Origin: a virus
Strand: one strand, 5' to 3'
DNA: 41,750 nucleotides
Virus record (IMG/VR): IMGVR_UViG_3300021368_000249
Coordinates: 1-41,750 of that record
The translations under genes were made by a program, and so were the position numbers. This document shows positions 1 to 41,750 of the stretch, piece after piece. The stretch's first letter is position 1; each line of letters starts with the position of its first letter. The notes below the pieces were generated by a model. The model was not told the DNA's origin and searched no databases. It worked only from the letters and a program-made list of their open reading frames with translations.

Positions 1-174
1 GGTCTACAGGATTTGGAGCATACACTACTCCTTTTGCAGCAACTCTTTTTTGAAACTCTGGGGTTAATATATTAGTACCAATACCATCTAGCATTTGTAA
101 GTATGGTGTATCTGTCCTAGCGTAGCCTATAAATACATGATATGGGTCACTCATAGCCATAGCTTCATTGGTAT
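1..174. repeat. Terminal direct repeat, left copy
   Basis: Bases 1-174 match 41577-41750 apart from position 48 (T here, C at 41624). Joining the ends at this overlap restores one uninterrupted gene, so it most likely marks a circular assembly of a circular or circularly permuted genome, not two biological repeats. The mismatch changes one codon between Lys (this copy) and Arg (right copy), suggesting strain variation among the source reads or a sequencing error. Confidence 0.93.
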
Positions 175-1000
175 AAAATCTAAGACCATCAGAAGTTCCA
201 TCTACAAACTCTTGTGATTTCCTAAAGAAATCTGGTAAGAATCTATTGTAGTAAACATCTTTGTAATCTTGTAGTGTAAGTATCTCTGCGTATTTACCTG
301 CACCCTTGCCAGTAACTGCGTCTCTTACTTGATGACTACCTATAAAATTATTCATTTTTGCAAAAACACTATCTACTGCTTCTTGAGTAAATTTTCCTTC
401 AGCAACACCATTTTCTAAAAATTCAATTATCTTAGGAGCATTTTTCATTAAGTGTCTAAACTCCCAACTTTCAGGCATTACATGTCTCAAAGATATTACT
501 TCATCAGTAGCTATGTGTTCTACAGCTTCTGATAATACATTTTTTAACCAGTCAGGTTTTGATGTGGTCCTGGTTGGAGGGTAATTGTTGTAATAATCTA
601 CTATCTTATCTATTTCTGTATTAGCTGCTTCCCATGGAAAAGCACTTTCCATTGTTTCTATAAGGCGAGTTTCATAGTCTGCTACTGGGTCAGCACTAAA
701 TCCATACTTTGCTTCTCCAAACTCTACACCTTGTTCTTTTATACTGGCAACAAACCCTTGTACTTCATCTATGTATTTAGCATAAGCCTCTATAGTTAAA
801 TTTTCTGCTTTATTTATAGCACTAAGCATTTTTTGAGTCATAAATGTTTCTGCATTTACATGAGCCCAACCATCAGGGGTAGTTAAAAATTCTTTAAGTG
901 TTTCTGCTCTTAATTCTCTAAGACTGATACCTATTGATTGTAAAAAATCATCTAATATTCTGTATCTAACAGTGTTTAAATCATTTAATGTGAGAGCCAT
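1..1000 (-). CDS. Large virion protein, N-terminal part (gene spans the circular junction)
   Basis: The frame opens at an ATG (1000-998) and runs off the left edge with no stop. Across the terminal repeat it continues into the frame ending at 40051, giving 841 residues in total; this part holds about residues 1-333. The N-terminal third is mostly helical-looking, starting MALTLNDLNTVRYR, with no motif I recognise. It overlaps the preceding 29-residue gene by 20 nt and lies between the lysozyme-like gene and a 626-residue virion gene, so it is probably an internal or ejected virion protein. The gene has only a weak purine-rich ribosome site. Function is inferred from position only. Confidence 0.85.
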   Translation of the reverse strand, partial: MALTLNDLNTVRYRILDDFLQSIGISLRELRAETLKEFLTTPDGWAHVNAETFMTQKMLSAINKAENLTIEAYAKYIDEVQGFVASIKEQGVEFGEAKYGFSADPVADYETRLIETMESAFPWEAANTEIDKIVDYYNNYPPTRTTSKPDWLKNVLSEAVEHIATDEVISLRHVMPESWEFRHLMKNAPKIIEFLENGVAEGKFTQEAVDSVFAKMNNFIGSHQVRDAVTGKGAGKYAEILTLQDYKDVYYNRFLPDFFRKSQEFVDGTSDGLRFYTNEAMAMSDPYHVFIGYARTDTPYLQMLDGIGTNILTPEFQKRVAAKGVVYAPNPVD

Positions 1001-1070
1001 ATTTTTTCTTTATTTCTTTATGTCTCTTTAAAGTTTCTTTATGCAATACTGATGGTTTTGGTTCTGCCAT
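981..1070 (-). CDS. Small basic protein, 29 residues
   Basis: A short frame from ATG 1070 to TGA 981, starting MAEPKPSVLHKETL and rich in lysine. Its ATG overlaps the stop of the lysozyme-like gene as TAATG, the same coupling used at many junctions in this genome, and an AGGTAG sequence precedes it. It overlaps the start of the 841-residue gene by 20 nt. No homology is recognised. It could be a real micro-protein or a translated coupler that brings ribosomes to the weakly initiated large gene downstream. Confidence 0.5.
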   Translation of the reverse strand: MAEPKPSVLHKETLKRHKEIKKKYGSHIK

Positions 1071-1969
1071 TATCTACCTAACAATTTCAATGCAGCAGCT
1101 ACAGCATCACTAAAACTTAAACTTACTTTAGGTCCAACGCCAGGAATTACTGGTGCATGACCTGCTGATTTTTTTTGTTTATTTACTTGTGCTTCTAGCA
1201 TTTGTCTGACTCTACCATACGCTGTATTTTGTGCAGCTAAAGGTACTTGTGATGTGTACTCATACATTTGTGATGGATTTAAAGGTGGTGTAGAAACTCT
1301 CTGTGCATCAGTTGGTTGGCTTGGGTCAAAGCCTGGCACATTACCTTGTGGTGATTCGTAATCTGGATTTGGTTCTTGGTCAGGAACTGTAGTAGTTGTT
1401 GTAGGAGGCACACCTTCTTTCATTTCTTTTTCTATAGATTTTTTAAACTCTGCTGCTTCTGGATGTTTCTCTGGTTGTTCAAACTTTGCTACTGTTAATT
1501 TATACAAATCATCAATAGCTTTTATGTCTGTAGATATTTTAGATGACTCTATTTTTTTCTGGTGTATCATGTGTTTTATTAAATATGCACTAAATTTTAA
1601 GTCTGCTTTCTCTAATAAATAATTAACAACAAATTCTTTTTGTTCATCTGTAAATGCTCTTACATCTTCAGCATCAATTACTTTTGCAGATTCCCATTGT
1701 TTTAGTTGCAACTCTGTAGCACCTGGTATATCTACTCCTACTTCTTGTAACGCCATCCATATAGCAGGTTGCATAGAGTTTACATTAGTTTGTCCTATAC
1801 CCCATGATTCTGATACTGGGTCTTTAGCTGTTAATGTAAATGGTTCACCACCTACTGGTCTTGACTCATAAGCTAATATAGGAACAATGTATTCTACTAC
1901 TTCTTCTGATAGTCCAACACTTTGCAGTGCTTCTACTACTTCTAATACTGTGTAATTTGTTTCGTCCAT
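1070..1969 (-). CDS. Virion-associated lysozyme/transglycosylase-like protein
   Basis: A 299-residue protein. The first ~140 residues contain LAYESRPVGGEP followed by SWGIGQTNV. This fits the lytic transglycosylase layout, in which a catalytic Glu is followed by a short Gly-Gln-x-Asn motif; Glu at about residue 35 would be the candidate catalyst. The middle has a proline/threonine linker (PPTTTTTVP), and the C-terminal part is probably structural. Its place among giant virion genes suggests a peptidoglycan-opening enzyme carried in the particle for DNA entry. The start overlaps the upstream stop as TAATG. The fold assignment is by motif only. Confidence 0.6.
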   Translation of the reverse strand: MDETNYTVLEVVEALQSVGLSEEVVEYIVPILAYESRPVGGEPFTLTAKDPVSESWGIGQTNVNSMQPAIWMALQEVGVDIPGATELQLKQWESAKVIDAEDVRAFTDEQKEFVVNYLLEKADLKFSAYLIKHMIHQKKIESSKISTDIKAIDDLYKLTVAKFEQPEKHPEAAEFKKSIEKEMKEGVPPTTTTTVPDQEPNPDYESPQGNVPGFDPSQPTDAQRVSTPPLNPSQMYEYTSQVPLAAQNTAYGRVRQMLEAQVNKQKKSAGHAPVIPGVGPKVSLSFSDAVAAALKLLGR

Positions 1970-3042
1970 TATATCCTCACATTAGTTCTAGGTACTGGTG
2001 TATTTTCTGCTGCTTTTAGCCCTGATAAATTTTGACTCATTCTATAAAATGTTTCATCTTCTTGATTAGCTACTGCTTGTAATTCTTCTCTTGGTTCAAA
2101 TATTTCATCTAACACTTCTTGTCCACCTTCTGAAAGAATATCTAAATCTGGTTCTTCTGCACCTGTACCTGGGGTAAATACTGCTTGACCTTGCAATGCG
2201 TTACCTTGCCATGTAAGTGATGGTTCTGAACCTTGACCTAATCCTTGTAATGATGTTCTAAAATCTGCTCCTGGTCCTGTCTCTAACTTACTTCTAATGT
2301 ATTGCTTTTCATATTGTGATAATGGTGCACCTTTTCTTGTCTTAGCTTTCTTTAGCATTTCATCTACAAACTCATCCATTTGTTCATCATCAAATGTATA
2401 TACACCTTGTGCTTGTACACTTTGACTCTTAGATACACCTGCTAATAATTTAGTTGCTGCATTCCATGACATCTGACCACCATTGTTCATAGAAAACTCC
2501 ATAGCTAATTTAATTCCTTTAAGAAACTCTGCATCTATTTCTGAACCATAAGTCTTGTTTAAATCTATTAATCCTGCAACAGCTAGTAGTCCTTTAGTTT
2601 GAGTAATCATATATGGAGACATTTGTCTAGCTTGTGCACCTATATCACTAGGTAGATAAACATACTTCCATGCTTGACCTGAACCAAATAATTTTCTTCT
2701 AGCTTCTTGATATTCGTCTGATGTTAAAAATTCTTCTGCCATTATTTTCTCAAACAAAGCACCATCTTTAGCGTCAGTGTATTCTGTTTCTACTTCATAC
2801 TGTGCATAAAAGTTATTACCTAATGGTTTATATTTTTCTGACTCCTCTGGTGATAATAAATTTAAGTATTGTTCTTCTGATGAATTTCCAGGGTTAGCGT
2901 TTGTAGTATCAGTAGTAGGATTGCCTTGTGTAGTAGGTGATACATTACCTACACTACCTGTTGATGATTGCACACTACTTGGTGGCATAATACCATATTC
3001 TTCGTCATTTACGCCATCTATGTGTCCTGATATATGAGACAT
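1969..3042 (-). CDS. Virion protein, 357 residues, unknown function
   Basis: The N-terminal ~55 residues are rich in Ser, Thr, Asn and Gly and look disordered. Residues ~60-260 are a mixed acidic helical region and the C-terminus is acidic. No domain is recognised. It lies directly after the 2304-residue gene, with an AAGGA ribosome site inside that gene's last codons, and is coupled to the lysozyme-like gene by TAATG. Position implies an internal or ejected virion component. Confidence 0.75.
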   Translation of the reverse strand: MSHISGHIDGVNDEEYGIMPPSSVQSSTGSVGNVSPTTQGNPTTDTTNANPGNSSEEQYLNLLSPEESEKYKPLGNNFYAQYEVETEYTDAKDGALFEKIMAEEFLTSDEYQEARRKLFGSGQAWKYVYLPSDIGAQARQMSPYMITQTKGLLAVAGLIDLNKTYGSEIDAEFLKGIKLAMEFSMNNGGQMSWNAATKLLAGVSKSQSVQAQGVYTFDDEQMDEFVDEMLKKAKTRKGAPLSQYEKQYIRSKLETGPGADFRTSLQGLGQGSEPSLTWQGNALQGQAVFTPGTGAEEPDLDILSEGGQEVLDEIFEPREELQAVANQEDETFYRMSQNLSGLKAAENTPVPRTNVRI

Positions 3043-3043
3043 A

Positions 3044-6000
3044 CTATCCTTCTATTCCAAATCGTGTTAATTCGTAACTGAATACTTCATTAAATACTAC
3101 CAAAAATAATGGATTATTTCTTCCTATTTCTTGTGCTTTTGTAAACAACTGTTCTCTAACTCTCTGTGCTCCATCACTATCGCTTCTAATAATAAAGTTT
3201 ATAGCTTGTTGTCTTGTTTTACCTTCTGATTTCATTACTGCAGATATAGCTATATCTCTTTCTTTAATATATACCTTTAATGTAGGTGTCATATTAAAAT
3301 TTGCAAACCTTGGGTCATTAACTGCTCTAGTAAAGTAGTCAATCATAACATCATTTTTTACACCAGTTTCATAATCAAAGCCTAATACTTTATTTAACTC
3401 TGCAGAACTACCATAAGCCATAGGAAATAATTTTCTCATATTTGCATCTATCTCTGCAAATTTAGCTTCTCTTCTTATTCTTCTTGTTTGTGGGTCTAAT
3501 GTGCTATTGTCTATCACTGTACCCCAATAATCTTTTTGACCTGATTCTATTGCACTAGCTAAGAATGTTTGTACAGAATAAAAGAACTCATTAGGTGTCT
3601 TTGGTCTAAACAATCCAAGGTTCTTTATATAATCCATAGTTCCCATGTCTGTAGCACCTGTATCTAATCCTTGTGCAAAATAAACTAAGACTGGTCCATA
3701 CTCATCAGCTAATTCTGGGTTATCTAATATGAAATCATACTCTGGTCTTGTTCTAGGTAATCTACCACCCTCTGATATATTCTTACCTTTAACTTGTAAT
3801 CCTGCTGCACTAAAATCTTCTGATAGATTATTTGAGTCTAAACCAAACAATTTAGTCATTTCATACAATGCGTAGTATTCACCTTGTGCACCTAACAACA
3901 TAGTGTATTCATCTCTAAGGTCTTGATAGAATCCATGTATAGCTGCTATTTCAACAAAGTTATTATATTCTAATCCTGAGTCTTCACCTTCTTTTCCATA
4001 CCAGTCATAGAACAATGCTTCATTACCTTCTATTGCATACATAACTGTAAGCCTTGGTACAAATGGATTTACAAATCTATCCCATGTTTTTAACTGATAA
4101 TAGTTAGTAGCTAAGACCATAGCTACTTCCTGTAGTTCTTCTGGGTCATCTGCTAAATCTGGTCTTACTAAACCTGCTACTTGATATGCAGTATTTATAG
4201 AACTTAACCATGCGTCTTCATCCATACCATAAGTACCTGAGTTAGTAGCAATAGTTTGTAACATATTCTTACCTACTGATGGCATAGTTGTACGACCAAT
4301 AGCAGCAATAAATTCTGTACTAAAATAACTGTCTGCTTCTGCTGACTCAATAGGGAATCCACCAAATACTGTTTTCTGCAATACTCTTCTAAGCTGTGGT
4401 TTATCATTTAACAGTGGACCTACACCTAAAGCAAGAGCAGGTCCTAATGGTGGAAATAAACCACCACCACCAACTAATAACGCATTAATTGGAAACATTC
4501 TTTTAGCAATTATTTTAGAATCAGTAGTTGCCATATCGTCTGTAAATACGCCTCTACCTTCTGACTTAATTAAATCTTCAAATGGTGTACCACCCACTGG
4601 AACTATTAAATACTGGTCTCCTGTGTCATCAGTGTATATATAATTTTCTTCTAATCCTTTTCTGTATGCAAGTTGCAACTGGGCAGCAGCTTTAGGATTA
4701 GCTACAGCTAAGTTCATATACCTACCTAAAACTTCACGATACGCTTCAAAGAATGCAAAACCAACTCTGTATGCCTGTGAGAAGTAACCTCGTTCTACTA
4801 GGTTATAAAGAACCCTAGAGTGTATTTCCATAGCATACTCTACAGCTCTTTCATGCAAGTCTTCGTATGACATAACTCTATTTGTTGTAGAGCTTTTAAT
4901 ATCTTCTAGGTCTAACATAGATTGATAATCTCCACTAAATGTTCTTTGGTTAGTAATAGGGTTTGTATATGGTTTAAGTATCTCTACTGTTCCACCTTTT
5001 CTATCTAAGATAGCTCTTATACCTGCAGCTTCTAGTACATCATTACCTACTACTTTTAGGTCACTAGCATTACCAACTACTGGTTGTGTTCTAGGTAATA
5101 CTTTCTTCTGTGCTCCTATTAATAAATCTTGACCTTTTCTTCTAACAACATCAAATGCAGCGTGGTTATCCATTGTGTTTATAATTACTACACCTTTGCT
5201 TGATATATTGCTTATAGATTGTTGGTCTGCAAGTATTGCTAAGTATTGTGCTTTAGCTAATGCTTCATCTGTTCCAGTTTCTGCGTTAGCTGCTACACCT
5301 CTTCTAATCCTTATAGATACATCTAAATGCAACATACCATCATCATCTACCCATCCACCTAATACATGGTCTTCTTTTTTAAGAAATTTTTTATTATCTT
5401 TAATAAATTTTTCTACAATTTCTCTTGTTAAATCTTCTTTTGGAATTACAACACTCTTTGACCCATACACTGATAAGTAATAACCAGGAACTCTATTAAA
5501 TTTCTTTCTTCCTAAATCTAAACTCCATCCTTCTGGATTATTTTGAATCCATAAATATGCTCTTTCTATTGCATCTTCTACATCTGTTTTTTTAGTTAAT
5601 ATATTTCTTGCACTTTTTTTACCAATAACTCTGTTTAATGTTGCAGGTCCTACATCATACTTACCATCTACATTTTTAACTTTTCCTTTTCTTAATCTAT
5701 AAGCATATCCTTGTAAGTTGTGATTGTAATTATCTAGTCCTAGTAGTTTAAACAAGGTGGCTTTATCAAGCACTGTAGTTAATGATTGTGTATCAGCTAA
5801 ATATTCTAATGCTTCATCTATTAAAGCATCTACATCTGTTTGTGAATCTAATGCTTTACTTAATTGATTAGTTAAACTTGTTTTTTGAAAATCAGTTAGT
5901 ACACCATCTACAATAGTTTCATTAGCATTTAGTTTTAGATTGTATACACCAATTTTATCTCCATCATCACCTAGTCTGTACTCAGCAACAACAGATTGTT

Positions 6001-9000
6001 TTTTAAATACTTTAAGTTCTGCATCATAAATGTTTAAATCTAATATGATAGAATCATTTGATTTGCTAAGATTTTTCAACGAAGTAACAGTTAATTGACC
6101 ATCTGCTGAGTATGCAATTAAGGAATAACTATCTACAACGCCATCTACTTTGTTCTCAAATATTTTAACTGGCACAGTTTTTTCTGTAACTGATATATCT
6201 GCTGCTATGTTTTTTACTTTGTCATACTCTGCTCTTACTAAATCCATTATGTCATCACTTAAATTAACTGGTATTAGATTATCATTGTGGTTTTTCAATG
6301 CTTTAGCTAATGCTGCAGGTGTCATAAATGGTATACCTGCCTCTACAAAATGGTCGTATGCTTGTCTTATGAATGGTATTCTAATTAAATCTGCTTCAAC
6401 TTGTGCTGTAGCATAAAACAAAGCATCCATAAAGTTTTGAAATTTTGTTCCTGTATCTTCTTCTTTTATTGCTCTTGGTATTTGATTAGGTAAATCATCT
6501 TGATAATTAACTACTTTTGGTTTTACATAAGCATAATATGCGTCATACGCTTTGTCTGTTGTAGTTTCTATACTTCTCAAATCATGCGAATTAACTTTGC
6601 CTGTAGCAATAATCTCAATAAATTCTTGATGTTGTCCTGTGTAGTTATCTATAAGTTGTTTATAATGTCTAGCTAAATCTGCAAAGTCTTCTGTTTTAGA
6701 TACAATAGGTAAAGTTCCACCTTGATAAAGATTTCTATTTTGCATCATTTTATTACCATCTTCAATAAGTTGTCTTACTGCAGGTGTTTTCTGATAATAC
6801 AATGCAATATCTTCTACTGAATAACCTTTAAGTATTAATCCTGCTGTAATTGCTGCCATGTCATCATCTATGTATTTAAACATAAATTCTGCAAAGCTAT
6901 CTACATAAGCATCATCTAATACAAAATCTTGCACTCCATCATCCATAGGTACATCTGTTTGACCTCTTTTATTAACTAATTCATACTGTGAACTTTGCCC
7001 TCTGTTTCTTCTAAATGTCCACATAGGTGATGCAGATGTAGCTTGTCCTAGTTCTGCAAATCCATATTCTGAGTTATCTGTAAATACACCTAAAAACTTT
7101 CTAACAGATAATGGTAACTTGTCATTTAATGTTGCAAGACTACCACCAAATTCTTTTGGTCTTCTTTTAGCAAATGGTCCTTGCAAACTTGTTGTAACAT
7201 CTATGTTAAATATTCTTGCTAGGTTACCATCTGGGTCATTAAGCATGTGTCTAAAGAAACCTATAGGGCTTCTAAATATAGACCTAGCACCAAATATAGC
7301 AACACGCATGTTACCTTCTAATGCTAGTTTTGCAGGGTAAGATAACCTAAATAAAAGTTGTAATGGATAAAATACACTTCTTACACCACCAAATACTCCT
7401 CTTTCTATAGCAGATAAAGTGCTTTCTGTTTTTGTAAATAAAGCACTTGGGTCTGCAACTTCATCCATTACTTCACTTACTATTTTTCCTAATGGTGTGT
7501 CTGCATCCCAAAATGTTCCAGACTTACCTTCATCAAATGCTTTTCTAGCAGTATCAAATACTTTATCAATACCTTCTTTTTCTATTAACATTTTTGCTCT
7601 TAATCTTCTTTTTTGTGTTGTAGCTTTTATTAAAGTAATTAAGTCAGGTATTTCTAGTGTGTTCATTTTAAAATCAGAAAACAACTCTAATGTTTGTTTT
7701 AAAAATTCTTGTGGTATATCACCTTTAAATTGTCCTGCTGCTTGTCTTTTAGCAAAAATATGTATTTCATCTGGGTCATAAAACTTAGGGTTTTTAGATG
7801 GATTCATAAAACTTGCAGTTTGGTCTGTGTACATTCTATGTTTTTGACCCATTGCTCCAAACATATCTGCAATTTCCATATCACTAAACCCATACAAATA
7901 TTTCATTTGCAATGCACCTTCGCCTCTAATAAGACCATCCCAATATATTTCTTGAGCAGCAAAATAACGACCTTCGTTTACTGCTGAATAAAAATCTGTT
8001 AACAACTTGTTTAAACGACTTTCAGGTACTTTAAGTAAATTACCCATCCTTGCAAATAATGTAGCTGCTTCGTTTATATTGTTTAAATCTATTTCTCCTG
8101 TTACAGCTAACCTAACATCAGTAGCATTAAATAATTCTTTTATATTTTGGAATAAACTATTAGATTTTCTACTGCCACCTCTCCAACCTAATGCAGTAAC
8201 ACCATCATCAACATCAGCGTCTGCTAATCCTTTTAAAAAGTTACTGTTTAGAACTTTAGATTGTATTCTGTATTGACCTGCATTACCTATAGATTGTGTT
8301 CCATACACCATATCTGATAAGTAACCTTTGTCTATACCATCTATTAAATATTGTTTTACTGTTTGTGCATCAGTTGCATCTGCTAATTTAGCAGCAAACT
8401 TAACATTTATTCCTAAATTAACATAATCTAATAATGCTGTAGAACCTTCTTTATTATTTACAGTTACTATTAAATCAGATATACCATCTAATACTTCATC
8501 ATTTTCTGGTTGAGCCCAAAACGCTTTTTCATCTCCTCCACCTTCATCTAGCCATTGTTTAATTCTTTTTTGAGCACTAGCAAATACATCAGCACTATTT
8601 TCTATTGCTTTACCACCTAATCCGAATCCTTTAGAATAAATAACAAATGGGTCAGTGTAGTAATACTTAATCATATTTATCAAACCACCTAATACACCTG
8701 ATACACCTTTATTAGGTTCAAATGCTATATCATTTAATGCGTCATCTTTTTGTTGTTCTAAATTAGCTATGTATTCATTTTTTTGGTCTACAGTAATTTT
8801 TTCATCTCTAAATGCCATTTCTGTAGCAAGTATTTTGTCATCATATTCTTTTTGTACAGATTCGTAATAAACATTTTCTGGTGAATATCTACCTGGCATA
8901 TTTCCTGTAAGTAAATAAGATGCAAAGTCTCCTACATTAGTGCTTATTTGGAACTCTTCTAACATTTCATTTCTAATTCTGTTTTCAACTACTGCATCAG

Positions 9001-9958
9001 AAAAATTAAACCATTCCATAAAACCTGCACCACTTTCGTAGTCTCCTATAGCTTCATCTACAAAAGCAGTTGCTATAGCATCCATGTAATCTTGTGTATT
9101 TACATCTTTACCTTGTCTTTTCATTTGTGCAATATCATCCATAGCTTCTAGTTTTAAAGCACTGTAAAGAGCCATAGCATCTGTTTGTTGCATAAGTGGT
9201 ACACCATTTTCATCTACTGCACCTCTAGCCATTAAGTACGCATTAGCTCTATCTGTAAAAGGTGTTTTAGCATAAGGGTCTACTTCATATTTTTCTGGCA
9301 AAAATATATTATCTAATTTGTTTCCAGTAACCATTAATCGTTCTACACCATAACCTGCAGCAGCTCTAATAAATGCTTCAGCTTGTACAAGTTTATGTCT
9401 AAACTCTTTTTGATTTTTATTAAAACCTTTTTGTTCAAACTCTATATTTTCTTCTCTGCTTTCACCTTTTCTTCTGTATATTTCATCTTCATAAGATGCC
9501 ATAGCTATAGCAAAGTTAGATACACTTCTATCAACTATTTGTGCCAAAGCATCTACACCAACAAAGAAAAATTCTTTTATACCTTTGGTTGCTCTTTTAT
9601 TAGGCATAGTTGTTTTATACATACCATCAAGTAACCCTAACATTATTTCACCTTTGTTTTCTTCCATCCAATTTCTAGCTTTATCTAAAATAGAATTTCC
9701 ATCTGCATTTTTTTTGTACAAAGTATTTGATTGTTTATAAATTTCATAATATTGATTAGGTGTTACACCTATTTGTGCAGCAGCAGCAACAACTGAATCT
9801 GATTCGTAAGGTGTGTAATCTTTTAAAATATTAAATTGATTTGCTACTGAGCTTACATCTGTAGTGTTAGCTACTGCGTCTTTTTGTTTATTGTATGCTA
9901 GACCTTCTTCATGTTTTTTGGTCCAGTCAGAGTTCCAAGTTTGCCAAAGTTCAAACAT
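3044..9958 (-). CDS. Giant internal virion protein, 2304 residues
   Basis: One uninterrupted frame covering a sixth of the genome. The sequence is largely soluble and helical-looking with many Asp/Glu/Lys/Tyr. One glycine-rich hydrophobic stretch near residue 1830 (INALLVGGGGLFPPLGPALA) could insert in a membrane. No enzymatic motif is evident. Giant proteins encoded after the portal in short-tailed phages (such as T7 gp16 or N4-type virion proteins) are packaged and ejected with the DNA; I infer a similar role. It lacks the regular heptad repeats expected of a tape measure protein. The start overlaps the upstream stop as TAATG. Confidence 0.85.
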   Translation of the reverse strand: MFELWQTWNSDWTKKHEEGLAYNKQKDAVANTTDVSSVANQFNILKDYTPYESDSVVAAAAQIGVTPNQYYEIYKQSNTLYKKNADGNSILDKARNWMEENKGEIMLGLLDGMYKTTMPNKRATKGIKEFFFVGVDALAQIVDRSVSNFAIAMASYEDEIYRRKGESREENIEFEQKGFNKNQKEFRHKLVQAEAFIRAAAGYGVERLMVTGNKLDNIFLPEKYEVDPYAKTPFTDRANAYLMARGAVDENGVPLMQQTDAMALYSALKLEAMDDIAQMKRQGKDVNTQDYMDAIATAFVDEAIGDYESGAGFMEWFNFSDAVVENRIRNEMLEEFQISTNVGDFASYLLTGNMPGRYSPENVYYESVQKEYDDKILATEMAFRDEKITVDQKNEYIANLEQQKDDALNDIAFEPNKGVSGVLGGLINMIKYYYTDPFVIYSKGFGLGGKAIENSADVFASAQKRIKQWLDEGGGDEKAFWAQPENDEVLDGISDLIVTVNNKEGSTALLDYVNLGINVKFAAKLADATDAQTVKQYLIDGIDKGYLSDMVYGTQSIGNAGQYRIQSKVLNSNFLKGLADADVDDGVTALGWRGGSRKSNSLFQNIKELFNATDVRLAVTGEIDLNNINEAATLFARMGNLLKVPESRLNKLLTDFYSAVNEGRYFAAQEIYWDGLIRGEGALQMKYLYGFSDMEIADMFGAMGQKHRMYTDQTASFMNPSKNPKFYDPDEIHIFAKRQAAGQFKGDIPQEFLKQTLELFSDFKMNTLEIPDLITLIKATTQKRRLRAKMLIEKEGIDKVFDTARKAFDEGKSGTFWDADTPLGKIVSEVMDEVADPSALFTKTESTLSAIERGVFGGVRSVFYPLQLLFRLSYPAKLALEGNMRVAIFGARSIFRSPIGFFRHMLNDPDGNLARIFNIDVTTSLQGPFAKRRPKEFGGSLATLNDKLPLSVRKFLGVFTDNSEYGFAELGQATSASPMWTFRRNRGQSSQYELVNKRGQTDVPMDDGVQDFVLDDAYVDSFAEFMFKYIDDDMAAITAGLILKGYSVEDIALYYQKTPAVRQLIEDGNKMMQNRNLYQGGTLPIVSKTEDFADLARHYKQLIDNYTGQHQEFIEIIATGKVNSHDLRSIETTTDKAYDAYYAYVKPKVVNYQDDLPNQIPRAIKEEDTGTKFQNFMDALFYATAQVEADLIRIPFIRQAYDHFVEAGIPFMTPAALAKALKNHNDNLIPVNLSDDIMDLVRAEYDKVKNIAADISVTEKTVPVKIFENKVDGVVDSYSLIAYSADGQLTVTSLKNLSKSNDSIILDLNIYDAELKVFKKQSVVAEYRLGDDGDKIGVYNLKLNANETIVDGVLTDFQKTSLTNQLSKALDSQTDVDALIDEALEYLADTQSLTTVLDKATLFKLLGLDNYNHNLQGYAYRLRKGKVKNVDGKYDVGPATLNRVIGKKSARNILTKKTDVEDAIERAYLWIQNNPEGWSLDLGRKKFNRVPGYYLSVYGSKSVVIPKEDLTREIVEKFIKDNKKFLKKEDHVLGGWVDDDGMLHLDVSIRIRRGVAANAETGTDEALAKAQYLAILADQQSISNISSKGVVIINTMDNHAAFDVVRRKGQDLLIGAQKKVLPRTQPVVGNASDLKVVGNDVLEAAGIRAILDRKGGTVEILKPYTNPITNQRTFSGDYQSMLDLEDIKSSTTNRVMSYEDLHERAVEYAMEIHSRVLYNLVERGYFSQAYRVGFAFFEAYREVLGRYMNLAVANPKAAAQLQLAYRKGLEENYIYTDDTGDQYLIVPVGGTPFEDLIKSEGRGVFTDDMATTDSKIIAKRMFPINALLVGGGGLFPPLGPALALGVGPLLNDKPQLRRVLQKTVFGGFPIESAEADSYFSTEFIAAIGRTTMPSVGKNMLQTIATNSGTYGMDEDAWLSSINTAYQVAGLVRPDLADDPEELQEVAMVLATNYYQLKTWDRFVNPFVPRLTVMYAIEGNEALFYDWYGKEGEDSGLEYNNFVEIAAIHGFYQDLRDEYTMLLGAQGEYYALYEMTKLFGLDSNNLSEDFSAAGLQVKGKNISEGGRLPRTRPEYDFILDNPELADEYGPVLVYFAQGLDTGATDMGTMDYIKNLGLFRPKTPNEFFYSVQTFLASAIESGQKDYWGTVIDNSTLDPQTRRIRREAKFAEIDANMRKLFPMAYGSSAELNKVLGFDYETGVKNDVMIDYFTRAVNDPRFANFNMTPTLKVYIKERDIAISAVMKSEGKTRQQAINFIIRSDSDGAQRVREQLFTKAQEIGRNNPLFLVVFNEVFSYELTRFGIEG

Positions 9959-10305
9959 TAAAACCTCAGTTTTGCTATGTTAGATTGTTCCTTAATCATA
10001 TCAATTAATATTTGTGTATTTGTGTTTGGGTTTGTTTGCACTACTTGTTGTGGGTTAGTATCTGATAAACCTGTTTCTAATTCATTTTCTGCAGGTCTAA
10101 ATATATCTTGTGGTTTATAATTTAACATTCCACCTGTGTCTATAGCTTCTTGTGCAAGTGGACTTATTGCATCTGCTTGATTTGTTAATGCTGTGCTTTG
10201 CCCTGTTGGGTCTCCTTCTTTTCTTGGAGGAGCAACTATATCAGCATACGCACCATCTACTTTTAAATCAGTATTCTTTTTTAAACTACTAGATTTCCTT
10301 ACCAT
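9958..10305 (-). CDS. Small virion-region protein, 115 residues
   Basis: Start chosen at the ATG at 10305 (MVRKSSSLKK), which has GAGG six bases upstream; an in-frame TTG three bases earlier is less likely. The protein is polar, with a basic N-terminus, a Pro/Asn/Gln/Thr-rich middle and a helical end (ILIDMIKEQSNIAKLRF). No family is recognised. It overlaps the preceding 68-residue gene by 17 nt and is coupled to the giant gene by TAATG. A connector or minor virion role is possible. Confidence 0.7.
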   Translation of the reverse strand: MVRKSSSLKKNTDLKVDGAYADIVAPPRKEGDPTGQSTALTNQADAISPLAQEAIDTGGMLNYKPQDIFRPAENELETGLSDTNPQQVVQTNPNTNTQILIDMIKEQSNIAKLRF

Positions 10306-10495
10306 CAAAATCCTCTGGTCTTTCTATCTCAAATCCTAAATTTAAATTAATCCATATACCAGGAATTGGTGTTGGAAAAACAATATCTCCTAGTGGAAGA
10401 ATACCATCAAATGGTTGTATCTCTTCTTCTGTAATATCTATATCCCAATCTTCTTGATTTATAATATCAAAAAATTCTTTATTTATATTAGGCAA
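10289..10495 (-). CDS. Small acidic protein with TTG start, 68 residues
   Basis: The frame lies immediately after the portal and overlaps its last eight bases. The best start is TTG at 10495: the last portal codons supply AGGAGG five bases upstream, and no ATG exists in the frame. The product begins PNINKEFFDIINQEDWD, is strongly acidic in its first half and proline-rich later (FPTPIPGIW). The frame stays open upstream to another TTG at 10561, reading through the portal's Gly-Pro codons as a Gln/Glu/Asp repeat. A longer product or frameshift fusion with the portal therefore cannot be excluded. Function unknown. Confidence 0.65.
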   Translation of the reverse strand: MPNINKEFFDIINQEDWDIDITEEEIQPFDGILPLGDIVFPTPIPGIWINLNLGFEIERPEDFDGKEI

Positions 10496-12287
10496 CTGGT
10501 CCTCCTGGTAATACTGGTCCTCCTGGTATTCCTGGTCCTCCTGGTCCTGGTGCTCCTGCAAGTCCTGCTAATACTGTAGCAATATCTGGTTCTTGTGCAG
10601 GTATTTCTGGTAAACCTTGTTGACCTGCTAATGCTAATTCTTCTTCTGTCATTTCTGGTTCTTCTGGTGTAAAGTATTTATCTAATATACTTGACATGTT
10701 CTGTGGATTTTTTCTAATTTCAATAGCTGCCATAGTTGCTTTAGGGTCTCCTTGTGCAGCTTGTGCCATTAAAGATTCAAACAATACTGTTTCTGCTTTT
10801 TCAGAACTTATTCGTTGTTGTATCTTTGTTATATTGTCTAAACCATCCATGTTTTCTTGTAGTGTCTGCGTATCAATAATACCTTGTTGTTTTAATTGCA
10901 AACCTGTAATAATTTTTTGTGGTTCATCAAATCCTGCCATAACACCATAGACTCTTCTTGTTGTATAAAATTCTTTTATATCTGAACTTGGTGTGTATGA
11001 TTCTTTGTAAGCAGTACCTTTGTGATAACCTGCAATAGGTTTTCTTGTATTGCTAAACATTGATTCATCATACTCTAATCTTTTAGCATCTAATTCTTCT
11101 ATAGCTTCAGCTAATACTTGTTGATATTCTCTAACATGCAAGGACGCAGATTGTCCTAATTCTTCTAATCCTCTACCTGTAACAAAACTATTTGGCGATT
11201 GTCCATCATCAGATACTGGATAAGCAGCACCGAGCCTTAAGTGTCTTTCAAGTCTATCTACTTGTTGAAATAATTGGTAAGGTAAATTATTGACTGGCTT
11301 AGACACTTGTGAGCCAGGTGCTAAATAGTTTACAGCGAATCTACCTTTACGATATTTTCCTGATTCTATTTCACCTACAATGTTTGTTTCTGTAAATACT
11401 GCATCTTCCATAGCAATAGTTCCAAGAATATTAATTTTTGCCATGTTAGCCATAAGACCTGTAATGTGTTGAAATTGTGATTGCATTTGGTCAAATGAAT
11501 ATCTTTTAGCAACAACAAAACATGGTCCTGATTTTAATGGATTTTCCATGTAGTCAATAGTTTTTTTGTTTTCTGGTAAATATACATAAGTACCTTCTGA
11601 GGTCATATACTCTACTACAACTTTTCCATGTCCTGTTGAGTTAGCCCAACTACCCATTCTGTCTGATGAATTATATAAAACAGAATATGGTGATACTTCT
11701 TCTTCACCTTGTGTCATTATTATATTTTTAGCTTCTGGATATTGGTCTGCTAATACTTTGTGTGGAACTCTAGTAATAATTGCCATTTCTGTTGGTTGTT
11801 GGTCATTACCAAAATATCCTGGATAACATGTAAATGGGTCTCTTAGTTCTGCATAAGGATATGGGTTACCATCTTTATCTCTTCTGTGTTTTATAACCCA
11901 TACAACAAAACCATAACCTGGCAACCATCTACCAACTTGTGGTAATTGCATGTGTAGTTTTTGGTACTTGTCATACGCCATAACTATGCGTTCTAATTTT
12001 TCAGATTTCTTTTTTGCTCTTTCAGAATCTTTGTCATTTATAATATCTATTTTTAAATCAGGACTTCTGCCTAATTTTTGTGCAAATCTTTCTAGTGCAG
12101 TTAAAAACATATTAGGTGCAGGTAGTTCGTGATATTCTACATTCATAGCATCACCTAACAATGCACGAACAGCAGCTTCGCCACCATTCATAATGTCTCT
12201 AATTCTTGACCTATCTACAAGTTGGTCATTGTTGATTGACCTTAAGTAATCAATCCTATCAAAAATTTTGTCGTTATCTAAAACCAT
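10488..12287 (-). CDS. Portal protein
   Basis: A 599-residue protein directly after the terminase (TAAATG junction, GGAG site). Size, position and content fit a podovirus-type portal, the dodecameric ring through which DNA is packaged and ejected. The N-terminal part has the helical/β mix typical of the family (WLPGYGFVVWVIKHRRD, YAELRDPFTCYPGYFG) and the C-terminal third is helical. The last ~25 residues are an unusual collagen-like tail of Gly-Pro-Gly/Pro-Gly-Gly units, made of near-identical codons on one strand. The call rests on context and general resemblance, not on a catalytic motif. Confidence 0.82.
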   Translation of the reverse strand: MVLDNDKIFDRIDYLRSINNDQLVDRSRIRDIMNGGEAAVRALLGDAMNVEYHELPAPNMFLTALERFAQKLGRSPDLKIDIINDKDSERAKKKSEKLERIVMAYDKYQKLHMQLPQVGRWLPGYGFVVWVIKHRRDKDGNPYPYAELRDPFTCYPGYFGNDQQPTEMAIITRVPHKVLADQYPEAKNIIMTQGEEEVSPYSVLYNSSDRMGSWANSTGHGKVVVEYMTSEGTYVYLPENKKTIDYMENPLKSGPCFVVAKRYSFDQMQSQFQHITGLMANMAKINILGTIAMEDAVFTETNIVGEIESGKYRKGRFAVNYLAPGSQVSKPVNNLPYQLFQQVDRLERHLRLGAAYPVSDDGQSPNSFVTGRGLEELGQSASLHVREYQQVLAEAIEELDAKRLEYDESMFSNTRKPIAGYHKGTAYKESYTPSSDIKEFYTTRRVYGVMAGFDEPQKIITGLQLKQQGIIDTQTLQENMDGLDNITKIQQRISSEKAETVLFESLMAQAAQGDPKATMAAIEIRKNPQNMSSILDKYFTPEEPEMTEEELALAGQQGLPEIPAQEPDIATVLAGLAGAPGPGGPGIPGGPVLPGGPVA

Positions 12288-14207
12288 TTATCTCCAGTTA
12301 TCTAAGTCCATGTTACTAGATTCATAGCCAGTAAAGCTAGGACTATATTCATATCCTAATTCTGCAAATTTTTCTTTTTGCATTCTTCTTATAGCTCTCA
12401 TTGGAAACCAACTTGCCATAACTATGTCAGTTTTTGTTCCAATACTTTTGCTCTTATTTTTAGCAGAACTAAAATATACTAACTGACTTGTATATAAGTT
12501 TACCTTCTCTTGGGCTTCAAAGCTAAGATATGGCAAAGAAATTATTTGTTCTTGGTACATAGGTCTCATAGCTGTTACACCATAAACTGGGTCAAATTTA
12601 TTTTTATATGTTTCGTGACCTTCCAAAAATATACCATGTGTTGATGCAAATTCTCTTATGCTTTTGTCTTGTCGTATAGCTTTTTGAAAACCATTCTCTT
12701 CAATAACCCAATGTGATAAATTATATTTACTCCACCATTCTTTAATTACAGCTAATGCTTGTGGTATACCTCCACCTAAACTATTGTTCATATCTACCAT
12801 ATACAATTTGTTTGCATCCATATTGTATGCCCACAAAAATGCAGCTTGGTAACCTGTAGACGCAGGGTCTAATCCTGCAATAAGTCTTGTACCTGGTGGT
12901 ATCTGTCCTATGTCTCTCTTTTGGTCTCTACATGCTTCTATTTCTGTTCTGTCAAACAAAGCAAGACCATCTGGCATAGCTACATTAAGATAAACCATTT
13001 CGTATATTGCTCTACCACCTGTAGTTTCTGCTGCTCTTTTTCTATCCATTAACCACTTGTAAGTTCTTTTACCTTTCCACAACATACAATTTTCATGTTC
13101 TTCTTCGTTCCAATCAGGTAAGTTACAACTTGTATCATGTGCTTCTTCTACTGTAGTTACCCAAGATTCGTTTTCTAAAAGGTGAGAATATAAATCGTCA
13201 TAGTGTTGTCTTGAACCTATAACTACCATTGCAGTGTGTTCCTCTTTACGACTTGACAATGTTGTAGTCCACCAGTTTCTTGTGTTTTCTCTTGACGCAG
13301 GTTGCATAGTAGAACTGTGGTCTTCAATATCGTCAGCAATAATAATATCGCAGTCTCTTGACAATATCTTACCACCACGACCAATGCCTACCATAGTAGG
13401 TGATTTTATACCTGTAACTGTTCTAGTACCTACAGTAAACTCAGTAGATGACCACGCTTTACCACTTCTGTTTTGTGGTTTAAATTTTGCTCCTGGTCCA
13501 CATATCTCTTCTATTAACAATTCATTATTTTCTAACTGGTCCATTACAGAAGACACAGAGTTTTTAGCAATATCTTCGTTACCACCAACCCACAGTATTC
13601 TTATGTTTGGATTATTACAGATAAGCCATACAGTAAAATGTATTAACAATTCTGTCTTACCATGTCTAGGTGGTGACAATATCATGTGCTGTTCACCATT
13701 TTCTATAGCAGTCAATATAGACTCTATCCACTTAATGTGAAACTCTGGTGTTTCAAATGGTACACCTTGTTCTGTTTCAAAATATCTATCTCTAAAATCT
13801 TTAAAATCTTCTAATGTTTTTTTTGCAACTTGTGGTACTTCCCAAGTTTTTTGTAATTCTTTTATTTCTGTATCTTCTACAAAAGCATTGTATGCCATAG
13901 ATACTGATGCAACTGATGTGTCTAGTATTTTTGCAACTTCAGACATAGTTAATTTTTTTTGTAGTATTTGCATACCTAGTTCTGACTCAACTAAATCTGT
14001 ATAGACTTTACCTCTTCGTTGTTGTACAGTTTTTTGGCTAGGTATATTAACAACATCATCTTCTTGTGTCCACTCTATACCTTTTGCTTTTGCTCTTTTC
14101 TTTTGTTGCGATATTCTATTACGACATCTAGTGCTGCAATACTTACTAGCTTTAGGTGGCAAAGGTCTTAAACAACCTGCTGCATAACATAATTTTTTAT
14201 TTACCAT
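12288..14207 (-). CDS. terL: Terminase large subunit with N-terminal zinc/HTH extension
   Basis: A 639-residue packaging motor. The ATPase carries a Walker A (SPPRHGKTE, ~178-186) and a Walker B (DIIIADDIED, ~285-295). The C-terminal RNase H-fold nuclease shows AGLDPAS and WVIEENG, with a late acidic residue near MASW. It is about 100-150 residues longer than a typical TerL because of its N-terminus. There Cys7, Cys12, Cys24 and Cys28 form a likely zinc site, followed by a basic stretch and a helix-turn-helix at ~87-108 (MSEVAKILDTSVASVSMAY). No separate small terminase is recognised nearby, so this extension may do its DNA-recognition job (inference). Confidence 0.95.
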   Translation of the reverse strand: MVNKKLCYAAGCLRPLPPKASKYCSTRCRNRISQQKKRAKAKGIEWTQEDDVVNIPSQKTVQQRRGKVYTDLVESELGMQILQKKLTMSEVAKILDTSVASVSMAYNAFVEDTEIKELQKTWEVPQVAKKTLEDFKDFRDRYFETEQGVPFETPEFHIKWIESILTAIENGEQHMILSPPRHGKTELLIHFTVWLICNNPNIRILWVGGNEDIAKNSVSSVMDQLENNELLIEEICGPGAKFKPQNRSGKAWSSTEFTVGTRTVTGIKSPTMVGIGRGGKILSRDCDIIIADDIEDHSSTMQPASRENTRNWWTTTLSSRKEEHTAMVVIGSRQHYDDLYSHLLENESWVTTVEEAHDTSCNLPDWNEEEHENCMLWKGKRTYKWLMDRKRAAETTGGRAIYEMVYLNVAMPDGLALFDRTEIEACRDQKRDIGQIPPGTRLIAGLDPASTGYQAAFLWAYNMDANKLYMVDMNNSLGGGIPQALAVIKEWWSKYNLSHWVIEENGFQKAIRQDKSIREFASTHGIFLEGHETYKNKFDPVYGVTAMRPMYQEQIISLPYLSFEAQEKVNLYTSQLVYFSSAKNKSKSIGTKTDIVMASWFPMRAIRRMQKEKFAELGYEYSPSFTGYESSNMDLDNWR

Positions 14208-14292
14208 AATGTTTACACTTTTTGTTTTTGCACTTCAATTTTGACCTAACCACCTGCAAATATTCCTGACAACCAGGACAGGTTACTTTCAA
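14197..14292 (-). CDS. Zinc-ribbon micro-protein with TTG start, 31 residues
   Basis: This short frame fills the gap between the basic 50-residue gene and terL. Its TTG start directly follows the previous TAA, and its own TAA lies inside the first codons of terL (11-nt overlap). The product has CPGC near its N-terminus and CKNKKC near its C-terminus, a plausible four-cysteine zinc ribbon, with many lysines. There is no clear Shine-Dalgarno; translation would depend on coupling to the upstream stop. It might act with terL as a DNA-binding packaging factor, but this is inference. Confidence 0.5.
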   Translation of the reverse strand: MKVTCPGCQEYLQVVRSKLKCKNKKCKHYGK

Positions 14293-14445
14293 TTATTTTT
14301 TCTTTTTTTTAGGTTTCCACCCACGCTTCATATCAGCGTATGCTTTTTTAGATATAGTAGATTTTTTCTTAGACCTAGAAGTACCTGCTTGTTGCCTTCT
14401 ATGTATATTTCCAACTAAACTATTTTTTCCTGAACCATGTGGCAT
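14293..14445 (-). CDS. Small very basic protein, 50 residues
   Basis: Starts at ATG 14445 behind a strong AAGGAGATAAT ribosome site. It begins MPHGSGKNSLVGNIHRRQQ, contains repeated Ser-Lys-Lys-Lys clusters and ends in a run of lysines. The charge suggests nucleic-acid binding. It sits between the 85-residue gene and the terminase, so a packaging or DNA-condensing role is possible. No family is recognised. Confidence 0.75.
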   Translation of the reverse strand: MPHGSGKNSLVGNIHRRQQAGTSRSKKKSTISKKAYADMKRGWKPKKKKK

Positions 14446-14457
14446 ATTATCTCCTTA

Positions 14458-14715
14458 CTACCATGCTTTACAACTCCAATACCTAGGCGTAGTTTTATCT
14501 GTTGCAGTATCACATTTGTGTCTAGCACGAAATGATTTTCTAGCAGCAGCATTACCTTTTCTGATTTTCATGTTAGGGTCACCGAACATAACCTTTTTGA
14601 CTTTGTCGCCATCCTTAACATAAACTACAGATTTTTTACGACCATAACCTGGTTCACCTTTTTTAATTGGTCTAGGTGAATTTAAAGTTACAGACTTACC
14701 TTGGTATGTAGCCAT
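14458..14715 (-). CDS. Conserved small phage protein with KSFRARHKC motif
   Basis: An 85-residue basic protein. Its C-terminal half has the pattern PGYGRKK...VYVKDG...FGDPNM...RKSFRARHKC...RYWSC, which I know as a small domain found in many tailed-phage genomes, often near packaging or head genes (possibly the DUF5872 group; name recalled, not checked). The two cysteines and many Arg/Lys suggest a compact nucleic-acid or capsid-associated protein. Its AGAGG ribosome site lies inside the end of the upstream 20-residue gene. Confidence 0.75.
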   Translation of the reverse strand: MATYQGKSVTLNSPRPIKKGEPGYGRKKSVVYVKDGDKVKKVMFGDPNMKIRKGNAAARKSFRARHKCDTATDKTTPRYWSCKAW

Positions 14716-14717
14716 AG

Positions 14718-14780
14718 TTACCTCTTGCTTATTCTTTTACTTGGGTATCTTTTCTTTTTACCCTTCTTGCTCATTGGCAT
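14718..14780 (-). CDS. Lysine/arginine-rich micro-protein, 20 residues, first late gene
   Basis: Runs from ATG 14780 to TAA 14718 and encodes a short peptide (MPMSKKGKKKRYPSK...) that is more than half Lys/Arg. A strong AGGAG site lies six bases before the ATG, and its end carries the ribosome site of the 85-residue gene two bases downstream. It is the first gene after the terminator-like hairpin in the late leader, so it may also serve as a leader peptide. The good ribosome site argues it is translated. Confidence 0.6.
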   Translation of the reverse strand: MPMSKKGKKKRYPSKRISKR

Positions 14781-14813
14781 TTCTAACTCCTGTTGTTGCT
14801 AAACCTTATCTTA

Positions 14814-14838
14814 ACACAAAACTCCACCGAAGTGGAGT
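14814..14838 (-). terminator. Intrinsic terminator or attenuator in the late leader
   Basis: On the minus strand a 7-bp stem (ACTCCAC/GTGGAGT) closes a TTCG loop and is followed by TTTGTGTT. The C(UUCG)G tetraloop makes it very stable, but the U tract is short. It lies 34 bases before the first late gene, so it must be read through, or be incomplete, for late expression. Confidence 0.6.
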
Positions 14839-14951
14839 CTTGTCGTACAGCATGTCCAATACTGTTATGAAAGAAAAAAGAAATAAACTTGAACCAACAC
14901 ACAATTCACAGAACTGTCTATATGATTTTCAGCTACTTTCTTATTCTTTTT

Positions 14952-15052
14952 GTATGTAGATATTTATTTTACATACTGGTTGTATCCCCATACAACCAAC
15001 CTAGGACTTTCCTAGGTGTATTTAGTATAGACTAGCCTCGTGCATACGAGGC
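14952..15052. promoter_or_regulatory. Array of consecutive hairpins in the late leader
   Basis: Three hairpins abut without a spare base: 14952-14976 (7-bp GTATGTA/TACATAC, 11-nt loop), 14977-14998 (9-bp TGGTTGTAT/ATACAACCA, 4-nt loop) and 14999-15017 (7-bp ACCTAGG/CCTAGGT, 5-nt loop). A fourth follows at 15035-15052 (7-bp GCCTCGT/ACGAGGC, 4-nt loop). All stems are perfect. No coding frame crosses the array convincingly. The array lies upstream of the late genes and of the 14814-14838 terminator, so a structured leader RNA is likely; which strand is used is inference. Confidence 0.65.
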
Positions 15053-15067
15053 GTAAAAAATTTTTTT

Positions 15068-15205
15068 TTAGGGTTGCCTATGTTCAATACATCTCTCACA
15101 TACACCATCTTTTAATTCATCAGACCAGTAAGGATGTAAACATTCGTCACAGTCTTCGCTAAATATAGATTGTTCTTTACCTTGGGCTATCTCTGGAAAT
15201 GTCAT
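15068..15205 (-). CDS. CxxC micro-protein, 45 residues
   Basis: Starts MTFPEIAQGKEQ and contains CDEC and CERC separated by ~13 residues, a zinc-ribbon-like arrangement. I prefer the ATG at 15205 to an upstream TTG (15256), because an extended -10 element ends about ten bases before this ATG, which would give a nearly leaderless mRNA. It is the most promoter-proximal gene on the late side of the control region, so it may be a regulator of late transcription (inference). Confidence 0.55.
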   Translation of the reverse strand: MTFPEIAQGKEQSIFSEDCDECLHPYWSDELKDGVCERCIEHRQP

Positions 15206-15215
15206 AATACTTTGT

Positions 15216-15224
15216 ATTATAGCA
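15216..15224 (-). promoter_or_regulatory. Extended -10 promoter (TGCTATAAT), leftward
   Basis: A perfect TGnTATAAT on the minus strand. There is no good -35, as the expected place is occupied by the 15227-15244 hairpin. Transcription would start near 15209, a few bases before the 45-residue gene's ATG, and could continue through the hairpin array into the late operon. Short or absent leaders are common in actinobacteria. Confidence 0.5.
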
Positions 15225-15226
15225 AA

Positions 15227-15244
15227 CCCTCCTTCGCAGGAGGG
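15227..15244. other. GC-rich hairpin overlapping the -35 region
   Basis: CCCTCCT/AGGAGGG, a perfect 7-bp stem with loop TCGC, one of the most GC-rich spots of the control region. It could be a protein-binding dyad at the leftward promoter or the end of a rightward or leftward transcript. There is no T tract on either side. Confidence 0.5.
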
Positions 15245-15273
15245 CGTACTACACAAACAAAGAAAGGAAGACT

Positions 15274-15327
15274 ATGAATAAAAATTCAATATGCCTTATT
15301 CTTGATGTAATTAAGTATAACAGATAA
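15274..15327 (+). CDS. Possible 17-residue leader peptide
   Basis: ATG 15274 to TAA 15327 (MNKNSICLILDVIKYNR) with a GGAAG site seven bases upstream. It ends 20 bases before the 11-bp inverted repeat at 15347, a layout used by attenuators. It may equally be chance. Confidence 0.25.
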   Translation: MNKNSICLILDVIKYNR

Positions 15328-15346
15328 CAAAGTTATGCAAGTAAAT

Positions 15347-15412
15347 TTATGGGGTTTCTGTGAATGTGCGTAAGCGAAAGGAGGAAACTCTTACTAAACA
15401 AAAACCCCATAA
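15347..15412. ncRNA. Long hairpin with AAAGGAGG in the loop
   Basis: TTATGGGGTTT (15347-15357) pairs perfectly with AAACCCCATAA (15402-15412) around a 44-nt loop. Inside, GTAAG/CTTAC (15370-15374/15390-15394) can close a smaller loop that displays AAAGGAGG at 15377-15384. No start codon follows this ribosome-site-like sequence at usable distance. On the opposite strand the loop reads CCTCCTTTC, the anti-Shine-Dalgarno core. A structured regulatory RNA is plausible but unproven. Confidence 0.5.
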
Positions 15413-15469
15413 TAAATACTACCACTAAAAACAAAACCTGTTATAGTAGAGAAACAAGCAAAGATTTCT

Positions 15470-15527
15470 TCCTGCTTTTAGACAAGGAATCTGGACCATA
15501 ATCTTTTAAATAAGTGGACTAGCAGGA
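15470..15527. other. Inverted repeat with 44-nt loop
   Basis: TCCTGCT (15470-15476) and AGCAGGA (15521-15527), 7 bp perfect, enclosing exactly 44 nt. Weak alone; reported because two other inverted repeats in this region enclose the same length. Confidence 0.35.
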
Positions 15528-15665
15528 CCATGGTAACTAGCGTAATAGGCTATTACTTCACATATTTAAATGTTCACTATAGAGTTCATTCTGGTTTTTG
15601 GGAGGGAGTGACACAGGGTTAGCTATATTCTTCTCTTCTTTTTTTATATATATTGTTTACTGGTA

Positions 15666-15690
15666 ACACAATATATAGTGTTATTTAGTA
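15666..15690. repeat. ATATATAG intergenic repeat, copy 1
   Basis: ACACAATATATAGTGTTATTT followed by AGTA. A near-identical copy (two-base insertion, one base lost) lies at 16993-17018 in the next intergenic region, upstream of the main early operon. Further ATATAGTACC variants follow at 15700-15725. Two copies placed before two early operons suggest a shared control element. Confidence 0.55.
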
Positions 15691-15748
15691 CCCTACTATA
15701 TATAGTACCACAACATATAGTACCTATTTAACAGCATATTTTTAGAGG

Positions 15749-15808
15749 CTACATAGTATAGAAGTTAGGGAGTCAGGTTAAACCCCCCCATGCTTAATGC
15801 CTATGTAG
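15749..15808. other. Inverted repeat with 44-nt loop
   Basis: CTACATAG (15749-15756) and CTATGTAG (15801-15808), 8 bp perfect, again enclosing 44 nt. The loop contains TTAGGGAG and a run of seven C, which could form an inner G-C stem. Confidence 0.4.
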
Positions 15809-15932
15809 ATTAGCTGTACCTGTGTATCAATATATATTATTTTGATTCTATATGATTATAAATAATCTAGGTATGACCTAGGTAGGATATAGACTGTACC
15901 AAATTTAAACTAATACAAAGAGGGGGATGGTT

Positions 15933-15993
15933 GTTTAAACATCCAAAAGAATTTTAAAGAAATACCTTGTTTAAACTGAGACTTCTGTATACT
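15933..15993 (+). promoter_or_regulatory. Early promoter-like region with two GTTTAAAC sites
   Basis: GTTTAAAC copies lie at 15933-15940 and 15969-15976, 36 bp apart. A -10-like TATACT is at 15988-15993, with TTGTTT 15 bases upstream as a poor -35. The second palindrome covers the end of the -35 and the spacer, the classic place for a repressor. The SprT-like gene starts about 90 bases downstream. Confidence 0.4.
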
Positions 15994-16081
15994 GGTATTA
16001 ACAAACAAAGGAGATACACAATTAGAAATTATTCACAAAGTAAGGTGCTTGTGAAATTTTGTATCAAGAAAGTAGGAAACA

Positions 16082-16828
16082 ATGAATAGTAAATACGCTA
16101 GGTTAGAAAAGAAGGACTATCCAAAATGGATAGATGAATTACATGTAAGCAAAAAATCTCCTGAAGATTATCTTACATCTTTCGCCAACTGGTGTGTAAA
16201 GTACGCAATTAAGAATGGTGTAGGAGATGTTAAGAATCTAGGTGATAAGCTCAGTGTACATATCTCAGATACCAGAGGTAGAAAAACAATAGCTAATCAT
16301 AATCAAGGTAAAGCTGTTGGTCTTTGTTATTCAACTCAATATTCTCCTGAACAAAAAATCAGAAGAATAGAAATTGATAGAGAGACTAGCGATACGCTAA
16401 AGGTCTTAGAGATTGTAGCCCATGAGGTAAGCCATGCGATTCATCCAGATTACACTGGTCATAAGGGAGCTTATGTAGACGCAGTGTTCTCTGTGTTTAA
16501 ACTAGCAGGTATTCCAACAATAACTTCTGTGTCTTTAGAATTCGCAGAATTGATTGAATCATGGTTAAAGAAATCTGGTAGCTATCCTTATCTAAGATTC
16601 GTAGATAAAAGAAAAAAGCAAACTACAAGAATGGTCAAACTATATTGCCCAGATTTAGATTGTGTAGGAGCTACAGATAAATCAACTAAACAAGGTCAAG
16701 GCACTATCTTTAGAATGTCTTCAGCGATTGTTGATAGAATTCAAGATAGAGGAGATTCTCTCTGGTGTCCAGTATGTTCTGGAATAGCTTATACAGATTC
16801 TCCAGTGTTAAGAGACATCTATGTTTAA
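16082..16828 (+). CDS. SprT-like zinc metallopeptidase-family protein
   Basis: A 248-residue protein with the metallopeptidase motif HEVSH (His114, Glu115, His118) followed by GHKGAY, where His127 is a likely third ligand. A C-terminal zinc ribbon is formed by Cys189/Cys194 and Cys229/Cys232. This layout matches the SprT-like family, known from DNA-protein crosslink proteases such as Spartan and found in many actinophages. Start by AGGA seven bases before the ATG. The TAA stop lies inside a GTTTAAAC site (16823), and a strong terminator follows, so it is its own transcription unit. In the phage it may clear proteins from DNA (inference). Confidence 0.82.
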   Translation: MNSKYARLEKKDYPKWIDELHVSKKSPEDYLTSFANWCVKYAIKNGVGDVKNLGDKLSVHISDTRGRKTIANHNQGKAVGLCYSTQYSPEQKIRRIEIDRETSDTLKVLEIVAHEVSHAIHPDYTGHKGAYVDAVFSVFKLAGIPTITSVSLEFAELIESWLKKSGSYPYLRFVDKRKKQTTRMVKLYCPDLDCVGATDKSTKQGQGTIFRMSSAIVDRIQDRGDSLWCPVCSGIAYTDSPVLRDIYV

Positions 16829-16860
16829 ACAAGCATAAACACAATCCCCCTTGTGTGCAG

Positions 16861-16892
16861 AATCCCCTGAGAAATCAGGGGATTTCTGTTTT
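16861..16892 (+). terminator. Strong intrinsic terminator after the SprT-like gene
   Basis: AATCCCCTGA pairs perfectly with TCAGGGGATT (10 bp) around a GAAA tetraloop and is followed by TTCTGTTTT. It separates the SprT-like gene from the main early operon, which must have its own promoter. Confidence 0.88.
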
Positions 16893-17283
16893 ATACCTGA
16901 GAGCACGATAGAGACGATTTAAGAGCACCATACCTATTCTGGAACTGTCATCCACAGTTGTCATACACTCTTCATACAGAGCCATTTAGGACACACAATA
17001 TATAGTATGTTATTTGTATACCTGTTTAAACAGAGGTAAAACATATAGTTGTTTAAACATGTCAAGGGATAAATAAATATTATTTGTAAACAAGTGTTGG
17101 TATATATCAGAGAGCTAGTAGATTTATATACAGGTAGATAATTGAACAAATTATTTACTCCTTTAATGCTAGGAGGATGGAGAGATTAAGGTTGCTTACT
17201 GAGTGAGATACTTAGGAGCTAAGAGTTAAACAAGTAAACGCACACCTAACTCATCTCTTCAGAATCCTGAGAAAGAGAGAACA
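16893..17283. promoter_or_regulatory. Control region of the main early operon
   Basis: About 390 bases without a convincing gene. It holds a hairpin AACTGT/ACAGTT (16943-16959) and the second copy of the ACACAATATATAGT repeat (16993-17018). Two GTTTAAAC sites lie at 17024 and 17051, 27 bp apart, the first extended to CTGTTTAAACAG. AT-rich hexamers such as TATATA near 17102 could be -10 elements but none has a good -35. AGGAGG at 17172 is followed by an ATG that gives only a nine-codon frame. The main early promoter probably lies here, flanked or covered by the palindromes. Confidence 0.5.
16993..17018. repeat. ATATATAG intergenic repeat, copy 2
   Basis: Matches 15666-15690 over ACACAATATATAGT and then GTTATTT, with a two-base insertion. 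It lies just before the paired GTTTAAAC sites. Confidence 0.55.
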
Positions 17284-17463
17284 ATGGAAGAAACAATCAA
17301 AGAGATAAATGGAATACTACGAAGAGCTAGTGTCTATTTACCAGAAGAAAAAGTACAAGCACTACAAGATGACTTGTTGCAATCAGTGTGGAAGAAAATG
17401 CACACAGATACATTAAGCAACTGGGAATCAATCAAAGAACAAGTAGAAGGCAGAGGTGTTTAA
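17284..17463 (+). CDS. Small early protein, 59 residues, unknown
   Basis: ATG 17284 to TAA 17463, beginning MEETIKEINGILRRASVYLP. It is helical and charged, with no motif recognised. It is the first gene of the main early operon. Its stop codon is inside the GTTTAAAC at 17458 and the next ATG follows three bases later, the first of six such junctions. Confidence 0.72.
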   Translation: MEETIKEINGILRRASVYLPEEKVQALQDDLLQSVWKKMHTDTLSNWESIKEQVEGRGV

Positions 17464-17466
17464 ACA

Positions 17467-17694
17467 ATGCCAGATACAGTAGAACAAATAATGTTGTTTG
17501 AATCAGGTGAACTAGATACTGAGGGTATCTTAAATCTATTCAGCAAACTAATTAAGAATGGACAGGCATGGACATTACAAGGAAGTTATGGACGCTATGC
17601 CAGTAGGTTAATAGAACTAGAACTGTTAACTAAAAAAGGTAAAATTACAGACTTTGGTAAAGAGACTGTAAGTAAGAGCAAGGAGAGTGTTTAA
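17467..17694 (+). CDS. Small early protein, 75 residues, unknown
   Basis: Begins MPDTVEQIMLFESGEL. The sequence from LNLFSKLIKNG to RLIELELLTKKGKIT has the rhythm of a small winged or three-helix domain seen in phage early proteins, with a short predicted strand pair at the end. Both of its ends lie at GTTTAAAC junctions. No enzyme motif. Function unknown. Confidence 0.78.
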   Translation: MPDTVEQIMLFESGELDTEGILNLFSKLIKNGQAWTLQGSYGRYASRLIELELLTKKGKITDFGKETVSKSKESV

Positions 17695-17697
17695 ACA

Positions 17698-18633
17698 ATG
17701 ACACAAGAAATAAAAGAAACAATAACAAAAGGACAAGCTATGGATATTGCAGACGCAAAGAAATTCAATGCTGATGTAGAGAATGTAGATGTCAATGGTG
17801 GCAAACCATGGAAGAGTACAGATGGTTTTAAGCCAGTAAGAGAGTACACATTAGAAGACAAGCTAGACTTCCTAGACTTTGATGTTAATGGTATCTATGG
17901 ACATGGTAGTGCTGTGTTTAAACAGCGACTATATCTTACAACAGATAGACACCAAGGTGGTATCAGTCTCACTGGATATGCTAGTAAGGATAAAGAAAAC
18001 AGAAGAGATAGAGAATCAGCAAACTTTTCTATCTACTTTGATAGCAAAGAACAGATTGTACGATTCGCAGAACAGTGTTTAAACATGCTGTTAGTAGCTG
18101 AGGAATCTACAGCACTAAGGGAGAGATACGAAGGCAACTGGGTAGATGGTAGACATCCAGATGTATTAGCACACTTCCCATCTTTATTAGATAGAACTAA
18201 ATGCAGAACTGGTAGATACTACTGGGATGGTAGTTTAAACAAGGTGGTAGAGATAACCAAAGATACACCAGAAGAAATCCTAGACGCTCATGGTGGTTAT
18301 GATGTTGATGAGGATGGCAACTTTGAGCAAGACTATGATAATGAGAGTGCAGAAGATATGTTAGAAGGTCTACTAGCAGGTATAGAATCTAACTGGGATA
18401 CAGAGAGATGGCAAGGCATACGACTAGCAGACTTACAGACAGGCATAGGAGCAAATAGGTGGAACGCTGATGGTATATCACAACGCAAAGGTAAGAATCC
18501 AGAGGACAAGAGAAGAAAACAATGGACTACTACTTTTAAATATACTGATGGCACAAGTGAGACACTTATAGGTTATTGGGAAATAACTAGAGGTGGAACA
18601 TTACAAAGAAACAACTGGAAGGAAAACAACTAG
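17698..18633 (+). CDS. Early protein, 311 residues, unknown
   Basis: The longest gene in the first half of the early operon. It has a charged N-terminus, a β-rich centre (GHGSAVFKQRLYLTTDRHQGG), a very acidic stretch around residues 190-230 and a Trp-rich C-terminal part (WTTTFKYTDG, LIGYWEITRG). No family is recognised. AGGAG lies upstream of the ATG with the palindrome in between. Three further GTTTAAAC sites fall inside the gene in different frames, encoding V-F-K-Q, C-L-N-M and L-N-K. Confidence 0.85.
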   Translation: MTQEIKETITKGQAMDIADAKKFNADVENVDVNGGKPWKSTDGFKPVREYTLEDKLDFLDFDVNGIYGHGSAVFKQRLYLTTDRHQGGISLTGYASKDKENRRDRESANFSIYFDSKEQIVRFAEQCLNMLLVAEESTALRERYEGNWVDGRHPDVLAHFPSLLDRTKCRTGRYYWDGSLNKVVEITKDTPEEILDAHGGYDVDEDGNFEQDYDNESAEDMLEGLLAGIESNWDTERWQGIRLADLQTGIGANRWNADGISQRKGKNPEDKRRKQWTTTFKYTDGTSETLIGYWEITRGGTLQRNNWKENN

Positions 18634-18647
18634 AAAGTGATGACAGC

Positions 18648-18673
18648 AGAGAGGTAAGTAGCCCTACCTCTCT
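18648..18673 (+). other. Intercistronic hairpin
   Basis: AGAGAGGTA/TACCTCTCT, a perfect 9-bp stem with an 8-nt loop, five bases before GTTTAAAC 18678. No T tract follows, so it is more likely a processing or stability element, or a partial terminator, than a strong terminator. Confidence 0.6.
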
Positions 18674-18699
18674 AGCTGTTTAAACAAAAAGGAGAAACA

Positions 18700-19254
18700 A
18701 TGGCAGAAGAATATTCAATACACGAAGTAATTATCTCAGATAGCAAAGGCAATCTATTTAATTATCACAGCGACTACATGAATGAGAATTTTAGTTATGA
18801 CAAAGAGCATGACCAAATCTCAGAGTACAAGTCAGAGTACAAGCCAACACAAATTAAAGAAATGTTAAAAGAAGAATTGGAATTGTTTCAATATTACATA
18901 GATGAAGGACTGTTTAATTACGACAGTGAGAAGGACATGACATTAGGATATGTTGAGACGACTGCTGATGAAGTAATTGAAAAGATTAAGAAGTGGGATT
19001 TTTCTCCCTTAGATAATCTAATAAGACACTACACAAGAATAACTTTATTAAGAGAGTTAGTAGGACAACCTTTAAATGCAAAGGAGGAGCAGTTAGCTAA
19101 GGACTTACACAACACAGTGGAAGTAGTACAACAGTTGTGGCAGTGTATAAGAAGAGAATACACATACCAAGAATCTAAAGTACACATGAAAGCATTCCAA
19201 GAAGGCAAGACTACTGCTAAGCAATTAGTAATAATAGACAAGGAGGATGTTTAA
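18700..19254 (+). CDS. Early protein, 184 residues, unknown
   Basis: Begins MAEEYSIHEVIISDSKGN, is acidic and mostly helical, with LVGQPLNAKEEQLAKDLH near the middle. No recognised domain. It has a good AAGGAG ribosome site six bases before the ATG, unlike the palindrome-junction genes, because here the GTTTAAAC (18678) lies before the ribosome site. Its stop lies in the next palindrome (19249). Confidence 0.8.
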   Translation: MAEEYSIHEVIISDSKGNLFNYHSDYMNENFSYDKEHDQISEYKSEYKPTQIKEMLKEELELFQYYIDEGLFNYDSEKDMTLGYVETTADEVIEKIKKWDFSPLDNLIRHYTRITLLRELVGQPLNAKEEQLAKDLHNTVEVVQQLWQCIRREYTYQESKVHMKAFQEGKTTAKQLVIIDKEDV

Positions 19255-19257
19255 ACA

Positions 19258-19635
19258 ATGAATGATGTAAGAAAATATCAAGGGTATGTAAACCAAACCT
19301 TGATGGACGCAGGTAAACACAACGACATAAATTATATAAAGATAATGCACAGCTTGTTTAAACAAGGTCATCTTAACTTTGAACAATGCACAATGTTCTT
19401 TAGAACTCTGATTAGGAAGGCAGACCAGAAGGCATACAGAGAATTCCTTGATGTAAATAAGGCAGTGGCAGACCAAGTACAAGACATGTTGGACTATGGA
19501 TGGATAACACAAGATGGTGAGTACACAGAGCACTGTTTAAACAAACTCAAAGAGATGGGATTTGGTATGACAATGGGAGAGACTAAGCCAATAAACTTGC
19601 CAAATGGTATGGAACTTATGGAGGAGGAACAGTAA
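19258..19635 (+). CDS. Early protein, 125 residues, unknown
   Basis: Begins MNDVRKYQGYVNQTLMDAG. It is helical with many aromatic and methionine residues; no motif is recognised. It starts at a GTTTAAACAATG junction with AGGAGG just before the palindrome. Two internal GTTTAAAC sites (19356, in a 14-bp perfect palindrome, and 19535) encode L-F-K-Q and C-L-N-K, in different frames. Coupled to the next gene by TAATG. Confidence 0.78.
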   Translation: MNDVRKYQGYVNQTLMDAGKHNDINYIKIMHSLFKQGHLNFEQCTMFFRTLIRKADQKAYREFLDVNKAVADQVQDMLDYGWITQDGEYTEHCLNKLKEMGFGMTMGETKPINLPNGMELMEEEQ

Positions 19636-19883
19636 TGCCAAGTAGTTTAGAGTACGAATATCCAGTCAGGGATTATGGTGTAAGAATATATATAAAACCA
19701 TTAGATGCTATTGATTTATCAGTAGTGTGTGATGAGACAGAGATAGGTAATAGAGCAAGAGAACATGCTGATTATATTATTGCTGAAGTTGTTGACCAAG
19801 TTAAAAAACAGCTAGAAGATATAGAGCTAGGTAGTGGTATAGCAGTTGTAGAAAAACGACCTGCAAACTGGATGGATGTTTAA
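19635..19883 (+). CDS. Small early protein, 82 residues, unknown
   Basis: Begins MPSSLEYEYPVRDYGVRIYIK. An N-terminal β hairpin-like region is followed by an acidic helix. No family is recognised. The start is the TAATG overlap preceded by GGAGG; the stop is in GTTTAAAC 19878. Confidence 0.75.
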   Translation: MPSSLEYEYPVRDYGVRIYIKPLDAIDLSVVCDETEIGNRAREHADYIIAEVVDQVKKQLEDIELGSGIAVVEKRPANWMDV

Positions 19884-19886
19884 ACA

Positions 19887-20003
19887 ATGACAGACAGTCT
19901 ATGTATTGTATGCAAAACTAACCCAAAAGAATTTAAAATTGTGGATTCAGTTTTAGTGTGCTGTGTAGATTGTAATTATAAGGAAGAAAACAAGGAGAGA
20001 TAA
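19887..20003 (+). CDS. CxxC micro-protein, 38 residues
   Basis: ATG 19887 (GTTTAAACAATG junction) to TAA 20003, directly followed by the next ATG. The product begins MTDSLCIVCKTN and has CIVC and CCVDC, a compact four- or five-cysteine zinc site, with a basic/acidic tail. One of several such micro-proteins here. A small zinc-binding regulator or inhibitor of a host protein is plausible; function is unknown. Confidence 0.68.
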   Translation: MTDSLCIVCKTNPKEFKIVDSVLVCCVDCNYKEENKER

Positions 20004-20225
20004 ATGGAGACATACATAATAGTAGGAGCTGTGATTGTAGCATGGATATGGAGTGGACTGTTAGCAGACAGGTACGCACTAAGGAAGGCATACAAGGAGC
20101 AGTACAGACTACATAACATAATGACTAACAGATACAACTTTGTAGTTGATATGTTAAATGAAGAACAGCAGATTATATTACACAAGTGGTATGTAGATAC
20201 CAATGTTATAGAGGAAGGTGTTTAA
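20004..20225 (+). CDS. Small membrane protein, 73 residues
   Basis: The N-terminus METYIIVGAVIVAWIWSGLL is a single membrane helix with no cleavage site. It is followed by a basic, then mixed helical cytoplasmic-type segment (RYALRKAYKEQYRL). Good AAGGAG upstream. Probably a membrane-anchored early protein, possibly affecting host envelope or superinfection (inference). Confidence 0.75.
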   Translation: METYIIVGAVIVAWIWSGLLADRYALRKAYKEQYRLHNIMTNRYNFVVDMLNEEQQIILHKWYVDTNVIEEGV

Positions 20226-20228
20226 ACA

Positions 20229-20354
20229 ATGCCAATATTTAGAGTAGTAATAGAAGTAGACGAACCATCTTTGGAGGACGCTGAAGACCATATACAAAGT
20301 CTTAGTGGCAGTGATTTAGTAGATGAGATAGTAGAAGTAGAAGAGGAGGAATAA
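20229..20354 (+). CDS. Acidic micro-protein, 41 residues
   Basis: ATG 20229, three bases after the GTTTAAAC of the previous stop, to TAA 20354. Begins MPIFRVVIEVDEPSLEDAE and ends in a run of Glu. The β-strand then helix pattern resembles that of the next gene, to which it is coupled by TAATG. Possibly a pair of related small proteins. Confidence 0.65.
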   Translation: MPIFRVVIEVDEPSLEDAEDHIQSLSGSDLVDEIVEVEEEE

Positions 20355-20554
20355 TGAGTGATGTATACGAGATTGTTAGTACAAGCAGTGAAGATGCAAA
20401 CAAATTAACTGTGGACTTTACCTTCTCTTCAGATGTATCTAAAGAAGACGCAATAGCACAGATAGATAGCTTAGTATCTTTAGCAGACGACAACGCAGAG
20501 ATAGAATTTGTAGACCATGAACCTAAATTCTGGGAGATAAGTCAATTTAACTGA
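20354..20554 (+). CDS. Acidic small protein, 66 residues
   Basis: Begins MSDVYEIVSTSSEDANKL. It shows an alternating strand/helix pattern and strong net negative charge, a feature seen in DNA-mimic and anti-host proteins, but nothing specific is recognised. Coupled to the upstream gene by TAATG with GAGGAGG as ribosome site. Confidence 0.72.
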   Translation: MSDVYEIVSTSSEDANKLTVDFTFSSDVSKEDAIAQIDSLVSLADDNAEIEFVDHEPKFWEISQFN

Positions 20555-20567
20555 GGTCTATGTTTAA

Positions 20568-20605
20568 ACAAGGTGTAAGTTTTATTCATTGTACTTGCAC
20601 CTTGT
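20568..20605 (+). other. 13-bp hairpin beside a GTTTAAAC site
   Basis: ACAAGGTGTAAGT (20568-20580) pairs with ACTTGCACCTTGT (20593-20605), 12 Watson-Crick pairs and one G-U, around a 12-nt loop. It overlaps the last bases of GTTTAAAC 20562. No T tract. Probably an mRNA processing or stability element within the operon. Confidence 0.65.
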
Positions 20606-20635
20606 ACCTCAATAGTTATTTACATAGGAGAAAAC

Positions 20636-20677
20636 ATGGAGTATAATTCAATAGAGGATTACATAGGAGAACTATGA
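20636..20677 (+). CDS. Possible 13-residue peptide
   Basis: ATG 20636 behind TAGGAGAAAAC, stop overlapping the next ATG as ATGA (MEYNSIEDYIGEL). The phrase TTACATAGGAGAA occurs both before and inside it (about 20620 and 20660), a short tandem duplication that may have copied the ribosome site. It may be a coupling leader for the 52-residue gene. Confidence 0.4.
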   Translation: MEYNSIEDYIGEL

Positions 20678-20832
20678 TATATCAAGTACGAAGTACAAGT
20701 GTGTATGGTGGAGTGATGACTTGGGAATACAACAACAAGTATGACGCACAATGCAAAGTACGAGAACTTAAAGACTTAGGTGGTATGTTTTTGGTTAAGC
20801 TAGTTGAGATACCAGTAGCAGAAACAGTCTAA
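20674..20832 (+). CDS. Small early protein, 52 residues
   Basis: ATG 20674 to TAA 20832, beginning MIYQVRSTSVYGGVMTWEYN. It has a two-strand then helix pattern, ending in a hydrophobic strand. AGGAG lies in the overlapping 13-codon frame. No family is recognised. Confidence 0.65.
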   Translation: MIYQVRSTSVYGGVMTWEYNNKYDAQCKVRELKDLGGMFLVKLVEIPVAETV

Positions 20833-20866
20833 GCGAAACAAAAGAAGAAGAGAAGGAGGTGGGCTT

Positions 20867-21088
20867 ATGCCTAATATATTTGACGACCCTAAAAGTATCA
20901 AGACATGGGCAATTAAATTAGCAAATGCTTGTGGTGGACAGAAGGTAGAAAAAGGATTACTACTTACCAGTTTAAACACGAAGAGAATAGGTGAGTTGTT
21001 AGACGAATTTGTTGCCGACCATAATGAGAACACACAAAAGATAGCACTGCAGATGCAGGAGCAGGAAGAAAACAAGGAGGAAGAATGA
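20867..21088 (+). CDS. Small early protein, 73 residues, unknown
   Basis: Begins MPNIFDDPKSIKTWAIKLA. It is helical and ends in a Gln/Glu-rich tail, with a strong AAGGAGG ribosome site. It overlaps the HTH gene by four bases (ATGA). An internal GTTTAAAC (20970) encodes S-L-N-T. It may act with the HTH protein as a pair, as the overlap implies a fixed ratio. Confidence 0.75.
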   Translation: MPNIFDDPKSIKTWAIKLANACGGQKVEKGLLLTSLNTKRIGELLDEFVADHNENTQKIALQMQEQEENKEEE

Positions 21089-21393
21089 GCGAATTACAAA
21101 TTATAAATGATTCTTTTATTACTGGTAGTGATGGCAAGGTCAGTTATGTCAATGGTGTTGAGATGTTCTTTAAAGATATACCAGAAGGTCAGCATGAAGA
21201 TAGACTTGTATATCTTACAGAGTTAATCAAAGACAATAGACTACTAGAAAAAAAATTGTCTCAACAAAGAGCTAGACTTATTACATACATAGTCAAGAAC
21301 AAGATAATGTCTGTTATAAAAGTAGCAGAGATTATAAAAGTAAGTAGGCAGAGAGTCTACAAGATTATAGAAAGCAAACAGGAGGAAGAATAG
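21085..21393 (+). CDS. Small helix-turn-helix protein
   Basis: 102 residues. The N-terminal half is mixed; the C-terminal end (residues ~75-97, VIKVAEIIKVSRQRVYKII) is a good helix-turn-helix with a basic recognition helix, followed by an acidic tail. Residues 45-70 form a possible dimer coil. It is the only free-standing HTH protein I recognise in the genome, making it a candidate to bind GTTTAAAC, though that link is inference. It lies directly before the annealing protein gene. Confidence 0.75.
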   Translation: MSELQIINDSFITGSDGKVSYVNGVEMFFKDIPEGQHEDRLVYLTELIKDNRLLEKKLSQQRARLITYIVKNKIMSVIKVAEIIKVSRQRVYKIIESKQEEE

Positions 21394-21394
21394 T

Positions 21395-22360
21395 ATGGAC
21401 GATAAAAAGATAAAAGAAATTACTAAACCATTTAGTAAAGATGAAATTAAAAAAGCACCTAAAGGTAAGTTCGGTCAGTATGTACCACACCATTTAGTCA
21501 CTAAGCGTTTAAACAAGGTGGCTTATGGAGAGTGGTCTCACACATTAAAAGAAGTTGTTAGAAATTCTAATGGTGAGATTAGAGCAGTTGTCACTACCTT
21601 TACATTATGGGGAGTAAGCCATGATGAAGTTGGGGATGTAGATAATGTTGATGTTAAAAACAACAACACTGAAGGCAACCTTTTAAAACTTTGTATGAGT
21701 GACGCACTAAAGCGTGGAGCTATGCGTCACAATATTGGATTACATCTTTGGACTGGTGATATTACAGAAGAAGAATTTTATTCAGGTCAAGATGATAATG
21801 TTGAAGTAGCAAAAGTAGACAAGCGTAAAAAAGAAAACAAGCCGACACAAAAAGTCAAGGATATAACTGAAGAATCTATCAAGAAGTTTGAAGAGGACAT
21901 TGGTTATAAGAAGGTGGCTAAACAAATAGCAAGTGTTATTGAAGGATTTGATTTACCTAAAGATATAGAGAACCAAGCTAAGCAAACATCTTATACACAA
22001 TTTACTGGACAAGGTAATGACAAAGATGTAGAGAAGTGGGATAACAATATGATTGGTCAATACCTTGACTTGTTTGAACAGATAGCAAATGAGATTGGTG
22101 ATAAGGCAGAGCAAGAAGGAATTATTGCAGATGTCTTTGGAGAAGTAGAACAAAAACCTGTTATGAAAAACCCAGGGGATAGCCCAACTGAAAAACAGAT
22201 GGAGAAGTTTAACCAAGCTATCAGTAAATCAACAGACAAAGGCGACATGGACTTAGTTAAAAAAGCAAAGAAGTTTTTAGCTGATGGTCTACTCACAAAA
22301 GGTAATGTATTTGACTGGATAGATAATGATGGAGACTGGTCATTAAAGGATGGTTCATAG
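21395..22360 (+). CDS. Rad52-like single-strand annealing protein
   Basis: A 321-residue protein. The N-terminal ~125 residues have the Rad52/22-type pattern: YVPHHLVTKRLNKV, then GEWSHTL, a β-rich section and DALKRGAMRHNIGLHLW. In phages this family anneals single strands during recombination-dependent replication and repair. The rest is a Lys/Glu-rich linker and a C-terminal helical domain (~250-321) that may bind partners. GTTTAAAC at 21507 lies in the LNK codons. It is followed by a gene with an SSB-like tail and, three genes on, a nuclease, forming a recombination module. Confidence 0.82.
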   Translation: MDDKKIKEITKPFSKDEIKKAPKGKFGQYVPHHLVTKRLNKVAYGEWSHTLKEVVRNSNGEIRAVVTTFTLWGVSHDEVGDVDNVDVKNNNTEGNLLKLCMSDALKRGAMRHNIGLHLWTGDITEEEFYSGQDDNVEVAKVDKRKKENKPTQKVKDITEESIKKFEEDIGYKKVAKQIASVIEGFDLPKDIENQAKQTSYTQFTGQGNDKDVEKWDNNMIGQYLDLFEQIANEIGDKAEQEGIIADVFGEVEQKPVMKNPGDSPTEKQMEKFNQAISKSTDKGDMDLVKKAKKFLADGLLTKGNVFDWIDNDGDWSLKDGS

Positions 22361-22657
22361 GTGTCACTTGAGAGTGCAGGGCAAATCTTTAATGTAGATA
22401 AACTTAAATCTAAATTAAAAGAGAGATACCCTAACCATAACTTTGATGTTGTAGCTCAACCAGATACTAAACATAAAGCACCACATGTCTGTTTAAACAA
22501 CAAGATATTTTATACAGACATGGAGGGCAACACATATTGTGGAGCAAGATACAAACAAACAGAAGAAGATAACTACCATAAGTGGACATACCAAGTGTGT
22601 CATGCCATGGTAAAAAAAGCAGACCAAGGAGGTAATCAAGATGTCATCCCCTTTTGA
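22361..22657 (+). CDS. Protein with SSB-like C-terminal tip, 98 residues, GTG start
   Basis: The GTG start follows the upstream TAG with no gap. The frame begins SLESAGQIFNVDKLK and has a β-rich centre (APHVCLNNKIFYTDMEGNTY). It ends GGNQDVIPF, close to the D-D-I-P-F tip by which bacterial SSB recruits repair proteins. It lacks a clear OB-fold signature. It may be a recombination accessory that binds the same host partners as SSB; this is inference from the tail and the neighbouring annealing protein. Confidence 0.68.
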   Translation: MSLESAGQIFNVDKLKSKLKERYPNHNFDVVAQPDTKHKAPHVCLNNKIFYTDMEGNTYCGARYKQTEEDNYHKWTYQVCHAMVKKADQGGNQDVIPF

Positions 22658-22835
22658 AGAGATGAGCAAACCATTACAAGAGTTTTGGATTAGACAAAAA
22701 GAAGTAGGTAATGTTAAAGCTGTACCACGAGGAGCTAACTGTATGCTGTGTGCCAGTGAATTAACAGACCAAGATGAAGACCATAGTGTATGTAATATAT
22801 GTTGGGTAAAGCTAGGTGATGATAATGAATTGTAA
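22641..22835 (+). CDS. CxxC zinc-binding small protein, 64 residues
   Basis: Begins MSSPFEEMSKPLQEFWIRQ. The C-terminal half has CMLC and CNIC with 15 residues between, a zinc ribbon. It overlaps the previous gene by 17 nt, with GGAGG upstream, and the next by 11 nt. Probably part of the recombination module or a small transcription modulator. Confidence 0.75.
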   Translation: MSSPFEEMSKPLQEFWIRQKEVGNVKAVPRGANCMLCASELTDQDEDHSVCNICWVKLGDDNEL

Positions 22836-22923
22836 AGAATGTGGATTAGCACCTGAGACTACACTTACACATGATGGCAGATGTGTTGGTTGTATAGCAC
22901 ACATGATAGAGGACTGTGTTTAA
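22825..22923 (+). CDS. CxxC micro-protein, 32 residues
   Basis: ATG 22825 to TAA 22923, with the stop inside GTTTAAAC 22918. The product begins MNCKECGLAPETTL and contains CKEC and CVGC plus a His-rich end, a minimal zinc ribbon. It lies between two real genes with short overlap and no free space, which supports it being coding. Confidence 0.62.
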   Translation: MNCKECGLAPETTLTHDGRCVGCIAHMIEDCV

Positions 22924-22926
22924 ACA

Positions 22927-23403
22927 ATGAGCAATACATACAAAGACACATACGAATCAAGAAACAGTGGTGAAGACATGGCAGACTTGGCAATGCAAAA
23001 ACATTTAGAAGCTAATGAATGTGTAGAGTATATAGATTACTTACGCATAGGAACTGACCCTAAAGAAAACAAACTGGACTTGTTCTGGTATGCAACAAAG
23101 ATACTACTGCTACCAGATTACATACTGGTTCGTAAAGGATATATATACTTTATAGAAGTTAAAGGAACTAACAAACTTAAAGCAGAAGACTACTACAAGA
23201 TACAAGAGATGGCATTTAAAGGTTCAAGATTTAAAGAAGTCAAGGTAGGTATCATGTATTTTAAAAGCATAAATGCAGACCCAGTGTGGATAGACCACCA
23301 TAAATTATATGATTACTGGACTGACCCAAGAATACCATTACAGTATTATCCAGAAAAAGATTTTATGGGCAACGCCAAAGCGTACAAAGAACTACCTGTT
23401 TAA
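22927..23403 (+). CDS. PD-(D/E)XK nuclease
   Basis: 158 residues with the nuclease core LPDYILVRKGYIYFIEVKG: Asp64 and then Glu77-Val-Lys79, the PD-(D/E)XK signature. A GED near residues 15-17 may be the N-terminal acidic residue. Such small phage nucleases act as junction resolvases or exonucleases. It is the last gene of the early block, starts at a GTTTAAACAATG junction and ends in another GTTTAAAC (23398). Confidence 0.82.
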   Translation: MSNTYKDTYESRNSGEDMADLAMQKHLEANECVEYIDYLRIGTDPKENKLDLFWYATKILLLPDYILVRKGYIYFIEVKGTNKLKAEDYYKIQEMAFKGSRFKEVKVGIMYFKSINADPVWIDHHKLYDYWTDPRIPLQYYPEKDFMGNAKAYKELPV

Positions 23404-23409
23404 ACACCG

Positions 23410-23429
23410 ACTATATATTTTTTTATAGT
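23410..23429. terminator. Hairpin between convergent early and late genes
   Basis: ACTATA/TATAGT with an 8-nt T-rich loop. It overlaps the stop codon of the metallophosphoesterase on the minus strand and lies seven bases after the nuclease stop on the plus strand. The stem is short and AT-only, so termination is probably weak, yet it is the only candidate at this convergent junction. Confidence 0.4.
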
Positions 23430-24592
23430 GGGCAATAATTATCCCAACCTTTATTACTTATGGTGAAGGTAAGGACACCAGGATGTGACCACAACCCAGT
23501 TCTCTCTGTAAAATCTATACTCTTATCTATTGATGGTGCTTGAAACCAAGTTCTATCTCCTTGTTGTTTCATTCTTAGGTGATGATAGTGAGCTGTCACT
23601 AATATCTCTGCGTCACCTACTGGCAACCACCCATACATTTGACCCTTCCACCATTTTTCTATCTTGGCTTCTGGATTACCACTACCACCAGTCATGTGTC
23701 CATGTGTAAAGGCAACTGTCTTACCCTTTATGGTAAGCGTTTGATGAAAACCTGAAGGTATATTTACTTCAACCTTACTGTATCTATCTGGATTAGCTTT
23801 CATAATCTCTTCACATATCTGCAAGTGCATAGTGTCTGAGTTATCTAATCTGTTTGTAGATACCTGACCTTTACTGGTCCTTGACATCTCACCATGATTA
23901 CCTGGAACACCTGCCAAGATTAACTTTGGTGCATGAGGTAAGAATGTATCTATGGTTTTCATAATCATAGCTCTTGCTAATGCGTACTGCTCAATCAATG
24001 TGAGCTCTACATTATGTGGTTGTGATTCGTAGAAGTGTGGCGTACAGTTTTCTGTAAGGTCGCCTAGTCCTACCATATATATCTCATCTATATCGTGACC
24101 TAACCTACGCAAGTCTTTGATTCTGTTTACTGCATCTTGTAAAGCTCTATCGTATCTGTTAATAGTATTCTCTACACCATAATCTTTTTTCCCAAGTTGC
24201 CAGTCACTCATAAAAAACATAAACGCAGTGTCACCTTGTTTATATTTAGATACAACTGGTGGTTTTTTAGATGCTCGTTTAAACAACTCGTTAAAGTATT
24301 TGTCATGGGTAGGACTTTTCTTTTTTACAAGCCCTTTAAATGCAAAGAAGGTCTCAGTGCGACCTCCTTTTAATTGTACAGACCATGAACTAGACCTTAC
24401 TGTACCTTCTATCTCATATAGCTTTGGGTCATAACCCCATTCACGCAGAATCTGGTCAAACTTATTTGTGTAGTTTGGGTCAGTTCCAACATGTGTGATT
24501 TCACCCTGTCCTGTTTGGTCATTAACATCTACCCCTGGTTTCCACCCAGATTTGTAGAAGTTATTACCCCACTCTTCAGGAATGTTAGGCAT
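23423..24592 (-). CDS. Metallophosphoesterase
   Basis: 389 residues. After ~120 N-terminal residues of unknown role comes a calcineurin-like domain: FMSDWQLG (Asp130), GLGDLTEN (Asp178), GVPGNHGE (Asn232, His233), FTHGH and AHYHHLR, the full set of metal ligands. Phage relatives include DNA exonuclease (SbcD-like) and phosphatase types; the N-terminal region could bind DNA. It is the last gene of the minus-strand block, next to the lysis genes but facing the recombination module. A GTTTAAAC lies inside (24277). Confidence 0.85.
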   Translation of the reverse strand: MPNIPEEWGNNFYKSGWKPGVDVNDQTGQGEITHVGTDPNYTNKFDQILREWGYDPKLYEIEGTVRSSSWSVQLKGGRTETFFAFKGLVKKKSPTHDKYFNELFKRASKKPPVVSKYKQGDTAFMFFMSDWQLGKKDYGVENTINRYDRALQDAVNRIKDLRRLGHDIDEIYMVGLGDLTENCTPHFYESQPHNVELTLIEQYALARAMIMKTIDTFLPHAPKLILAGVPGNHGEMSRTSKGQVSTNRLDNSDTMHLQICEEIMKANPDRYSKVEVNIPSGFHQTLTIKGKTVAFTHGHMTGGSGNPEAKIEKWWKGQMYGWLPVGDAEILVTAHYHHLRMKQQGDRTWFQAPSIDKSIDFTERTGLWSHPGVLTFTISNKGWDNYCPL

Positions 24593-24622
24593 ATAAACCT
24601 CCTTTACCCTGTTGTTTATACC

Positions 24623-24904
24623 TTACTTAGTAATTTGTTTTTTAGCGTATGTCTTGATGACTGCTAGTGCAGCACCACCACCTGCTAATGCAGCTAACTG
24701 AAGTGTTTCAGCTTCTACACCAACTAATGGAGCAACTGTTAATGCACCAATGAACGCTTCAATGAAGGTCCATGCAGTTCTCTCAAGCATGTCTTTTAAG
24801 TCATCACTCATTTTATAACTCCATGCTTCGTTCCATGGTGTCCACGCCACATCCTTCTTGAATGTACCATCAGAATTTCTTTTTCGTTTAAATTTTTCTA
24901 ACAT
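24623..24904 (-). CDS. r1t-type holin
   Basis: 93 residues: a basic N-terminus, then DLKDMLERTAWTFIEAFIGA beginning the first membrane helix (~44-63) and a second at ~67-85, ending in Lys. The L-E-R-T-x-x-T-F-x-x-A-F pattern is typical of the phage r1t holin family, common in phages of actinobacteria and other Gram-positives. Holins make the membrane holes that trigger lysis. It is coupled to the DUF5675 gene by a TAATG overlap. Confidence 0.82.
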   Translation of the reverse strand: MLEKFKRKRNSDGTFKKDVAWTPWNEAWSYKMSDDLKDMLERTAWTFIEAFIGALTVAPLVGVEAETLQLAALAGGGAALAVIKTYAKKQITK

Positions 24905-25515
24905 TATCTTATTAATCTCCCTTTTAGCATAGCTTGATTTTGAATTACATTTCCATTTACACCAGAAATATCTTCTTGTAGTTCTTGCAATTTATCCATA
25001 ACTGTTCTAGTCAACACAACATCATCTGTAGATTTATTTGATAGTTCTTTACCTAACAACTTTGCAATAGTTGTGTATTCAATAGTAACTTTTACACCTA
25101 TCAATAACTCTTTAGCTATCTTCTTGTATGCTTTTAGATATGCGTTCTTACTTGAACCAATGAATCCATCTTTACCCATGTCTAAGTCTTGTTGAGTCTC
25201 GCCCAACAGTAAGCAACCTGATGTATGTTCGTCAGTATTCCCAGTGTGAATAAGTATGTCCGAAAAATTCGGAACATTTTGTATGTGCAACATACCATAG
25301 TGGTCACTACCATAACGCACCTTGTATTTTTCGTGAAAGCCACCCCATTTTTTAAACTTAATTTCGTACACACCATCATCAATACAGGTTTCGTGCATAA
25401 CTTTTACTTCTTGATACTGGTCTTCTAATGTATAACACTCAAACTGACCATCAATATATAATATTCCACATGTTGCATCAGTACCAAACTGATGTCTAAC
25501 TACTTGTAATTTCAT
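24904..25515 (-). CDS. DUF5675-like lysis-region protein
   Basis: 203 residues. Residues 1-145 follow the DUF5675 pattern: CYTLED near residue 27, CIDDGVYEI, then LIHTGN (His90-Asn93) and TSGCLLLG (Cys101). The conserved His and Cys recall L,D-transpeptidase-type active sites, so action on peptidoglycan is suspected but the family is uncharacterised. Residues ~155-203 form a separate helical tail. Placed between two holin-like genes, with no other endolysin recognised, it is the best candidate for the lytic enzyme (inference). Confidence 0.72.
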   Translation of the reverse strand: MKLQVVRHQFGTDATCGILYIDGQFECYTLEDQYQEVKVMHETCIDDGVYEIKFKKWGGFHEKYKVRYGSDHYGMLHIQNVPNFSDILIHTGNTDEHTSGCLLLGETQQDLDMGKDGFIGSSKNAYLKAYKKIAKELLIGVKVTIEYTTIAKLLGKELSNKSTDDVVLTRTVMDKLQELQEDISGVNGNVIQNQAMLKGRLIR

Positions 25516-25570
25516 TTAATCCACCTATTGGACAAGTAGTACAACTTCCAGAACATAATCCACAAATCAT
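25496..25570 (-). CDS. Cysteine-rich micro-protein, 24 residues
   Basis: ATG 25570 overlaps the previous stop as ATGA, and its TAG lies 20 nt inside the DUF5675 gene. The peptide starts MICGLCSGSCTTCPIGG: four cysteines as CxxC-x3-CxxC, suiting a single metal ion or disulfides. AAGG precedes the start. It is very short, and chance cannot be excluded, but it fills an otherwise empty 51-base gap and matches the micro-protein habit of this phage. Confidence 0.45.
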   Translation of the reverse strand: MICGLCSGSCTTCPIGGLNEITSS

Positions 25571-25782
25571 CTACTGACCTTACCTTTACTGTTGTCTTTA
25601 TCTTTTCTAAATCCTATGGTTAATAACCATATTGCTAATGTAATTATAGTCGCTAATCCTGTGATTTGTTGAGCACTACCAGTTAATGTAAGCGTAGCAA
25701 TAACTAATCCAACTAATGTCCAACTAAGGTTCAATGTTTCCTTAATTATTTCTACAAACCAGTTCCATATTTTTTTTATCAT
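25567..25782 (-). CDS. Second holin-like membrane protein, 71 residues
   Basis: A charged amphipathic N-terminus (MIKKIWNWFVEIIKETLN) is followed by two membrane helices (~20-35 and ~40-57) and a basic tail (FRKDKDNSKGKVSR). The topology fits a class II holin or antiholin. It lies in a chain of overlapping genes with the surface protein and the cysteine-rich peptide. Which of the holin-like proteins forms the lethal hole cannot be told from sequence. Confidence 0.72.
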   Translation of the reverse strand: MIKKIWNWFVEIIKETLNLSWTLVGLVIATLTLTGSAQQITGLATIITLAIWLLTIGFRKDKDNSKGKVSR

Positions 25783-27797
25783 AATGATTTCCTCATCACA
25801 AAAGCTGCGATACTAACTATTCTAGTCAAAATAACTGGCACTACAACTTCTTGTGCTTTTTCTCTCTGGTCCTGAGTCATGTCATCACCAATGGTTGAAA
25901 GGTTTATATCTTGTACATCTACATCTATAAAAACTTCTATTGGATTTTCTAAGAATGCTTCGTACTGTACCTCTGTGACAACATCAGCAAGGGTGTAGTC
26001 TTCTACATCTGCATTCTCTACAGCTCTCTCTACATATTCTTCTACAGCTTCAGCTACTACTTCGTCTGATTTAATCGCCTCTGCAACGATAGCAACATCT
26101 TCAGTTTCAACTTGTAGTACATCAGCAACAACCTCAACTTGCTCCTGTGTAAGCTCTTCGACATCATCTATAGCCTCCTCTACTACTGCTTGTATAACTT
26201 CTTGTACTTCCTCAGATACTTGTTCTAAGTTTTGTACACCAACATCTTGTACTTCTTCAAGTACCTCTACGACTTCTTCGTTGGTAAGCTCTTGTACAAA
26301 CTCTTGTATTGCTTCTTCTTTAGCTTCTTCATATTCAACTAACTCCTCTTCACTTAGTTCTTCTAACTCTTCCTCAGATATTTCCACTAACTCTACTGTG
26401 ATGAGTTCTTCAATGACCTCTTCAACTTCAACAAGTTCTTCAGTGACCTCTTCTTCAGAAAGTTCTTCTTTAGGTTTCTCCTCAACATCTTCCTGTACTG
26501 GCTCATCCAAAACTTCCTCGATAATCTCTTCATCTTCCACCACAACAACAATGTCATCTTCTAAAACCTCTTCTTCAATAACAATTATAATATCTTCTGG
26601 TATATCTAACTCTATTATTTCTTCTTCTATTTCTATAATCTCTATAGTATCTTCAAGTTCCTGTATAATATCTACAAATTCTTCTAGTTCTTCTTCAGAT
26701 AATTCCTCAAGGTCAATAGTGCTATCCTCAAGCTCTTCTAATATAAGTAATTCTTCTTCAGCATCTAGCTGTTCCTGAATTAGTTTTTCTTCTTCAGCTT
26801 TAATCTCTGCTTCAATAGCAGCTATTTCTTCTTCGGTGAGTTCTGTACTATCCTCGACCTCAACATCTTCTTCTTGAATTGTTTCTTCTCCGAGGTCGTC
26901 ATCTCGTAATATCTCTTCGTCCAACTCATCTATATCCTCTTCTTCCTCGACAATAATAATAATACTATCAGGTATATCAGAGCAGTCACCATCTTGATAG
27001 CCAAACCAATCTCCACTTTCTACTGCCTCAAGGTATTGTTTAAACGAGAGGGGATTTTCTGGATGTTCGCAACCATTTTCATCCCATGCAAGGTAAGTTG
27101 TGACATTGTCTTCCACCACATCTTTCGCTTGAGGTAGCGTAGTAGTAGTCGTAGTCGTAGTTGTAGTCGTGGTAGTAGTCGTAGTCGTGGTGGAAGAAGT
27201 TGTTGTCGAACTAGATGTCGTTGTAGTAGGTACATTATCATACTTATAGTATATATTATCTATTAAATACCAGTCAGGATTTGATTCAGTTATTCCATCT
27301 ATAACTATTTCTGTAATAAATGTATCTACACCTTCAGCTACTGTCCAAGACTTTGACATAACAGTTGTGTAATCTGTATGTTGGTCTAATGTAAATGTTT
27401 CGGTTGCACCATTGTCGTAGTACACAGTGCCTGATATATTATCTACATCTGTAGCACCATACTGAAAACCTACTTCGTATGGTTCATTAGGAAATGCAAT
27501 AGTTATGCTGTCACTACTACCTCTTATACCTAATGCGTGTCTGTTTAAACTAAAATACTCTGAGCCAAAACAATCTAAATCTTCTATACCTATACTTCCT
27601 GCTGTGCTTGTGTTAGCACATTCAGGTGATGCAGTAGTAGCAGCAGATACCTCTGTGTCATTACCACCATACAATATATCTATATCTGTATTTATTTGTT
27701 GGTCATTAAATGTTTCTGTTACTGTAGTTTCTTCTGCTATAGAATGTATAGGTACAGTTAGTAAAAGAACTGCAGTTAATACTGCTAACTTCCTCAC
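25779..27797 (-). CDS. Secreted, membrane-anchored Thr/Glu-rich surface protein
   Basis: 672 residues in clear blocks: a signal peptide (MRKLAVLTAVLLLTVPIHS, cleavage near residue 21), then a ~165-residue β-rich globular domain resembling a lectin or carbohydrate-binding fold. Next come a Thr/Ser run (~188-219) ending in LP, a short Cys-containing domain (NGCEHPENPLSFKQYLE), over 300 residues dominated by Glu with Val/Ile/Leu, and a C-terminal membrane helix (~651-668) followed by RKSL. This is a host-style surface protein: head outside, acidic stalk, membrane anchor. It sits inside the lysis region. Roles could be blocking superinfection, altering the cell surface or aiding lysis; none is proven. 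The poly-Thr/LP linker is common in Acidimicrobiia surface proteins. Confidence 0.78.
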   Translation of the reverse strand: MRKLAVLTAVLLLTVPIHSIAEETTVTETFNDQQINTDIDILYGGNDTEVSAATTASPECANTSTAGSIGIEDLDCFGSEYFSLNRHALGIRGSSDSITIAFPNEPYEVGFQYGATDVDNISGTVYYDNGATETFTLDQHTDYTTVMSKSWTVAEGVDTFITEIVIDGITESNPDWYLIDNIYYKYDNVPTTTTSSSTTTSSTTTTTTTTTTTTTTTTTTLPQAKDVVEDNVTTYLAWDENGCEHPENPLSFKQYLEAVESGDWFGYQDGDCSDIPDSIIIIVEEEEDIDELDEEILRDDDLGEETIQEEDVEVEDSTELTEEEIAAIEAEIKAEEEKLIQEQLDAEEELLILEELEDSTIDLEELSEEELEEFVDIIQELEDTIEIIEIEEEIIELDIPEDIIIVIEEEVLEDDIVVVVEDEEIIEEVLDEPVQEDVEEKPKEELSEEEVTEELVEVEEVIEELITVELVEISEEELEELSEEELVEYEEAKEEAIQEFVQELTNEEVVEVLEEVQDVGVQNLEQVSEEVQEVIQAVVEEAIDDVEELTQEQVEVVADVLQVETEDVAIVAEAIKSDEVVAEAVEEYVERAVENADVEDYTLADVVTEVQYEAFLENPIEVFIDVDVQDINLSTIGDDMTQDQREKAQEVVVPVILTRIVSIAAFVMRKSL
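27139..27237. repeat. Trinucleotide repeat coding for the poly-Thr linker
   Basis: A degenerate GTAGTC/GTAGTT run (minus strand ACN codons) encoding about 30 Thr/Ser residues. Such tracts change length easily, so linker length may vary between phage isolates. Confidence 0.8.
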
Positions 27798-28000
27798 ATT
27801 AAATTATTGATTAACACCACCAGTGCTGAGATTGCAACTAACCAACCAGATAACTCTTGTCTTGATATTTTTTGATTAACCTTTTCATGTAATTCATCTA
27901 TGCGTTTATTAATATCTTGTTGTCCTTCCAATATAAGATTCAACATTTCTTTTTGTGTAAAGCCATTACCACTATGGGAGGTCATCTGAAGTCCATTCAT
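27794..28000 (-). CDS. XhlA-like membrane protein, 68 residues
   Basis: An N-terminal soluble part, a coiled coil (INKRIDELHEKVNQKIS, ~30-46) and a C-terminal membrane helix (GWLVAISALVVLINNL). This is the layout of XhlA/hemolysin-type proteins that accompany phage holins. Start taken at ATG 28000, which overlaps the preceding small gene by 29 nt; ATG 27985 would remove most of the overlap. It overlaps the surface-protein gene by four bases, so both are made together. Confidence 0.68.
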   Translation of the reverse strand: MNGLQMTSHSGNGFTQKEMLNLILEGQQDINKRIDELHEKVNQKISRQELSGWLVAISALVVLINNLM

Positions 28001-28130
28001 TATCTAAATCCACAATAGTTCTAAACTCACTATCAAACTTTTGATTATTAACTATATTCTTTAGATAATTAGTAATGTCTCTAAAGCAATATCCTAATGT
28101 AAATATAATTATGAAGTCCATAGAGGACAT
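27972..28130 (-). CDS. Small membrane protein, 52 residues
   Basis: ATG 28130 to TAG 27972, encoding MSSMDFIIIFTLGYCFRDITN and an acidic C-terminus ending WTSDDLP. One short N-terminal membrane helix. It fills the gap between the 233-residue gene and the XhlA-like gene. No clear ribosome site is seen. Probably a lysis accessory. Confidence 0.6.
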   Translation of the reverse strand: MSSMDFIIIFTLGYCFRDITNYLKNIVNNQKFDSEFRTIVDLDNEWTSDDLP

Positions 28131-28145
28131 TATATCATCTATTGT

Positions 28146-28847
28146 TTATTCTTCTAGCTTTATGTTCTTTTGATAGCTACCTCTAAAGCTAGTCATTAAC
28201 CTTATATGTCTTTCGTCTAATTTTTTCTGCAGCTTTTTTGGTGCTTGACCTTCACCATATATTTTTAAATCTAATGTTTCTCTTTTGAAAGGAACTAATC
28301 TAAAAAATGGTGCTCCTGCTTTTATATTTATTTTCTCTCTATCTCCCATTAAAGCTACTTGTGGATTAACTTCATGGTGTGTATCTGTGTGTATGATACC
28401 AGGCAATACTTCCCAGTCATTGTTGTAATCATAATACAATGGTAGTTGCATTACGCTCCAACCTTTAGGTGTAACAATTTTCCATGGACATATAGCTTTA
28501 TATACTGCATTTACTCCTGCATCTTTAGGTAAAAAATCTACATACTGTCTGTTGTCGTGTATCTCCCATTGAAAGCTGTTTAAACTGGTAGTCCACTCCC
28601 AGTTTTCACCATCATTAGTTAATATTGTTTCGCACCAATTAGGAACGATAAACCCAGAACCAAACCAATCTCTGTAGCTAGGACACCTTTTCACAGGACC
28701 ACCAGGCATAAATGCTTTTTGTCCTTCAAATAAACTAGGTATTTTTTTATACCATTTAGGCATGTACTCTTTAGATTTGTATGGTAATAATTCTTTAACA
28801 GTATCTAAACCATTAACTTTAGATATAAATATTATTTTTTTCTCCAC
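28146..28847 (-). CDS. Phage protein of 233 residues, tail-region unknown
   Basis: Begins MEKKIIFISKVNGLDTVKEL and has MPKWYKKIP, GPVKRCPSYRDWFGSGFIV and a run of β strands with many Trp and Tyr. It resembles a protein type I recall from marine phage genomes (a 'CPS..D...SGF' motif after an N-terminal 'P.WYK'), for which no function is established. It lies between the adhesin/tail genes and the lysis genes. It could be a tail or host-interaction protein; not determined. Confidence 0.7.
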   Translation of the reverse strand: MEKKIIFISKVNGLDTVKELLPYKSKEYMPKWYKKIPSLFEGQKAFMPGGPVKRCPSYRDWFGSGFIVPNWCETILTNDGENWEWTTSLNSFQWEIHDNRQYVDFLPKDAGVNAVYKAICPWKIVTPKGWSVMQLPLYYDYNNDWEVLPGIIHTDTHHEVNPQVALMGDREKINIKAGAPFFRLVPFKRETLDLKIYGEGQAPKKLQKKLDERHIRLMTSFRGSYQKNIKLEE

Positions 28848-28859
28848 CTTTTCTCCTTG

Positions 28860-29090
28860 TTATAAGAGGTCTAAGTCTCTCAATTCTGTAATATCATTCT
28901 TGCAGACACCTGCCTCCATTATAGTTTTACCTTTAAATCTTGAACATTCTGCTCTTTGATTAGTATATAAAGTTTCTAAATAACTTTCAGTAACTGTTTC
29001 GTGTCCATCAAAATGTAATGTATATGCTGCATGAAATATTGGTTGCCAATCATCCATGCCATCAAATGGTGCTACTAATATATCGTACAT
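28860..29090 (-). CDS. Small tail-region protein, 76 residues
   Basis: Start set at ATG 29090 (MYDILVAPFDGMDDW), which overlaps the upstream stop as TAATG; an in-frame TTG at 29099 is less likely. It contains HAAYTLHFDGHETVTESYLE and two cysteines. No family is recognised. Position after the adhesin suggests a chaperone or assembly factor for it, as in other phage fibre loci (inference). Confidence 0.65.
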   Translation of the reverse strand: MYDILVAPFDGMDDWQPIFHAAYTLHFDGHETVTESYLETLYTNQRAECSRFKGKTIMEAGVCKNDITELRDLDLL

Positions 29091-29311
29091 TATGACCAAT
29101 CCTTTACAACAGCTCCTACTTCAGGGTCTGACATATCTAATTGTGCTACAAATTCATTGTACCACTCTATATCACTTGCAGGTTTTGTTGTAACTTCAGG
29201 TCTAACAGGAGCATTATCTCTATCTACAGCAATAGAAAAACATCTTCTAGTATCTGTATCATCTACAATACAAACAATTTCAATATCAGTTACTTCAGGA
29301 TTATGAGCCAA
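29090..29311 (-). CDS. Small tail-region protein, 73 residues
   Basis: Begins MAHNPEVTDIEIVCIVDDTDT. A two- or three-strand β region is followed by an acidic helix (WYNEFVAQLDMSDPEVGAVV). This order resembles short phage tail-fibre assembly proteins, but no motif proves it. It overlaps the adhesin gene by 11 nt. Confidence 0.65.
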   Translation of the reverse strand: MAHNPEVTDIEIVCIVDDTDTRRCFSIAVDRDNAPVRPEVTTKPASDIEWYNEFVAQLDMSDPEVGAVVKDWS

Positions 29312-30227
29312 TGCTATCTACTTTCTGCGTTGTACCATGTTGTCCTCTTGAACCACCACTACCTACATGGTTGTTTTTATTACTAACACGACCACCACCA
29401 TTACCACCATTAACATCACATGTTATAGAGCCTGATATAGAACCTCCTGCTAAAAGAATAATTCTTCCACCACCTGCTCCTCCTCCACCATAAGCATATA
29501 GAGCTTCTGAACCACCGAAAGCTGCATATCCACCATTACCTCCTGAACAATCTATTGTTCCTGAGCCATTGATGTCGCCACTAGCTGCTAAGAAAAATAA
29601 TCCACCTGTAAAACTTTGTCCTGCATTAGGAGAAGGAGAAGGGTTACCTGCACCTGAACCCATAGGGTAAGCACCTGACTGACCATGACCACCTTCACCA
29701 CCATATCGTTGCTGTGTATCACCTGCACCAATGTCTCCATTAGAACCTGCACCACCTGCATAAGGTGAACCTTGGTTATTAATTTGCTGACCATTGTTAG
29801 TAGCTCCACCACCATAGCCTGTTCCACCTGAACCATCTCCTGTGTTAGAACCTGAGAATACATTAAAAGAGTTGCTTGAAGTTACAGGCATTTTAGAAAA
29901 TATATCTGTTAGGTCAGGGTGTACCCCATTAGCATCTGTACTACCATTACCCCATTGAGAAGTTGAGTTTGTAAAAGAACCTGATTCACCTGATTTAATC
30001 CAGTGCATGTTCCATGAGTTGTCTGCAGGAGTACCACCATAAGCTCCATATACAGTAATTGTTCCATCTATAGTTGCATCACCATCAACAAATATCATTA
30101 CACCTCTACATCTATTTGCAGGTGTTAAAGTATTACCTGCACTTAAGTTAAAAGATGAATATTGTCTGACAACCATGTCGCCATCATACCCATTTGAATT
30201 AGTTACTGCTAATGTATATGCTGCCAT
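29301..30227 (-). CDS. Glycine-rich tail-tip adhesin
   Basis: 308 residues. The N-terminal ~120 residues are β-rich (RCRGVMIFVDGDATIDGTI). From ~125 on, Gly-rich loops recur (GDGSGGTGYGGGATNNG, GAGSNGDIGAGD, GGGGAGGGRIILLAGG). This matches the poly-glycine type II sandwich tips of T-even and S16-like receptor adhesins, where variable loops between Gly runs contact the host. The gene directly follows fibre genes, so it is probably the receptor-binding tip. Expect loop variation among related phages. Confidence 0.75.
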   Translation of the reverse strand: MAAYTLAVTNSNGYDGDMVVRQYSSFNLSAGNTLTPANRCRGVMIFVDGDATIDGTITVYGAYGGTPADNSWNMHWIKSGESGSFTNSTSQWGNGSTDANGVHPDLTDIFSKMPVTSSNSFNVFSGSNTGDGSGGTGYGGGATNNGQQINNQGSPYAGGAGSNGDIGAGDTQQRYGGEGGHGQSGAYPMGSGAGNPSPSPNAGQSFTGGLFFLAASGDINGSGTIDCSGGNGGYAAFGGSEALYAYGGGGAGGGRIILLAGGSISGSITCDVNGGNGGGRVSNKNNHVGSGGSRGQHGTTQKVDSIGS

Positions 30228-30235
30228 TGTATCTC

Positions 30236-30640
30236 CTAGTCGTTCTCATCATTAAATGTACCATCACTACTGTCACCAAAATAGTTAGGTTGTATCACTA
30301 TACTAAATGCTCTATCTGTTCCATTACCATTATCATCAGTTGCTGTCACAGTAAAGTTACTTGTAGTGCTACTTGTAACCTGGTCTGGTGTACCACTAAT
30401 TGTAGCAGTTCCATCTCCATTGTCTGCCATTGACAAACCACCTGGTAATGAACCAGAAGTTATTGCAAAGTTTTCTCCATTACCTTCTTCGTCTGCTGCT
30501 TGTAATGTAATGTTCGCTGACTGAGATGATATTGCTACACCAGGTCTAAATGTTCCTAGAGCTCCTGCACCTGTAGTCCATACAGGACCATTTGCATCTC
30601 CTATTGCGAATACTGCGATTTTATGTGAGCCTAGTGGCAT
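30236..30640 (-). CDS. Ig-like tail or fibre protein
   Basis: 134 residues. From ~35 to 120 it follows a putative Ig (He_PIG/cadherin-like) pattern: FAITSGSLPGGLSMADNGDG, ATISGTPDQ, NFTVTATDDNGN. Such domains decorate phage fibres and bind surface glycans weakly. It lies between the fibre and the adhesin, so it is probably a fibre segment made as a separate protein. Confidence 0.7.
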   Translation of the reverse strand: MPLGSHKIAVFAIGDANGPVWTTGAGALGTFRPGVAISSQSANITLQAADEEGNGENFAITSGSLPGGLSMADNGDGTATISGTPDQVTSSTTSNFTVTATDDNGNGTDRAFSIVIQPNYFGDSSDGTFNDEND

Positions 30641-30648
30641 TGTTACCC

Positions 30649-31884
30649 CTAGCTGTTTCTCATATCTTGCAACGCAGTTAAGTGTGGCGTTGCTGCTCCT
30701 ACGAATGCGAATGTTACTATGTCTACTTTGCCAGAACCAGTTGTCATTGTATAGCCACCTGCACCACTTGTTAAAGCGTTAGCTGCTCCACCACCATTTA
30801 CAGTAGTAGATATAGCAACTGTTCTATCTGATGAATCTTGTGTAATGTATACCTGAAAGGTTGAGAAAGTTGTAGGTACATTTGTAAAGTTAAATACAGT
30901 TACATTTTCTGAAAGTGTAAGTGTGCCTACATTACCATTAGCTAAGTCTACAGCTACTGCTCCTGATGAGCTTGTTAATACTTGTTTGGTTTCTGCATAA
31001 TCTTTTAAAGTTTTATTAGTTACAGTTGCAGCTTCACTATCTGCATAGTTTTTAACTGCTGCTGATGTAGGTATAGTTGTGTCATTATCATTTGATGTAA
31101 TAGTTTCACTTTCTGTAACTAAACTAGCTGCTGCTATTTTAGCAGTAGTAACCTGACCATCTCCAATATGTGCAGTATCAATACTTCCATCTACAAAGTG
31201 TTCACTATCTACTGCATCATCTGCAATCTTTGTACCATCAACAGCATCTGCTGCTAACTTACCAGTAGTAACTTGTAGGTTACCTATGTGTGCTGTGTCA
31301 ATACTTCCATCTACTAGGTGTTCTGAATCAACAGCATCATCTGCTATCTTAGCTCCAGTAATTGCATCTGCTGCAATTTCTGCTGTATCTACATTAACTG
31401 TAAATGTTAAATCGTATGGGTCTCCATCTGTACCATTGTCTGTATCTGTCCAGTCAATGTCAATACCTCCACCTTCTACAAACTTAACTTCTCTTTGTGT
31501 ATAAACCCCTGATGCGACAATAGGGTTAATTGTAACCTCTGTGCCATCACCATCTTCTAATACAAAACCTTGTTGAATAGCATCATGTGCTTCATCTATG
31601 TGTTGTTTAACTACAGCTAATCTTACTTTTGTTCCTGATGCGTGTGTTGGGTCTGTTCCATGTTTAGAGTCTATGTCTCTAGTAATTGTAGCTGCAGCAT
31701 GGTTAGTACCAGATGTCCATAAAACAACTTCTCTGTTGCTATCGCTGTCTGGGTCAATAACAAAATACGCAGGACTATCTATTCCTGGGTCATTTGCTAA
31801 GTTCATTGATGTGCCACCACTAGCTAATTGTGCAGCTAATGTGGTTTCAAAGGCGTTTACTATATTCGTTTCTCTAGCTACCAT
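30649..31884 (-). CDS. Tail fibre protein
   Basis: 411 residues. The N-terminal ~100 residues form a virion-attachment-like β domain (REVVLWTSGT, TITRDIDSKHG). A trimeric β-helix-type shaft comprises two 40-residue repeats (171-210, 211-250) with ADDAVDSEH, DGSIDTAHIG and Q-V-T-T-x-K, and the C-terminal β domain is probably a knob. Repeats of the form 'G.KIADDAV' are typical of marine phage fibres. Ribosome site GGAG five bases before the ATG. Confidence 0.8.
   Translation of the reverse strand: MVARETNIVNAFETTLAAQLASGGTSMNLANDPGIDSPAYFVIDPDSDSNREVVLWTSGTNHAAATITRDIDSKHGTDPTHASGTKVRLAVVKQHIDEAHDAIQQGFVLEDGDGTEVTINPIVASGVYTQREVKFVEGGGIDIDWTDTDNGTDGDPYDLTFTVNVDTAEIAADAITGAKIADDAVDSEHLVDGSIDTAHIGNLQVTTGKLAADAVDGTKIADDAVDSEHFVDGSIDTAHIGDGQVTTAKIAAASLVTESETITSNDNDTTIPTSAAVKNYADSEAATVTNKTLKDYAETKQVLTSSSGAVAVDLANGNVGTLTLSENVTVFNFTNVPTTFSTFQVYITQDSSDRTVAISTTVNGGGAANALTSGAGGYTMTTGSGKVDIVTFAFVGAATPHLTALQDMRNS
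31135..31374. repeat. Two 120-bp tandem repeats in the fibre gene
   Basis: Units 31255-31374 and 31135-31254 encode 40-residue repeats that differ at only about ten positions. They can recombine to lengthen or shorten the fibre shaft. Confidence 0.8.
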
Positions 31885-31892
31885 ATTTCTCC

Positions 31893-31914
31893 ATTATACA
31901 CTATTTGTTTAAAC
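31893..31914 (-). promoter_or_regulatory. Internal late promoter-like site with GTTTAAAC
   Basis: On the minus strand TATAAT (31898-31893) lies nine bases upstream of the fibre gene ATG and eight bases downstream of GTTTAAAC 31907-31914. No clear -35. ACACT/AGTGT flanks the palindrome on both sides and could form a hairpin. If active, it would give a nearly leaderless mRNA for the fibre, adhesin and lysis genes. Confidence 0.4.
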
Positions 31915-31924
31915 AGTGTGTTTA

Positions 31925-33850
31925 TTATCCAAATCTCATTACTCCATATTTATTAACAGCAAAGACATCACCTGTAGTAACTTGACTAAAGGTTGTTTGT
32001 CTTGTACCTCTGACAGTTAGTATAGCATATTGAGTTACGCTGCCAATGTTTGGATTACTTATTATTGGGTAAGTAATATTTTCTACAACACCTCTTATAA
32101 GTTCTGCAGGGTCATACACTTCTAAAGTTACAGGCATTCCTTCTTTCTCTTTCAAAGATTGATATATTGTTTCACCTAAATTTTTAACTTTAACTGGTTT
32201 TCTGTATGGTCTCTCTACCCTATCAGATATATTTACTGGTATCTGTACAACTACAAGCTCTGGTCTAGCTAAAGCTCTAACTTGAAATGCTTTAAACTTT
32301 GGACTGGAACTAGATGTAGTGCTTTTTAATACAACTTTTACAGCTATATATCTACCTACTCTTGATAGCTGTACATTTTCTTCACCAGTTCCACTTCTAA
32401 TATCTGCTTCTAAATCCCATGAATCATCATTGCTATTATTAATAGCTTCATACTTGTTAGACAAATGTAACTCTACACTTTCACCACTACTTAATTCTTC
32501 TACTTCTGCTGTTGCTTCTACATATTGTTTATTTTCTGCTGTAAAAAAATCTGCAGGAGGTGCTATAATATAACCTTCTTCTTCAAAATTAGATGATTGT
32601 TTAAACACGCCACTTGATGTAACAGTAAACACAAATTTTTCATCTACTAATTTTATATTTTGTATAGTTGCACCTACACCTGCTTTGTAATATCTAGCAA
32701 TACCACCTGTTGGTAAATAGTATCTCCATAAATAACTTGTACTACCAGATTCTTTTATGCCTGTATATACACTGTCTCTAGTTGTAAACAAAGCACTAGG
32801 TGAATTGTCTATATTATCTGCATCCCATTCTTTTATTAATTGATTTCCAGACAATACATATAAATCATCTGCAACTGTTAAAGCAGCACGATATAATCTT
32901 CCTATAACTTTATTACCAGTTATCTGTACATCTTTTGTACCATAAAAAATTATTCCCTGCGATTCAACAATGCAAGTTGGTTGTTCTCCTGATATTTCTG
33001 TTTGACCTTTAGCAGTAAATGTTCCTGCATTATCTTTAATTGAGTATATTCTACCATCAGTAGCAGTAGCTAATACAACAGCACCAACATCAGCTACATC
33101 TGTAAAAGTTTGACCTGATGGAAGTGTTATTATAGCAGAACCTACTGTGGTATTACCATCATATTGATGTATTGCATTACCTATTGTTACTAAAAACTTT
33201 CCTTTTACAGAAAATATTTTATCGTAAGCTGCTGCAGACATCTTCTGTGTTGATGTACCACCACTTGTTAATGTTTCTATCTCACCTGCAGAACCATTGT
33301 TAGCAGTTATATAAAGCAAATCTCCATGAGCTGCTAATCCTTTTATCTGATAACCTGCAGTTAATCCTTCTGTAACTGTACTCCAGTTGTGTCCTCCATC
33401 ATCAGACTTGTACAATGTTTCATCATCAGATACATATACTCTTGTGCCAACCACTGCCATGTGACTTACAGCAGAAGATAACGCTTGTTTAGATTCAGTT
33501 GTGTGTAGTAATTGTACATTGTAACCTTTACCTAAATCAGAAGTAAAAACATCTACACATTCACTATCCCAAAATCTTGTTACATCTTGTGCTGTTCCAT
33601 TTGCCCTGTGTGCAGTATCTAAGTTAGAGCCACCACTAAAATTATTTCTGGAAAATATTCTACCTAAGTTAGATGTAAAGTCTTCAGGATTTTGTTTTAC
33701 ATTGACTCCTTGTTCATTTACATCAGATGATTGTATAGTCATCTGTCTATCACCAGATATTGCAGCTCTATACAACTGATTGTCTATACGAAAGTCATAT
33801 CCTTTTCTTTGAGGATTAGATATTTCTGCTTGGGTAGTTAACCTTGGCAT
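31925..33850 (-). CDS. Tail hub or nozzle protein with β-propeller
   Basis: 641 residues. The central ~130-400 region repeats short β-blades (VSDDETLYKSDDGGHNWSTV, GLAAHGDLLYITANNG, FSVKGKFLVTIGNAIHQYDG, a BNR/Kelch-like rhythm), consistent with a β-propeller. The C-terminal ~200 residues are β-rich with RPYRKPVKVKNLGETIY. Large propeller proteins form the tail nozzle of short-tailed phages (T7 gp12, P22 gp10-like positions). The order adaptor, this gene, fibre supports that role. Confidence 0.75.
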   Translation of the reverse strand: MPRLTTQAEISNPQRKGYDFRIDNQLYRAAISGDRQMTIQSSDVNEQGVNVKQNPEDFTSNLGRIFSRNNFSGGSNLDTAHRANGTAQDVTRFWDSECVDVFTSDLGKGYNVQLLHTTESKQALSSAVSHMAVVGTRVYVSDDETLYKSDDGGHNWSTVTEGLTAGYQIKGLAAHGDLLYITANNGSAGEIETLTSGGTSTQKMSAAAYDKIFSVKGKFLVTIGNAIHQYDGNTTVGSAIITLPSGQTFTDVADVGAVVLATATDGRIYSIKDNAGTFTAKGQTEISGEQPTCIVESQGIIFYGTKDVQITGNKVIGRLYRAALTVADDLYVLSGNQLIKEWDADNIDNSPSALFTTRDSVYTGIKESGSTSYLWRYYLPTGGIARYYKAGVGATIQNIKLVDEKFVFTVTSSGVFKQSSNFEEEGYIIAPPADFFTAENKQYVEATAEVEELSSGESVELHLSNKYEAINNSNDDSWDLEADIRSGTGEENVQLSRVGRYIAVKVVLKSTTSSSSPKFKAFQVRALARPELVVVQIPVNISDRVERPYRKPVKVKNLGETIYQSLKEKEGMPVTLEVYDPAELIRGVVENITYPIISNPNIGSVTQYAILTVRGTRQTTFSQVTTGDVFAVNKYGVMRFG

Positions 33851-33891
33851 TATGCCTGTATTCCATATACCATTCCATCAACAGAAACTGC

Positions 33892-34860
33892 TCACGGATA
33901 TTTAGCTCTTAAATATTTTCTAGCTTGATTAATTAATAGTTGTTGATACTGTAGCAAAGAGTTTCTAATACTGTTAGCACTGTTAACTGGAAAACTAGAT
34001 ACTGATAACTGGTCTGTTATATAATCTGCTGTAGCAGCAGGTATGTCTCTACCTGCCATCAACTGTGCAGCAACACCTGCCATAATAATAGGTTCGTATT
34101 CTGTTTCTAAACCAATAGTTGCTAGTGTGTCTGTTTCTGCAGTTGGTTCTATAAATTTCTTTTTAAAAGTTACATGTGCTGTATGCCCTGATGATATACC
34201 TGCAAACTGTATTGCATGTACAACAGATGGTCCTGATGAATATGTTATTGTTCTTGATGTTCCATCAGCATCTGTGTATGTAAATGGGTTAGGTAATTCA
34301 ACAAGTGAAGAAGTCACAGGAGCAAAATTAACACCAGTGGTATCTGAACCTACACTAAAATCTGTGTACTGTGATATAGCACTAAGTATTGAAACTATAT
34401 AGTTATGTGTTCCAGGACTATCGTAACTACCTATAAGTGTATATCCTGTTCCTGTTGTAAGTGATTGTGTTTCTACTGCAAACAGTGTAGGAAATAAATT
34501 ATTTATTTGGTCTTTTACAGCATCAAATACAACTTGTCTAGGAAATGGAGGTGCAATTTTTATTACTGCTCCTTCTAAATGTTCTGCTGCATCTGTACCT
34601 CTAACACCTCTAACGACAACTACTGAATTGTTTACTGTATCAAGAGACACACAACGCATAAGTTCTTTATCACACTCAATAATTGTTCCTGCATCCATAG
34701 CATCTTTTTCTTCTTGAGTTAATAACTCACCTGCAAATGTGATTGTAGTTATAGAGTTGTTAACTCCTGCAGCTAATGTAGTGTAAGAATTTACATCATC
34801 CATAGGTTCAAGATATTCTCTATAAACTCTGTCTATTAATCCTGATATGTTTGTACTCAT
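33892..34860 (-). CDS. Head-to-tail adaptor protein
   Basis: Start placed at ATG 34860 (MSTNISGLIDRVYREYLEPM), which overlaps the upstream stop as TAATG; the frame opens earlier, but those 23 residues are Cys/Ser-rich and look out of frame. The product has 322 residues. The segment VRGTDAAEHLEGAVIKIAPPFPRQVV, with a helical C-terminus, is typical of connector/neck proteins following the capsid gene in marine podoviruses. It probably forms the ring under the portal. Confidence 0.72.
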   Translation of the reverse strand: MSTNISGLIDRVYREYLEPMDDVNSYTTLAAGVNNSITTITFAGELLTQEEKDAMDAGTIIECDKELMRCVSLDTVNNSVVVVRGVRGTDAAEHLEGAVIKIAPPFPRQVVFDAVKDQINNLFPTLFAVETQSLTTGTGYTLIGSYDSPGTHNYIVSILSAISQYTDFSVGSDTTGVNFAPVTSSLVELPNPFTYTDADGTSRTITYSSGPSVVHAIQFAGISSGHTAHVTFKKKFIEPTAETDTLATIGLETEYEPIIMAGVAAQLMAGRDIPAATADYITDQLSVSSFPVNSANSIRNSLLQYQQLLINQARKYLRAKYP

Positions 34861-35051
34861 TATGCAGCACCTTCCTCTACTAATTCTGCAGCAAAAGCAG
34901 CTTGTGCAAATGCTGCTGTACCGAACCAACCATCATTAGCATTATCATTTGGGTCAACGATAGGTGCTGATGGTTCTATAGGTTCTTGTGGAGTAGCAAT
35001 ACTCTCTATTGCAAGAGTCCTACCTTCTTTTATCATTAAGAGCATACCCAT
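34860..35051 (-). CDS. Small head-region protein, 63 residues
   Basis: Begins MGMLLMIKEGRTLAIESIA, with a Pro-rich middle (PQEPIEPSAPIVDPND) and an Ala-rich helical end. Ribosome site GGAG before the ATG (TAGGAGATACAA). Position between the 110-residue protein and the adaptor suggests a minor head or neck protein. No family is recognised. Confidence 0.68.
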   Translation of the reverse strand: MGMLLMIKEGRTLAIESIATPQEPIEPSAPIVDPNDNANDGWFGTAAFAQAAFAAELVEEGAA

Positions 35052-35060
35052 TTGTATCTC

Positions 35061-35393
35061 CTAACTATGTCTAAAGTGTAAAATTATTTTTCTGTCTGCT
35101 GCTTCTGTACCATTAGATGAAATTCTTAAATAACCATTACTTGCAAAAGCCCAACCACTTGGGTCAACTCTTACAACATCTCCTGCTGACACTGTGTATT
35201 GTACTTCAGTTCCATCTGTTTCTTTAACATCAACCCATGTGCTGTTGTCTAAAGAAAAATCAAATGTAATTGCTGTACCTGTCATAGCTGCAGGAAATTG
35301 TATACCACAAAGTAACATACCTTCGGCTTCAACGCCTAAAGAATCATTGTTATCTGCTGAAACATCTATTAAAGCTAATTTTGATTGTATCAT
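35061..35393 (-). CDS. Small β-rich head protein, 110 residues
   Basis: Begins MIQSKLALIDVSADNND. It is β-strand rich throughout: FDFSLDNSTWVDVKETDGTE, GYLRISSNGTE and ILHFRH. The sandwich-like pattern and position directly after the major capsid gene fit a capsid decoration protein (inference). Confidence 0.65.
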   Translation of the reverse strand: MIQSKLALIDVSADNNDSLGVEAEGMLLCGIQFPAAMTGTAITFDFSLDNSTWVDVKETDGTEVQYTVSAGDVVRVDPSGWAFASNGYLRISSNGTEAADRKIILHFRHS

Positions 35394-35411
35394 ATTATTC
35401 CTAACTATAGC

Positions 35412-35449
35412 AGAACAATGGGAGCAGGTGGAGCTACTCCCAAAGTTCT
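35412..35449. other. Hairpin after the capsid gene
   Basis: AGAAC-aat-GGGAG, 12-nt loop, CTCCC-aaa-GTTCT: two 5-bp stems separated by a symmetrical 3x3 interior loop. No T tract on the minus strand after it. Probably a processing or partial termination site that sets capsid mRNA levels apart from downstream genes. Confidence 0.5.
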
Positions 35450-35460
35450 ACAATTATTTT

Positions 35461-36585
35461 TTAAGCTACTGCTTGAATCTTGCAATGGTATGAAGGAGGA
35501 CCAAATTCAAATCCCATCTCCATATAGATTGCTTTACCAATTCTAGCGTTGGCATCTTGGTCTAAGTCACGAACAAACACAGTACCAAATCCTGGGATAT
35601 TGGTGAATACTGGTTGTATGTAAGCTAGGTCTAAGATGAAAGCAGTTCCTGTTGGCATAATATCTGGGTCAATAACCATTAGTCCGATTGAACCAAATGG
35701 TGTAATGACTGTATCAATATCGATACCTGCAACATTTCTATCTCTAGGAATGATTGCTCCTGCTATATCAACTGTTCCTTTAACAAGTTCGTTGTTAAGG
35801 TCTAGTAATTGTTGTGGGCTAACACAGAGAACAGGTTGTTTCATTGGTGCATGGTTGTCATACATCCTCTTCAACGCACCTGAAATAGTTTTGAAACTGA
35901 TTACTTGTGCTGTACCTGTTCCATCACCATCTGTGTCGTTGTAGTAGCAGTTACCACCTAGTGGGTTTACTGCTGCAGAGTTTGAGGCGTTTTTGTTTAA
36001 TGTAATCCATACATCAAGACCATACATTTCTCTAGTTCCTGACCCTGGGGTAACATTAGCACCATCAGAGAAAGAACCATTGAATGCAAACCACTCAACT
36101 TCTCTTGCTACTTTTTCCATTGCTTTTTCGAGTTGCAATGCAAACTCATCATTAATTGGGTTTCCACCAAATAATCCTTGTGCTGTACCTGCTGTTGTTG
36201 TTCCATCACCATCAGATTGATTTGTAATAGCTGCAGATAAAGTAAATGGATTTTGGTTGCCTGTTGAAGCTAAAGCTGTGTATGTCATTTGAACACCTTT
36301 ATGGAAAATCTGAGTTACATAGGTGTATGCAGCTCTGTCTCTTCCGAGATATTCTGTAGGTGCAGCACCTTCTTGACCTTTAGTAGGTTCAGAAGAAACT
36401 GTTGCATTATCTTCTACTTGGACTTGCCAGTATGTAGAGTTTAATACTTTACCACCATTCAAACCACCAACTGCTGAAAGCAATGGAGTTCTTTGACCAC
36501 CAACTTTAAACAATTCACCAGTGAAGTTATTAATGTCTTGTGCGTAAATTGGGGTACTTGCGTTTAACCCTGTAATTTCTGCCAT
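35461..36585 (-). CDS. Major capsid protein
   Basis: 374 residues, preceded by a good AGGAG site (TATAGGAGAAGAAAATG) and by the scaffold gene. It contains RDRAAYTYVTQIFHKGVQMT and EVEWFAFNGSFSDG...REMYGLDVWI, the pattern of DUF5309/SU10-type major capsid proteins, which have the HK97 fold. The C-terminal part has PIFGTVFVRD-type P-domain strands. It forms the icosahedral shell around the packaged genome. Confidence 0.85.
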   Translation of the reverse strand: MAEITGLNASTPIYAQDINNFTGELFKVGGQRTPLLSAVGGLNGGKVLNSTYWQVQVEDNATVSSEPTKGQEGAAPTEYLGRDRAAYTYVTQIFHKGVQMTYTALASTGNQNPFTLSAAITNQSDGDGTTTAGTAQGLFGGNPINDEFALQLEKAMEKVAREVEWFAFNGSFSDGANVTPGSGTREMYGLDVWITLNKNASNSAAVNPLGGNCYYNDTDGDGTGTAQVISFKTISGALKRMYDNHAPMKQPVLCVSPQQLLDLNNELVKGTVDIAGAIIPRDRNVAGIDIDTVITPFGSIGLMVIDPDIMPTGTAFILDLAYIQPVFTNIPGFGTVFVRDLDQDANARIGKAIYMEMGFEFGPPSYHCKIQAVA

Positions 36586-36640
36586 TTTCTTCTCCTATAA
36601 ATTATTTACTGTTACTTTATTTGGAAGAAGATTTAAACTT

Positions 36641-37087
36641 TTAGTTGCTATCTACTTCCATAGCATTGAGTTTTGCAGTTATAGATTGTCTGATTGTTCC
36701 TTTTTGCTCAACCTCACGAATCTGTGATACTACATCTTCATCATAAAGGTCTGCTACAGAACTTTGTTGTATATTCTCTAGGCGATTTTGACTTTGTTCT
36801 ACCTGACTCTGTTTAACATTATCTTGTATTCTGTCTTGTTGCCCAAATTCTACTCCAAATTCTTCTGTTGCATATTGCTTAAGGTTATCGACTGTTAAGT
36901 CACCTTCAAACATCATATCAACTGCTTTTCCTACACCTTTTGAAGGGTCAAGACCTGCTTGTTTAAACACGCTTTGTCTTTCTTTTGCTTCAAATTCTGC
37001 GATTATACCTTCATAAGTTTCGAGTTTTTCTCTCATCTCTTTCCAGTTCTTATCGCTAGTGTCTGAGTTTATTTGCTCTTCTGCCAT
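36641..37087 (-). CDS. Capsid scaffold-like protein
   Basis: 148 residues, acidic and helical (MREKLETYEGIIAEFEAKERQS, GVGKAVDMMFEGDLTVDNL), with a Gln-rich C-terminal half. Size, composition and position immediately before the major capsid gene fit a scaffold that guides head assembly. A GTTTAAAC (36961) lies inside, encoding V-F-K-Q. Confidence 0.75.
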   Translation of the reverse strand: MAEEQINSDTSDKNWKEMREKLETYEGIIAEFEAKERQSVFKQAGLDPSKGVGKAVDMMFEGDLTVDNLKQYATEEFGVEFGQQDRIQDNVKQSQVEQSQNRLENIQQSSVADLYDEDVVSQIREVEQKGTIRQSITAKLNAMEVDSN

Positions 37088-37300
37088 TATTCTATTGTCC
37101 TTACTTCATACTTTTTTTTACAAGAGATGTACGAGTTATCTCTGCCTATTTTTTTTACACTACTTATTTTTATTTGACAGGTCTTGTAAGTAGGCATCAA
37201 GACCGAATACAAAACGAAGGTCAAGTTTAACCCCCAGACCTATCTACAGGGCTTGAGTTTATTATATCATATTTAAAAAGGATGCAAGTTGTTTAAACAA
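37088..37300 (-). promoter_or_regulatory. Capsid transcript leader with promoter-like site and 16-bp palindrome
   Basis: 213 bases without a gene. On the minus strand there is AGTTGTTTAAACAACT (37302-37287, a perfect 16-bp palindrome), then TATAAT (37266-37261) with a poor -35 (TTGCAT, 15-bp spacer). A leader of about 165 nt follows, containing hairpin GGTCTTG/CAAGACC (37180-37204, 11-nt loop), a G5 run and A-rich tracts. A separate promoter for scaffold and capsid would fit the need for high capsid levels. The palindrome directly upstream suggests control. Confidence 0.5.
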
Positions 37301-38167
37301 CTATTGTTCTATAAGACCTTGAACTTGTCCTTGTTGAGTTCTTCTTGCACCACCTGCTGCAGAACTTTGTGATGCTTGTTGTGATAATATATTTTGTACT
37401 AATTTAAAGTCATCTTCACTACCTAGTTGTGTTCCTTCAACAATATCTTGTGCGTTAGGTATACTTCTTCCTTGTGATGCTGCTGCTCGTTGTACATTCT
37501 GTGCAATATTAAATGCAGCTCTTGCCTTAGTAGGGTCAAGACCTTGTTGTCTTAATTGTTCTGCTGCATCTAATGATATTTCTACACCAGACAATAACGC
37601 TCCACCACCTATTTGTGCTCTAACTACATTTTGTGATACTACTTCTGCAGCAGATACTGTGCCATTTATAATTTGTTCTCCTACACTAGGGTCAATAGCA
37701 CTTACAATAACTTCTGCATCTGTTAATTCTCTACCAAAATTTTTCATATAAAATTCTTTTACTGCAGGTACACCAGTAATTACTTGGGTATACACTTGAT
37801 TTATTCTATTACCAAAAGCATCTGGTGAAATAATATTTTCTACTAATTGTTTTTTTCTTTCATCAGTTAGTACAACATTTGGATTAACTCCTACTGCTTC
37901 TAACTTTCTTTTATAACCATCCATAAGTTGTGAGTATTCTGCTTCGTTGTATTTAGTAGTTACTCCATCTGGGTTTAAATTACCAGGATAGTATTTTGCA
38001 TATACATTAGATTTTCTCATAGCAGTGACAGCTTGTTGTTGGTCATTACCACTATCCATGTAAGCAACTACATATACATCTAACAATTCATCAGGTAATA
38101 AATTACCAAACTTTTCTTTAGTTGCCTTCTTAAAGTTTTCTAAACCTGCTGCTGATAACCTAGCCAT
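37301..38167 (-). CDS. Virion-region protein, 288 residues
   Basis: Begins MARLSAAGLENFKKATKEKFG. It is helical with a long Gln/Ala-rich C-terminal half (AAEQLRQQGLDPTKARAAFNI). No enzyme motif. The stop lies at the edge of the 16-bp palindrome. Coupled to the 626-residue gene by TAATG. Composition fits an internal virion protein that can be ejected. Confidence 0.75.
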   Translation of the reverse strand: MARLSAAGLENFKKATKEKFGNLLPDELLDVYVVAYMDSGNDQQQAVTAMRKSNVYAKYYPGNLNPDGVTTKYNEAEYSQLMDGYKRKLEAVGVNPNVVLTDERKKQLVENIISPDAFGNRINQVYTQVITGVPAVKEFYMKNFGRELTDAEVIVSAIDPSVGEQIINGTVSAAEVVSQNVVRAQIGGGALLSGVEISLDAAEQLRQQGLDPTKARAAFNIAQNVQRAAASQGRSIPNAQDIVEGTQLGSEDDFKLVQNILSQQASQSSAAGGARRTQQGQVQGLIEQ

Positions 38168-40047
38168 TATGTACTAAACCCTCTCTGCACACCACTCTCT
38201 GATACGCCTACTGATAACGCTACTTCATCTGATAAATCATCTACTACTTTTCCTATGTTGTTATTTAAACCATAAGCTGTTATCTCTTTATCTGCTTCTA
38301 CTTGGTCATTCTTTAGTAGTATATTTAACCAGTGTTCTGATTTCTCATCTATTCTCTCACCTAAAACTCTTGTGCTGTAGTTTAACCATGGTGCTGCTAT
38401 CTGTTCGTATGTTAAGTTTTCATCATACAAGTCAGAACTAAACAATACTTTTCTTTGTGCTTTTAATTCTTCTTGTAGTAACTCAGCACCCACATCTGGA
38501 TTTTCTGCATTTCTAATTATTCCTGCATACCTAGCTAGTGTCTCATCATCTAAACTACCATACACTGGTCCTAACCATTTCAATGCTAGATTTCTAGCAG
38601 ACGCATAACCTGTTCTTGTTTGTGCAACTTCGCCTTTTCCTTCTAACCAGTTTTGTATATAATCTTCTACCTGTATTCCAGATGTAGCATCTGACAATGC
38701 GTTTATCTGTTCACTTGCTTTAGTTACATCTAGCTTTCCAAATGTAACTTGCTCTGCAAACCATTGTGCAAAGGTTTCACCATTAGCTCCTCTTATAGTT
38801 TCTGCATTAGATATACCTTCATCTTTCATTATTTTTGTCCAATAAATTCTATCTTGCTCTAGCTTTCTAGCTGCATCTGCAGGGAAGTCTGCATCTCCTA
38901 CACCTCTACCTTTAGATAGTATTAGCCATGACCTTTCTTCTGCAGTAGCATTGTTAAACCATTCTGTGTTTCCCCATTCTTCTTCTGTAATTTGTCTGTC
39001 CTCTACAAATCCTTCTACCCATAAAGCAAACATTTCATCATCATCTTGTAACCATGGTCTGCCTTTTGTTGCCTTTTCAAAACTATCTACAAATCCAAAG
39101 AATGGCGAACTACCACCTGTTATTACATCATCATCTAATTCAAATACATTTCCAAAATATACTGAGCTAGTCCACATTGTGTCTGATGCTGATACAGTAT
39201 CTGGTCTTTGTCTACCACTATAAAACTGACTTAACTCTTCATCATTAGCTGCATACCTCATATACATCATTGTTCCTGGTATCTGCCATACTACAAATTT
39301 TTGCCCTTCGTATTCCCATATTTGACTGTCAACAAAAGTCTCTGTTCCTGATGAACTGTCTTCTCCACCATCACCAGTTCCTGAACCACTACCTCCACCA
39401 CCACCACCAGTTCCTGGTGCTACTGTGATTGGATTTCCTTGTGCATCTAATCCTAGGTTATCTCCTTGACCTGGTGGATTGTCATAAATATATGGTCCTC
39501 CTTCTGGTGCATCTGGATTTGTTTCACCTTCTGGTCCTAGTTGTCCTAATAAATTATATTTTTGTCCTTTAGCTCCACCTGTTCCACCTGAGCCACCACC
39601 TGCACCTCTTTTTTCAGGAGAATACAAATCTACATATTCATCTAATTCTCTATTTTCTTCAGTTGTCTCTAAAGCATCTTCAAAAGTACCTGCTTCTGGT
39701 GGTACTTGGCTATCGTAATCTCCTGAAAAGTCTGGTTCTACTGGTACATCCCCTGGTCTTCTAGGAAATCTAGTATTAGGTGGGTCTACATTTCCTTGTG
39801 GTACATCAGAATCACTCATGTCATTTGGGTCTTTCGTTCTAGTAAATCCATAGTCATTGATAGGACTATTAGCCCTTTCAAATAATCTTTTTTCTGCTTC
39901 TGTAAGAGGAGGAATTGATGCGTTATTTTGTTTTCTTATATCTCTTATCTTTTGAGATTGCATTATTGACTTGTATTCATCTGCAGAAATACGACCAGAT
40001 GTTAAATCTATTAATAATTGTCTTTTTTCTCGTGGTGTTAGTGCCAT
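38167..40047 (-). CDS. Large virion protein, 626 residues
   Basis: Begins MALTPREKRQLLIDLTSGRIS. The first ~230 residues are low complexity and disordered, rich in Pro/Asp/Gly with a GTGGGGGGSGSG stretch. From ~235 on the protein is folded, Trp-rich and acidic (WEYEGQKFVVWQIPGTMMYM, WLQDDDEMFALWVEGFVED). No family is recognised. Placed between the 841- and 288-residue genes, it is probably another internal or ejected virion component. Confidence 0.78.
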   Translation of the reverse strand: MALTPREKRQLLIDLTSGRISADEYKSIMQSQKIRDIRKQNNASIPPLTEAEKRLFERANSPINDYGFTRTKDPNDMSDSDVPQGNVDPPNTRFPRRPGDVPVEPDFSGDYDSQVPPEAGTFEDALETTEENRELDEYVDLYSPEKRGAGGGSGGTGGAKGQKYNLLGQLGPEGETNPDAPEGGPYIYDNPPGQGDNLGLDAQGNPITVAPGTGGGGGGSGSGTGDGGEDSSSGTETFVDSQIWEYEGQKFVVWQIPGTMMYMRYAANDEELSQFYSGRQRPDTVSASDTMWTSSVYFGNVFELDDDVITGGSSPFFGFVDSFEKATKGRPWLQDDDEMFALWVEGFVEDRQITEEEWGNTEWFNNATAEERSWLILSKGRGVGDADFPADAARKLEQDRIYWTKIMKDEGISNAETIRGANGETFAQWFAEQVTFGKLDVTKASEQINALSDATSGIQVEDYIQNWLEGKGEVAQTRTGYASARNLALKWLGPVYGSLDDETLARYAGIIRNAENPDVGAELLQEELKAQRKVLFSSDLYDENLTYEQIAAPWLNYSTRVLGERIDEKSEHWLNILLKNDQVEADKEITAYGLNNNIGKVVDDLSDEVALSVGVSESGVQRGFST

Positions 40048-40050
40048 ATA

Positions 40051-41750
40051 TTACCTATTCTCCTGTAGTTTAGCATATTCTCCAAAGGCATAATCAATTA
40101 TAGGTTCACTTATCTTCCATGACAACGACCATGTATCAGATATATCGCCAAACTCTGACCATGTATCTTTACCAAATTGTTTCCAATCAACATCTTGATA
40201 CACTGGTTCATTTCCTTCTAATGTTTTACCACCCATAAAAGATGGAACATACTCAGGTCCACTTTCAATACCTTGTTTTTCTGCAGCTTTTTGTATTGCT
40301 TGTGCTGCATCAATAGCTAGTACAGTTAATTCATATCCTATATAAGCTGCTAATGCAGGTCCTGATATTGCAGCTACACCTAGTCTAGGCAACAATCTTA
40401 TAATACCTTGTGTTATAGCTATATCACCTGGGTCTAACACACCTGCAAATGTATTAAATGCTTTACCTACAACTTTTTTAGCTGAGTTAAAAATACCATC
40501 TACTACTTCTGGTTGTGCGTTTGCAAAATCACTTACCTTGTTTACAGGTGTATAATCTACTAAATCAGCAGCATCTTCAACTACATTACCTGCAGCTTTG
40601 ATAATTTCCTCTGGCATTAGTGCTACTTTTTGTGATGCAAATGGTCTATCAGAAGGAGGTATATATCCTGCGTCTGCCTTACTTAGTAGGTTTCCATCAG
40701 CATCTCTCATGTGTTTTCCATAATTTGTAAATGTATTTTGACCTAATGTTTCTGTAGTCATAACTCTTCTAGCATCTGGAGAATACATCTCTTTATGAGC
40801 TAACCATGCGTTGTATTCACCTACTGGACCAAAAGTATTACCTCTCATACCATGTCCAAATGTGTCATGCACAGCTCTAAAGACATCATTCTCTAGCATT
40901 ACTCTTCCATTTACATCTGTGTATTGAGATTCAGCTAACATAGGATTTAATCTACTTGTAGCTTCATCACCAAATCCTGCTTCTGTAGCTAATATTTTTA
41001 ACCTACCATTCTCCATATCAGCTATCATTTGTTGATGACCTGCTCTATTAGGTGTATATGGGTCTGTATCTACTAATTCAAACTCTATACCTGCATCTAG
41101 TAATACTTGATACTGCATATTAGTTTCTTGTATAAACTTTTTGTAATAAGGTATTGCATTGTCATCAAACATAGGTAGCTGTTCAAATATATCTGCTGTT
41201 GCTGCACCTATCTCATCATTAAACACCATGGCAGGTTTAAACTCTGGGTCAGAATATCCCATTATCTTGTGATAGTCTTGTGCTACTTGTCTAATCCTAT
41301 CGCTATGTGTTGATAAGCCTGTTTCACTACTAACTCTTTGTGTTTGATTAGGAGGTGTGTCTAGTGAATTACCTCGTACAATGTTGTCTACTTCTTCTAC
41401 TACTTCTGGAACATCTACAACAGCTTTTCTTATATCTGAACTTGCTATATCTAAATCTACACCATCACCTGCATTGGCTCTCATACTTGCCATAGCTTCA
41501 CCTAATTCTGGAAAATCATTCATCATTTCTTTTACTGTTTCATTAATTTTTACAATGTCAGTTGGGTTTGGTAATGGGTCTACAGGATTTGGAGCATACA
41601 CTACTCCTTTTGCAGCAACTCTTCTTTGAAACTCTGGGGTTAATATATTAGTACCAATACCATCTAGCATTTGTAAGTATGGTGTATCTGTCCTAGCGTA
41701 GCCTATAAATACATGATATGGGTCACTCATAGCCATAGCTTCATTGGTAT
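40051..41750 (-). CDS. Large virion protein, C-terminal part (continues at 1-1000)
   Basis: The frame is open through the right window edge and joins the left-edge frame, so the ATG at 41736 is internal. Complete length is 841 residues. At full-length residues ~570-575 lies HDTFGH, followed by a conserved-looking stretch (GEYNAWLAHKEMYS, TTETLGQNTFTNYG); the H-D-x-F-G-H spacing recalls metal-binding histidines. A hydrophobic segment at ~732-762 (GVAAISGPALAAYIGYELTV) could cross a membrane. Such a protein might be ejected into the host during infection. Enzymatic activity is speculative. Confidence 0.85.
   Translation of the reverse strand, partial: TNEAMAMSDPYHVFIGYARTDTPYLQMLDGIGTNILTPEFQRRVAAKGVVYAPNPVDPLPNPTDIVKINETVKEMMNDFPELGEAMASMRANAGDGVDLDIASSDIRKAVVDVPEVVEEVDNIVRGNSLDTPPNQTQRVSSETGLSTHSDRIRQVAQDYHKIMGYSDPEFKPAMVFNDEIGAATADIFEQLPMFDDNAIPYYKKFIQETNMQYQVLLDAGIEFELVDTDPYTPNRAGHQQMIADMENGRLKILATEAGFGDEATSRLNPMLAESQYTDVNGRVMLENDVFRAVHDTFGHGMRGNTFGPVGEYNAWLAHKEMYSPDARRVMTTETLGQNTFTNYGKHMRDADGNLLSKADAGYIPPSDRPFASQKVALMPEEIIKAAGNVVEDAADLVDYTPVNKVSDFANAQPEVVDGIFNSAKKVVGKAFNTFAGVLDPGDIAITQGIIRLLPRLGVAAISGPALAAYIGYELTVLAIDAAQAIQKAAEKQGIESGPEYVPSFMGGKTLEGNEPVYQDVDWKQFGKDTWSEFGDISDTWSLSWKISEPIIDYAFGEYAKLQENR
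41577..41750. repeat. Terminal direct repeat, right copy
   Basis: Same sequence as 1-174 except C at 41624 (T at 48). Overlap of a circular assembly; non-redundant genome 41,576 bp. Confidence 0.93.

Follow-up and report, generated by a model that had tools for sequence, protein, structure and literature searches.

The minus strand between positions 15017 and 14814 of the virus contig analysed here quite probably encodes a discrete structured non-coding RNA of about 200 nt, termed RNA1, which would be transcribed from a promoter of its own (P1b), end at a terminator fused to a second promoter (P2) and likely act in trans. The contig, referred to throughout as the window, is 41,750 bases long with 35% G+C and comes from IMG/VR. 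Dozens of related IMG/VR contigs carry RNA1, and the lack of an Rfam match, together with the comparison with put RNA and with the Pleft RNA of mycobacteriophages, leads to its being classed here as a new family among the small structured RNAs of phages, unusual in the fusion of its terminator to a promoter.

Phages carry little non-coding DNA, yet this one devotes nearly a kilobase to structured RNAs that have no counterpart in Rfam and are conserved in dozens of marine contigs. RNA1 offers a concrete RNA with a predicted start, end and structure in a phage group without a cultured relative, as well as a compact element whose bases serve as terminator and promoter at once. Its parallel to the abundant, unexplained small RNAs of mycobacteriophages means that function could become testable across groups.

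The hairpin region sits between small genes on the plus strand and the structural block on the minus strand:

12288-14207, minus strand: terminase of the structural block (PHROG 38)
35461-36585, minus strand: SU10-type major capsid protein of the structural block (Pfam PF17236)
16082-23403, plus strand: small genes and a single-strand-annealing protein

A terminase search gathered 80 relatives of the window.

Predicted boundaries and structure of RNA1

The elements in and around RNA1, in minus-strand order, are as follows:

15244-15216, minus strand: P1, a GC hairpin at 15244-15227 (CCCTCCT-GCGA-AGGAGGG) and then the extended -10 TGC-TATAAT at 15224-15216; predicted promoter of the CxxC micro-gene
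15205-15068, minus strand: 45-codon open reading frame (ORF) with two CxxC pairs, almost leaderless and separate from RNA1
15069-15055, minus strand: A9T6 tract at about -52 to -38 of P1b, resembling an UP element
15029-15024, minus strand: -10 box TATACT of P1b, the promoter-like box of RNA1
about 15017 to about 14814, minus strand: RNA1, about 200 nt, from the predicted +1 of P1b to its predicted end at H7
15017-14999, minus strand: H2, first hairpin of RNA1, 8 bp with the loop AAG (AAG or AAA), starting at about the predicted +1
14998-14977, minus strand: H3, second hairpin, 9 bp with the loop GGGG, a G-R-G-R tetraloop in most relatives
14976-14952, minus strand: H4, optional hairpin of 7 bp (GTATGTA..TACATAC)
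about 14949-14871, minus strand: H5, long imperfect hairpin with an A-rich and a U-rich arm, from individual folds
14865-14847, minus strand: H6, ACAGU..ACUGU around the loop UGGACA
14843-14816, minus strand: H7, terminator-like UUCG hairpin, 12 bp including G-U, predicted 3' end of RNA1
14818-14808, minus strand: P2, predicted late promoter, extended -10 TGTGT-TAAGAT within the tail of H7, +1 at about 14801

RNA1 would be started by P1b, a promoter recognised through its conservation, and its consecutive hairpins would fold from the first nucleotide onwards until the transcript, about 200 nt long, reached the putative intrinsic terminator with the UUCG loop. The -10 box of P1b follows the consensus TAYANT over 39 distinct relatives, with T and A in 39/39 each, A4 in 38/39 and the final T in 37/39. 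Between it and the first paired base of H2 lie 6 nt in the window and about 6 nt in relatives, which places the start of H2 at about the predicted +1 (~15017). The A/T tract upstream is present in all 43 of the relatives whose sequence reaches that far, mostly at 22-25 nt from the -10 box.

Over 14814-15017 the predicted folding energy is -75.4 kcal/mol, whereas dinucleotide shuffles give -41.9 +/- 4.2 (z = -8.0), none of the 200 being as low. Sequences of H2 and H3 were aligned to a covariance model, R1. In this alignment, which takes in the sequences that built R1, 94.7% of the cells of the two stems are paired and 12 of the 17 pairs are changed on both sides (H2, 97.2% and 7 of 8 pairs; H3, 92.3% and 5 of 9). 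Double-changed cells were as numerous in 0 of 500 shuffles, and pairing falls to 28-43% in slid controls. A held-out set of 33 other distinct sequences, fitted like the first alignment to R1's own structure, has 90.7% of cells paired and both-side changes at 12 of 17 pairs (H2, 87.8% and 6 of 8; H3, 93.2% and 6 of 9); shuffles reached the held-out values in 0 of 500 cases for double-changed cells and for the covariation score, and in 8 of 500 for the count of pairs with changes on both sides. Counts of relatives here include overlapping contigs and related sequences, and covariation counts are not numbers of independent events.

No base separates H2, H3 and H4. Where present, H4 is nearly invariant, and this scarcity of variation leaves it without covariation support; it is absent from about half of the relatives in the alignments. 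Folding relatives one by one gives a similar prediction for H5. The arms and UGGACA loop of H6 are conserved, with variable loop length and spacing to the terminator; a stricter H6 pattern search gave no matches. An additional conserved module (GTAGGTGCGAGGACC...ACTGCCTAC), for which there was no Rfam match, is inserted between H5 and H6 in five relatives (L009, L022, L053, L170, L186). Its presence in some relatives only indicates that RNA1 gains and loses hairpins as modules. CsrA-type GGA loops were considered as a feature of RNA1 and rejected, since GGA is not universal in H3.

Two hallmarks of a small-RNA gene are thus found together. One is a promoter and a terminator of its own, with the P1b box in nearly all of the 39 distinct relatives and H7 100% paired. 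The other is a conserved structure without coding capacity, with covariation in the training and held-out sets; no ORF within RNA1 is conserved among relatives, and a small ORF inside it was rejected as a candidate on that ground.

Many paired cells of H2, H3 and H7 are G-U when read on the minus strand and would be A-C mismatches on the plus strand, which identifies RNA1 as a minus-strand RNA. The hairpins precede the large terminase gene by about 600 nt, a position that could suit a DNA-level element such as a packaging (pac/cos) site beside that gene; another candidate would be a replication origin whose hairpins extrude. Wobbles confined to one strand, UUCG and GNRA loops and a -10 box at a fixed distance speak for RNA instead and leave a DNA element barely conceivable.

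A first-pass annotation had read the region as a structured leader of the late operon, running from the extended -10 at 15224-15216 through the 45-codon CxxC gene, four hairpins (three abutting) and the UUCG hairpin. All of these elements lie where it placed them, and the stems covary in relatives as it had proposed to check, with pairs of H2, H3 and H7 changed on both sides and the held-out set included. A structured RNA followed by a terminator-like hairpin likewise stands, given the z of -8.0; its assignment as a late-operon leader does not, nor does a transcript beginning at the 15224 promoter, as the hairpins have a promoter of their own and begin at its predicted +1. H2-H4 survive from the four-hairpin array. 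The first hairpin (15052-15035, minus strand, 7 bp) lies between the A/T tract and the -10 box of P1b, and is placed outside RNA1 because it is upstream of P1b and unconserved; H5 and H6 had been missed.

The terminator-like hairpin and the predicted late promoter

The H7 helix is paired in 100% of cells over 27 distinct relatives, with four pairs changed on both sides and loops of UUCG, GCAA or GUGA. In nearly every relative that has this junction, the UUCG-type hairpin runs straight into TTTTGTGN-TANNNT, L043 being broken there. Across the 31 relatives of alignment A3 the P2 element reads TGTGN-TANNNT, in which TTTTGTG, TA and the last T are invariant (31/31) and the three middle letters vary, a pattern that marks it as an extended -10 rather than a U-tract.

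The distance from the P2 -10 to the first late ATG, determined for 49 relatives, is 6-7 nt in 15, 9 nt in 1, 22-28 nt in 32 and 54 nt in 1. With the 6-7 nt spacing the start site of P2 falls at about the A of the ATG, making these 15 relatives leaderless, while nearly all members of the 22-28 nt class have an AGGAG ribosome site. The window, at 27 nt, belongs to the latter class.

In the window's lineage the tail of the terminator would serve twice, as the end of one transcription unit and as the extended -10 of P2; the fused element is predicted to end RNA1, to shield P2 from upstream transcription and to start the late genes. This tail is U-poor (UUUUGUGUU), so partial read-through from the terminator into the late genes is possible.

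Several apparently unrelated viral contigs (L085, L086, L087, L092, L098, L126 and others) also fuse a UUCG hairpin to TTTTGTGNTANNNT, and such terminator-promoter fusions may be common in phages of this kind. A search of viral contigs for a hairpin plus extended -10 pattern, one base longer than the window's own element and so missing the window's relatives, returned 64 stretches, many of them stemless and near the number expected by chance.

RNA1 among relatives and its likely independence

Of 54 further contigs fetched through a different element upstream, 39 match R1; 87 other loci yielded no match. RNA1 stands in another setting in a second lineage (for example L210, L223, L225, L233, L235, L266, L162, L186, L170): there a canonical terminator with a T-rich tail closes it, this terminator is not followed by a P2-type extended -10, and what separates RNA1 from the late genes is the CxxC gene or an opposite-strand ORF (MSDYIKGNKYPN...). 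RNA1 often comes directly after an upstream structured RNA, RNA2, in this lineage. Its retention whatever gene follows, the second lineage included, makes RNA1 most likely an independent RNA gene and not a leader of the late operon. It is lost between P1b and P2 in L019 and L020, and the RNA1 model found no match in L041, L044-L046 and L067, so it is not essential to all relatives.

In the window the RNA comes directly after the CxxC ORF, and P1 is a good extended -10, its GC hairpin (15244-15227) carrying GCGA, GCAA or GAAA loops among relatives. The hairpins could accordingly be taken for the 3' untranslated region and decay shield of a CxxC messenger started at P1. RNA1 has its own conserved -10, however, and persists in L028 and L037, where the CxxC gene is absent, and in L162, L186 and L170, where that gene lies on the opposite side of it, which makes the untranslated-region explanation highly improbable. 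P1 and the CxxC gene are lost jointly in L031, L035 and L037. The 45-codon ORF itself has no PHROG or Pfam match.

The same changes of context bear on the proposal of the first-pass annotation that the structured RNA gates the late structural block by antitermination. In a put-like version acting in cis, H2-H3 would bind the RNA polymerase that made them and cause read-through of the UUCG terminator into the late operon. The layout does recall HK022, in which putL forms two stem-loops just downstream of PL (PMC9378689): two neighbouring, here abutting, hairpins stand at the 5' end of a phage transcript behind a strong-looking promoter and are followed by a terminator. The put RNA, of about 70 nt, folds into two bulged stem-loops (a bulge and triplex in stem I, an internal region in stem II), binds the zinc-binding domain of the RNA polymerase beta' subunit and acts on downstream terminators in its own operon (PMC9378689). 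In contrast, H2-H3 are 41 nt of uninterrupted stems of 8 and 9 bp, with loops of 3 and 4 nt in most relatives, and have none of the bulges, triplex and internal loops of put. RNA1 also does not lie within the operon that it would control, and exists where no operon follows. The late genes have a promoter of their own after the terminator: P2 (TGTGT-TAAGAT, 14818-14808), predicted and conserved in relatives, falls within 14780-14820, the interval in which the annotation had held that a late promoter would contradict gating. In the other lineage an opposite-strand ORF or the CxxC gene follows instead, the late block is not enriched in internal terminators that antitermination would have to overcome, and a search of 20.7 kb of HK022 with R1 gave no match. 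Taken together, these points leave gating of the late block unsupported and make put-like antitermination very unlikely.

A late regulator, either Q-like or an RNA-binding antiterminator at H6, might alternatively control read-through of the terminator or activate P2, with the RNA as its landing site. H6 with its UGGACA loop ranks with the best conserved parts and immediately precedes the terminator, at about 45-65 bp from the late start on its upstream side, but it is kept equally in relatives that have no promoter after the terminator, and its variable loop length and spacing fit an RNA hairpin more than a DNA operator. In lambdoid phages, lambda Q and 21Q antitermination acts at the junction before the late operon. 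The terminator here precedes the late promoter P2 instead of following it, unlike in lambda, and no Q-like protein was recognised among the ten proteins screened. Control by such a regulator is distinctly unlikely.

For RNA1 as an independent gene, action in trans is most likely, the sole basis for this being the changing context, in which RNA1 is kept whatever gene lies downstream. The conserved loops of RNA1 (AAG, GRGR, UGGACA) would then bind a protein or RNA of the host or of the phage. Closest in kind, as judged by analogy, is the small Pleft RNA of the mycobacteriophages L5, D29 and StarStuff, an abundant, stable and functionally unexplained transcript from a host-toxic region (PMC5712189). 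Both belong to actinobacteriophages, probably so in the case of RNA1, and are short and non-coding, with their own promoter and no conserved ORF. Whereas the abundance of Pleft RNA has been measured and it has no evident stem-loop terminator (PMC5712189), RNA1 is a predicted transcript with a clear putative terminator, fused in the window's lineage to a late promoter. R1 found no match in the right end of D29. A search of Rfam with the window and eight relatives gave no match at the gathering score, and only chance-level matches below it. The fuller interpretation is offered tentatively, as one possibility: an undescribed stand-alone RNA family of marine, probably actinobacterial, phages, one of three tandem non-coding RNAs at the early/late junction, which might act in trans, perhaps as a decoy, on the machinery of host transcription or translation.

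Neighbouring structured RNAs and the probable viral host

Upstream of RNA1 lies RNA2 (15624-15348, minus strand), a second conserved structured non-coding region with 85% mean column identity over 23 relatives, whose 5' block is present in 74 viral stretches and for which there was no Rfam match. Its helix GTAATAGC..GCTAGTTAC covaries, one pair being C-G in 13 and G-C in 10 sequences. Wobbles in two of its helices agree with the minus strand, although folding of single sequences slightly favours the plus strand. Further upstream, at about 15725-15695, repeated GGTACT..TAGTRGGGTAC motifs are kept in many relatives and may be the promoter region of RNA2 or operators.

RNA3 (about 15312-15227, minus strand) consists of a conserved box, TGTTATACT, followed by the pairable segments CAAGAAAGG..CCTTTCTTTG and then by the GC hairpin 15244-15227 fused to P1, repeating the layout of promoter, structured RNA, hairpin and next promoter. 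A hairpin loop of RNA2 (15384-15376, minus strand) holds the only copy of CCTCCTTTC in the window, and CCTCCTTTCT occurs in the RNA3 of relatives too, the window's site being 15269-15259 (minus strand). These motifs seem to resemble the anti-Shine-Dalgarno end of 16S rRNA.

The nearest matches of the window's capsid protein are actinobacteriophage capsids, and the terminase and capsid have 23-29% identity to phages of Streptomyces, Mycobacterium and others. When the window's DNA was compared with GenBank phages, the only matches were a short gene for a basic peptide and a stray stretch of recombinase. The H2-H3 pattern gave 23 matches across bacterial genomes, in unrelated organisms, none of which was accepted by the RNA model, and pointed to no host. 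Capsid similarity and the frequent leaderless starts suggest that the host of this marine phage is probably actinobacterial, and the G+C content of the window is near that of marine Actinomarinales, at about 32.5% (PMC7771536). Read by eye, the two ends of the contig (1 to about 160 and about 41600-41750) seem to encode the same protein stretch (the start of MAMSDPYHVFIGYARTDTPYLQML...), which suggests that the genome is probably circular or terminally redundant.
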